NCBI GenBank assembly: GCA_037783415.1
Contig: JAZGTN010000096.1
Coordinates: 1,178,001-1,242,000 of the forward strand
Length of the DNA: 64,000 nucleotides
Origin: Leptasterias polaris
Lineage: Eukaryota > Echinodermata > Asteroidea > Forcipulatida > Asteriidae
Direction of reading: 5' to 3'
Positions 1-64,000 of this stretch are shown here, piece by piece (position 1 is the first letter of the stretch; each line of letters opens with the position of its first letter). The notes under the pieces are model-generated. The model saw only the letters and a program-made list of their open reading frames with translations. It did not search any database and was not told the DNA's origin. A program made the position numbers and the translations under genes.

Positions 1-461
1 TTCTTGGATTATCCTTCTGGTAAAATGTTGACTACATTTGGTGAAAGGGCTTTTTCTGTGGCAGCCTCTAAGCTTTGGAATGCGCTACCGTTTCATATAC
101 GTAGCGAACAGAAACTTACCTCTTTTAAATGTAATATAAAAACCCACCTTTTTAAAGCCGCTTTTTAGTGTGTCTTTCTTCTATGGTCACCTTGCCAGTT
201 AGTTTAGATTTTTAGCATAGATAGGGTTAGAGGCGTCTGTCTCCTGAAAAGGTCAAAACATTACAGATGCCAGCAGGGATAGGCCTATTAGTTCACTGTT
301 GGCGGGACAGACGTATCCCCATACTTTTGTTTGGGCACTGGCCTGGTGATCAGTCATTTTTCTTTGTCGTTTTCTTCCATTCTGTGCTTTTTAACATGTG
401 TTCTGCGCCTTTGATCATTTTGGGCGCAATATAAATTTTAAATATTATTATTATTATTATT
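1..461 (+). mobile_element. 3' end of a CR1/L2-like LINE
   Basis: Bases 1-168 read in one open frame to a TAG stop and give the typical C-terminal tail of CR1/L2-type reverse transcriptases, including GERAFSVAASKLWNALP. A 3' UTR of about 250 bases follows, then a GCGCAATATAAAT stretch and a (TTA)n tail ending near 461, as is usual for this group. The element begins outside the window, so the reverse transcriptase core is not visible. The same C-terminal motif occurs in the minus-strand LINE near 42.2 kb. Confidence 0.8.
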
Positions 462-2386
462 TCTCTTAAGACGCTCTCATTCATTAAAAAATTTAATTAA
501 AGTGAGGCCCTTTTGTCCCCAAAAATGAATCAAAAATACTTACCTCAGCAAGATCCTCCATGTTCTCAAATCACACTTGTTAGTTTGTCTTTAATGCTAG
601 ACACAAATGATCAACACGTTCGCGGAGTCACTGTGGCGCTGACCGACCCAACCCTATTACACAGTCTCCCTACTCGATTAGCCGTGCATTTATCATGCGA
701 TTAGTAACTTACCTTTGACCTATCAAAGATTGGTCCTATCTTTATGGTTTATTAAAACAAACAATATTACGTGATAAAGTCTTCGAGCTGAAATTAAAGT
801 TTCAAATTGCACAACTTTGGGTTTCAACAAAATGTGCCACTAGGCTATCTCTTTAGAAAGATTATAAGGTGATATCTGCAGTATAGCTGTTCTGAAATGC
901 TCTGAAAAAGTCGTCATCACAAGTCATTGACTTTTATTTAAGCCTCGGAAACCCTGAATATTGACATAGTACCACGGCAAACTGAGTCCTTTAAAGAGAT
1001 CGGATTTCATTATGCGAAGTTTCAATTTAATTTTTTTTATATCTTGGAAGGGGCACGCATAGCTCAAAACATTGAGTTTAGAGTTTTATGTCATGAAGAA
1101 GAAACATTTCTTTTTCATATCTCATTCGTTTGCAAGTTACATGGAAGTTTTAGAAATGTGAACATGATTTTCCCTGAAAACGTTATTCACAACTAATACA
1201 ATTTGCAATTGGAACACACATCCTTTGCATTGCCATTACCTTATCTCTAATGGTTGTGTATTAACTAGGAATGTTTGGTCTTGCCGAGTAAGAAGATTAA
1301 TGATTACTTGTTGGTGCATGATGATGTTTTACATGCACTTGTCAGCAAACATCGTTATTTGTTGAGGAAATTATAAAATCTTTATGGACTTCGATTCTAC
1401 CAGACTGCCAGGGGTTTGTCAACCATTTTAAGCTTTTCATTTCCTGATTGCTAAAAAAACCAATGTACAGCAAAAGACAAAACCAACACTGTGTATAGCA
1501 AGTTAAGGTTCGGCCAAATACTTTGTAGACTTTAGTTGTGTCCATAAAGATCACCTGGGCGTTGTTGTTTCCATTTGATAAATTAATAATAAATTCACAC
1601 TGTAGGCTCCCCGAACTGTGTAGAGTGGTTCAGTTGATTATGATGTAATTTAGAGCTTCTTTTGAAATAGTCCTGATTATCCAAAGTTGAAAATAAAAAT
1701 TTAAAAAACTAAACACAAAACAATTGAGGTGTGTGTCGGAGGGGGGGGGGGGGGGGTAATCTTGATTGGAATGTTGTTAACTAATGCAACGGCTCGACCT
1801 TTGGATATTTATTTTGTCTGTACTAATATGCTGTTTGAAATCGATCGCATTGCATATGGTGTAAACGAACATAGCAACAAGCTATTTCTGCACTAGTAGA
1901 CTTTTATAACGGGTTTTCCAACATTAATATAGTTCTTGAAAAATAGTAGTTTTAATTAGTTTAATCTTAAAGTAATAATTGTCATACCATGCCTCTTTAA
2001 AGTTTCCATGTTACTGTATTGAATGGAGGTTCAAAAATAGAGGCAGTATAACCACTTTTATCATTTTAATATTTTCATGGTCCTTGTCCGCCTTGCGATG
2101 ACGTCAGGCCCCGGTACCGCAGGGAGATTAAAATAAACCCATGAGCTAACAACTTTACGGAAATCACATTTTAGAATCAGCAGTGGGCTGTTAAAAGTGA
2201 CTCAAAGGTTGGTCCACTGTGAACCATGAATGATGACGTAATGCAATACAAGGGCAAAGTTCAATCAACCTTCCTTTGCTGGGTGATTGCCTGCGCGTGT
2301 TAATCCATCATAGCTTGCCACTCTGATTGAAGTCAAGGTAACCCACAGTCCGATCTTTAACCTACCGTGAATCTGCTCAAGTCAAA
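462..2386. other. Upstream region of annexin 1, no gene seen
   Basis: AT-rich intergenic DNA with no convincing open frame. It contains a 16-G run at 1741-1756. The last few hundred bases must hold the promoter and 5' UTR of annexin 1, but I cannot place a TATA box or the transcription start with confidence. Confidence 0.5.
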
Positions 2387-5300
2387 ATGGTAAGTTGTTA
2401 ACGATGTTCATCTTTTACACTTTTTCCTGGAGAATGTAATATATTTATTTCTTGGGTGTTTTGAATTAACACAGCATGTTAGTGTTCTCAACTGATGTTT
2501 GCTGAATATCAGAACTATAAGCCGTGATGGGTTGTGCCGAGATAAATCCATTTCAGGGCATAGAGACCTCCACTCCAGCGTTAGCTGGGCCCTGGACAAT
2601 TTTTGAAGATGAAGAAGGTGCCCTGTTGATCCAGAAAGTTTGATCTTTTTGTATCTTTCTCTCTTTACCTTTGCAATATTTCTTCAAAACATTCAGTGAG
2701 TAAAAAAGACACATGAAATGAGGCGTGCACAATGCATGTTATTTTGAGACAAGTGGATCATGTCGTTTTCATGTTTGCTGATTTTGATGAGTTAACCATT
2801 ATTAGACATTTCATTTCAACGCATGGACAATTCTGGGAGGGAGAATCCTTTGGGCAATCCCCCGATCAAACGGGTCTGTAATTGACGCCATTGTTCCGTA
2901 CTTTTGTCAAAGATTGGGTCAATTTTTATTTTTTTAATTGGGACCATCTTGGGTGTACAAACTTAAAGACAGGGTGTACTTTTTTTAATGACTCCTCAAC
3001 AACTTACTTGGTAAAGAGCACCAGAGAGCTTTTGATATAACAAACATTGTTAGAAACTAGCCCCTTTGAAGTAATTGAGGTAAATTGTTTACCCCCAAAT
3101 TTGAATCTGAGAAAGGCCTGAGGAATGAAGCTTTTCTGAGGCATCTGAAAACCCAATTCTTCTTTTCTTGCAACTTCGAAGACCAATTGAGTCCTAATTT
3201 TCACAGGTGTGTTGTTTGGTGCACATGTTGGGATACACCAAGTAAGGACACTGGTCATTGTTTGGTGCACATGTTGGGATACACCAAGTAAGGACACTGG
3301 TCATTGACAATTACCAAAAGTATAACCTGCTTTTTAGAGACTATTGTGATTGTTTGTCTCAAAACGAATGCCTTGATGCTGCCCTTTTTGAGGGTGGGGC
3401 AACAATGTTGAAAAAAGTATAGTGCTTTCTTACTATAATTAATAAAAGAAAATCTTTAGAAACAAACCTTTACTTGAAAATGGAATTGAAAAGAGAATGG
3501 GATTAAGGCTTATCAATATCCAATGATAGTTTATCAAAATTGATCCAAGTTTGGTCGAGCCACGAAGGAATGCTTAATCCCCTCTCCAGCAATAGCTAAA
3601 CGTTTAAGTCACAATGTGATTGCGGTTGAAGTCACAATGTGATTGCGGAACAACAGTGGGCCAACGGAGTTTATGCATCACATCCATGGACCCCTTTCCA
3701 GTAAATCTAAATAAAATGCGTTCGAAGTAAACTTGATTGTGTTGTGAATTGCTAAAGCATATTTCTTATTGCATAGGCCCACTGCTTGCATTTGAATTAG
3801 TTTGAAAATCTAGTAACATAAAGGCCTTGATATGCAGGGCAATATTTACAGACAACTTGTACAGCATGCAAGAGGAATTCGGTCAAACAACAGTCAATAA
3901 TTGTTCTCACACCTTCTTGCAGTGAACTGGTTGCCTGTAAATTGCTCCATGTGACATGGCCCTAATAACGTATTGAAACGGTTCTGACTCTGTAAACTGA
4001 ACAGGATTCCCGATTTGATGAATTCATTCAATATTAATAATAGTGAGAGAGTTTTCACCAATTCCTATTTTTAACTGTGACAAGCTGAACCTTGCGTGAT
4101 TTATTGAGTCATAGTAGAATCAGGCACTCCACTATTGGGAATTAACCGATTAACTGAATCCCAATCGGATTGGTTATTGTAAGGATGGATAACTTGAAGT
4201 CGATTATAGTCTGAATACATATTCTGACGGCCCATTTGTCCGAGGGCTTCGTCCAAAACTCGGACGTAAGCCGTTTGACTAATTACTTTTTGCTCCATAA
4301 TTTGACGGCCCGTTTTGTCTGACGTCGGAATATTGAGCTGAATGACATACAATGACAATTAAAATCCTTGTACCTAGACAATATCCGCTTATTGTTGATG
4401 TTGATCAACCTTTAATCTTGTTTTGCCTTGCCTGGGTGCCGAGGGTGCCCTCCAGGAAGACCACAAAATACGGAGTCTTGGTAGCTCACGTGGTATTTCA
4501 GACGAAAATACTTCTCAGCTCAGGTTGTACAGTATCGTATTCATCAAAAATAAACTTTAAAACCCTGCGATGCCATTGAACTGTTAATACTACATGAGTG
4601 CCATTGGGTACAGCAGCCAGTAGACCGTTGTCTTTTGTAGTTGTTCATTGTTATTTTTTCACACTGCGAAATCGCACTAACCTATATAAAAGGTGTTCTT
4701 TAACTGGAAATTCGGTATCCACAAGTCATACTGCCTGAAGGGTCATAGACCATGTCAATCGGGCCTGTCTGAGGATAGAAATTTAAGGGTTTCACCTGTT
4801 TTTGCTGAAAAATGAACAAGTAATTAAGGAAAATGTGCTTTTCGGTATATTGGTTGCAGACCTGAATGGCATCGGAATGTTTACATTACAAATCTTGACG
4901 AAAACATACTACATATTCGTCACCAAGACAATAAACGTTGCTCGTCATGTGATGCAAGGTCCGAATTTTGGCCAATCCTGAAAGTTTAGATTTGAATTTC
5001 AAATAGATATTTTATATATTTTAGAAAGTTAAAATGAATAGTGGTTGTTAATTAAAAACAAAAAACTATAGTTATCCCGACATTATCATACCTACAGCTA
5101 TGTATAAACAATGCATCTTACATGTATTTTTGCATTTTCCGTGGCAGTGGGAACGTTCGGGTTATTCTTTTCGTTTTAAAACAACATCATCTGTAGACCT
5201 AAGTCAAATGGTTCAGTAAAAACAATTTGTAAAAGAAATAAATAGGCAAATATCGGGCATTGCAACCTAAAAGTGACACAAAACTACGCTGGTTACCTAT

Positions 5301-8300
5301 TTGTGTGCATTGGCGATATCGATGTCTCTATCGAAACAAGGAAATTGTGTGGAAATGGTCACTTATTTGACTAAGAGTAGAGTTAATACCATTATGTACA
5401 AATTAAATTCTACTTCAGATGACTGAACGACCTTCTTGCTTAATATTATTTCCGATTCAAATCTACTTTTATACAAAGTCGTATTCTGCCATTATATTAT
5501 TCCCTAAAACTGAAAGGGATGTTGCAAAATTGTTGTGAAACACATCACGAAGTGTCTTAAGAAACGTTACATTTTTCTTGTATTATTATGAAGAGTTTTT
5601 TTCAAAAAGATGGGTGTGTTTTATTGTAAAGAAAAAAGCCTAAGCTAAGTAAACACTCTTGACTTCGCTACAGGCTACCGTCACCGATTATGGAGGTTTC
5701 GATGCAGACAGTGACTGTCAGATCCTGCGGAAGGCAATGAAAGGATTGGGTGAGTATTAGACTTGGTTCCAAGTCTGTGCTCGTGGTTTTTAGTCTACCT
5801 GATAGCTAGACTTGTTGACAAGTCGTTAATGATGGTCGCGGTGGGTCGAGTCGCGTGAGGTGCTGCAGCATAATAAAGAATGCTCTCGCGAGATCACTGC
5901 TCTCGCGCGAAGTTGCTGGCTGCCGACTCTTCGTCATTAACGACTTGTGAAACCCGCCGGCGGTACATATTCATTTATTCATGTACGGACACAGTGTACA
6001 TTACGGTTGCTGTAGCGACGATCATGAAGACGAGTCCATTTTATCTAAGGGTAGTACTAATTTTAGTTACTGTAAATGTACTGAATGCTTGCGCTTGAGA
6101 CATCTGTGGGTGTATTTTGTGGGTGTTAACTCCTTCATTAATTTAGTAACTAAAGAAATAAAGTAAACTTATCTTAAAATTCATTATTATAATAATTGTT
6201 TAAGATGTGTGTTTTGCCTCATAAAAATAAATAATGCCTACCGTGAATAGTTTCTGATACGCTCCAATCATTTAACCCGATGTGTTCTACAGTAATTGTG
6301 TTATAAGTGTGTATAAACAACATACACGGAAACCAGTCAACTCGCCCCCCTAGCAAAGTCGCCAATTTCAAAAAACACATGTACAAAGTCACCAACTACA
6401 AAGTCGCCCCTAGCAAAGTCGCCCCCTGACAACAAACTCGTCCCCTCTCATAGTCGCCCCTCACAAGGGAATTTAACAAATTTGTGTGATTGGACTACAG
6501 GGCTTCGAAAGCTATCTTAAGGGAACAAAAGCTAGCTATCTTAAAGGAATGAAAGAGGAATTTTGGGGAACAAAATCTCATTGCGAAGGAACGGGAGCGT
6601 ATATTAAGGGAACGAAAGCATATTTCGGACGAATGAACGTATGTTTCGGGCAACTAATTCAAAGTCGTATTTTGATGAATCGAAAGCTTGTTTTCAGGGA
6701 AAGAAATCTCCTTTCGGTGGAAAAAATAATTTTTATTGAACGAAAGCATATTTAGAGCGAACAAAATTATATTTTGTGCGAACAAAATCATATTTCGAGG
6801 AAACGAATGCGTATCTTTCAGGGAACAAACGCGTATTTATGGGTAACAAAATCGTATTTCGGGTGAAAGAAGGCGTGTTCGAGGGAACAAAAACGTATTT
6901 TCTAGGAAAAATCTATTTTGCTACCTAGAAAAACACAACTTTGTTTACAAATTTAAAAAAATTAAATTTTATGTGACAACATTATATTTTGATTGAATTA
7001 AATAATATTTTGAGGAAACTACTTGACTTTGTTGGAATTTTGTGTGTCGAGAGTGGAAAAAGAAATTCAGAGTGAGAATTTTTTTTCACATTTTAATTTT
7101 AAATTTATTTTTCACCTTCAGGGGCTCTGGTTTTGTGTGATTTTTTTTTTGGGGTGGGGGCTCGTTTTTGTCTCACAAATTGTTTAACTTAATTGCACCG
7201 TCAATATAAGAGTGGTTTTCCTATTTATTGACATAAATCTTATTTAATTTCCAAATCGGGGGAAAGGAACGTACACCGAACATTGAAACGTAACGATTTT
7301 AAAACAGCGGATTCGATCAGCGAGGTTTACCGACTAACAAACCCGCAATGACAAGGTAGTTGGTGGTCTGGCTCCCTACCCCCTCCCACATGTTCATGAG
7401 CTTCCAGGTACAGCTATCTCTTGGCATGCTAGCTAGGGCCGGGTAGGGGTTTCCGTCGTGCTGAGCCCCGGCCGAGAGAAACTCTGCGCGCCATGGCATG
7501 CAGCTACACGATTTGCCCGTGTGTTTTACGTCATGTCCCCACACGCTGTGCACTGTCAAACACGCTCGGACTCTCTGAAATAAAATCTTACGTTCGATTT
7601 TTTGTAATTATTTACAAGTTGTACCCATAATTTGAATACGTATTTTCTTGTGTCAAAATATTTATGAACACAATCACTCTCACCACTCAGTGTTTGGTTT
7701 TGATCGTGCATGATCAAAGCAACATAAAACTCCATCCAGTACAGGATTTGATGTTTAATATTCATCTACTGTTTGAATATTCATAGATATAACGAAATTG
7801 ACCAATCAGATGCGTCCGTACAAATTCGGCTGAAGTGCCCATAGGCCGTGCACAAACCGCCAGCGGGTTTCACAAGTCGGTAAATGCGACCAGTCGTGAG
7901 AGCAGTAATCTCGCACAGAGCAGCCCTCTCGCGGGTTATTGCGAGAAAGCCGTTCCGCTATCACCGCGACAGACATTTAACGACTTGTCCACAAGTCTAC
8001 CTGATAGCCAATACAATTGCCTGAAATAGCGCCCTCTTGTGGATTAACCTCCGTCTTTAACCTCTGACATAGTGTTGTTATGTAAATGTAAGTTGTGAAT
8101 AAATGAATATCCCGTATACACAAGTCTGTATTTAGGACATAGCAAAACAAAAAATCACGGTTTGCTATTTCGCCCGGGCGATTTACTATTTCGCCCGGGC
8201 GATTTACTTATTCGCCCGGGCGATTTACTGTCGTTTTTAGTCCTGTTATCCATGCCCGTGTGTTTTCACTAAGGCATGAATTAAGGCATGTCTTTCCATC

Positions 8301-11300
8301 GAAGTACGCGGTATAATGCGATTGCGATCTAACACTAACCATGTCCTTGCTCATATCTATGCACTAACCAAGGACATGAAGGAGGTAGAGTTCTACCGCG
8401 TTGCACCATGGAGGTGTACCTCCATGCACTAACGTACCAACGACAGTAAATCGCCCGGGCGAAATAGTAAATCGCCCGGGCGAAATAGCAAACCGTGTTT
8501 TGTTGTTGTTGCTATGTCCTAAATACGCTTCCGTACGATAATGTGGGCATTCGACGTTTTGACTAGCCACCGTGCGCTATGTGTAAATTAAAGTGACTTA
8601 TGGGCCCTTTTTATTCAAACCTCGGCTTTGGCTCGTGCTCGGGCTTGGGCTCCGGCTTGGGCCTCCACCCTCACAATTTGAGCAGAGAACACTTTTTTTG
8701 CACGGTGTTTCAAACAACATCAGGCGGAGCCCGGAGCAGTGGCGTAACCGGATATTTCCATTTGAGGGCAAGCCGGGACCAAGACACAATTTGGGGGTTA
8801 TGTTAAGTATGCTCTGAAATTGTTTTGATCTCATTTTTATCTTTTTCTTTGTATTTATTCTTCTTCTTCTTATTCTTCATTTTTATTTTTTATTTATTTT
8901 TTTATATTTTTTTTGGGGGGGGGGAAAGGTGAGTGAGGGGCTCTGCCGATCCCTGCCTCCTTTTGTTACGCCACTGGCTCAAGCCGATGTTTAGAAAAAT
9001 CAGTGGGAAAGACTAATACTCCCTAGCCTCTAATAATTTGCTATTTTATTTGGCTGTATGATCAAGGGACTGACGAAAAGGCGATAGTGGACATTTTGGC
9101 CAACAGGAGCAATGCTCAAAGACAGAAACTGATGGTTCAGTACAAAGCTTCATTTGGCAGGGTAGGTATGCTAAATCTTTTCAGGGCGCTGTGTTTAAAA
9201 GTAAAAATCTGTTATCGCATTCCCTAAAGGATTATTACAACCTCTATGAGTCTGTTTGCAGAAAGTGGTGGTAACTTGCGGGAGATATTCCACACTTTAG
9301 CTGCTCTAAGAACCTACATAACAATCGCCTTGTTTTGAACCTCTTAAATATCAAACAATGACAGCTACAAGTTACAATGCTTTTTTGACACTAAATCTGA
9401 TAGGACCTTGTCAAAGATTTGAAGAGTGAGCTAGGGGGTAACTTTGAGGACGCCATTGTCGCAATGATGGATCTACCAGGAGTGTTTGATGCCAGGTGTC
9501 TCAAGAAAGCCATGAAGGTATCGTAAGCTTAGTTCCCATCGGCCTTAGTTTGGCTTATAGTTCTAAAGTCTTATAGTCTTGATTCGGATAATCAGATATA
9601 GTTCACTTTGAGTGCTGGGTAAAAAATTTCTCTAATTTAGTTAATCTATTTTTTTTAAAAGTCCATCCGCCTTGTGCACACGTCCACTGATCTTCGTTAC
9701 AATGGCTGGATATACAAAAGCTGTTAATTAGTTTTTGTGCTGAACCATGCATTATGAATTTTCCAAACAGTTTGGCTTGCAGGAAATGTGAAATGTGCGA
9801 AGGATGCTTTAGTTGCGAAAACCAAACAATGCTAAAGACCTACTTGAACGAAAATGTCATGAAATTCATTTAGAATGTGTTCAATTAATAAGGAAATTGA
9901 GTTCATTTGAGATTAAACAGGTTTTAACTGTGTACAAAATAAATCTTTAGAATACCCTTCTCCTGTGCTTTTCAGAAAGTCCTTTTACGTCACCACTATA
10001 TGTTACGTCATGTGGGAGCTCCGTTTTATAGGGGTAGAACAAAGTAAACTCCCACATGGCGTCGAAGTATTGCCAATATGACAAACGCCGTTAACGGCAG
10101 AAGTGTTTCTAGTTTTTCAAAACCTTGAGGTGGGGGCTTAATTTTTTGATCGATAATTACGCAAAATTCAGAAGTGTAAAAATATCTAAACTATATATTA
10201 AAAAGATAAACAAACACATCATGAACAAGTTTAAATGGCATTCCCGTTAAAAGAATTTCGCTCAAGTATCTGTTTAATAAACCACATTCCTATTCAATCT
10301 TAGAAATGTTGACCGGATATGAGGATATAGGGATTTTCAACAATTTCTTTCTGGTTGCTCAAGCCCCCACCCCAACCTGCACGCCACTATCTAATGTGTA
10401 AGAAGGAAAACAAACTGTAGACTGCTCATTGTTAATGCGTAACGTTGATTTATTTGTTCTCACACGTACATTGTTTCTATTAATGGTTTAGGGGCTTGGT
10501 ACCGACGAGTCTGTCTTGGTGGAGATCATGTGCACAAGATCAAATACGGTATGTAAGACGCGTTTAAAAAATCATTTTGTTGTTGTTGTTCTAATTAATA
10601 ATCTTTGGGGTAAAGAAATAACCATGGAAACAAAACAAATCTGAATAATTATGACAAAAGCGTAAAAAGGAGACGGGAGGAGGTCGTTGAAGTTGCACAC
10701 CTACTACCCATCCTGGTCCCTTTGCTCACAAAATGGCGGACCGTGTTAGTTCACGCAAAGGAAACCTCGCAATTTCAAGGGATATTTTTGTGTGAATCAT
10801 ATCATCTACTTTAAAAACATCTTTCCAACCATATTTATTTCATAACAAACGCTTTCAAATGCTTTTTATAACCCAAACCGCCCAATCCTAGGCAACATGT
10901 TCCTGACTCACACGGTTTCAAACAATTTTTGAGAACCATTGGTTTTACCACTTGAAGGAAATCAATAAAGTGGCACTTTAATTAACGGGTGCTAATTTGA
11001 ATACATCAGAGACTTGAACAGTCTATCAAATCAATACCCGCAATAATAATTCGAGGTTAATTTTCGATCTTTATTATTGTTTTGGTAGCAAATTCAAGCC
11101 ATCAAGGCAGCTTTCAAAGCCGGTAAGTCATCTTTCAATAAACGATATAACAAATTTAAAAAAATGATATTTTGTATCTGAATGTTCGATTATTTACACA
11201 GTTCCAAAAATCCTATTCCATATTGTTTTCAATGCAGATTATGGCAATGATTTGGAGAGTGCATTAGAAAGTGAAACCAGTGGCGACTTCAAGAGGGTCC

Positions 11301-14300
11301 TCATTGGTCTATGCGCGGTAGGTACACGTTTCAATGAAGCATCGATTACCCGGGGCCGATTTCACAAAGAGCTAATAACGATCTATAAACTGCGAATCAA
11401 TTCTAATTGCTAATCAAAGTGTGATGTCACAACACAAATCACTATGGTAACATTGACAACTCAACTTGAGATGAATCTTAGTGCTTTGTGAAACCGACCC
11501 CATATTTGATAGTGGTAATTCTGATTAGAGGAAATAAGTATCAGGACAACGTAAACACTTTCATATGATATTGATCACTGGTATACAAATGCAACAATTG
11601 TAGCCAAAATGTTCTCTAATTTCATTTGTTCTACATCGTTTCAATTTCATTATTTTTAAATTTAAATTTTTTATTTTGTTTAGACTTTATTTATACTGGG
11701 TAAAATCAGCTCAGCATGAAAGATGTTTTACTGATGCCCAGTCAAACCACTAAAAGCATGCACAATTACAATATAACAAAAGACTACAACCAAAAATAAT
11801 ACATGGAGGGAAAAACAAGTTACATGAGAGTTATAATTTATCACAATGAGGTGCAACAAAATTGCCACCCAATTGAAAAGAAAAACACCACATTGCGCCC
11901 TCTGTCAGTTGTTCTTAATCAAGAGTTATAAAATATCGTTGAAAATACTACATATAAACAGATTAAACCAAGGCTAGTAAATGGGTGACATATTTCGTTT
12001 TTTCTCTTTTTAGGCTGGAAGAGATGACAGCCCTGACGTTGATGATAGCAAGGTTAAGGAAGACGCCGCAGCACTCGAAGGAGTAAGATAAATAATCTTA
12101 TTTAGTATTTAAGATATTATCAAATATTTCAAGATGCTGAAACACTATTCCAATGTTCATGACATGCGGTTATAAGTATACCTCATTCTTAAATTACATC
12201 GATATGTCGACATGACAAGCTATCTGAATAATTATGAAATGTATAATTTCCCCCACGTGCTTTGCATGCCTATAAGTATCTATGAATGATCCTATTCTAA
12301 CATGAAATATGGTATACTTTTACACCCTTTATTTTAAAAGAATAACTTTCGCAGGTTTGTTTTAATAGACCCCTTGCATAATGCGAAATGCTACAGGGAA
12401 GCTGAGGTCACGTGCACGTTTTTATGCACAAAGAACACCTATCGTCCAATGATCTGCTAGACTGGTCCCCTGTCTTTATCCGCAAGGATAAAGACAGGCA
12501 CTGGATTTACGGGCCAAAAAATATCATTGGATAAACGTGCTGTGACATAAACTTATATCTGTGTTATGATTGGTCTAAGGTGACCGGTCGTCTGCCTGCT
12601 GCAGCGTGTGCTTATAGCTATAGTGTTGTTGGATGTAAACATGACTTAGTCTAATCTCCATCTGAAATGAATATGAGGTCAAAGGTACATCCGACGGGAT
12701 CCCGCCGAGCGCTTACACGAGCACCGAAGGGTGACGTCAGATGTTCAGGCTAATGATCTGCCTCCTTTGCCCTCAGTGAGGGCGCCTTTTTAGAGTGTGA
12801 CGTCATATGCAAGGGGTCTATTCAAATTAATACTTACCATGTGCAGACTAAAAATAAATCCAATCCCATAACCAACTTCTTTTACGCTCTACATTTAAAT
12901 AGTGACGTATTACAAAGTTTCATTGAAAGGCCTCTTCAATTTGCAGCATTCGTGAATTGGTGAATTTCTGGGGTTGTGTGTGAACCAATTAATTTAGTAG
13001 AATGAGCTGGTTTTGTCGGTGTTTTTGAATATTTTTATAATTATTCATTTATTTGGCCATTGATAAAAGAAAACATACAGGCAGTCAAAATAAGGTTAAC
13101 AAAATTGTAATTAGCCTTCGAAAGCGCCCTCACGCGGTCGAAAATAAGGTCAATTGGTATTAATTTTTTTACACTAATACTTTACAATCCCGCACACGGT
13201 GATATTTTGTAATGACAGGCTGCTCAAGGATTGGGAACAGATGAGTCCGAGTTTCAACGCATTATTGTTACAAGAAGTCCAGTCCATCTAAGAGCAGTCT
13301 TCTCAGCTTTTGAAGAGGTAACTTTGTGATGACAACAACCAGAAAAGAAACCTCCATACTCAATGTCAATTGTATTGAATTTACCTTAATATGCTTAGAA
13401 TGGCTATGTATTGTGAGAGGGTCTTTTTATGACAGTTTATTGACTTTATCTTTAGCCAAGACGGCCATCGCTCATATGGATTGTCCTAAGAATTAAACTA
13501 AATACAATGCAATACACCAACTTATAAGATGCATTATCCTTTTATATCATGTATCACTTTTTTAAACATAAAATCAAGTTGTCTTTATTCTCATCTCCTC
13601 GAACCTCTCTAGATCTCTTTCTGTCCCTCACACCCATTCTTTTAGCCCCCAGCGGGCGGTTCTCGTTAAAGAATTTGGTATCCATCACACGATTTTCTTT
13701 CAGAATAACATTTTGTTACAATGTACTGTTAAACCAAGGAGCACCCATGGTTAAATACACATTCTGAAAATACAACACGTTGAGTCTAGTCCCATTCTTA
13801 CCTCGGTTGCTTTCTGACGGAGAGCTAAGTGTTTTGTGGAATTCATTTCTGTTTATTTCATTCCTCCTTAGGCCACCGGCAAATCCATTGAGGATGTCAT
13901 AAGGAGCGAGATGACTGGTAGTCTGGAGAAGGCTTATTTGACGATCGGTAAAGAACCCTTTTCTTGTTCTAGTTTTATATTATTCCCGGTTTTTAATGTC
14001 AGATTTTGTTTGTCAGCTAGCTCACCATTCTGATTTTGGACGGATTCACCACTTCGTTGGTGTTGATTTAAATACCAGCTCATAAGTTTCTAGAATCGTG
14101 AAAAAAGTTATTGGACAGCTATTTGTATCGATATTTGATCTAATTTATAAATCCGCTGATTATCATTGAATCATAATGGAAGACGTGTTTTCTCTTTCAG
14201 TTGGTTTCTTTTCGCGCCCAATGGAATTTTTCGCTGACCAGTTAATGAGATCCATGAAGGGGTTGGGTACAGACGAAGATCATCTCATTCGAGTTATTGT

Positions 14301-14948
14301 GTCACGCTCAGAGGTAACATTTTAAAAAACCTACACCCATTTCCATAAGTGATAATGTTACTCCTTCAGATGCCAGTGTGCTGATAATACAAACACTATA
14401 CTCTCTAATAATAAAGACCGTCCGTTAGAAGAGTCCCTGGTGTCACAATGCACTGCAGCTGGTGCCAGTGTGGCAGGAGATTCTGTCCCCCGGAGATTTT
14501 GTCCCCTCCTACGGCAAAATTTGTAATAACTTCTTCTGATAGCGCCCTCTTTTGAATCATCGTCCTTCAGCCATGTTAGTTTGACATATGAGGGACAGAA
14601 TTTCCGGGGGACATATTGACACCTGAAGTTTTTGCAGAGCTGCGAAAAATCCCCACGTCATATCGTCAAAATAATACGAACTATCACCTCGATAGTGGTC
14701 CTCAGATTGATATTATTATAGGCAAAAATTGTTAGCAAAGTCGGCTTTGATGGTGAACTTCAAACCACTGCTGTATACAACTTGAACATAGTTTACAATG
14801 ATTTTGATTTGACTTTCTTTTGAAGACTGACCTCCGTGCGATCAAGGCAGCTTTCGGCTTGAAGTACGGCAAGACTCTGGAAGAAGCCATCGTCAGTGAA
14901 TGTGGAGGTGACTTCCGCAATGTTCTGGTCACAGTTGCAACAGCTTAA
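2387..14948 (+). CDS. Annexin (four-repeat, calcium-dependent phospholipid-binding protein), gene 1 of cluster
   Basis: I read twelve coding exons, all with GT/AG borders and consistent phases: 2387-2389, 5674-5749, 9067-9161, 9404-9517, 10492-10548, 11089-11122, 11238-11317, 12014-12082, 13219-13317, 13872-13947, 14201-14313 and 14826-14948 (TAA). The product is 312 residues, normal for an annexin with a very short N-terminal tail. Four annexin repeats lie near residues 19-79, 91-152, 173-234 and 247-308. Each keeps the type II calcium loop GLGTDE (residues 25, 97, 180 and 255) and a downstream acidic cap. Annexins bind acidic phospholipids on the cytosolic face of membranes when calcium rises. 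The first exon supplies only the ATG, in context TCAAAATGG. No signal peptide or membrane segment is present. I cannot assign an ortholog, so no symbol is given. The start rests on the splice model; an upstream non-coding exon is possible. Confidence 0.95.
3215..3306. repeat. Tandem duplication, two copies of 46 bp
   Basis: A 46-base unit beginning TTTGGTGCACATGTTGG occurs twice head to tail without visible differences, in intron 1 of annexin 1. Perfect identity suggests a recent event. Short open frames across it are a by-product of the repeat. Confidence 0.85.
5807..7999. mobile_element. 2.2-kb non-autonomous DNA transposon with ~150-bp terminal inverted repeats (Mutator-like architecture)
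   Basis: The ends match as inverted repeats: 5807-5964, starting TAGACTTGTTGACAAGTCG, against the reverse complement of 7855-7999, starting TAGACTTGTGGACAAGTCG. Both arms continue through CTCTCGC-rich sequence to GTGAAACCCGC. The same nine bases, CCTGATAGC, flank the element at 5798-5806 and 8000-8008; identity extends to 15 bases if the preceding AGTCTA is counted. Within each arm the outer ACAAGTCGTTAA motif recurs inverted about 130 bases in, so each end can itself fold. The middle (about 6480-6910) is a degenerate repeat of roughly 25 bases around GGAACAAAATCGTATTTC. No transposase frame is present. Long TIRs with a 9-bp duplication fit Mutator-like elements; that class assignment is inference. 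It sits in intron 2 of annexin 1. Confidence 0.8.
8131..8523. mobile_element. 393-bp TIR element with CGCCCGGGCG sub-repeats, TA target
   Basis: The ends are inverted repeats starting TTTAGGACATAGCAA, flanked by TA on both sides (8129-8130 and 8524-8525). Inside the left arm are three copies, and inside the right arm two inverted copies, of a 21-base unit containing the palindrome CGCCCGGGCG with ATTTACT spacers. No open frame of note. It lies 122 bases beyond the 3' target duplication of the 2.2-kb element, in the same intron. Confidence 0.8.
8602..8996. mobile_element. Foldback repeat of the AAACCTCGGCTT family with a nested TIR element
   Basis: The left arm contains CAAACCTCGGCTTTGGCTC and a GGCTCGGGCTTGGGC run; a degenerate inverted partner (AAGCCGATGTTTAG) lies at 8981-8994. 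The same family occurs as a compact hairpin at 48724-48880. Nested inside, at 8738-8975, is a second element whose ends are AGTGGCGTAAC and its inverse GTTACGCCACT. Overlapping open frames on both strands here come from the GC-rich low-complexity sequence. Confidence 0.6.
10731..10905. repeat. Dispersed repeat shared with 60717-60893
   Basis: About 175 bases beginning AAATGGCGGACCGTGTTAG align along their whole length with 60717-60893 in intron 2 of annexin 3; by eye the match is clear but diverged. This copy is a single arm, whereas the copy near 60.7 kb has an inverted partner and forms a palindrome. Located in intron 5 of annexin 1. Confidence 0.75.
12368..12818. mobile_element. 451-bp TIR element, TA target (mariner-like MITE?)
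   Basis: The ends are inverted repeats (GACCCCTTGCATA on the left, TATGCAAGGGGTC on the right), each flanked by TA (12366-12367 and 12819-12820). It has no coding capacity. It contains a perfect 13-base-pair hairpin with a GCAA loop at 12469-12498. Located in intron 8 of annexin 1. The TA flank suits Tc1/mariner-type mobilisation, but the TIR alone does not prove the superfamily. Confidence 0.7.
14469..14625. repeat. Small inverted-repeat element with GATTCTGTCCCC ends
   Basis: The segment begins GGCAGGAGATTCTGTCCCC and ends near GGGACAGAATTTCCGGGGG, so the ends are imperfect inverses. Parts of the middle match, in opposite orientation, sequence at 35790-35880 (TTCTTCTGATA.. against its inverse). 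It is a short dispersed element in intron 11 of annexin 1. Confidence 0.5.
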
Positions 14949-15031
14949 ACACTCGCCTGGGACATTATGAACCGTTGAGAGCAACTGATTGAGATAAACC
15001 GCATGAAAATTAAATAATGATGTTGAGTTAA

Positions 15032-15037
15032 AATAAA
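15032..15037 (+). terminator. Candidate poly(A) signal of annexin 1
   Basis: AATAAA lies 84 bases after the annexin 1 stop codon. A second AATAAA occurs near 16147, so a longer 3' UTR is possible. Which is used cannot be told from sequence alone. Confidence 0.4.
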
Positions 15038-16514
15038 GACCAACACACATTCGATGGCTTAACATACTGTTTGACATGGTACCAGACCTAAAGGCAGTCC
15101 ATTGGTTCAGTTTCCAGTGATTTAGAAAATACCCCACTGTGACGTTACAGATAAAACTTGGTTTCTACTTTGAGAACACAACCTTTTTTGGTCAAAGAAA
15201 TATTGCAGAGATTTTACATGTGCCTCAACGTGAATCAATATCATGATTTTCCCCCAGATTATTTTGTTATTGTTTGATTGTGAAATATTGTCAAATGTAA
15301 GTTTTTGAAGATTAATTAGACTTTACAATTGTGAAATTATTTGATTCTATGACGTGGCTGAGTATTTCGTCTATGACCGAGGTTTACAACCATCACAACT
15401 GTTCCTTGTGTTAGAAACAGTTAAATCATTTGTGCGTGTGGTTTGTTTTGTGTGTGGTTTTTTTTTAACATTTAAATCTACTCATTCAGTTCCCCTTGTG
15501 CTTTATTACTTGGTATTTTTCAAAATAGGTTAAATAAGGTAGAAACAATGAGGGTTAGGATACTGCACCTTAGGTGCGTATCTTTTTAACTGAGAGTAAA
15601 CAGGAAACTCACATATCGGGAAAATATGAACCTTCAGAACGGGACTGCATCCAAAACAAGATGCAGCTCCTCCTAAAACCTAGTCATTGGCCAATGATTA
15701 ATTATTGACCAATTATTAATTATTGAAATTATAAGTTTCATTGGAATCTGTTTTTTCTCCTGGAGGAAATATTCTATTCAATGTGAAAGCAACAGCTCAA
15801 TTTAAATACAAATCTACTTGAAGATAGGGTGATATATTTGTAAATACCCCAACAATTAATGACCATAAAAACTTACTTGGTGAAAAGCACTGCATCTGTT
15901 GATAGTATGAACTAATTTTGGAAAAAGGATTCCCTCCGAATTAATATGGTTCGAATAATGTTTCACACAAAAACATTTGAATCTGAGAGTTGGTGTCCGT
16001 TCGCAAATACTGCTGCAAGATATGCGGTTGGTACCCGCTGTCACTATGTTTTTGTTTTTTTCTCAGCAAGTAGACACTGTGTTCAGCTGAAACTTTCACG
16101 TGTGACTTTTATTGTATCTTTCTATATGGTTTTTGTCATTGACTCGAAATAAATGCTCCATTAGAAACTGCCGTGTGGGTTTAGGTGTCCTTTCTTTTAC
16201 TGTTACAAAATACCATTTGTTACAGATAAGTTACCTATAATCCTTTTAACTGCTTAATTACTTCAAAAGAAAATGTCTACAGTAACTGAACTTATCTCTT
16301 ACTTTAACTGTACATTGATTAAGAATTGAATATTTTAGTTTAGTTAATTTGTTCATGAAAACAATTACCACTTGCTGTTGATTTCTATAGCTACAGATTA
16401 ATCTTACTAATTCTGTTTGCAGGTTTGGGCAACGCTTTCCAGCATGTGTTGCCGTTAAGTCAGCTTAAGAATGTAGTGTAATATAATTCCTCAAATGAAG
16501 CTTTCGCTCTATAC

Positions 16515-16800
16515 CCTTGATCAGAGCTGTAGGACTCGAGTCTAGGACTAGGACTCGAGTTGTCTCGAGTCACAATTTCGGTGACTCGGACTTGACTCGA
16601 GTCACGTCGGCAAAATACTCCGACTCGGACTCGACTGTCATGACTCAACCCATATGAGTTGAGACTCGTACTCTGACTCGACACAGGTGACTCGTGATTC
16701 GGACACCCCCTCGACCCAAGTGAGTTGAGACTCGGACTCGGACTCGGCACTGGTGACTCGTGATTCGGACACCCCCTCGACCCAAGTGACTCTTGACCTA
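16515..16800. repeat. Degenerate GACTCGAGTC / GACTCGGACTCG repeat
   Basis: About 285 bases consist of variants of GACTCG, CTCGAGT and GTGACTCG, with two near-identical longer blocks (GTGACTCGTGATTCGGACA). Many units are self-complementary. The minus-strand open frame through it is serine/arginine-rich low complexity and is not a gene. Confidence 0.75.
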
Positions 16801-17044
16801 CTCGGTACTGTTACGATCCAAAAATCTCCAAACTATCAGTGAATATAAATCACTCAAAAAGCCTGAATTTTCTCAGATGCAACAAAGATATCAAACAAGG
16901 TGACACTGAATTACAGAACACAGAATCAAAGTGATTTAATTATAAAACTACCAACCACTTCAAATACCGATTGGTTTTAACAAACGACTTTGATTAAGTT
17001 AAACAAATGTACATTTAGAACAGACCTTATGCAAAATTAAAAAA

Positions 17045-17215
17045 TGTACAGGTGTGCGGCCCCTAAATGTAGCCCGAACCTTAAATGTCGCCCCAAAATT
17101 GTACCTAAATGTCGCCCTGGCCTTAATGTAGCCCCAAAGTTGAACCTAAATGTCGCCCGACCTAAATGTGACCCCGACCTAATTGAACCTCCACTTGTAC
17201 GTAAACTCAAATGTA
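17045..17215. repeat. Degenerate ~20-bp minisatellite (CCTAAATGTCGCCC type)
   Basis: Units such as CCTAAATGTAGCCCGAA, CCTTAAATGTCGCCCC and CCTAAATGTCGCCCTGG follow one another with variable spacing. It lies between annexin 1 and annexin 2. Confidence 0.7.
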
Positions 17216-17779
17216 TCGCATTTTAGCCCACACCTAATTTAATACAAAATATTTTAGCTAAATTAGACCGAATGTTATTTAAACCCCAAAGTCGTACCTA
17301 GAGTATAAAATGTCTTCAGTTTTCTTTTGCTTTACACAAAAAGCGCATTGTCACTTGACACGAAACCGAAAATACAAACAAGATGTAGTAACCATGTTTT
17401 ACTAACCAGTATAACAACACCGGTGTCACGGTCTCAACTATCTGGCGTGCTCAGCTATCCGCATGACCAAATACGATAATATTACAATTACGTCATGCCA
17501 TGCTTGTGCACAGCTAGCGGAAGTAGTCCAGTTTTAGTGCCGTGCTGAGTCGTGGCTAGCTTTCATGGTGGCGTCTGCGAGCACTGAACGCGTGATTCGT
17601 TTTTTAGGGGTGTACCCTAACTAAATAAACTCCCATTACAAATAGGCTTGTAGTGTAAAATGCTAAATATTCAACAAATACTTTTAAAATACTTCACAGC
17701 TGTTTACAGTGAAGAGAAAATTAGGGGTTATCCCAAGGCCCGTCGAGTTACTCTTCAACACTTGCCCGCCGATTTTGCC

Positions 17780-18330
17780 ACCCGGATATCTGAGCACGCC
17801 GGACTACTGAGACCGCGACTACTTTGGAGGTCGAAAAGTGAACATCCGCTTTCCAGCTTTCTAAATTATGAAAAAACAGATTGAACTTTTTTTACTGGTG
17901 CACTTTTCGTCCCCCTGAAAAGCAGATTAAACATTTTCGTAGTATCAATTTTTCTAATGTTTTACTTTTCAGCTTCGAGGAAAGCAGGTTTTACTTATTC
18001 ACCCACACTTACGGTCGAAAAGTGGACATTTTTCTTTTGGGTTTCCAGACCGTTTCCTAGAAGCAGAAAAACAGGTTAAACGTTTTAGATAAATGAATTT
18101 TTCTACATTTCTGCTAGCCACAAAGCAGATTGGACGTTTTGTTACACAGTGGCACAAAAGCGGACATCTGCTTTTACTGGTTTCCAACAACCCGAAAAGC
18201 CGATCGTACGTTTTGGACCATTTCACTTTTCTGCTTTCCTGCTTCCCGGAAAGTGGATCGAAAGTCTTTTTAACGGAGGTTTTAAAGTGGACACCTTTTT
18301 ATGCACCAACAGAAAAAATGCGTAATACTT
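17780..18330. repeat. Degenerate repeat with GAAAAGTGGACA and AAACAGATTGAAC motifs
   Basis: GTCGAAAAGTGNACAT, GAAAAGCAGATT and ACGTTTTNG motifs recur every 40-100 bases. The unit is too diverged to define by eye. Short open frames on both strands are not supported as genes. Confidence 0.45.
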
Positions 18331-18414
18331 AGCAATTAAATATACTCACATGTAGTACGAATGCACGACTCCACTGCCAATGCGTTTCACTGGCACGTGT
18401 TCCATGGGTATCAA

Positions 18415-19450
18415 AAGGGGGGGAGGGGAAATGTGGGCATTCCCATATTATGGGCAAAATATGAAGTGTCCCATTATGGGTATCATAATATGGGGGAAAA
18501 GATGGGCAATCTCATATGGAGAGAATACACCTGTCTGTATGGGTGTCTTAATGGGGAAATATGAGCAATCCCATGTGGGCAGAATATATGCAAAGGCCCA
18601 TGGGCTGAAAATGCAAAAGACCATATGGGTATGGGAAAATATGGGCAATCCCATACGGGCAGGAATTAAGGTTAAAACGGGTTTTGTATGGGAAAGACAA
18701 GGGCAAAGATTTTCAAAGAAAGACCTCTGCCATGGGAGACCTCAGCCATTATGGGGTAATATTCTAATTTAGTTTAAATTTGTTTAGTTTAGCAATCCCA
18801 ATGGTTTATGATCCATCCCATGGGTTTTGTAATTTCCTCTGGACAAACCTGGGTGAAACAATTATGGAAAGTCCTAAATCAGAATAGGAAATACCTATAA
18901 GCAATCCTGTGTGGGCAGATAATATGAAAAGGTTCATTTGGTTATCACATGGGAACGACCTAAAGCAAGCTTTGGGGTAGAATATGGGTACCATTATGGG
19001 TAAGACCTTGGCAAGCCCATGTATTGAGAGTTATATACTTATAAGTCATATTATAACTGACTAATGTAGTTTGTATTTAGCTAATGTGGTATTGTAGATT
19101 AGTATACATGCAATTGTTCATAAAAATTAGACTTCTCATTAACATTAAATAATTACTTGATTTAACTATAAGGCCATCTGGGATGGCCTATATGGGACAC
19201 ATATGCGCCGCCCCATATGGACCCCTCATTTTGGCCAAGAATGCCCATACTAATCCCAGGTAATGCCCATATGGGATAACCCAGATTTTACCCAGGTTGT
19301 TTTTCCACAGATGGGCCCCAGATGTATCCCTTATAGGTTATCCGGGCCAACCCATATATTATGTGACCCATATGAATCTTGGGTACAGGATCCACAGGGG
19401 CCCATATGGGTTAAGCCCATATGGGACCCATGTGGGAATGCTACCTGGGT
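18415..19450. repeat. Degenerate satellite built on CCCATATGGG
   Basis: Two blocks (about 18415-19020 and 19180-19450), separated by plain AT-rich DNA, contain dozens of variants of the palindrome CCCATATGGG with GGCAATCCCATA and GGGCAGAATATG spacers. Open frames in it (for example 18380-18772) have the repeated Trp/Gly/Met composition of a translated satellite and no recognisable domain. Confidence 0.75.
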
Positions 19451-19459
19451 CTGCATACC

Positions 19460-20920
19460 GATACTACACAATATCTTGGGAACCGGAAGTAATTAGAGGT
19501 CCGAGAGTTTCTATTATGTGTGTCTTGTTGCGTGTTGAAAAGCACGACAGTGAACTATGAGATGGGGCATAAACAAAAACTTCGTAAGCATCGGCACAAA
19601 AGCAATCAACGATTTACATGAGACTCATATTTAATACATAAACTAATAAGCAGAACAGTAAATTAAAGCAACATTAATGGTAAAGCCATAACAATTACAA
19701 AGCATTTAGTAAAGCAGGATTAAGGCAAACAGAGGCAAAAATAAATGGTAAGCCGGCCAAGATAAATGAAAACAAGAATAATATCGGCCAAGCATAATAT
19801 TTACCTTAAGGAAGCAGTAAGGCCTCAGCCCAGTCAGTTCCCTAACAAGATTTAGAGTGCAGACATTGGGCCCAGCATCTCCAACAACAGCCCGTACCAG
19901 ATCATCCGAATGTCACAGGTAGGGGTAGACGTTGAGCCGGGATATTCAGCTGAGGGGCCACAGGGTCTGGTCCGTCAGCACAGGGGTGGAGAGGGGAGGA
20001 GCAGTCGTCAACACCGTACGTAGTAATGCGGGCCCAACGCTGCACTACGGGTCGCACAACTTGTATGCTTGCATAGGCACTGACTTATTAGAGCCACACT
20101 AAAAGGTGTTCGAGCCTTATAAAGGGTCTTACCCGCGCGTAGCCAATAAAGCTTAGCATTCTAAAAAACAATATTGCAATAACAATATTCGTTATTAATA
20201 CCGACACACTATTTTAGTTGAACTCTATTAACGTTTTCTTGATTTCAAATTTAGAGTTTTAAACGTAATAACACATCCTGGCAAAATATTAAATTAATTG
20301 GTAGGTTTCTACCACCAAGTTGTGTAAAGCGAATCAACGTTTTCAATTACAAAGACACCAGCAAAAATATCTTGCTGTCTGCTGACAACGTTTCATCTTC
20401 AGTTTTAAAACTACTTCAAAATTAATTTTTGTTCATGCATAATTATAATTCAAAGATCTATACCATGAATAAACATAAACGTAAAAGTGAAAATGGAAAT
20501 GAGGAATATACATTATTTATGGTTATTTAATAATTAGGCTACGCAATGTTATGACTCACATGCAATGAAGCTCTTTATTCTACTTTTCCTATTTTTTCTC
20601 ATTTGTTACAGTTAAAGGCAAACGAAAACTGTTGTTTTTGGAACCGTTCGAATGTTTTAATCCTATATAAATGTAGATTTATACAATAGAACCGCCGTGA
20701 GAATTTCATTTCAAAGGGTGGTAGCGTTTTCTAGATACTGCCGAAAATCTGGAGCGGTTATGTCCACGCAGGAAGAACAATCCGTGATAAGAATACACAA
20801 TAACAGAATAGTTTATGTAGAAAAGATTTTCAGATTGAATTCCTAGATTCAAAACCGCATTCCTTTGAAGGGAATTATTTCTCAAATTTATATTCAACAG
20901 CTGCAGTGCTTCTTAATCAG
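19460..20920. other. Intergenic, nothing recognised
   Basis: Ordinary AT-rich sequence between the convergent annexin 1 and annexin 2 genes. No long open frame, repeat or RNA gene was recognised. A TTTATT at 20927-20932 (AATAAA on the minus strand) could be the annexin 2 poly(A) signal, about 100 bases past its stop. Confidence 0.5.
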
Positions 20921-21031
20921 TAAGTTTTTATTTTTGGAGTCATAACTAAAGGTATACCCTCCCTTTAACGAAAGTTTAACGGTATATGAACATTCAAGAC
21001 CATCCCTGTGGAGCTTTCAACTCGAACTGAT

Positions 21032-24000
21032 CTAGCTAGTAGGTTTTCCACCCTCGACAATCCGCTGCAAAATGTCACAGTAGGATTTGCTTGTATCATC
21101 TGCGATAAAGGCCACCAAACTGCTGCCATATTTTTCCTGGAACAAATCCCTAATGTTAGCCAGATCAACCTACGAGAAAGAGTCATTATAAGATTGTCAA
21201 CACTGAAAGAAAATGAGATTGTCATCAAGAAACAAGTCACGAGATATGTACAATACGCCAAGGAATTGAAGAGCCCCTTTTTATAAAACATGTGAGCACA
21301 ACTAAGTCCTTAGCATAGAAACAAAGTACTTGGCCAAAGCAGAATAGATGACTTTGGGTGTGTAGGGGACACATACCCGCCATGCATAGCTACAAATATA
21401 TTTAGCTGTTCCGACCTTCTGTCGGAACAGGTTTTGCTTTTGTCGAGATTTGTATTATTTTTTATTATTATTAGCTGTTCAGATCTAATGTCAGAACAAA
21501 TCTTGTTATCCTAGCCTGTCGGACGACGTCACAATGACATCACCATTTGTGCGTTGTTCACCCGTGTACAAAACACATAACTTGGACCAAAGTGAAAACA
21601 AATCCGACTTCCAGCAACATAATTATTCGGTCAAGCTCAAATTACATGTCTGATATTGCGAAAACCTTTCTTAAAACAAGAAATATTTTATTGACGGTCA
21701 ATTTAAAAACATCAAAACTTATTCGAACATTGTCAGTAGGAACCCTGTATCCCCAGGCAAATTTCACAAAATGGATACGGCGTAAAAATAGATTGTTATT
21801 GCCGAAAATTGCAATGGGGGGTTGCAATAGGGCAAGATTTAGAGCTGATTGGAGAAAGGTGTATAAAAGAGAATTTTCCTTTTCCATGGCTTTAGGGTCA
21901 GTGTTGGATTCGGGGGGGTGAAGAGCCAACATTAACAAATAAACTCATATCCCGTATTTACTATTTTAGCCCAAACAAAAACATTACTGGCTGTTAAAAA
22001 GACACACACAAAAATGTTACAATTAAGATTTTATTACAATAGTATAGACCAAAAATTTAATTTAGTTTGCTCTACGTACTTAATAATAGTCAGACCTGTT
22101 CCTTGATATAGGGGTTAGTTCGCCTTACGTACTAACTTGTGCGATCAGTTTCTTAATACAAGGGGGTAGTTCGCTTAACGTACTAGCTTGTGAGGCCCGT
22201 TCCTTGATATAGGGGTTAGTTCGCCTTACGTACCTTGTCAGACCTGTTCCTTGATATGAGGGCTAGTTCGCTTTATGAAATAACTTGTGAGACCGGTTCC
22301 TTGATATGGGGGTTAGTTCACTTAACAAACTGACTTGTGAGACCGGTTCCTTGATATGGGGTATAGTTCACTTAACAAACTGACTTGTGAGACCCGTTCC
22401 TTGATATGAGAGCTAGTTCGCCTAACGTACTAACTTGTGCGACCTGTCTTGATTTGAGGGTCAGTTCCCTTACGAACTAACTTTTGTGACCGCTGTTCCT
22501 TGATATGATGTGTAGTACGCTAATGCACTAACTTGTGAGACCTGTTCCTTGTTCCCCTATAGGGGTTAGTTCGCTTGACCCTTTCCTAAAAGGGGTAGTC
22601 AAAATAAGTGCATTTCAAAGGTGAATGATCTTCTATCTCGAAGTCAGACCCAATTTAATGGTCCATAGCGCTTAATAAAAGCAAAACATCACGGAACAGC
22701 CTTGTTTTTGTTCACAAACACCTAATGTCTAGTTTGTGTTGTTCCTCCCTTTGCCCAAACATAGGACTTACCTCCGATCGTGTGATGAGTGTACGAACCA
22801 GCATAGAGTCATCTGTACCGAGTCCCTTCATAGAGGAATGCAGACGATCAACAAATACATGCATCAGATTTCCTTTAGCTGCCTCAACTGCAAACATGAA
22901 TCATGTTGTGGAGTCAGTGAGGATATGTTTTATGCAAAATATTTATTTCATTTTTTATTTGAAATGTTGACGGAACCAAATTCTTTGATATGTGTTAAAT
23001 AAGTACAGAGTTGTGTTCGTACAAATGATCTTCCTACAAAAAAAAGTATAGCTCTGTGGAAACAGCAAAATTGAAGAAATCTTAAATTAATTAATTTTTT
23101 AAGATAAAATCATGCACAGTTATCAACCAGAAATTAGTCATTGCCAATTTGTATTATTAAAGAAATATATTGCAAAATAAATTACAATACATTTTGTGTT
23201 ATCTACCTCATTTTAAAGTACATTTCATTAAAAAAATCTAAGATAAGCTCTGTTTTAACCATCGCCCTGACTTTTTGAAAAACTGAGACTTTTTTCTCCC
23301 CCCAAAAACAACATCCAAACAGTCATGGGATGGTTTATTACCAGAAACCACACCAAAACCATGTGTTTCTTTTTCACAACCTCTCTCTGCCCATTTATCT
23401 TTTGCTGGCTACCACCGGAATTAGCTTCAAATTTCCCGCACTAATTGGGCAGCCTCCTTCTTACTCACACCCTCCATCCTATCCGTCCTCCACCAACACC
23501 TGTTCCCCTAGTGGCTTTGCCCTATAACCATTTCCACCCTCCCCCATCCCTTTAAAGAACCATGACGCCTCATACGTTTTCTAAAGCTTTAGTTTCCACT
23601 TTCCATACATGATTCTCCATTAACAGGGGGAGAGTTTTCATAAATGACAAAACCTAAAGCTTTTTGAACACTTTGAGTGCGTTCCGGTTTTACTATTTTC
23701 TTTGCGAGTCCTTCTCATAAAATTTGCTATCGAATACCATCAAAATGTTTTGTGTGTGGTCACACCTAGTTTTTTCCAATGGTTTGCTTGCACACGGCTA
23801 CATGTATGATTTCACTCTTCCCCTTACACACATGTCCAACAAACAAAACGGAGAAAAAACAGATTGTTTAAGCGAAAATTTACAACAAAAATGTTACTCG
23901 CTAGAAATACAGCCATATAGGCTTAATCAACTTGGAACAATATGATTCATCAATATATCAATTGTCACATAACAATTAGCAGTCACTTTAACGAAATTGT

Positions 24001-26159
24001 ATTGAAAAATTGAGGATTAATAAGAATTATAACATGGAGGTGATTAGTTGATAATATTTTCATACGTACTCAAAGCAATGTAGGCATGCTCAAGATCCCC
24101 GCTTCCTTCGGCGATGATAGCCCCTTCAAGGTTAGTTTTCTTTGTCAACTGTTGAAGTAAAACCAAATGATGAACACTGTGTGGATTTTCATGATTAATT
24201 TTTAAAATAAGTTCACTATTGTTAATGTCCAAAAATACCTTATTAGTCTGGAACGTAATATAGTTGATTAGTAAACTAATCTACCGAATAAGAAAATAAT
24301 ATTTTTGGTACCATGTCCTTACAAAACATTGTTTAACATTCATTTTACAACGGTATGAGAAAGAGAATGTTAGGGAATTATTTGTTACCTGATTGTACTT
24401 CTTGAAAGTAACGAGGCTCAGTTGATGAAGTGAACGAGTGCCAAGAACTTCAATAAACGTTTTGTCATTTCGGGGTCCACCTTTACGACCTTCGCCGGCC
24501 TGAACAACATTAAAAGGAAAACAACATGCAGAAAAAGGAAACATCTTGCATCCCATGACATAAATAAGCATTTGCCATCAATTATAATGATTACAACAAC
24601 ATTCTTGTCATTTGGAAATATAAGTTTAGATGTTCTGTCGCAAAAGACCGGCTCTCAAAATGCGACAGACAGAATGGAATTATTGCTTTAATTATACAAG
24701 TATCTACAACTCAGCTATTTTAGACAAAATTGTGTTAAAATTGTGAGGAACCATGATCGATTATTCTAATGTTAATTTAATCAGTGGGGCCAATAGATAA
24801 TTGTTTATAGACAAACATAAGGTATGATGTCAATTTAAATAGATTCCAACTGATGGTCCAACTTTATATAGTTACGCATTTTGTGGAAAACAAATCCCTA
24901 ATGCCCTTTTAAGTTTAACAATGTTTCCATTAAAAGCGAACATAAATGGGAAACGAAAAACATGTCATACACAAGATATTAATTAGTCTGATAATGCCCG
25001 GAAAAAGTACTTTTTAAATAGAATCTGGCAAATATTAAGAAACTTACAGCGAATAGTGCTTGGGCATCTTGCGTGCCCTGTGCTTCCATATCACATGTTG
25101 GTGCCTCATTACGTTGTGCCTGTACATAATAAAGAAAATCAAATAGGTAACAACGCCACACCTCAGAAATATACTTGAATAAATCACTGTAAAAGATACA
25201 GCAATTTGGGGATTTACCTGGCAGCCATGTTGCCAATGACGTTACATTTACGGGTACATGTACTGATATACTGTTGTCTTATTACTAATGTTTTGAGCGT
25301 AGGGCCTACATCACATCTTCTAAACTATCCAATTCAAGGAAGAAAGCAGTTGTTATGTGAGAGCAAACTGACATGTGGTTAGTCATCCCTTTTAGGCTGT
25401 TTCTGAATTAGAGGCTGGCTGCACCACCTACGTCTCAACGCCAACAAGTTTTACCACACTACTAACCTTAGCCATAGTGCACAGAAGTGTCCTGAGGGGC
25501 TCTCCAATTTCTGACTTAATATCAGCTTCCAGATCACGATTGAACACTGATAAAGAACATCAAATAAAACAAAATAGTAAATGCAACTGTCGATAAAGCG
25601 TTGACCCCTTTTAGGTCGGGAATGGGGAATCACTAGGGTAGAGATGCTTCTTTGTATTTACAAATTATTTATAATTATTACTTAATATTTATTTAACATT
25701 TATAAACTCTTCTTTATGTTTTCAATTTTCTTTTCATACTTACTTTCCGAGTAAGTTTCCCTGATAGCTTGAATTTCCTGATGAAACAGAAAGCCAAAAT
25801 AAACATTGGAGATTACTTTTAAACAGAGGTGCATTAAGACTACCCTGGACACTGTTACGAATGTTTTCCAAGTGAAAACAATTTATTGATCAAATTCGAA
25901 AACTCTCTGCAAGTTTTATGCAACATAGTCAAGTTTTATTGTTCATGCAGCGTGGGTATAATCTGGTTTTGTCGGTCGTCGCGCTTTGTAGGATTGATAT
26001 CGGCAAAAGTATTAACATTTTGAAGTTTCTGTGAATGCAATTGTTCAAAATTTACTTTAAGTTGTATAGCTTCCCTCAATAAATAAACATGCATAAATAA
26101 CAATCTCAAGCACTGTAAATAAAACTAAAACAAAAAAAACCAAAACAAAAACAAAAATC

Positions 26160-26205
<46 letters not shown>

Positions 26206-29200
26206 GCAGCAGCAGCAGCACAACAACAACAACATCAGCAACAACAACAACAACAAATGTGTATAATCGAGCAACAAATATAATTCATTAGTAATATCAT
26301 GCCAAGATTGGCCGATAAAACAAAATGGCGCACTCTGTGTCCAATGGTGTATACATACCACGTTCATATGTTTGGTACACAACACATCGATTAAGGCTTT
26401 TTCATCAGTTCCCATGCCCTATACATAAAAAAGGTATCAATATATCCACGTAATAATTAGAGGAACAATGTCCATGAATTGTTAACCAGAAATTGTTAAG
26501 TATTTGGACTATTACAAATAGGAAACATTTGGAGAACTGTACAAATCGCAATTGGAGAACTGTTAGTAGCATTTTGAGAATTGTAAATCGCATTTGGAGA
26601 ACTGTGAATCTCATTTAAAAAAATGTGAATCACATTTGGGGAACTGTGAATCGCATTTGAACTACTGTGAATTGCGTTTGGACAAATGTGAATCGCATTT
26701 GGAGAATTGTTAATCGCATTTAAACAACTGCGAATCGCATTTGAACTACTGTGAATCGCATTTGCAGAATTGTGAATCGCATTTGAACAGCTGTGAATCG
26801 CATTTGAACAACTGTGAATCGCATTTGGAGAACTGTGAATCGCATTTGAACAACTGCAAATCGCATTTGGAGAATTGAGAGAATCACATTTGAACAGCTG
26901 TGAATCGCATTTGAACAACTGGGTGAATCGCATTTGCTGCATTTGGTGAACTGTGAGTCAATGTGTTTGTGTGTTTGTGTTAACGCACTTCTGCTGAGCA
27001 TGATTTTTCACAGCTAAGCAGCTCTATCAAAAAGTGTTTACCCTCATAGCTTTGTCCATGATGACAGCTTGGTACTCAATATTGCTGTACAGCAAAGCAA
27101 TCACTACGTCTTTAAACTTTCCAGCAGATAGTTTGGCTTTGACGTCATCCATCAGTTCCTGTGAAAAGTTTTTAAAAATACGACACAAAACAACAACAAT
27201 AACAACGACAACAAAGACAAACACACACAAACAGGGTGTTATTATGACAAAACAATAGGGCGATTCCGTGCTTATAGATGTTACGCTAAAGGTTTTGAGA
27301 TAACTATGGTTGTCTTGCACTGTTTGGTTTGGGTAAATCTGTCTGCATTACACCCAAACCAAACGGTGTATACTCAAAATGGTGTTCGCAATTTAATTTT
27401 AAAAAAGGCTTATGGGATTTTAAAAGATAGTTGCCACGACGAAAGAATCATTTTTTTACAAATTTTAAATTGTTTTGCTGTGCCTTTTCGTCATTTTGTG
27501 AGACAAACTGCGTAAAAACACTTTCCAGTAGACGCCATCTTTACCGGCAACTTGGGTTTTGACTTTGAGCTGCGTCAAGCTTTCGAATTTTGGTACTCAG
27601 CCAAATGGTTCACTGACAAATCATGCAAGGACTTTGAAAAAACGCCCGTGTGCCACTAGCGGTAATTAACGCAAAATGCATACTTGTGCGTTTAAAGAAT
27701 TATCCACTTGCCCGTTAAGGCTGCCGATTTTACACCATTGATCTCTGTCATATTGATAACAAATATAATATAGGCCTAGATCAAAGCTTTACACTGTGCG
27801 ACGTCAAGTGGGAACTATCTATTATGTAGGCTACTGTACTGTGCAAAAACCTCATCCGGAATAGACTCGCATATCATGTCCCGGGTGTGGCTCTTGCTTC
27901 CAATTATTATTTTTTCATTCGCCCAGATTCGGCTGCGAATCCGCTCTGAATCTGGCTCCGGCTTACACTTTGGGTTGTGTTTTAGCCATCAGCACGGATT
28001 CGGCTATGGCTCGGAATCCAGCTTAGGTTCCGGGTTTGGTTTTTGGCATCAGTGTGGACCCATCTCCAGCTCTTGTTTTGGCTCTGGCTCCCGTATCACA
28101 TTTTGCTCCTCCCGGATCCGACTTCTGCCCGAAGGCATGTTGACGGATGCGCGGACCGAGTTAAATGAATGGAAAATGAGTCAGGGCCTATCACGTGAAT
28201 TGTTTAGGATCGATTGTGAGTTCACTTGTAACCCTTGATTTGTTTACTAAGATCAGGGGGCAACACCCAACAATAAACCCTCATCGACAACAGTTACAGC
28301 TTAAGAGCTGTTTATCACAATGTTTTCTGGACACTAGGACTTAACAAACATTACATTTTACTCACTCGACCGGTAGCTGCCTTGTAACCTTCTCTGATCT
28401 CTTGGCGTTGCTGGTTGATACGGCAAGGTAGCATATCAATCAGCACTTTCTCCAGATTAGCTGGACCTGTAAATTAAACAAATCCAGTTCTTAATACTAA
28501 AAATGGCCCCAAAACAAACAAGCATCAACTAGAACAAAGGTATTTGTACTAGGGCCTACATTATATAAGTTTGTTAACTTAAAAGACTATTTTATCCTCT
28601 CGTATTATAGTTTTGTTAACTCGAAAAAACATTTCTGTCCCTTATAACAAAGATATTTTTGTTAATTCGAAATACTATTTCGTACACCTAGAGTATACGC
28701 TTTGGAAGATTTATCAAGCATAACATACCACACAAAGCTTTCTGCAGTGTTGACACATCGACTTGCATGTCGAATGGATCCATTGGATTGATGGTTCCCT
28801 AAACACAATATTAAAAATAGACAAATAATGGTTTTAACATAACAAAATGTCTACGGCAAACGGAGTTCACAAGAGGGGGGGGGGGGGGGGGGGGGTTAGA
28901 AGAGTATAACAAATATATAATAAAAATAATAATAGACCTAATCATAACAATAATATTAATAACAAACTAGACATTCAGTTTTTGTTAATTACAAAAACAA
29001 GGTGTTCGTGGTGAGTGATTGAACGAATTGGTGACGAAATCAATCAAATGTCTGGCTCAGGAGTTATAAGTATTTCAAACAATAAACATCAACTTCCGGT
29101 ATGAACCAGAAGTTAAGTTGAATAGGGGTCACATTTTGTGTAGCGCTTGTTGAAATTTTGAAGACCTTTCTGATGACATAGAGATTGTAAAATAAACAGT

Positions 29201-32200
29201 TTCAACTTCCGGTTGGAACCGGAAGGCAATGTCAAATGAGGTCACACTTGGTAGCGTTGGTGAAGTCTTCGGAGTCACTTCTGATGAAGTAATAGATGAT
29301 AAAAATCAAATATGTGGTTCATGATTTATTATTTTTGAAACATTAAATATCAACTTCCGACTTTAACCAAAGTCAAGGTTAAACGGGGTCACATATTGTG
29401 TAGGATGTGATAAGTCTAAGACCTTTCAGATACTGTATAGATTGTAAAAATCCAATGTGTGGTTAAGAAGTTTTGATTTTTTCAAATATAAAGTTTAAAC
29501 TTCCGGTTTGAACCGGAAGTCAATGTCAAATGAGGTCACACATTTTAGCGTTTGTAAGGTTTTGAAAGCCTTATCTGACGACGTACAGATAATAAACAAC
29601 CAATGTCTGGTTCAGGACTTATGATTTTTTCAAATATTAAATTTCATCTTTTCCTGTTTGAACCGGAAGTCAAGGTCAAATGGGGTTAATTTTGTTGTAT
29701 AGTTTCTTAAGTTGTTACCATAGAGTTATATATAAGAACTAGAGGGCGCACTGGCCTCGTTACGTGACTCGTCTCGCGGGTGGTGCGGCCATGTTTCACG
29801 TACTACTATAGTCTTGATTGGCGAAGTTCATTTTGTTTAACGTAGTGCGATATCGCAACACGAATTACTGGAGAAGAGATATCTGTATCACACGAACATC
29901 TGGATCTGGTTTTGATCCAGATTTATAGACTTGCCCAGTCCTTCTGAGTCAGCCCGACCAAACAGTCAATGTAGCGCCCTCTACCGGTGGCTAAAACAAA
30001 AAACAGCGTCGCCAATCAAGACTAGTACTACTACTACTTTACTAGCTATGCAAAACAACAACATGAATACACCGAGCGCGCGTTGCGTGTATTTACCATA
30101 CACACATCGTGTACTTCGTACTCAATGTTGCCCTCGACAAAATGGCGTATAAATTGAAAAATTCAAATGTGTGGTTCAGAAGTTAATTTTTTTTGAAATG
30201 TTTTATTTCAACTGCCGGTTTGAACCAGAAGCCAATGTAAAACTGGTTTCATTTTGTGTAGAAGGTGTTCAGATCATAAAAACCTTTCATATGATGTATG
30301 TAAATCCAATGTGTGGTTCAGGAGTAAAGAGTTTTTTCCAATATTAGATGGATTATCTGTAGGTGGGCAATATATCTTGTAACATCCAATGATGTATCCA
30401 AATCAAGCGTGTTCGGTTACTGGCTGCAGCGATATTGTTGACAAGTACAACCTTTCACCCGAAGCCACTACTAAAAGCCATCAAGTTGGACACGACTTGG
30501 CAGACTTCTTATATTTATTTTTTTAATTATTTATTATTGATATCCAACAGCGGATAGCCGCCACTTACAGGTATCATTAAAAACTATGTATAAATATATA
30601 TATATATAAAATAGACAAAAATAGTACACCGAAACCCACATTAAACAGACTGTGGCACACCAACAAGTACACAAACACACAAAACGAACATTAAAACAAA
30701 TACATGTAAGTAAGAAATACACAAACAGAACAACACCCGAAACCCCAACCTACAACAAAAAAACAACCAAAAACAAACAAACAAACAAACAAACAAACAA
30801 ACAAACAAACAAACAACGCAACAAACAAACAAAAAACAAACAAACAAACAACAAACAAACACTAAACACCAACAACAACATACATGCCAACACCACAACA
30901 AACAAACAGACAAACACCCCGACAAACAAACAAACAAACAAACACCCCCACAAACACACCAACAAACAACAAACACCCCAACAAACAAACAAACACCTCA
31001 ACAAACAGACAAATTAAAAATTAAATTTAAAAAATAATACTGACCAAAATGTTAAAAAGGAGACAAATCCATCAATTAAAAACACTAAGATTATCAAAGC
31101 AATTTGATGAAGTTACAACTGACCAGCAGCTGCACAGGAGATGTTCACAGTTTAAAAATATTATTTAGCAAATTTAATTAGCTGTCTGCGAAAACAGTTT
31201 AATGTTTTAGCCCCAAACACATCGCATGATTCATGAAGCTGGTTGTATGAAGATGAAACTCTGGAAACAAACCCTTTTTTTGTAACATCAACTCGGCTCA
31301 TGGGAACATGCATTATGTGCTTGGAAGCTGATCTAGTACGTCGTTCTGGAACATGAAAACTGAAAGGATTAGCAGTGGTTAAATTATACTTGCTGTGGAT
31401 ATGTTTCTAGAGGAACAAGCAATCGTTAACTGTTCTCCTCTGGGCAAGAGTTGGTAAGCTAAATAATTTACACATTTCCAAATAAGTGACATCACCTTGA
31501 TTGTTGTTGTGAAGAACTTTGTACATACAAAACATGTAACGCCTTTGTAGTCTTTCTAGTCGGTCAGATTGTGATTGAGAAATTGAGTTAAAAACAAAAG
31601 TACAATACTCCAGTCGAGGTCTAATAAGAGAACAATACAAGGTTCGAAGTACACGTTCATTTTTACAGCATCTGAAGTTTCGCCACACTAAACCAATCAT
31701 GCGATTAACTTTCTTCACTACATGAGTAACATGGTTAACAAAATTCAGTTTGCTATCTATAAAAATACCAAGATCTTTCTGTGTGGAAACACGGTTTAAA
31801 ATACAATCAGAAAGCATGTAATAATAAACAAACAGGGCTTCTTTTTTAGTGTCACACTCATTACAGAACATTTCTTTAAAGGGTGTGTACAACATTGGTA
31901 ATTGCCAAAGACCTGTATCCAAACTTGATGTTACCCAATATATACATGAAAAAACAAACCAGTGAAAGTTTAAGCTAAATCGGTCTTCGGAGTCATGAGA
32001 AAACAGTGAAAACCCCCCTTATGTGTTTTAACTTCTTTTCAAACATCGGAATTTATCCTGCAGGATAAAGACTATTATTTTACTCATTTCCTAAAAACTA
32101 TGGCATTTCAAGCAAAACTATTTCAAGGGAAGTTTTCCACCATGACCGTCTTTGTACCATGTAAGTTATGTGCAAATCTGTGAACATTTATATTTTCATT

Positions 32201-35200
32201 CTTACCAATGTTGTACACACCCTTTAAGTTAAGTTGCAATTTCCAGGTTGCACACCAGGAATGTATTTTATCTAAATCATACTGTAAAGACGCACAATCA
32301 GAATCATTAAAAACCTGACGGAAAACCTTCATATCATCTGCAAATAGTAAAGATCTGTTCGTGAGACATGATGGCATATCATTTATGAACAATGTAAATA
32401 AGACCGGACCAAGTACAGAACCTTGAGGTACACCTGAAGAAACTGGATACCAGTTAGAGCATTCCCCATCAACAACTACTCGATGTTCCCTTCCACCTAA
32501 ATAATTACGCAGTAGACTTAGTAATTGGGGATGTATGTGATATGAAGCAAGTTTGTGAATAAGAAGGTTATGATCAACCCGATCAAAAGCTTTCGAAAAG
32601 TAAGTGTACATGATGTCCAGCTGCCCCCTCCGATCAACTGCAGAATAAGCTTCCTGTAATAAATGCAGTAAGATTGGTGGTGCAATCCCTTCCAGGTACA
32701 AATCCATGCTGATGTTCAGAGATAGCAGGCTGGACATGACGTACAAGTTGTGTACACAAGACCCCCCAAACACGTTAGAAACAAGTGGTAACAAAGATAC
32801 TGGTCTATAATTTGCTACATTCTGTTTTTACCGGATTTGTGAATAGCTACAATGTTAGCAAGTTTCCAACATGCAGGAAACTGACCTTCACGTAGAAATC
32901 TTTTGAAAAGATAAGACATTGGGCTACACATGATAGTTGCAAATGACTTCAAAATGAAGCCAGGTAGGTTGTCTGGGACACAAGCTTTATAAGTGTCTAT
33001 GCCCATAAGTTCACGCTCTATGGCAGTGCTGTCTATGTAAATGGGTGGCATAGAGTCCAAATTCGCTGGTTGAGTGTCTGGTAGGATGTCATTATCCTGG
33101 GAAGATGTGAGGTAGACGCTTTGAAAATGTTCCATCAAAAATGCTGCTTTACTGACGGAGTTGTCTGCATGCCTCAATGAGGGCGCTGTTTGAACAGTTG
33201 ATATTAACCCTTTCAGTACCGCCGTGCCATAGCGGCTCAAAAAAACATCCCACTTGGTGACCACTGAGGCATTATGGCACGTAATTTTTTCCACTGTAAT
33301 TGACCATTGAGCCTGGCTGGCTCACAGGTGTATTGTAAGTTATAAAAATGTAAATAGCGCCCTCAATCGCCCCGTGCGTGCATCACCCCGGCAACAAGCT
33401 GCCCGCGTGTGCCCTGAAGCGTCGCAAGTTTTAAAATTTAAGCGGGATCGTTAAGCGTCCCCCCCACGCATTCTCGAGTAAGAGATCATTCTGACAGCAT
33501 GGCCGATGAAAATGAAAAAAATTTGGAAGAAATTTTTGCAGACAGTGGTTCAGAAATGTCATCTGACGAGGATTCGCCACTTGATGACTCGGAGACAGAA
33601 GACAGTGAGGATACAGAGCCGAGGGCCTCGACATCAACAGCAACATTAACCTCTTCTAAGAAGGGTAAGAAGACCAAGAAGAAGCCGAATTTCAGGTGTG
33701 GATGGCGTGAAGCCAACTCTTACACACGGCGACCGCCTGTTAAATTTACAGCAAACACCGGGGCTACAGAAGACTTCAGTTCGTTCTCCCCCATACAAAT
33801 CTTCAAACTGTACTTTTGTGAAGCAGTGTGGCAGATTATGGTACTAGAGACTAATCGTTATGCTGAACAAATATTGGGAGCGGGGGCAGAAAATAAGCGT
33901 GCTTGGAGACCAACTAATGTACCTGAAATGATGGCATTCGTGGCCCTACTTCTTTGCATGGGAATCAACAAAAGGCCTCGTTACTCCATGCATTGGTCCA
34001 GGTCTGAAATTCTACGAAGTCCCCTGTACTCAGCAACCATGGCTCGTAACCGATTTACTGCAATCCTAAGATTTGTTCACCTCGCCAATAACAGAGATGT
34101 GAAGAAACGTGACTGTGTTGTATGCAGTTCGACCTCTAATCGGAAACAAACTCGCATGATTTGTAAGCAGTGTATCAAGCCAATGATTGAATTGTTTGAA
34201 AGTACAAGTATAGCACTTTGGCTATATATAATGTTATTTAATGCGAGTTCCTTCTTTGTCATTAAATGTGGTAACAAATAATTGTTTGGATTAAAACCTT
34301 CTGTTTATTTTTGGTTTCATAAACCAATGTTATAATAATCAAAATGGCCGCCTTTTAAAAGCAACTGAACCACCATTTTTGTATTTGCTCTCATTGGGTT
34401 CCTTCATCCTGAAAACATGGCAATTTTATTTTTTATCTGTGAGGCTCGTAGACGGAGATACGGGCCAAAACCGAATTGATTGGCGGACATTTTGAAATGG
34501 GCAATATTTAAGTTTATTTTATTTCAGTTCCTTCTTTGTCATTAAATGTTGAAAAAAAAAATAGTTTTGATTTTAGCAGTAATTTATTTCTAAGTCATAT
34601 TGTGCGTAATCCAAACTCTCTTGTTTATATTTAATGTCCAATCCTAGGAGCGGGTTGGGGGGGGGGGGGGGGTGCTTCAAAAGAAATTTATTCAAACCTT
34701 CTGTTTATTTGAGGATTCATAATTTGCCAAAATTCGAAATGGCCGCCTTAACCAATTGATCAACTATTTCATCCTGAAAACATGGGTATAGTCACCAACC
34801 CCCAGTATCTGTGAGGCTCAACCAACTTTTTTTTTTGTGGCGGGTTGGGGGGGAGGATGGTATTTCGAAAGTAATTTCTTAAAACCTTATGTTTATTTAA
34901 CGTTTCAGAAATAATTTTCATGCAGATTGGTATGAACAGACAAATGTTTATATTTCACATTTAAACTACTCAATTGTGTATTTAGTGGTCATAATACCAT
35001 ACCTCAAATATATGTTAAAGGCAATGATTTAGTCCAAGGCAATATGCCAAAGGAAACAGTAATTTAATTGCTTGCTTGTACAACTTGCATTATGTTACTA
35101 GGACCTAGGCTAACCCCAATCTGCCTTGTGAGGGCGCTGTAACCTAAAACTTTCCTAAATAGTGTTGGTCACCAGGTAGCCATGTCAAGGAAATTTCTCT

Positions 35201-38200
35201 GGTCACCATTGCACTAGTAGCAAATATGTGTTGGTACTGAAATGGTTAAGGGGGTTCAGAGACTAACGTGATGTGATCCAGAAAAATGAGCCCAATAAAT
35301 AATGTGAAAGCGAATTGAGAAACAGGCTAAAATAGTGCATTTTGTTTTTGAGATTTTGTTGTTTTAAATATAAATTCATACATTTATCATATGTTAAGTT
35401 GTCAAATGTGAATAGAACATTAAAAAGGAATTAGGTGTTCTGAAGCAATCCCAATCTCGTTTTTGTTGCAAAAAAAAGTGGCAAAACGGGACGGGCCGTG
35501 AATATGTAAAAAAAAAAAACAGCTCTATGAAAAAAACGTGTCATTGAGTTCAAACCCAGTCGTATCACGAGATTGGAAAATGAATAGGGACTCATAAGGG
35601 GACAATGATCCTGTATAAATAAGAATATTCATAAGAAGGTTCCGCGTTGAATCTGGTAAACAAACCCTTCTTGTAGCGATGAGACAACTTTCGCGCATCG
35701 CGGTTGACCAATTGGGATCACGAACCATATCAGGCGATATAAACACGTGATCTCACTGTGTTGCGCAGATGCCGATGTCCTAGGAAAATCTGTCCCAGGA
35801 GATTCTGTCCCCGTATGGGAAATTAACATCGGCTGAAGGGGGTTGATTCAAAACGGCGTTATCTCAGAAGAAGTTTGTACATATTTTCGCCAAAAGGGGC
35901 GGGGGCGGGGGGGGGGAATCTCATGCCACAGCGGCCTCAACATAGGTCCAATCAAGTGATGGAATTGCTGCAGCTCTTATAAATTCGTGTGACCATACAT
36001 TTTGCAGCAAATGAGGTACTTATGGTGGCCCTGAAGGGACATCGCACATCGCAAATATCTTTGCAAATATTTGCGATGTCGTAAATATCTTTGCAAATAT
36101 CTTTGCAAAGATATTTGCGACATCGCAAATATTTGCAAAGATATTTGCGATGTGCGATGTCCCTTCAGGGCCACCATAGGTACTTGACTAGTTAAGCAAT
36201 TTATTTCAAGACTATTCTGAGTGTGATGAAGAGGATGACATCAATGATAAAGAAGTGGATTCTTGTCGGGAACCAAGACCGATTCACTCGGTTGATGGTG
36301 ATGTTGATGGTGATGTCAATGGTCCATTGTAATCGTAAATGTACATGCAGCGCTCTACCAGCACCACTGTCATGACGATTTCGAGGACATTGCCATCAAC
36401 GATTATGCAGAATTATAAGTACAAACAGTTTGATATGGTGTTCCATATGTGCCACTCCTTTCCGTCGCCTTTTCCATCGTGGGTCCACGTGACTACCAGG
36501 TGACTATCACATGACTCCGAAGGAAATTCGACCTTTGGGAGGCATACCGCAGTTGCCAAAATGTATACGTTGCTTCATCCACAGTCGAGACCAGATAACT
36601 ACGATAATATCCTTTTTCGGTTCCATTCTTGATTTACTAAGCAAAGCCTGTACATAGACAGTATGGTTGAGGTATCCAATCATTTTTCTTTGCCAACAAA
36701 TCATCACATGGTCATCATGTGACGGTCACGTGGCCGATTCAGAAAAAAAATGCGTCTGAAAAATTGAAAAGGCGACGGACAAAATTGAAAAGGCGACGGA
36801 CAAAATTGAAAAGGCGACGGACAAAATTGAAAAGGCGACGGACAAAATTGAAAAGGCGACGGAAAGGAGTGGCACATATGGAACACCATAGTTTGATTAC
36901 CTGTCCTTATAAAGATACGTGTATGTCTACAATTTAAGAGCAACACAATTTTCTCAACTCGTTGCTCGGGAATTTATGTATGGCTCCCATTTCGCAATGA
37001 AAGAAAATAGTATGCTCAATATACAACTCAAACTTCAGATCCCCTGTTCTCAGTTTAATTCTCTTACACCTTAAAGCAAAGATTATGCTCTTTTGAAAAA
37101 ATATAAACAATCAAACAAAACAAAACAAAACAAAACGCACCCTCCCCGTAGAAAATGACTAGGGTCGACAAAGGACTATAATTTTGCTTGATCGCACCAC
37201 AAAATGTATAGTTAAAAACCTCTATATCAAATGAACATGAGGTATAGTCACATTTAAGAAATGATAGGACGAAGTTAGTTGAGATCGAGGCATGAATATC
37301 AATGCTCCGTGGCACGGGCTAAACAATGTACAACTTTATGTTCTTTTTATACAGACTGGAATGTACAATTACTTCAGTGACGATAAATGACTGAATGAAG
37401 AAGATGCCCTTTAGTGGTTGGCTTATCTACTTTTTTCTATACTTGATTACAATCAGAATATAAGAAAAAAATTGACCTGGAAAATAATTGATAATCGATA
37501 ACAAGCCGTTAGGTATTTTAACTGTTTGCTGCTTTTTATTTTCTACACTGTAAAAACGGCGTTTAGAATCTAAACACATTTCTAAACGCCTCGCTTGTAC
37601 CCACTTTTTTCACACGTTTAGCCCTCAACATGTTTAGATTTGGCGTTTCTGATGACATGTTTACCCCGAGACACATTTAGCCTGTGATACGTTTAGATTG
37701 AATGTGTTTAGGGTTCATAGTGAGTGCTAAACATGTTTAGAATCCAACACGTTTCAGAGAATAAGCTTAATTTTTAAACACCTGAAGAAAAGAAAAGAGA
37801 AATGTTGCAACATTCGCCTGCCTGCTTACTGAAACATAACGCTCAAGCTACGCTCGGCATGAGAATCGATAAATCATCATCATCTCAACGGTCATCATGG
37901 AGATGATTTGAGGAGCAATGATGCCATAATTTCAGTCATACTGAAAACGGTCATTTTGAAGTCTCAGAATCCGTTCCAATTATATACATTTTGGGCTTTA
38001 CTTTCTACCCATGGTGTGAATCTTTGAAGTGCTGGCCAATATGATACAAAAAAATTTGCTTCAATTGAATTACACACATTAAAGTGTAAACTACTGCGCA
38101 GAAAAGGCTGTTATACCTACAATGGTTTTGAATAAACACCGAGATCTATATTTGTGCATATTTAATGAAACCCCGCCCATTTCATTCTAAACAAACTGAT

Positions 38201-41200
38201 GAATTTAAACACATACAAAACATGTTTACAAGCAAACATGTTTAGAAATATGTTTGTAAGCTAAATTGGTATCCCTTTAACATGTCAAAAAGCTAAACGT
38301 GTTGCGATCAATGCAGGTTTGAACTGGTTTGAACATTCAAATACACCAGAATGTGTGTTCATCATTTTAGTACGTTTGCTACCTGAGCAATTTTACTTGC
38401 CATGAGGGGCTAAACGTGTGGAGCATTTTTGATACCTTTGTAAAGTTACGTATTACCAAAATGCGAATTATTTTAAACCCTTTTAATTATGTGTTTATGC
38501 CATATAGCAAAAACGCTCTCCAAGGAAGGCCTATATGCCTACGTGGAAGCCTATCATGACTAGCTGCTTAGCTTTTTCATACCAATAGCAAACGTATTCA
38601 ATGATGTAAACACATTCTGGTGTATTCAAATGTTCAAACCAGTTCAAAACACGTTTAGCTTTTGACATGTTAAAGAGATAGCATTTAGCTTCAAACATAT
38701 TTCTGAACGTGTTTGCGTGTAAACATGTTTTGTATGTGTTTAAATTCAAAACTGCATTTCAAACAAGCACAACAAATCTCAACCCGTTTAGCTTTTTGAC
38801 ATGTTAAAGAGGTAGCCATTTAGCTTCAAACATATTTCTAAACATGTTTGCGTGTAAACATGTTTTGATTGTGTTTAAATTCAAAACTTCACTTAAAACA
38901 AGCACAACAAATCTCAACACGTTTAGCTTTTTGACATGTTAAGGAGATACCCATTTAGCTTACAAACATATTTCTAAACATGTTTGCGTGTAAACATGTT
39001 TTGTATGTGTTTAAAATCAAAACTTCACTTAAAACAAGCATAACAAATCTCAACACGTTTAGCTTTTTGACATGTTAAGGAGATACCCATTTAGCTTTCA
39101 AGCATATTTCTAAACATGTTTGCGTGTAAACATGTTGTGTGTGTGTTTAAACGCTAAGCGCCGTTTTTACAGTGTAGTGGTGCGTTTTGATTTATGCATT
39201 GATATGCATGAGGTTTATTTTCGCAAACTTTCATGGGCAATGACTTTGGTTTCGTTGAAACCCTGCCCCGTCTTGTGTTTATTTGTTATTCGAGATGTTC
39301 GATTCTCTACACAGGGATTGGTTGAGTCATGGAGCGAGTCTACTTCTTATCGAGTCACTACACAAGTCCCGTCCAGTGCTTCACACACAGTCTCTGGCAT
39401 TGCAGTTCACGGCTTCTAGGTCATCTTGTGTGCATGGATCTGACAGGAGTGGGCAGACGTGTTCCATTTAGTTGAGTTATAATAAACACACAGAAAAAGA
39501 AATGTTGTATAATACTAATAATAGGTTTACCTACTTTTAAAGATGTTTTGATGCGAAAATACGATTTGTGTTGCCCTGCCAACATCGAAGACATGGGTCA
39601 AACCTTACGACTTGAGTAAGATATTAATAATTGCTCCTATTTACAATGCATTTGCATAATCAGGGGAGTTTGTGTAAAAAATTAGTTTGCGCTTCAGCTT
39701 TAAAACAAATCAAGTTTTCTGTACTGGATAATGGCTTAAGTTTCTTATTTTAGGCACAGGGCGATTTACCTTGGTCAGAAGCTATTTGTTGGGTTCGGCA
39801 AGTTCTTCTATCCGTGCAAGTCATGGTTTTGAACTGAATCGTATTCCTTCATGAGAAACTATTTCTTAGTTTCTTTGATACATTTTACTTGCACCGTATA
39901 TAATTAGCTGAAACGACACTACTAATCTATGAAAAACATTTGTAAAAATGTAGGCATAGTGACGGCAGCCTCAGTTTTAACTGGGTGCTAATCCGACCGG
40001 CTTCCATAGGATGTCCGTAATTTAGAATGTGGTTTTGACTTCACTTTAAGTTGAGATTTTAGTACAACAGGGCCAAAAGTGCCCAATGGAATGGTACAAG
40101 AAATTGCGAGCGGTTGAGGTGGGACTGCAGCCCGGTGGCTTTTGGTCCCCGTGTGTTAATTTGGGCGGTTGTGTGCCCATGGACTCATTTGGGCGTTGAA
40201 CTAATTTTTAGCCGGGTGCGTGTACTTGTTTGTGTGTGTTGACGTCCCTGCAGGTTCAAATGAAACATTTTGGATGGGGCAGATATTAATCAATAAGTAC
40301 AATATGTTATGTGGTTGATTTTGATGTTCTTCATCTAGAGTATGATTTATTTTAGATGTTAACTGCTTCTGGGAAGTTACGTGTGATATTGGCTTTCAAC
40401 AAATGAAAGAAGTATAAATAATGCTTTGTGTTTCGTTAGCTTGTTTCTATTCGCTTTAAAGGGTGTTTGTAACATATGATTGGTAAGAGTAAAAATATAA
40501 ATGTTCACAGATTCACACATAACTTACGTGGTATAAAGATGGTCATAATGGGAAACTCCCTTTGAAATATTTTTGCTTTAAATACTATAGTTTTTGAGAA
40601 ATGAGTAAAACAATTAGCTTTGATCTCAATAAGTCAAAAACTCGATGTTTGAAAACAGTGAAAACACTTAAGGTTTTCCCCCACTTATTTACAAAACCAA
40701 ATAATGTTGATTATTTGCTACGACCCGTGGATAAAGCCCATCATAGTAAACAATATGTTATGGTTCATTGCCAAGTTCTACATATAGGCCTACCCTTGAT
40801 GGAATACAGTTTTCACATGGAAGAACAATCTTCGTTTATTGTGATACATGCATGTTACTAAAGGTCGCGTCTGTATTATTAGTAAGATCCCATTGGGCAT
40901 GTTGGGATAGCTGATCTGTTGGAATAGGGTCATTTTCAAAATAAGTTTAAGTAAGTCAGACGGCAAGTTTATCGATCTGATGTTGAAGTTTGTGACTGAT
41001 AATATGTGTTTAATTACTATTTTAGTTACATTTAGTGTCGACTTCAACCCGGTTCAAATACAAGCCCGTAATTGAATCAATTGGGTTTTATATTGAAATT
41101 TGTTCAAATTTCCAGGACATTTCCTACAGTGACACAGGATTTAATGCTGACAATGATGATGTGGCTCATACTTAATCATAAGTTGGTTGCTGTCGTGAGC

Positions 41201-44200
41201 CAGATAGATACTTTTATTTTGAAATTAAACAGCACACATTTTTAACACCTCATTTATTTTATTTCTCCCCTTCATGATCTATGAACAAGTAACATGGCGT
41301 CATACTGATCTGTTGCTGTGGAGTGAGGCTGGTCAACCCTGTACAGTACCTCGGAGTATATGATGATGTGCGATGAAAATATCCTTTGTTTTAATTAATG
41401 TACATGTAGTTAATGTTCGTAACAAGCCCATATTGTCAGATGAGTGAGTTGGGTTTCCAGGGAGGGAGCACGGCTCAACGCTGCCATTATGGGAAGACAC
41501 TACTGGAATTCGTCCAATCAGACCTGGATAACAATTTCGAAAGGGGAGGTGAGCTAGTTTGGTTTGGGAAGTCTTTCCTACTTGACAGGTGTCTTCATGC
41601 TATGCATCTTCCTCGGTAGATAAAGGGGTGGGCCTCAGTTATTTCTCGCAAACTCGCGTGAAGCTTATGCACTGGGGTTTTAAATTGATGTTGCTCAATA
41701 CTTTTTAAGTCTAGTGTGGGCCTTTATTTTATTGATCGGGTTCGAAGTTAATTTCTCCAATGTAAATACGTAACTAATTTTAGTTGGCCCGATAATATTT
41801 TCTTCAGTGATGGCCTATATTGATAGGGCTCGGGGTTCATTCCTTCAGTGTGAGTCTTTTGTTGAGAATGTTTTGCTGCAGAGAGTGGGCCTGTACGTAA
41901 TTATTTAGTTGGCTCGAGAATAATTTTCTCCAGGGTGGGCCTTTACTTTAATAATAATAATAATAATAACAACATTTATAATGCGCACATATCCACCCCA
42001 AGGGATGCTCAAGGCGCCTAACAAGGTATAGAAACATTAAACATACGAAAGTACATGAAAAGTTACAAAGAATGAAAATAATTTACATCAGGTTGTGAAA
42101 TATACTACATCTAACTAAAAAATTAAGACATTAGATAGGTTTTTAAGTTTTTTTTGAACAAATTTTGATTTGCTGACATTTTGATTGAATGAGGTAGGGA
42201 ATTCCATAACTTGGGGGCAGCAGCTATAAAAGCTCTGTCACCCCAACTCCTCTTAGTTTTAATTTCTGTTAACTTTGTGGAAATGGAGGAACGAAGACCT
42301 GCACGAGAACCTAAAGAGATACTGAGAAGAGAGGAAATATAATCAGGGACAAATCCATTTAGTGATCGGTAGGTGAGTAGTAGAATTTTATATTTGATAC
42401 GCTGTACTATTGGAAGCCAGTGAAGATTTTTGAGTATTTGAGTAATATGGGTCGAACGTTTAGATTTAGTGACAAGGCGGGCAGCTGCGTTTTGAACCTT
42501 TTGTAGTCTGTGAATTTGGTATTTAGGAAGTCCAAAAAGGAGAGAGTTACAGTTATCTAGATGAGATGTCACAAAAGCATGAATCAATTGTTGAGTGGTT
42601 TGGGGGGTTAGAAATTTCCTAATAGCGCGAAGATTACGCAGATGATAATAGGCTGCTTTCACACAGTTTGAAATTTGTGCATCAAGAGACATGGCTGTAT
42701 CGAAAATAACACCAAGATTTCTTGCCTTATCTGAAGGAGCAATGTGCACAGAACCAACACATATATGAGTAATTGCAATCTTGGAAAGTTGTTGTCTAGA
42801 GCCTAACAAGAGAAATTCTGTTTTTTCCTCATTTAGTTTGAGATAACAATCATTCAACCATTTCCGTACATCACGAATACAACTTTCAAGGTCGTCAATA
42901 CGTTTTTCTACCTGCTCTTGAATAGGAAGACATGAAAAATATAATTGGAGATCGTCTGCATACATATGATAGCTTATATTGTGTTTACCGATTATCTCAT
43001 GAAGTGGTAAGGTATATACATTAAACAGATGGGGACCTAAAACAGATCCCTGAGGCACAGAAAACTGAAGGTTAACAACCGATGAAGTTGTATTATGAAG
43101 GTTACTTTATTATGGATTGGGCTCGAGGTCCATTCCTCCAGTGTGAGCCTTGTGTTCTTTTATAGTTGGCTCGAGAATATTTGCCTGCAGTGTAGACCTG
43201 TACGTTATTATTTACTGGCTCGAGAATATTTTACTGGCTCGAGAATATTTTGGGCTCGAGGTGTTATCCTCCAGGGAGAGTCCTTTGATACGTAAATGGC
43301 TGGAGAATAATTTTGCTCTAGGGTGGGCATAACATTATTATTAGTTGGCTCGAGAATAATTTTCTCCGGTGTGGGTTTTTACTTCCTATGGACAGTGCTC
43401 GACGTTGGACTCCTCTGGTGTGAGTCAGTTGTTTTGTTGGCTCGAGAATATTATTTTCTTCAGCGTGGTCCTTTACTTTTTTAATTTAGTTGGCTAGAGA
43501 ATTGTTTCTCCGATGTTGGCCTTTAAATTATTATGGATTGCCATAATTTTGAAAATGTTTCTCACTGACGTTGATGAATTGTGCATGCGTCAGCGCATTC
43601 CAGTGGCATTGCAGAGGTATGTTTCCCAATTTCGAACCGCTGGGTGAAAGCACAGTGCGCTAAACTAGGCGCTCATTATTTGCCGCACCCACAATATTTG
43701 TTTGGTCGGAAAGGATGGCGTGCATTTGCCCACACTGGGCACCAAACTCTTTTGTGACAATTTGCACGCCCGTGTTCTTTCGTGGTATTTTAGGTGTTTC
43801 TCCCTGTGGGACACGCGTTGCGCGTTTGGCGTTTTTTCACGGGATTGACACCGAAAATACAGAGTCTGGTTAAAATTAAATTCAATGTTTTACTTTTCAG
43901 CAAAACTTTTGCTTAATCAAGTTATCAGTAAACTTATAAATTAGTGACATGCATTGTTACAAGAAGTTGTGATAGCGCTCTGATGTACCACAGGGGCTAT
44001 TTCTGTATGATTACTATATTACTGTTGTTAAATTTCATTGGGCCTTGTGTGCCCACATGATTTAAGTCAGTTCTACTGACATGGTTGGGGTCAGGTGTAC
44101 CCACATAATTTAAGTAAGTTTTACTGACATGGTTGGGGTCAGGTGTACCCACATGATTTAAGTCAGTTCTACTGACATGGTTGGGGTCAGGTGTACCCAC

Positions 44201-45016
44201 ATGAATTAAGTCAGTTCTACTGACATGGTTGGGGTCAGGTGTGCCCCGAGTGCGGTTTTTACGTGCATCCCGCACAAATTTATTTGTTGACAATAAAACA
44301 GTTTTTCAAGGCTGTGACATTCATTCAAACAATTTGTTTCTTTGTCTCATTCGATTCTGTGTATAAATGACTGAATGAAGAAGATGCCCTTTAGTGGTTG
44401 GCTTACTCTACTTTTTTCTATACTTGATTACAATCAGAATATAAGAAAAAAATAGACCTGGAAAATAATTGATAATCGATACAGCTACGCAATGTCACCT
44501 CGAGACAATGTTAAAACTACAGTGAATATTCCCTCAGATGATTTATGTTTGTTGGTCAGTGTGGTAGGGTAACCGTTGCATAGACATCCCACTTAGTGCT
44601 GTTTGGTATCGTACTGGTATAGCGTTAACGGGTAACACACATAAGGCAAAGAGAAGTATGACTCGCATTTAACAATTTCATGTTTTTTTGTTTGTTTTTT
44701 TAAAATAATAAATAACTTTTCTTGTCAGGCAGGCTTGAGATTGTTGTCGTTGATGATTTTTGATTGTAGGATTCAGGTTTTTCCATATACCGTTACTCAC
44801 ATCACATCAAAAATCTAGAAAACAAGCCTGCTGTGGGAATTGACTTATTAATTAAACACAAGGACTAGCCTGTTTATAAAACAGTAATATTGTCAATGAA
44901 ATAATCAAATGAATAGTTAACTGCCAAAATGAATGGACAGTACAAAAAGCTTTGAGCATTTGAAAGAATACAGAGAGGGGTGAGCTGACACTTACCTGAA
45001 TTTTGGTCTGAGCCAT
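21032..45016 (-). CDS. Annexin, gene 2 of cluster, with calcium motif lost in repeats 1 and 3
   Basis: Read on the minus strand, twelve exons with GT/AG borders are: 45016-44996, 28798-28729, 28466-28366, 27158-27042, 26418-26359, 25777-25744, 25546-25467, 25119-25048, 24499-24389, 24148-24070, 22887-22772 and 21169-21032 (TAG). The product is 332 residues. Exon number and phases match annexin 1. Repeat 1 (from about residue 25) has ALCGPANLEKVL in place of the GxGTDE loop. Repeat 2 has GMGTDEKAL at 104. Repeat 3 has GRKGGPRND at 189. Repeat 4 has GLGTDD at 270. So calcium-dependent membrane binding probably rests on repeats 2 and 4. The linker before repeat 3 (about 162-185) is glutamine/alanine-rich and short. 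The N-terminus MAQTKIQ is split from the core by a 16.2-kb intron filled with transposons. An alternative nearer first exon cannot be excluded, but the distal ATG exon has a clean donor (CAG/GTAAGT) and the right phase. Confidence 0.92.
21406..21430. repeat. Perfect 10-bp hairpin
   Basis: CTGTTCCGAC (21406-21415) pairs with GTCGGAACAG (21421-21430) across a 5-base loop. A diverged version follows at about 21476-21500, after an ATTATTATT stretch, which suggests the 3' end of a dispersed repeat. It lies between exons 12 and 11 of annexin 2. Confidence 0.55.
22090..22575. repeat. Tandem minisatellite, ~50-bp unit, about 10 copies
   Basis: The motif GTTCCTTGATATNGGGGTTAG recurs at about 22099, 22149, 22199, 22247, 22297, 22347 and onward, giving a period close to 50. 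Copies differ by several substitutions, so it is not very recent. It lies in intron 11 of annexin 2, about 200 bases downstream of exon 11 in the transcript direction. Confidence 0.85.
26158..26258. repeat. (CAA)n/(CAG)n microsatellite
   Basis: A long CAA run with an internal block of five CAG units. On the transcribed strand of annexin 2 it reads TTG/CTG in intron 5, about 100 bases past the donor of exon 5. The open frame that joins exon 5 to a poly-cysteine tract is read-through into this intron and not protein. Confidence 0.9.
26575..26945. repeat. 21-bp minisatellite (GTGAATCGCATTTGNACAACT)
   Basis: About seventeen copies of a 21-base unit, all variants of GAATCGCATTTGGAGAACTG. Because 21 is a multiple of three, several minus-strand frames stay open and encode seven-residue repeats such as NAIHSCS. 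The array lies in intron 4 of annexin 2 between two confirmed exons, so I do not call it coding. Confidence 0.9.
28875..28896. repeat. 22-base poly(G) tract
   Basis: Uninterrupted G run in intron 1 of annexin 2, 77 bases from the exon 2 acceptor. Comparable homopolymers occur at 1741, 46738, 46963 (C), 51621 (C), 61883 (C) and 63147. Length in the assembly may be unreliable. Confidence 0.85.
29045..30345. repeat. ~148-bp tandem repeat interrupted by a foldback insertion
   Basis: Units contain CAACTTCCGGTTTGAACCGG, then GTCAAATGAGGTCACA, CCTTTCTGATGA and CAATGTGTGGTTC. They recur at about 29091, 29203, 29350, 29500, 29645 and again at 30207. Between the last two, at about 29712-30155, an unrelated segment carries inverted arms (TAGTCTTGATTGGCGA near 29812, inverse TCGCCAATCAAGACTA near 30010). 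That fits insertion of a hairpin element into the array. Within intron 1 of annexin 2. Confidence 0.75.
30710..31015. repeat. (CAAA)n-rich microsatellite
   Basis: About 300 bases of ACAAACA and CAAACAAA units with occasional interruptions. Read on the minus strand it is (TTTG)n and directly follows the 3' end of the LINE, so it may be an expanded LINE tail. Frames through it (TNKQ repeats on +, CLFVCLFV on -) are not genes. Confidence 0.85.
31020..33203 (-). mobile_element. Jockey/CR1-like LINE, degenerate reverse transcriptase
   Basis: Read on the minus strand from 33203 to a stop at 31161-31163. Hallmarks in order: GPDN-like VPDNLPGFILK, NYRPVSLLP (reached only after a frameshift near 32815), DFSKAFD-like YFSKAFDRVDH, GVPQGSVLGPVLF, the catalytic FADDMKVFR, then a C-terminal region with KDLGIFID and RRQLIKFAK before the stop. 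An in-frame TAG near 31405 and the frameshift mean it is dead. A TTAA MITE (31880-32223) and a piggyBac element (33208-35245) are inserted in it; any 5' part beyond 35250 is not recognisable to me. It lies inside intron 1 of annexin 2, in the same orientation as the gene. Confidence 0.88.
31880..32223. mobile_element. 344-bp TTAA-flanked MITE, copy 1
   Basis: Terminal inverted repeats AGGGTGTGTACAACATTGG and its exact inverse sit at the two ends, each next to TTAA (31876-31879 and 32224-32227). The body has no coding capacity. It interrupts the LINE reverse transcriptase, which proves insertion after the LINE. Diverged copies occur at 40460-40796 (opposite orientation) and 59100-59450. TTAA duplication is typical of piggyBac- and Kolobok-type mobilisation. 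Confidence 0.88.
33208..35245 (+). mobile_element. piggyBac element with internal deletion
   Basis: TTAA at 33204-33207 and 35246-35249 flanks inverted ends: CCCTTTCAGTACC on the left, and GGTACTGAAATGG on the right (inverse CCATTTCAGTACC). TTAA duplication and a piggyBac-type protein inside agree on the superfamily. The 3' third holds three diverged direct repeats with AACCTTCTGTTTATTT at about 34298, 34696 and 34881, and two copies of AGTTCCTTCTTTGTCATTAA (34246 and 34525). Poly(G) stretches occur near 34660. It is inserted in the minus-strand LINE. Confidence 0.88.
33499..34281 (+). CDS. piggyBac transposase derivative: N-terminal domain joined to C-terminal cysteine-rich domain
   Basis: One uninterrupted frame of 260 residues. 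Residues 1-60 are acidic and serine-rich, followed by a lysine patch (KKGKKTKKK). Residues about 95-194 match the start of the piggyBac transposase domain: ETNRYAEQ, EMMAFVALLLCMGI, HWSRSEILRSP, RNRFTAILRFVHLANN. Right after this the frame enters a cysteine-rich piece, RDCVVCSSTSNRKQTRMICKQC, like the piggyBac C-terminal zinc-binding domain. The central catalytic core with the DDD residues is missing, so it cannot cut DNA. The frame is intact although the core is gone. The last 35 residues are hydrophobic and may be read-through past the original end. It could be an ordinary internal deletion or a retained DNA-binding product; the sequence does not decide. Confidence 0.82.
   Translation: MADENEKNLEEIFADSGSEMSSDEDSPLDDSETEDSEDTEPRASTSTATLTSSKKGKKTKKKPNFRCGWREANSYTRRPPVKFTANTGATEDFSSFSPIQIFKLYFCEAVWQIMVLETNRYAEQILGAGAENKRAWRPTNVPEMMAFVALLLCMGINKRPRYSMHWSRSEILRSPLYSATMARNRFTAILRFVHLANNRDVKKRDCVVCSSTSNRKQTRMICKQCIKPMIELFESTSIALWLYIMLFNASSFFVIKCGNK
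36021..36178. mobile_element. 158-bp near-perfect palindrome with 6-bp target duplication
   Basis: The left half starts TATGGTGGCCCTGAAGGG and the right half is its inverse almost base for base to the centre, which is made of GCAAATATCTTT / AAAGATATTTGC motifs. GGTACT flanks both sides (36015-36020 and 36179-36184). There is no coding capacity. It would extrude as a long hairpin. The TATGGTG terminus is shared with the element at 36434. Confidence 0.88.
36434..36890. mobile_element. 457-bp TIR element with GTTTGA target duplication
   Basis: The 41-base ends, starting TATGGTGTTCCATATGTGCC, are perfect inverted repeats. GTTTGA flanks both sides (36428-36433 and 36891-36896). The right arm has five tandem copies of a 20-21-base unit (AAAATTGAAAAGGCGACGG) where the left arm has one. 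Inner sequence (CACGTGACNACCAGGTGAC against CATGTGACGGTCACGTGG) continues the fold. Non-coding. Confidence 0.88.
37384..37500. repeat. 117-bp segment duplicated directly at 44363-44480
   Basis: From ATAAATGACTGAATGAAG to AATTGATAATCGATA the two copies differ at only a few positions. They are in the same orientation and about 7 kb apart, enclosing the CACTG element, a MITE and the CR1-like LINE. Neither copy shows TG..CA ends or a primer-binding site, so LTRs are unlikely. Confidence 0.85.
37546..39174. mobile_element. 1.6-kb non-autonomous DNA transposon with CACTGTAAAAACGGCG ends
   Basis: Left end CACTGTAAAAACGGCG and the inverse CGCCGTTTTTACAGTG at the right, with similarity continuing for about 30 bases, flanked by TA (37544-37545 and 39175-39176). 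The interior is built from AAACATGTTT and CACGTTTAGC motifs. From about 38640 to 39150 there are four tandem units of about 120 bases, each with GTTTAGCTTTTTGACATG; an inverted unit lies near 38210-38300. No transposase. CACTG termini occur in EnSpm/CACTA- and Chapaev-type elements; a TA duplication is also seen with mariner, so the class is open. Confidence 0.82.
39177..40455. other. Intron 1 of annexin 2, nothing recognised
   Basis: Unique-looking AT-rich sequence. Short frames at 39120-39471 have no recognisable domain and partly overlap the CACTG element. Confidence 0.5.
40460..40796. mobile_element. TTAA-flanked MITE, copy 2 (opposite orientation)
   Basis: It starts after TTAA (40456-40459) with AGGGTGTTTGTAACATATG and ends near GGCCTACCCT; the right TTAA has decayed to TGAT. 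The body matches copy 1 (31880-32223) in reverse, including the stretch about ATGTTCACAGATTCACACAT. The open frame at 40601-40861 lies across it and is not a gene. Confidence 0.75.
41740..43540. repeat. Degenerate satellite of GGCTCGAGAATAATTTTCTCC units, split by a LINE
   Basis: Units with TTGGCTCGAGAATAATTTTCTCCAG, GTGGGCCTTTACTTTA and GGGCTCGAGGTCCATTCCTCC alternate on both sides of the LINE at 41949-43100. Spacing is variable, about 55-65 bases per half-unit. The frames at 43095-43332 are translated satellite. Confidence 0.75.
41949..43100 (-). mobile_element. 5'-truncated CR1/L2-like LINE
   Basis: The minus-strand frame from about 43095 to 42123 is open for over 310 residues: FSVPQGSVLGPHLFN, the catalytic YADDLQLY, LKLNEEKTEFLLLG, NLGVIFD, LDNCNSLLFGLP, LHWLPI and the terminal APKLWNSLPHSIK. 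The 5' two thirds of the element, including the N-terminal part of the polymerase, are absent, as expected for truncated reverse transcription. The 3' UTR ends in GCGCATTATAAATG and (TTA)n at about 41950. TTACTTTA is found on both sides (about 41947 and 43101), a likely target duplication. Intact frame implies a fairly recent insertion. Confidence 0.9.
44054..44245. repeat. 48-bp tandem repeat, four copies
   Basis: The unit GGTTGGGGTCAGGTGTACCC plus CACATGATTTAAGTCAGTTCTACTGACAT variants repeats four times. Because 48 is divisible by three, the minus-strand frame 44293-43997 stays open and encodes a 16-residue repeat (GTPDPNHVSRTDLNHV). It lies within intron 1 of annexin 2 and I see no domain or splice context, so it is not called as a gene. 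Confidence 0.85.
44363..44480. repeat. Second copy of the 117-bp direct repeat
   Basis: Partner of 37384-37500. It lies about 515 bases from the first exon of annexin 2. Confidence 0.85.
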
Positions 45017-48000
45017 TTTGCTGAAAATTTTGTTTTATCGCAAGCTGAGATTGTAGCAGAGTTTGGAAGGTTTGTCCGCTTCAGTCAAAGAACCAGTTAC
45101 CGGAGTGAATATTGGGCCGAATTCATTTCATTTGTACAAGGGCGTTGGCTGAAAATCCATTTTATTCAAAACTATGTAAATATCAAGGCGATGTTTAGCC
45201 AATCAGTTTAGAGGTTGTAGAACGACCACGTGAGTTATTGCCAGGGTTCTCAAAATGAGAACAAGGTCCCAGCATCGAATGACACTGAGCAAAGTACCGG
45301 TAATAGCTTCTCTGTGACACAATTTACTGTAGTACATTGGCCAGTACGTTCTTTTGAAATAAATGTTTAAACTTAGACATCTCCGCTTAAATAGGCCAGA
45401 GGATTGGTAGAAATCTGCAAAGTCTTATGTTCTTAAAAAAGAACGAGAAATCCAGAAATTATTAAATTCAATTTCTTCTTTTCTGAAAATTGCTGCAATT
45501 TGTAAGTCCGCAATGACATTTTAAATCACTGATTTGAAGAAAGGTGCAATTTTACGTTTAAGTCACCATGAACACACGCTTACGCAATTGCTAAGCATTT
45601 GAAGTATACATAGCATGTTTTGGATGATGGGGATTTTGTGTGTGAGAAATACCAATATCAGATGCAAGTTGATATCCTGTAACAAGTTAGATTCAACAGA
45701 GTACAGGTAGGTGTGCATGTGCGTGCCCAAACAGCAAGTTAACCCCCAAAAGTTGAAAATTCCTCCCTTTCTGAAGTGCATGCACTACAAGACCTGTCTA
45801 TTTGAGGTTATTTGTGTTCTCCAACAGTATTGGTGTGTGTACATGGCAGTAACTGAATGTGACATCGTGTGTCCTGAAAGACAATGGCGTCAAAAATCTT
45901 CCATTTTGTTTTGTCTTTTCATTTATCCGGGTATATTTTCTATTTGACAAATTTAATTTCGATGAATGGGAAATAATGATACCATCACGTATTCGTCATG
46001 GTTGATTTATAACCCTTCATATTGCAGTTAGTGCTTCAATTTAAATACTGTCTGGAATTAAGCCCCGTGGAGATCTGAATGCATAAAATCATAAATAGGT
46101 CTCATAATTTGTTTTGGTCAAAATATGAATCCAATTTTCCACAATCGCGAAGCACGTGCGTCCAAAATGAACCATTGTTAAAGTCTTAAAATTTTTAACC
46201 ATTTTATCCGACTAATTTTTCCTACGGAAATTTGATTGGACTTATATCCCTATTATGATAAAGCTTACCGTTCAGTCTCCATCATCGTACAATTAACGAT
46301 CTATTTAGGAATCAATCTCCTCGATCATTTTATGAGGACATGGAAGGAAATCCTGTGGTCTTTGTGCGATTTGGCGAGAATGTTAGTTCTTGAAGCCTCT
46401 CTTTGAAGAACTTGAACCAGGCATTGAATTGATAAGGTATACTGTCGTTACCTTTTCATTTAATCACTCTCCACGAACACCTTGTTTTTGTCACATGACA
46501 AAAACTGAATCCCTAGTTTATTTTTAATTTTGTTTCATTATTTTTTTTGTACATAGTTTTGTTGTTAGACGTTTTGGCTCAGTAAGTTACACTATTCATT
46601 CCTGTCTGTTATTGTTGCTGTGGATTTGGCTAAGGCGTTCACAGTGGCGAAACGAGACACTTTCCCTAGGTTTTTAAAATGTTATTTGTATTATAAATAT
46701 GTTTTCCCGCAGGCAGTAAAGAGGGAAATGAAAAACTGGGGGGGGGGGGGGGGGGGGGGTGTTATAATTTACTAAGAAGTGCAAGACATAGGACTCCTGT
46801 AGCTTTAATGATAATAATGAGTTGATGTAGTGTGTACCGAACAAGGTCTCAGCTAATTAGTGTACTGTTAATTTATTTTGCTAAAACCAAACAAACAAGT
46901 TTGTTGTCGTCCTCATTTTTAGGACAAAAGGTGTGGGGCAAGGGTTCTGCATAGGGTACCTACCCCCCCCCCCCCCCCCCCCCCCCCCGCTTACCTGTCT
47001 AGTTACGACGTCAGTTGGGATCAGACAGATAGCCAATGTGTTGCAATTGAATGTTGTCCGTCATTGTGAGCATTTGGCATACAATTAAATATTTACCACT
47101 ACTTGAACAAAATATCACAAACTATAGTTTTACTTTTTACAAGAGCCCCCACCTTAGACGAAAGATGATGACCCGTTCAGGGCCAATAAAAGGTAACCAT
47201 CCAGGGTCTTTCAATGTCTGTTTGGACCTCAACTTGTGCAGTATTGAAGTTATTAAGAGTGTTCAAAAGGTACCAGCAAAACTGCATTCATTTTAGAAAC
47301 TCGGCGAGTAATCAAGTATGACCAGATCCCTATGGCTTCAAACGTTCTACTTATCATTAACCCTGTATTTTTGTTAACGCTGCATCTGAGCGCCACCAAA
47401 TTTTCAGAAGTTTACCAATTTGTATAAAGGGTTGTATTGTAAAACAAAAACGTTGTTATCAGGGTCAGATGTTTTTATAGTAACTGTTTGTTTGACTTTG
47501 TGTCAAACAATTTCGACGTTTTTCCAGTGATTTTTGTTTTTGTCCTTTTCACTTGTTTTGGGGTGTGGGTTTTATTCTCAAGAAAGTGGTAGAATTAAAA
47601 AAAGGCTGCCAGATATGGCGGCCATCTTGTATTTTGTTTTTTCGGCCTATGTAAATATGTTATCAATGTTTTACTTTTTCAACATGCTAGTGGATCAGTG
47701 GAGAAAGTTATACGTCTTTATGTTTTACACGACGATGACTAATAAGGAGCGGGGCCAGGGTATTTGTATAAGAGGGGACGACAAAGCTTTATAATTTTAA
47801 CACTTACGGCGTGGGGTGCGGGGGCCTGAAGCTGTTGGGTTTTAGCATGTCTGAATGGCCTAGAAAATATCTCCTTTTCACATAACTTTGTTACAAAACT
47901 TAGACTTGGTATTCAGGCCCCCTAGAACAACACGAAATTTATAATTTGTCATTAGCCAGTAAGCCTCTTCTTGAAAATAGAGACATCTTTATTGCCATTT

Positions 48001-48535
48001 TGTTGAACATTTTTACAAGGTTTTTCTTCAGACAAACATTTTGTAAAATTTTCAGTAAAATCGCTGAATTTGTGTACAAATATTCCTTTCTATCAATATA
48101 CGTTGTAGTTGACTTTTCTACAAGCTCTAAATATTTAGTAATATAATGTACCACACCATCGACACTACAGTATTCTACACAACAAACTTGAGACATCGTC
48201 AGTGGTTTTAATAGGCTGTGTAAAAGTTGACCTCGAGAGCGTAAACGACCCTTGCGAGAATCTGGTACCCCGAACAGCAGCGCAGCGTGTATTGTGGCAA
48301 TTGTTTTTGGAAAAAAACTTGTATTGTGATGTTTTATTAATTTTTCTCCATTGAATGTGGTTTGAGCAAAAAACAACCATTGATAAGAAATTGTAAAATG
48401 TAAACAATTTTGCAAATCTTGTGATACGTTTAAGCTGACCTTATGTAACAACAAAAATTGCAACCACGTTAATCTCCCATAGCTGATGGTACGGAGGTAC
48501 CTGGAAACTCAATGATGACCTTATCGCTGTGAGCT
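45017..48535. other. Divergent intergenic region, 5' side of annexin 2
   Basis: This should contain the annexin 2 promoter in its first few hundred bases; CCACGTGAG (45227-45235) and a CAATCAG at 45200 are seen but unproven. At about 45880-46185 lies one copy of a diverged segmental repeat (partner 52470-52770). A 22-G run (46738-46759) and a 26-C run (46963-46988) lie 203 bases apart. No convincing gene; the small frames have no recognisable domain. Confidence 0.5.
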
Positions 48536-49921
48536 GGCCTGCGCTAAACGTCGCACATTTGCCGTGTCGAACTCAAATAATTAGAAAATGTTGAATTAAA
48601 TTCGACAAAAGAGCGACGTTTAGCGCAAGCTTTTGATTTAAGTCCGACACTGCCGTGTAGCACGGCAAGCTATGCCGTGGTACACGGTAGTTGCACGACG
48701 TGGTGACAAACGTCGCGCTCCTTGGGCCTTTCTCAAACCTCGGCTTAGGCTCCGGCTCCGGCTCCGGCTCCAGGCTCCGTCTGATGTTCGAATCTCCGCG
48801 TACAAATACACGCTGTAGCAAAAAAAATTAACGGAGCCCAAGCCGGAGACGGAGCCCAAGCCGAGGTTTGAGAAAGGCCCATAGCCGTGTCGAATCGAAT
48901 TGGAATACGCATGCGCACAGCGTTTGAAAAATGTTTTAAGTGTATTATTTTTCTAATGTAGAGACATGGGAAGGAGGCCGGTCCTCTATTTAAAAAGGAC
49001 GAGGATTCACCAAGAGACAATACAATAAAAGCAACAAATTCTACATGATGACGTGTTAAATATAAAACAATGATCTCCTGTACTGATTTTAATCCTCAAA
49101 TGCAATACAGCACATGGAAGACAAAAATAGCATATAATACAAAATAAATGCACTCAGTCACTTATGAGCTAAAGGGCAAAAGGTCAGCGCAACACGAGGC
49201 TGGCTACACACACACAAGTTTACCTATCCCGAATGAAACAGCCCTATAAATCACAATATTTCTCAGATCAAAAGGTCATTTAAGATAATATAATACTCAC
49301 AGAGAGTTCTACGAGACCATCCCTCCCAAATTATTAGTATTAGGAGCATGGCCAGAGCCATGCTCCCTCACAAAATGGAGAGAAATACAGAGAGAAAATA
49401 ATGTGCTCTCTCGTGCAAATGCTACCAAAGGAAAAAGAGACTGGGTCTACAGGTCGCGACCCCAAAGTAAACTTTTACCAATATAAACACTGAGGGCGCA
49501 CTTGGGCTCCCTACACTAATATTGCTAACGTTCTTCTTGTTAGTACCGTAGCTGGGAGAATTCCGGGATGGGATGGGGATTAACTTCTGACTAGTACAAA
49601 CATAATCTGTTGAATTCAGGACACTCTAAAAAAAGACAATGAATGCTGCTCAACCACGTTGGGTATAATAAGGACAACATTTACAGTTATCATTATGAGT
49701 TTTCATTAATAGTTGAGTGTCACAGCTCGAATTATCCTCATGAAACATGACCCCTTAGCAATTTTCCTTCGCATCCGCCATGTTGAATCACTTTAAATGC
49801 GGCAAACTATTTTACTAAATTCGACGTTTGTCAACGATTCGTTTTAATTGCTGCAATTTGCCGTGCGAAAATCATTTGAGTTCGACACGGCAAAAGTGCG
49901 ACGGATAGTGCTCCAACGGGC
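48536..49921. mobile_element. 1.4-kb TIR element (CGTCGCAC..TTGCCGTGTCG ends)
   Basis: The left end contains GTCGCACATTTGCCGTGTCG and CGAACTCAAAT; the right end, from ATTTGAGTTCGACACGG to GGCC, is its inverse with a short extra piece (GTTGGAGCACTATC). Both begin at a GGCC. Inner CGACGTTTAGCG and CGACAAACGTCG motifs recur. No flanking duplication is clear and no transposase is present. It contains the hairpin at 48724-48880. Confidence 0.65.
48724..48880. mobile_element. 157-bp hairpin of the AAACCTCGGCTT family
   Basis: GGGCCTTTCTCAAACCTCGG at the left and its inverse at the right pair through GGCTTAGGCTCCGGCTCCGG against CCGGAGACGGAGCCCAAGCC. The loop is AT-rich. Related to the plus-strand arm at 8602. 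Overlapping frames rich in Glu/Pro or Ser/Arg reflect the GGCTCC hexamer. Confidence 0.82.
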
Positions 49922-50981
49922 CAGTCTGTTAATCACTGGTATTACTCGAACTCTTTACCGTCTACGTGGGGATTGAAAATCGAAATTTGACACAGGGGAG
50001 ACTCTTACAACCTGGATCACTTTTTGTTTTGTATCGGGCATATTAGGCTATATTGGTTACATGATTCCCTCAGTTTGTTTTCCCTTCTCCTTTTCTTTAG
50101 TCCCCTTCTTTTTCAATTTTTCTTCTTTCTTTCTTTCCTTCTTTCTTTCTACCATTCCTGTCCTTTCCCTCTTTCTCTATAAGGGGCAAGCCACCCGTGG
50201 TGCCACCCCTGCGGTTAATAATTGCTAGGTTGAAAATCATTGTCATTTTGTCTGTGCATTAGAATCATGCATAAGAGCAAAGTTTCTTAAGCTTGCTGTA
50301 TGAAGTATTTGTTTAAATACCATTACTGCGATAAGACAAGTCGAACGACCTGGACATTGTTAAAACTCAAAACAAACAAATACCACTCAGAAGTTGGAAT
50401 TGGCACGATTGTTGTTGATGGGTTTTTTCTGATGTTGATTGCCTATCGTTACCCCATTGCACCTCAAGAAGCCTAGAAAACAAACCTTTAGTGGGTATTG
50501 ACCTAGTAGCCTTTTGCCAAGACCCTCGTGGCTCAGACATACGGAAGCCGGATAGTGCCAGGAAATAAGAAGTGAAATATTTTTTCATGAGCGCGATAAT
50601 ATTTTTTTTGTACCATTTATCTGGCGGCCGCCACTTATTATCCGGCGGCCGCCACTTAATTATCCGGCGGCCGCCACTTATTATCCGGCGGCCGCCACTT
50701 AATTAAGTGGCGGCCGCCACTTATTATCTGGCGGCCGCCACTTAATTAAGTGGCGACCGCCACTTATTATCCGGCGGCCGCCACTTAATTAAGTGGCGGC
50801 CGCCACTTATTATCTGGCGGCCGCCACTTAATTAAGTGGCGGCCGCCACTTATTATCCGGCGGCCGCCACTTAATTAAGTGGCGGTCGCCACTTATTATC
50901 TTGCGGCCGCCACATAATTATCTGGCGGCCGCCACATAATTATCTGGCGGCCGCCACATAATTATCTGGCGGCCGCCACAT

Positions 50982-51699
50982 AATAATCTGTACCACACGT
51001 TCTTTATTTTGTGGATTTTAAGAGGACGGGTCATAGGATTCGGGGGGGGGGTTAAGAGGACATATCGGGTGCGTTCGATTAGCTTCCCCGGGTCGACCCC
51101 GGTCTGCTCATCCGGGTGAGCCCCTAACCATGAACTAATCGAACGCCAACTTCCCCCAGCATTCACACCGATGCATCTTGGGACAGCCGACCGGAACTAC
51201 TTCCATTTTGTGCCTAATTATGTCCGATACTTTCCGTGGATTCACGAAAACATCGTAAAATAATTATTCTCAAGGTAAAACTGCAACATTAAACAATTTG
51301 TACAACCCCACAGTGATACAAAGGTACCCGGCTTCGAATAAAAAATACTTATTGCTCAACGCTGTTGTAATGGCGAAAATGTGTGTCAAACTTCCTAAAA
51401 TGTCCCGCTGAATTACAAACAAAATGGTGGCCATTGAGAAAGTTTTTCGCCGTGACGTCATGAACCAGGGGCAGCCCCAAGTGACCCGCTCCACAAGCAG
51501 GGAACTTGGGGCTGACCCGGGTGAGCCCCGCGAATGACGTCAAAGCTATTCGAACGCACCGGGGGAAGACCTGGGTCGACCCGGGGAAGCTAATCGAACG
51601 CACCCAACATGTCCTCTTAACCCCCCCCCCCCCCCCCCCTGAATCCTATGACCCGTCCTCTTAAAATCCGCAAAATAAAGAACATGTGGTACAGATTAT
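50982..51699. mobile_element. Nested foldback B (AATAATCTGTACCACA ends)
   Basis: AATAATCTGTACCACACGTT through AAGAGGACGGGTCATAGGATTC on the left is matched by the inverse on the right. The arms continue through a G10 run (51042-51051) against a C19 run (51621-51639) and TTAAGAGGACAT against ATGTCCTCTTAA. It lies between the GGCGGCCGCC array and the second small element. Confidence 0.8.
51067..51605. mobile_element. Innermost foldback C (GGGTGCGTTCGATTAGC ends)
   Basis: GGGTGCGTTCGATTAGCTTC (left) and its inverse GAAGCTAATCGAACGCACCC (right) extend to the CCCCGGGTCGACC palindrome. It sits at the axis of foldback B. The flanking octamers GACATATC and AACATGTC match at six of eight positions, compatible with an aged 8-bp duplication as in hAT elements. 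The annexin-sized frames nearby (for example 51349-51603 on minus) have no recognisable domain. Confidence 0.7.
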
Positions 51700-52469
51700 T
51701 ACGGAAGCCGGATAGTGCCAGGAAATAAGAAGTGAAATATTTTTTCATGAGCGCGATAATATTTTTTTTGTACCATTTATCTGGCGGCCGCCACTTAATT
51801 ATTAAGTGGCGGCCGCCGGATAATAAGTGGCGGCCGCCGGATAATTAAGTGGCGGCCGCCGGATAATTAAGTGGCGGCCGCCGGATAATAAGTGGCGGCC
51901 GCCAGATAAATGGTACAAAAAAAATATTATCGCGCTCATGAAAAAATATTTCACTTCTTATTTCCTGGCACTATTCGGCTTCCGTACAGACAGCTTCGTA
52001 GAGCAGCGGTAGAGACTGGAACTCCAGACCACTTTCGGGAGACGAGTGGTGAAGCCACGAGGGCCTTTTTTCAACTCCAATTGTGTGGTTTTTTGTTTGT
52101 TTTTGATGAATTATTCATAAAGTATAAAACAAACAGTCTTAACTTGTGTGCAAATAAGTAAAGCGCTGAACGATTAACCATTGTTAATTTACATAATTTG
52201 TTAATGTACGCTGAACCGCTGACCCCCGTCACTTCTGATTGGTTTGGAATTTTGCTACCCTGTTTTCAAAAATTGACTTATAAAGAAAAACATTCGAAAC
52301 CGCAAACAATTAGTTGGGAAAAGGCCCTCGTGGCTTCCCGTGCGTTGTTTCCCCTTCTTGTCGCTTGGGGGATCGTGGCTGTACGAGGCTGTGCATGCCA
52401 CGAATGTCTTGACAGAAGGCTAGGATTGACCAAAACACAAGGTCAGTTTGTGAGACAGCTTCATGCAAA

Positions 52470-52770
52470 GACAATAGCGTCTAAAATCTCCCATTTTGGT
52501 TTGTCTTTACATTTATCCGGGTATAGTTTTTATTTTACAAGTTTAATTTCGGTGAATGGGAAATAAATGATACCATCACGTATTCGTCATGGTTGATTTA
52601 TAACCCTTAATATTGCAGTTAGTGCTTCAATTTGAATACTGCCTGGAATTAAACCTTGTGAGGATCTGAATGCATACAATCATAATTAGGTCTCATCATT
52701 TGGTTTGGTCCAAACATGCATTCACTTTTTCACAATAACGAAGCATGTGCGTCAGACATGAACCATTAGG
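52470..52770. repeat. Diverged direct copy of 45880-46185
   Basis: About 300 bases align in the same orientation with the earlier segment, sharing ATACCATCACGTATTCGTCA, GGTTGATTTATAACCCTT and GCAGTTAGTGCTTCAATTT. A shorter match (CTAGAAAACAANCCT..GTGGG.ATTGAC) pairs 44812-44850 with 50471-50510. The two together suggest an older duplication of several kb including the DNA around annexin 2's first exon. Confidence 0.75.
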
Positions 52771-52826
52771 CCTGAAGAGAATTTTGAACCCTTATGCTTA
52801 AAACATGGTGTTTAAACACTGTGGAT

Positions 52827-52856
52827 ACACTCTGTGTGAGTAAGCACACAGAGTGT
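52827..52856. repeat. Perfect 12-bp hairpin
   Basis: ACACTCTGTGTG pairs with CACACAGAGTGT across a six-base loop, flanked by TTTAAACACT and GTTTAAACTC that could extend the fold. No U-tract or gene context suggests a function. Confidence 0.6.
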
Positions 52857-53329
52857 TTAAACTCCCTTATTGTGTGGACATATTTTCTTCTAAGGTCAAC
52901 ACTATGATATAATGCTTGCCCACAGACACACAACATTAAAGGAGATGAATTTCTCAGAGGCCGATTTGACCAACTTTGATACTTTGTAATTCCTGGATTG
53001 TCCCAAATACTTCTCTGGCGCTAGACAGAGGATAACGAATCCCTAAACAAACCTTAAATTGTAGCGTTAGAGACTTTTGCGATATAAACACAGGCTGTAC
53101 ACGGTTCAGCCGAAACTACGGAGCCCCTAATACTAATAGGGGACAGGTAAAAAAAATCAAAAGGTAAGAACAAATGTTGAAGTCATTTCATTGCCTTGAA
53201 ATAAATACATTCCCCCGAAATATTATTTTGTTCCTCCGAAATGTTAATTCAAGGGAATGAAATAAGTTATTTCGTTGGAATGAAGCATTACTGTGAAGTT
53301 TAATTTCACGAGTCTCATCTTTCTAAATC

Positions 53330-54425
53330 CTTGCAAAGTTGTGGTGTTCAGTATAGGTGAAACAAGAAGCTGGATACACCTGCAGGACATCACTTTAATC
53401 TTCCTGATCTTACAAAGTTGTGGTGTTCAGTATAGGTGAAACAAGAAGCTGGACACACCTGCAGGACATCACTTTAATCTTCCTGATCTTGCAAAGTTGT
53501 GGTGTTCAGTATAGGTGAAACAAGAAGCTGGACACACCTGTAGGACATCACTTTAATCTTCCTGATCTTGCAAAGTTGTGGTGTTCAGTATAGGTGAAAC
53601 AAGAAGCTGGACACACCTGTAGGACATCACTTTAATCTTCCTGATCTTGCAAAGTTGTGGTGTTCAGTATAGGTGAAACAAGAAGCTGGACACACCTGTA
53701 GGACATCACTTTAATCTTCAGTGATCTTGCAAAGTTGTGGTGTTCAGTATAGGTGAAACAAGAAGCTGGATACACCTGCAGGACATCACTTTAATCTTCC
53801 TGATCTTGCAAAGTTGTGGTGTTCAGTAGGTGAAACAAGAAGCTGGACACACCTGCAGGACATCACTTTAATCTTCCTGATCTTGCAAAGTTGTGGTGTT
53901 CAGTATAGGTGAAACAAGAAGCTGGATACACCTGTAGGACATCACTTTAATCTTCCTGATCTTGCAAAGTTGTGGTGTTCAGTAGGTGAAACAAGAAGCT
54001 GGATACACCTGTAGGACATCACTTTAATCTTCCTGATCTTGCAAAGTTGTGGTGTTCAGTATAGGTGAAACAAGAAGCTGGACACACCTGTAGGACATCA
54101 CTTTAATCTTCCTGATCTTGCAAAGTTGTGGTGTTCAGTATAGGTGAAACAAGAAGCTGGACACACCTGTAGGACATCACTTTAATCTTCCTGATCTTGC
54201 AAAGTTGTGGTGTTCAGTATAGGTGAAACAAGAAGCTGGATACACCTGTAGGACATCACTTTAATCTTCCTGATCTTGCAAAGTTGTGGTGTTCAGTAGG
54301 TGAAACAAGAAGCTGGATACACCTGTAGGACATCACTTTAATCTTCCTGATCTTGCAAAGTTGTGGTGTTCAGTATAGGTGAAACAAGAAGCTGGACACA
54401 CCTGCAGGACATCACTTTAAACTTC
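53330..54425. repeat. Satellite, 79-bp unit, 14 copies
   Basis: Unit: CTTGCAAAGTTGTGGTGTTC, AGTATAGGTGAAACAAGAAG, CTGGATACACCTGCAGGACA, TCACTTTAATCTTCCTGAT. Fourteen head-to-tail copies differ mainly at GGAC/GGAT and CTGC/CTGT, and three copies lack three bases (AGTAGG for AGTATAGG). High similarity implies recent expansion or homogenisation. There are no unique spacers, so it is not a CRISPR array. Confidence 0.95.
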
Positions 54426-57400
54426 ACTAATCACAGGGCATTGAGGCACTAGGTAACCACAGAGAGACTGTTCGTCTGAGTAGGGAGAAACTGTGAATAA
54501 TGTACCTCGAGACCATTCAACCCCATGGTTTGAACATCCAAGAAGGAAATGAATAATAACCTTTTGTCTTTGCTAACCATGCACGGGAGCTGGGTTGAGA
54601 AAAAAAATTCCAACACGTGTCGAAAGCCGTATTGTGAACACCTCTGGGTTTTTTTTCGCCGCAAGCGTCATTACGCGCCACGATGCGCCACGTTGCGTCA
54701 CGACGCGTCCCGTTTCGACCCGTGTTGTGTGAAACGATTGCACTAACCCAAAAGCTGATTTCTTGCACGGCTGATGTGAAAGCGGAGTAGTTTGTATCCG
54801 TGTTGAAATTTTACAGAGTCAACACGGATCCGATTCGTGTAGGCCTAAGTTTCGACATGGCCAGGATCGAATGTCGATAGTGTGAAAAGGCCTACAATTT
54901 ACCCTGAAAAAACAAAGCCTTTTTTAGGACAGGTGGAAACATTCTGAAAAGATGCTTGAAAAAGTTGAAATATGTGTTTGCCCATTATGAAAAGTGAAAC
55001 CCGAACAATCCCTAGGGCCTACAGACTGTTCAGACGAAATTGAGTAAACGTAGTGACACATTAAATTTGAATGGATCTTTTGATACAAAGAATGCTCAGA
55101 TAGTGAAATTCAATGATTCTTCTTGATTTATGAATGACGGTGATCTGCGTGATCTTTAATTTCAATCTAATTTGAATGAGTCAGGCGTTAATTGAATAAC
55201 AACTTTGTGATTTTGGGCGGGAAAACCTACCGAATGATTTTTTAAAAAGTTTTACAAATTTAAGATATTGACATGAGCTTTGGTTATTGCCTGGAACCCG
55301 CTATAGTAGCAACTACATGTAGTTTGATAATAGACTGTGCAAATCTCGCGAGTATTGGATATTCCGGGATCAAAGTTGGTCCCAACCAGGAGTTTTTCGT
55401 GTGCGCGATTCTTGTATTTCAAATACTTTAGTATAACGTAGTTCGTGGCCATACAAAATATATCATATTAGTTGGGGAAGTAAAATGTAAACTTAAAATC
55501 ATATGAAAGTAAACTAAATTTAACACATCAACAAAGAAAAACTGAGAATAAGACTGGACCTTAAAAAAACAATGAGAATTTTGCCCTACTGTCGTTCATC
55601 ATCATTAAACCTATGTAATGGTCGCACAAAATCGGGCGTTAATTACAGATGGAATTTCAAAAAGCATATTCGTCTCAACTTTCAATTTTGTTTAAATGTC
55701 AATTTTCATAAATTATTGTAATACATGAAAATTGAAATTTTATTTAAATCAAATTGTAATGGGATTATTTTGACTAATTTTGTATAATTTTTTTTTTTAA
55801 ATAAATTTGAAAAAATATAGTCTTCGTTTGGGTTGTTTTCTCGTTTTCGATACACGCGAGTCATCCTCCTCACATTGTTAATCATCTGTTAATCAGTACA
55901 TACATTAGGGCGCAGCCATCTCTCATTTTTGTCATACAAAATTGTGATTTAAACCAATGGGAATGTTGAGCAGTCTGCTCCAGTTTTGTTCTGTACAATC
56001 ATTTACCACTGTTTTGTGTAGGCCTACATGAAGTGTGAGAGCTTAAATCGCTATCACGTTGAAATGGTTTTCTGTCTATTGCCAATTTGGACGTTCAAAA
56101 ACAACCCGTCTATTTCTTGAAAAATCCATCAAACGGTACGTGACCTTACTACTTAAAAAGAGTCGGTGCACTTTGTTTCACGGGTAAGCCTTACATAAAA
56201 TTAGAGATAGCTTCCAAACAGTTATCAAGTACACACAATTGGTGCATTCCCAACCTTTCTGTTGTTTTTTGAAATGTTTTTTCCACATTTTGTTTCTTTT
56301 CGAGGTGAAACCAGCCGGGGGAAGTAATATGAGGGGTAACTGGCTACCTCCACAAATCAGTCTCATGTTAAGTTTGTTCTTTTTTAGAGTTGAATGACAT
56401 ATGAAGTGAAGTTTAACATAATCATGAATGTTATTTGGAGACAAGCCGATCTTTTTGTTCTTATCTTTGCCTGTGTTCAACGCTCAACCCCCCCCCCCCC
56501 CCTCCGACCACATACACGCACGCACTACACGGGCGCTTTATTATTGAGTAAGGTAGCGAGACCAAGAGAAAATACGTCATTCAGGCAATTACACTCCATG
56601 GGTATGCCTCAATTTTAAACAAACGATTAACAAGTAATCTGACGTAAGACGACGTCATATAAATGAATTTACAAACCCTTGTTAATGATTTTCTCTCTGA
56701 AAAACATGGGATATTTCGAGCATAAATCTGCCCGTGGAAATACGCCGAAACCCCCAAAAACTTTCCGAACCACGCAGGAGAATAACAAGCTTTTGATAAA
56801 AAACATACAAATACAATAATAATTAGTCATTAATTTCAAAAGTTTAGCATTCACTGGTCAAAGAAGATTATTCAAAAAAAATTTGATCGTAAAGACCAAT
56901 CCATTTCGTTAAAGCCAACAGTAAGAGGCCTGCCATTCGAATACATCAATATTGTAAAATATTAGGCAGTAAAAGTTCAACTGAAGATTGGTGAAAACGT
57001 AGTCTTAAATAACGATGAAGAATAGAATGACTGAAACAATTCTGAAAAAAGAATGAAACCAGGTGTGCACGAAAACGTAATTGTATGCAATAGGCCTGGT
57101 AGCCAAAACGAAACCCTAGTTTGATCGAGTAAAAGAAAAAAACATGCGTGACTTTGAATGTGTTTTGATGACAATTAGTTGTTTATTTGTGCTTAACTTT
57201 GAGCGGGAAAAGGCCTATTACATGTATAAGTCTTTAGTTGCCATCGCTGAATATTAATTCTACCGTTGTATGAAATTTTGCAAAAAACAATTCTTTGGCA
57301 GTAGCTTTGGGCAAATTACACAACAAGAGACTTCCTTGAACCTCAATGCGGCTCAAACTTAAGATTACTCGATCGTAACCCACCTTTGTGAAAAATGGAC

Positions 57401-57820
57401 TAGTCTTAGAGGAAATTAAATAAACGCATAATTTCTGCTTTGAATTAGAGAAATTGTCGGTAGTTGGCAAATATGTAGAAAGTATCATCATACAGTGTTG
57501 CTGTGACATCAATAAACTGCACGTACCACATGCTCAATGTGCGGAATTCAAGCCAACTAATTAATTTACATACAAAGAATAACCATCCGGCATTATTCCA
57601 CTCTTGGACTGAACACCAGACATAGGCCTACCCCTTTCTTTGTTTGAAGACATAAACCTGGACAGGCGTGAAGACTTTTTACGATCGTACTAAATCATGG
57701 TTTTCACGTACCGGTATTTTTGACAATCAGACTTTCGTTTGCTACACCTGGGGATCAACCTGACTTGACCTGAACATCCCATAATAATACACCAGCTGCT
57801 ACTTCCATACTGTTGAGATC
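54426..57820. other. Intergenic region upstream of annexin 3
   Basis: AT-rich, no convincing gene. A cluster of ACGCGCCACGATGCGCCACG-like CG-rich motifs lies near 54667-54715, and a C-rich tract near 56488-56503. The annexin 3 promoter should be in the last part of this stretch; I could not place core elements. Confidence 0.5.
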
Positions 57821-60800
57821 ATGGACGATTATAAAGTAAGTATTACTTTGTCTCTCGAAAAACCCAAGATAAATCTATACAGTCGTCAAAAAAAAATATA
57901 TATATATATATGTACCTACCGTTATCTACGTATTTATCTATTGATTATATATATTTTTTTGCTTACTTATTTTATTTTAATTTTATTCAATTTATTATAT
58001 TTATTATTATTATTATTATTAATATTATTATTATTATTAATTTTTTTTTTGGGGGGGGGGGGGGTCTTTTGATGAATCGAACTATCCGTTTGTCCACTTT
58101 CCGATCTCGTTTGGGGCATTGGTTCCGTGAGGGAGGGGGCTACCACTCACGTCCCTGACGTAACAAGTTTAATCAACAAAAAAGTTGTCACTGGCAAAAA
58201 CGCCTTAAAACACGAAACCCTTATTTTGACTAGATTTTAAGCAGCACATTATTGTTTTTTTATCTAGGCATTTTTGTTTTGACGTACTTCACAAACGTTT
58301 CCGTTTGTACTTCTGAGTTTACACATTTTGACATAAAAACAGATGAACAGCCTAGATGAAATAAAATAGAACAACTCCCTACAAATACACCTGAGTGTAA
58401 TTGTTATCAATAGACACAATCGGCGACTGCAGTTACGTGACCCATAGTGGGTATAAAATGTAAACAAACCAAGCAAGCAAGGTGCAGCGTGAATGGAAAC
58501 GCATAGCTGCTTCCGAGCGGTCTTGCCGTAAGGTGGGAAGCAGCCATGGTTGTCCATGCTCGCTGTGCATTGTTTGCTAGATTTGTTTACATTGTATACC
58601 CACTACGGGTCACGTGACTGCAGTCGCCGATTGTGTCTGTTGTTTTTGAATTTTGTTTGTATTTTTGTAATTTGTTTCTAAAATGAACAAGACATTTTTT
58701 TAATTTATGTACACCAACAAGTAATTGCGTTTGGTGTTGTTTGTGTTCAGGGTACAATAAAAGCATCCACAGAATTCGACAAGGTGAAAGATGCAATCAT
58801 ACTGCATAAGGCGATGCAAGGTATAGGTAAGTATTGATAAACACACTACTATAGTGCACTATTCAGCTCGAGGGACTGATGGGGTCACCAGCAGAGGGCT
58901 GTATTTGAACATATGACCCTCTTATGGTTGATCAGTGGTCCGAGGGGAGATATTTTTAGTGCACTAGTGACTGAATTATGCCAGTCCAATAAGTTTTATT
59001 AAATAACTCAGTCCAAAATAATAAACAATCATAATTAATAAAAAAATATTGAAATAAAAATAACAATATAACAAGACTGGTTTTGCTGAACTGTCTTAAA
59101 GGTATTAGGATTGGCAGAGCTGACAAAATAATCACAGACAGTGTTCATGTTTTGTGTAATCAACCACATACATGAAATAACAAACCTGTGAAAATTTGAG
59201 CTCAATTGGTCATCGAGGTCACGAGAAAATAGTGAAAAGAGATCTTATGTGTTTTCTGTTTTTCAAACATCGAGTTTATTATCGCGCGCGATAAAAACTA
59301 TTGTTTTACTCATTTCTCAGAAACGATAGCATTTTAGACAGAAATATTTTAAGGAACCCTTTCTACCATTAGTTACTTTAAATCATGTAAGTTATGTGTG
59401 AATCTGTGAACATTTGTGTTTTTCGATCTTACCAATAGTATACAGGGCCTTTAATTCAACAATTAGTAAGTGAATAATACGACAATAAATCGGCGTGTCG
59501 TGGCCGAGCGGAAAAGAACAACAAGCTCTGGTGTTTCTGATTAGCAGAGTGTGGGTTCAAGTCCCGGTTGTGACACTTGTGTCCTTAGGCAAGACGGTTA
59601 ACCATTATTGCTGCATCCTTCGGATGGGACGTAAAGCCGTAGGTCCCGTGTGTTGTGTAGTGCACGTAAAGAACCAAGTGCACTTATTGTCAAGAGAAGG
59701 GGTTCGCCCCGGTGTTCCTGGTTTGATCATTTGCGCAACAGCATCTTCTAAACAATTACATGGTGCTATATGTAAAGGAATTGGTCTCATAATTCAAACA
59801 CAAAGCTCCGCATACCTTGCAGGAAAAAATTCTGAGCGCATTGATACGCCCATCGGGTGTGATAAAGCGCTATAGAACCCAGTTTTTTTAAATCAATTCA
59901 AAAGTAGACCGTGTGATTTTTATTTTTGTAATATCACTCTTTCAACCCCCCAAAACATTTTGGTGAAATGATTACATTAAAAACTAACAATGTAATAAAT
60001 AAAAATAAGACAAACTGGAAACTTAAGAGAAAATGAAGAAAAGGTGCTCGACCTCCAACATCCGGCTCGAAGTGTCAAACTGCGAACTTACGCCGACCGT
60101 GTTGTGCAAACCGTGTCGACTGCACTAACAAACCGAAGTTAGGTTATATATTAAATCGGGATAAAAGTGCTTCAAAACAGATCCTGTGCTGCATGGATTT
60201 TACGTGATGTTGTATGACGTCGCCGGGACAACGACGTTCTATCTGGGGTGGGTTTTCGTGGTCGTAACAAATAACTGTTTCGGTTGAACTTGCCATTTGT
60301 TAATCACTGGCCTTTGACCGAAACAGTTATTGGTTATACGACCGCGAAAAAGCACCCCTAGTTTCGCGTGGTTTGGTTACCGTACTATTAACAGCTTGAT
60401 CTAATTTGCATGCGTGTACGTCAATGACGACTGTCGCATTTTAATTGCATGCTCTTTATAGTCAAACCTGAAGCGGAAATTGAGGTCAAAATAGCATTTT
60501 TCACATATTTTGAATTTATTTTACAAGTGACTATTTCTAAAATTAGCTTTTTTAATTCAAACTATATTCAATTATATGAAATTAATATGGTTGGAAAGAT
60601 GTTTTAAAAGTACAATATAATGCGTCACACAAACATCCTTCGAAATTATGTGGTTTTCCTTTTACTAGGTACATGAACTAACACCGTCCGATTTTGTGGA
60701 GTAAAAAAGTGTTCTTCAAAATGGCGGACGGTGTTAGTTCAATAAGTAAAAGGAAAACCACACAATTTCGAGGCATGTTTGTGTTGATCATTATATTTCG

Positions 60801-63800
60801 ACTTTTAAAACATCTTTCCGACCATATATTCATTACGAACGCTTTCAAACGCCCTTTTATAGCCCAAATCGCCCAATCCAAGGCAACGTGTCCCTTTAAA
60901 AGATGCATTCAAATTTAAAATATCGCATTTTTCAGACGTCTGAACCAGCTGTAGGTGATGATTGGGCATTCCTTTTCATTGTTAGCATTAATATTTCAAC
61001 CTTTTCACATTATTGGCATTTATATATGTAAACTTTTCTCAAGCACCTTTTCAGAATGTTCCTGCATGTTCGATTGTCAATTTTCCTTTGCCGAGTTTTT
61101 TCAGCATAAATCATGACGTCTTAAACCCGTGTAGATAGATGCACACCTTATAGTTATAACATGGGTCACACGTGGGTAATTTCTTATGTCTGAAAACCTA
61201 AATTATTTGATTAAATTACGGGAAAATGCGTGAAATTGAAATTTCTTGTGTATCAAGCTGTTTTTTTAGTAGCTCTTTGAAAATGTGTCGGGTAGTAAAT
61301 TTTACGTCAGAAAGTTGTTTGGCAGGGTCACCCAAGAGGGTTCCTGATTTCTTCGAAAGAATAATTCATGCGAACGTTGACAGTACATTTTATCGACACG
61401 TGACGGGCTGATTCACTGAGGGAGCAGTCCCAGGAATTACACAAATGCTAGTTACTGGCACCCCATGCAAGATATATTCAAATGTTTTCTGCACATTTCC
61501 CTTTGTTTTTTTAATAAGTGACTTCTTTACAAGCCTAGCTTTTTATGGGATTATTTGAGCCTTTTTAATTTTAATTTTATTTATCATGTTTAAATTGATT
61601 ATGTGTTATTTAGTGAAAAAATAATTAAGTGTCTCCATTTAATTGTATGTGTTTATTTTCTGATTTTCTTGAAAAGTGTTTTATCTTTGCAACAGTAAGA
61701 ATAAATAAATAAATAAATACATAAATTAATAAATGGCTTGAATTTGGCCTTCATTTTCAAAAACATTCTAACTTCCCCCTGCGACGAGCGACAATAACGC
61801 GCCGATGTACATTTCCTTTGCACCCCCCCCCCCAAAAAAAATAATAATATTAAATAATAATAAATAATAAAAATCACATACGCCCCCCCCCCCCCCCCCC
61901 CCCCCCCCAAAAATGATTATAATAATTCCTGTTTACGGGCCTGGTTCAGACTTGTGTAGGTCTGTGTTTCTGTTCAAATGTGTGCATGAAGTATAAGTAT
62001 GAGTACAAATACTGTTCAGCTCCTTCCAAAAAAACTACACAACTCTGGGAACTGATCCCGCAATGCAATATTTGGAATGTTCCAGTCTATGGTTTTAATG
62101 ACTCTAACTCCCAGGAAAGTGCACATTGGAGAAAACAGTATACAATAAATAAAACGCGCCATGATTTTAATGTTACCTCCGCTCACTTTCAATATTGCAG
62201 GTACTGATGAGAAAGCTATCATTGATATCCTTGCGCACCGCTCCAATGCGCAAAGACAGCATTTACGAGCTTATTACGTCACAGCCTTCGGTCGGGTGAG
62301 TTTCTTTAACTACTAGTAATTTTCAACTCAGTTCAATACAATCGGTTGTAAAACAATCAATTATAAGCCCAAATTATCGTTCATAGACATACTGAATGAT
62401 CAAAAATAATAACATATTAACGGAGGGTATTCCTTTACCGGGGCCCATTTAAACGGTAATGGAAAACGAAAGAAACCATACGGAGTCTGTTAACAACAAC
62501 AAGCCAGAGTCTTCTGGGGATCAGCCTTGGAAGAAGTACAAAGACACAGACAAAACAAAGGGATGGGACAGAAACCAGTCAAGGAGATCTATATTAATTT
62601 TCAATTTAATATCGCGCACAAATTTATGACAAGAAAATAAAGAGCTGGAAATGTTCAGTGGAGAGAAAGCTAAGCTACGTGATTGAACAGAAAGTTGATC
62701 TTTGACTCCTCCATCAAAGGCGCTCCATGGAGGAGGATGGTGTGCTAGTTCGACGGAATCTAGCTATATGCACAGATTCAGCAGAGGTTAATTAGAATAT
62801 GATTCATAAGACGAAGATTATGAAAGTGTTTGTACCAAAATATATTAGTGTGAAGTTTGTTTTTATCAGAAACGTTTAGAGTAATATTAAAGGATGCAGT
62901 GTACTCACGCGTATGCGAGGAGGTGCGGATTCCGATGTCCCGATTTTGAGTGTCTATATTGTTGCTTGTTCAGGCCCTGACAGTGTAATAATAAATATCC
63001 CTTGCACTTTGCCACCATCGCTGAGTTCAAACAAGGGAAATTTGAACGAATCTCAGCCAATGGTAAGTCTCCATTGACCTCAGTGAGGGCGCTCAGTGTG
63101 GGCGCTCAGTGTGGGCTTGTGGTGTCATATGCCAGCATTCTATACCGGGGGGGGGGGGGGGGGGGGGGGGGTGGGGGGGGGGGGGGGGGAGAAAGAAAGT
63201 AACGAAGCTGGTACTGAACAAAAAATCATTTAAAATTACTTCGCGATTTTTTTTTTCAGTATCAGCTTCGTTATTTTCTTTCTTCCCTCGGTATAGACTG
63301 CTTGCATATGACATCACAAGCCCACACTGAGCGCCCTCACTCAGGTCAATGGAGACTTACCATTAAAAAAAAAAATCGCGAAGTAATTTTGAACGACATT
63401 TTTTGCTCAATCTTGGAAAGTTTATGGTGGACAATTACTCACAGCAATTAGTCGAGAACAACCTACTTTTAGGAATATCGTCTAATTTTTGTTAATCGAG
63501 GCAATCAGAACTAAATATACTAAGAGACCTGAACGACTAAATCCTTTTTGAGCCGTCATTATTGTCAATGTAAATTGAATGAGTGGGAAATGAACTGGAT
63601 ACTTCGTATACTTGGTAGGTTATCCTCCCAAAACTTCCGCTAGGGCCTTTGAAAAGAGACCAATTTCATAAGCTGCTTAGGCACAAAGTAGCTAAGCACA
63701 ACAAAATGTGCTTTTCCAGCCAAAGTACCGTGTCACATTAGTGACTGGTAACCTGCTTATTCTTGCTTTAAAGCAGAAAGTTGGTAAGCATTCTTTTCTG

Positions 63801-64000
63801 CTTAATACGCAGCTCTATGAACGTTATAGTAAAGGAGGTCAGAAGAGTATCGTCTATAACTGAACTCGGAACCAAACTGAACTGTTCTAATTTTCAACGT
63901 CGTATTTTCGATTTTGTTAACTATTCAAATGGTTTGTCTGTATAATTGCAGGACCTGATTGGGCATTTACAAAGTAAACTAAGTGGTAATTTTCGGAGGA
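57821..64000 (+). CDS. Annexin, gene 3 of cluster, 5' part (runs off the window)
   Basis: Visible exons: 57821-57835 (MDDYK), 58751-58826, 62201-62295 and 63952 to the edge. Exons 2 and 3 are 76 and 95 nucleotides, exactly as in annexin 1, with the same phases. The protein begins MDDYKGTIKASTEFDK, then HKAMQGIGTDEKAIIDILAH, so repeat 1 keeps the calcium loop GIGTDE, followed by RSNAQRQHLRAYYVTAFGR and DLIGHLQSKLSGNF. Repeats 2-4 must lie to the right of the window. The ATG exon ends in AAA/GTAAGT. It is head-to-head with annexin 2, 12.8 kb apart. Confidence 0.9.
57890..58064. repeat. AT-rich simple repeats and poly(G)
   Basis: (TA)n at about 57897-57911, then (TTA)n-like sequence from 57990 to 58040 and a G12 run at about 58051. 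In intron 1 of annexin 3, just after the donor. Frames across it are low complexity. Confidence 0.8.
58412..58638. mobile_element. 227-bp palindromic MITE
   Basis: AGACACAATCGGCGACTGCA and its inverse form the ends, and similarity continues through CGTGACCCNTAGTGGGTATA and AATGTAAACAAA, so each arm is at least 70 bases. The right end lies 112 bases before exon 2 of annexin 3. No coding capacity; the minus frame through it is not a gene. Confidence 0.82.
59100..59450. mobile_element. TTAA-flanked MITE, copy 3
   Basis: Flanked by TTAA at 59096-59099 and 59451-59454. The body matches copy 1 (31880-32223) in the same orientation, for example ATGTAAGTTATGTG, GAATCTGTGAACATTT and TTACTCATTTCT. The TIRs are more diverged than in copy 1. 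In intron 2 of annexin 3. Confidence 0.8.
59491..59887 (+). mobile_element. tRNA-derived SINE
   Basis: The head has an RNA polymerase III A box (TGGCCGAGCGG, 59501-59511) and B box (GGTTCAAGTCC, 59554-59564) in a tRNA-Leu/Ser-like frame. A core with GCTGCATCCTTCGGATGGGA follows. The 3' end, GATAAAGCGCTATAGAACCC with a T-run, resembles CR1/L2 LINE tails, which suggests mobilisation by those LINEs. TAAATC occurs at both ends (59486-59491, about 59888-59893), a possible target duplication. The open frame 59495-59875 is incidental. Confidence 0.82.
60244..60358. mobile_element. 115-bp palindromic MITE
   Basis: TGGGGTGGGTTTTCGTGGTCG..TAACTGTTTCGGTT pairs with the inverse AACCGAAACAGTTA-like arm ending GCGAAAAAGCACCCC. 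Arms are about 42 bases. In intron 2 of annexin 3. Confidence 0.7.
60585..60893. mobile_element. Inverted-repeat element, second copy of the 10.7-kb repeat
   Basis: ATGGTTGGAAAGATGTTTTAA..CTAACACCGTCCG (60586-60691) is the inverse of CGGACGGTGTTAG..CATCTTTCCGACCATAT (60724-60826), giving arms of about 105 bases. Right-hand sequence to 60893 matches 10731-10905. The frames on both strands here are not genes. Confidence 0.75.
61883..61908. repeat. 26-base poly(C) tract
   Basis: Preceded by a shorter C-run at about 61822-61833 and A/T-rich spacer. In intron 2 of annexin 3, about 290 bases before exon 3. The glycine-rich minus-strand frame comes from it. Confidence 0.85.
63059..63364. mobile_element. 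Foldback element with poly(G) core
   Basis: AATGGTAAGTCTCCATTGAC at the left and its inverse at the right form arms of about 80 bases including GAGGGCGCTCAGTGTGGGC. The left arm has an extra copy of CGCTCAGTGTGGG. Two G runs (63147-63171 and 63173-63189) follow the left arm; inside, GAAGAAAGTAACGAAGCTG-type sequence pairs with CAGCTTCGTTATTTTCTTTC. In intron 3 of annexin 3. Confidence 0.8.

Follow-up and report, generated by a model that had tools for sequence, protein, structure and literature searches.

The palindrome-rich region of the window (the whole 64-kb stretch of DNA that was analysed) is probably one insertion of a young, non-autonomous foldback family of the IS3EU (IS3EU/GingerRoot) type, in which arrays of palindromes probably act as repeated protein-binding sites. 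All 21 GCGGCCGC (NotI) sites of the window were located within 50624-51902, 15 of them at 50624-50976 and six at 51784-51902; 100 shuffles averaged 0.15 sites and never gave more than 1. This agreed with the original prediction, made from the letters of the window, of about 21 NotI-type palindromes in two clusters. Its statement that every site lies within GGCGGCCGCC was correct for 20 of the 21, the remaining one being TGCGGCCGCC at 50903. The sites were also said to lie often in larger inverted pairs; the larger palindrome AAGTGGCGGCCGCCACTT does exist, but with n = 3 in the window 'often' was generous.

The element measured 1,447 bp (50540-51986) and had CAGACA on either side (Table 1). Its outer inverted repeats (50540-50680 and 51846-51986; 141 nt, 99% complementary) and their CAGACA duplication were as predicted, and the expected second small complete element was found at 51700-51986. 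Two further inverted pairs (50981-51051 with 51631-51701, and 51042-51105 with 51567-51630) had midpoints equal to within about 5 bases, as expected for foldbacks nested on one axis. The centre of the outer pair was about 75 bases away from that axis, because the right side contains the extra complete small element.

Table 1. Features of the foldback element in the window (TIR, terminal inverted repeat).
Feature	Position	Strand	Basis
Left target site duplication, CAGACA	50534..50539	.	sequence read
Outer left TIR, 83 bp, begins TACGGAAGCCGG	50540..50622	+	inverted-repeat search
Left array, 17 GGCGGCCGCC-type palindrome units (≤2 mismatches) with 11/12-bp AT-rich linker, period 21/22	50623..50977	+	
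Left stem of family core, CTGTACCAC..., with G run	50988..51066	+	equal core in other copies
Innermost inverted-repeat element GGGTGCGTTCGATTAG..CTAATCGAACGCACCC, later insertion into core	51067..51605	+	copy comparison
Right stem of family core, ending GATTAT	51606..51699	-	inverted-repeat search
Small complete copy, 287 bp, own left TIR, right TIR common with outer element	51700..51986	+	
Left TIR of small copy, 83 bp, identical to 50540-50622	51700..51782	+	
Right array, 6 palindrome units, most in the orientation opposite to the left array	51783..51903	-	
Right TIR, 1 base off left TIR	51904..51986	-	
Right target site duplication, CAGACA	51987..51992	.	sequence read

Searching the assembly of the window's own genome (629.7 Mb, 334 contigs) yielded 379 occurrences of the exact 18-bp end of the element and none of its reversed control, confirming that these arms bound copies elsewhere. 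Its initial 101 bp matched at least 42 places, 41 at 100% identity (40 of 412 candidates scored). Among the first 100 of the 379 ends, 78 formed 39 convergent pairs with spans of 195-2064 bp, comprising 13 short (195-413 bp) and 26 long (709-2064 bp) pairs, and 22 were unpaired. Viral and prokaryotic collections searched with short patterns gave a single match per record in 11, 1, 11, and 9 records (L001-L032), which had 0-8 NotI sites each.

For closer comparison, 34 stretches (L041-L074) together with the window provided 31 end pairs. L043, L060, L065, and L069 were dropped because the second intact end was missing, one extra single end in each of L046 and L067 was excluded, and the right TIR of L057 and L070 was shortened. 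These were the best-scored matches to the window TIR, a choice biased towards young copies. Since L055 and L056 had the same flanks, they were counted once in the duplication tallies, leaving 30 independent copies.

A perfect 6-bp target duplication flanked 24 of the 30 independent copies, so the original prediction was right in treating the foldback as mobile and its target duplication as genuine. In 21 of them it was read directly; in L046, L062, and L072 it appeared once an extra 14-16-bp terminal stub was assigned to the element, the duplication lying outside the stub in all three. Duplications were imperfect in L058 and L066 (5/6) and in L041 (4/6), and L052, L053, and L068 (3/30) had none; by analogy with Galileo, these last may be recombinants between copies (PMC3573991). 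The 24 sites contained no strong target motif, apart from an apparent, weak T/C preference at −3/−2.

Ends diverging after base 16 comprised 25 rows, 14 of which (13 places) had a tandem 16-bp terminus, tripled in one. Such stuttered family ends (TACGGAAGCCGGATAG TACGGAAGCCGG) were seen at, for example, C51:137843 (the triple) and C3:5809429. One deviating end, L085, was a candidate partner and adjoined a 238-aa open frame; neither a second end nor a recognisable transposase was found in the 2,043 bases read.

Members of IS3EU are bounded by TA..TA, with duplications that are usually 6 bp long (PMC10045372), and those of rust fungi have TAYGG..CCRTA termini, 6-bp duplications, and TIRs longer than 30 bp (PMC12730594). 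Termini of this kind, TACGG..CCGTA, were present in the window element and at both ends of all 31 pairs read, including the right end of L045, GACTTCCGTA, which retained the CCGTA ending. With the 6-bp duplications, perfect in 24/30, these ends fit the IS3EU superfamily. None of the 31 family copies read was found to contain transposase coding.

The rva_4 integrase core (PF24764), which we took to be a route to the transposase, had 77 matches in the genome and occurred in 0/14 control genomes. By eye, no match lay within 10 kb of the family ends listed (first 100 of 379 places), and no rva_4 frame was found inside an element with the TIR of the family. Two rva_4 families were read; their open frames, 416 and 424 aa long, were 40% identical over 355 positions. 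In the first (L076/L077, 416-aa frame), the match starts at TACGGTGGCCC after different flanks and runs into an array with a 20-bp period, and the second (L078, with its 424-aa frame at L078:2276-3547 on the minus strand) ends in TACGGAGCTCTGG beside an array with a 53-bp period and inverted pairs. From these neighbouring TACGG ends (one end per family read), we infer that the rva_4 proteins are IS3EU transposases. The TIR of the window element was absent in both families, and a third rva_4 pair (L080/L081) yielded no TACGG-type end. At L083:1-111, two ends of the L078 family stood head to head, 27 bp apart. The alternative route through PF13683 was abandoned: many of its 141 matches lay in frames longer than 1,000 aa, and a 362-aa candidate read by eye as retrotransposon pol and had no TIR.

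The element would be moved by a transposase encoded at another locus, presumably of the IS3EU type and acting in trans, which would bind the TACGG..CCGTA ends, excise the element, and insert it at a staggered target site, duplicating 6 bp.

The arms of the family followed one plan, in which the 83-bp terminal repeat was followed by the array of palindrome units and then by a stem starting with CTGTACCAC. Across the 31 copies, 37 of 62 arms had exactly the 83 bases of 50540..50622. Long copies, L061 and L074 among them, had a G-run minisatellite extending to the central axis and an opposite arm that was roughly a mirror image; the ten short copies lacked the core and consisted of two TIRs and a single array run. 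The family copy at L057:501-2544 had, by eye, a tRNA-like, SINE-looking insertion in its core. Neighbouring units in the 31 copies were 21 or 22 bp apart at 520 of 535 distances, 539 of 586 palindromes were perfect, and five linker types, which differed between core-adjacent and end-adjacent positions, accounted for 493 of 535 linkers.

The arrays probably represent repeated secondary binding sites (21/22-bp palindromes) for the transposase, by analogy with what has been argued for Galileo and Tetris (PMC3573991, PMC4079207). The tight two-turn spacing and the subterminal arrays in two transposase-bearing relatives argue for this role, and two observations weaken it: the palindromes were not better conserved than their surroundings, and copies with three units still had perfect duplications. 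Substitutions per site were 0.90% in palindrome cores, 0.57% in linkers, and 0.63% in TIRs (units with ≤2 mismatches only; L056 excluded, and nine elements excluded from the TIR rate). Greater conservation of the palindrome, tested in the copies read as evidence of function, was therefore not found, and selection on it was not supported. Nor did CpG decay point to methylation, as CpG transitions made up only 7 of the 52 palindrome substitutions.

These rates would also suit passive arrays, lengthened within the inverted repeats by slippage and unequal exchange like a minisatellite and playing no part in transposition. In many long copies, the two arms had unequal unit numbers (3 vs. 18 and 6 vs. 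26, for example), and the three-unit copies with perfect duplications (L044 directly, L072 after assignment of the stub) point in the same direction. However, the spacing was held tightly at 21/22 bp, at least three units were present in each of the 31 copies read, and the arrays with 20-bp and 53-bp periods are subterminal, beside the TACGG ends of two transposase-bearing families. Passive growth is possible, although we consider it doubtful, and binding by the transposase remains the preferred reading.

Comparison of copies showed that the innermost repeat (51067-51605) was a later addition to the core. Of the 31 copies, 18 contained all or some of it; the cores of L061 and L074 lacked it, as did L046 and the ten short copies. 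Eight of the 31 copies had a long tract in one of the arms and a mirrored 145-bp part opposite, the two tracts having one endpoint in common; L071 had the 145-bp part only. Because the endpoint is common, the mirrored tracts point to a single copying event that began in the stem GTTAAGAGGACAT of both arms and was spread later by transposition. The copying itself was presumably by template switch or gene conversion, and the arrays may likewise lengthen, shorten, and mirror by recombination and template switching between arms. The original prediction had proposed repeated insertion into palindrome centres or hairpin-mediated copying. Traces of nested insertion as well as of copying between arms were found, but the supposed second foldback was not a separately inserted element; it is the core common to the family and was seen in other copies. 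Apparent nested foldbacks can thus be the normal core of one element, which calls for caution.

The border between core and array read GATTATTATGTGGCGG in 32 of 33 rows (19 other copies) and GATTATTAAGTGGCGG in one (L050). At the right core border of the window, GATTAT was followed by a new TACGG end. A short sister copy may have inserted after GATTAT at the border between the core and the right array, and the DNA separating the two right arms would then have been lost; we infer this order of events, and a template switch at the common TA is a possible alternative origin of the small copy. The window copy would be a rearranged long form made up of the core, the older inserted element, and the nested short copy. 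It could also be supposed that the left half element, core, and small copy moved as one unit by means of the two outermost ends. CAGACA flanks the entire composite, and the small copy has no left duplication of its own (GATTAT vs. CAGACA), as such movement would predict. The triple-TIR layout was, however, found in 1/31 copies, that of the window, with no second copy to indicate mobility, and movement of the composite is unlikely.

The same lack of a second example, the highly repetitive nature of the locus, the closeness of two TIR matches out of 42 (C11 and C73) to a contig end (about 1.2 kb), and the three copies with unmatched flanks might suggest an assembly artefact that joined separate elements. 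As the basic layout recurs in many contigs with perfect duplications, we regard an artefact as extremely unlikely. Insertion of a short copy into a long one is the reading retained here.

Among known systems, IS3EU/GingerRoot shares the TACGG..CCGTA termini and 6-bp duplications of the family, and the rva_4 integrase-core proteins beside TACGG termini provide a link within the same genome. The window family differs in that no coding capacity was found and its arms are long palindrome arrays. It has the long inverted repeats, internal tandem repeats, and variable length of a foldback. The original prediction knew of no described family with this layout, which did not hold, since the inverted repeats of Galileo and Tetris are long and internally repetitive (PMC3573991, PMC4079207). 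Galileo, a Drosophila foldback of the P superfamily, also varies in the length of its inverted repeats and has chimaeric copies without matching duplications, and its tandem repeats were proposed as secondary transposase sites (PMC3573991). Its duplications are 7 bp (PMC3573991) or 7-8 bp long (PMC4168063), in contrast to the 6 bp found here, which falls outside the 7-8 bp of Galileo and the P superfamily, and the repeat unit of its F subfamily is about 210 bp as opposed to 21/22 bp. Tetris, a foldback of Drosophila virilis, resembles the window family in being non-autonomous and modular, with tandem repeats in its inverted repeats, but has repeats of about 220 bp and duplications of 8-10 bp, the length in Mutator-type foldbacks and longer than the 6 bp found here, and was assigned to Mutator by its authors (PMC4079207).

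Dada has duplications of 6-7 bp, similar to those of the window family, whereas it inserts into specific small RNA genes and its authors detected no TIRs in Dada-U6 and Dada-U1 (PMC3706591); the family described here has 83-bp TIRs and 24 targets without a common sequence. Insertion of the Dada type into a tRNA-like target (flank at about 52000-52070, by eye) was rejected, as targets vary between copies and neither an Rfam family at gathering score nor a tRNA gene (ARAGORN) was found in the window. The target of the window element (window 50520-52070) was itself a small foldback, with CCTCGTGGCT before and AGCCACGAGGG plus a T run after the insertion; another CCCTCGTGGCTT lay near window 52327. 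This target region resembles a small RNA gene or SINE, without an Rfam or tRNA match.

Foldback anatomy and IS3EU are each known. In the open-access literature searched, no paper was found that unites them or describes IS3EU as a foldback. IS3EU-linked repeats have been noted before, as the oyster satellites CgiSat35 and CgiSat47 were annotated as DNA/IS3EU in a table (PMC8268682). The two array motifs were absent from the open-access papers searched, and the 12-bp end occurred there in a single, unrelated paper. A young family with many copies makes the growth of foldback arms readable step by step, through discrete unit types, insertion, the mirrored partial copy, stuttered ends, and copies whose flanks do not match. 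Should the arrays be transposase sites, IS3EU would join the idea developed for Galileo and Tetris of arms that evolve as multiplied binding sites.

Arrays of similar plan occurred outside the family. Clustered GC-rich 10-bp palindromes in 286 kb (the window and L041-L074) included CGCCCGGGCG, CGCCGCGGCG, CCCATATGGG at a spacing of 15 bp, and TGTGCGCACA at one of 42 bp. Five CGCCCGGGCG palindromes at window 8171-8482 and four CGCCGCGGCG palindromes at L046:352-444 were both spaced by about 21 bp, and the linkers of these two arrays resembled GGATAATAAGT (counted by eye). Such a 21-bp plan filled with different GC palindromes would be expected if shape were the signal, with GC-rich palindromes extruding hairpins or cruciforms that a transposase or repair enzymes recognise, and with growth by hairpin-primed copying. 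The mirrored 145-bp arm-to-arm copy is consistent with this, and the window element folded as single-stranded DNA into a single long hairpin with side hairpins at −607 kcal/mol (a value without a shuffle control). However, the array unit of L076 is not a perfect palindrome, and ordinary gene conversion can also give arm-to-arm copying; we consider a shape signal quite unlikely.

Even less probable, and very unlikely in our view, is that several transposon families share a 21-bp module, composed of an RRATARTAANT linker and a GC-only 10-bp palindrome (GGCGGCCGCC, CGCCCGGGCG, or CGCCGCGGCG) that varies in sequence and keeps its dyad symmetry. By eye, four of the five common linkers of the NotI family fitted RRATARTAANT worse than GGATAATAAGT did. 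If such a module existed, the signal would be symmetry or hairpin shape and not base sequence, and foldback arms would be hairpin-based recognition arrays copied from arm to arm. Repeated binding sites for the transposase remain our preferred explanation of the NotI-type arrays.

The CGCCCGGGCG array belongs to a second, unrelated foldback at window 8131-8523, with the TIR TTTAGGACATAGCAA, an apparent TA duplication, and five TCGCCCGGGCGA palindromes at 21-bp spacing. At L046:341-470, six units, each about 21 bp long and with TCGCCGCGGCGA-type palindromes, formed an array whose AT-rich linker was like that of the 8131 element. An inverted-repeat element with TTATAA ends was present at window 36414-36911, and its right arm contained five exact 21-bp repeats of AAAATTGAAAAGGCGACGGAC. 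The window also contained a 79-bp minisatellite (53330-54425; 13.9 copies, 97% matches), a PiggyBac-type transposase fragment (33442-34278; DDE_Tnp_1_7), and a reverse transcriptase open frame (42123-43103).
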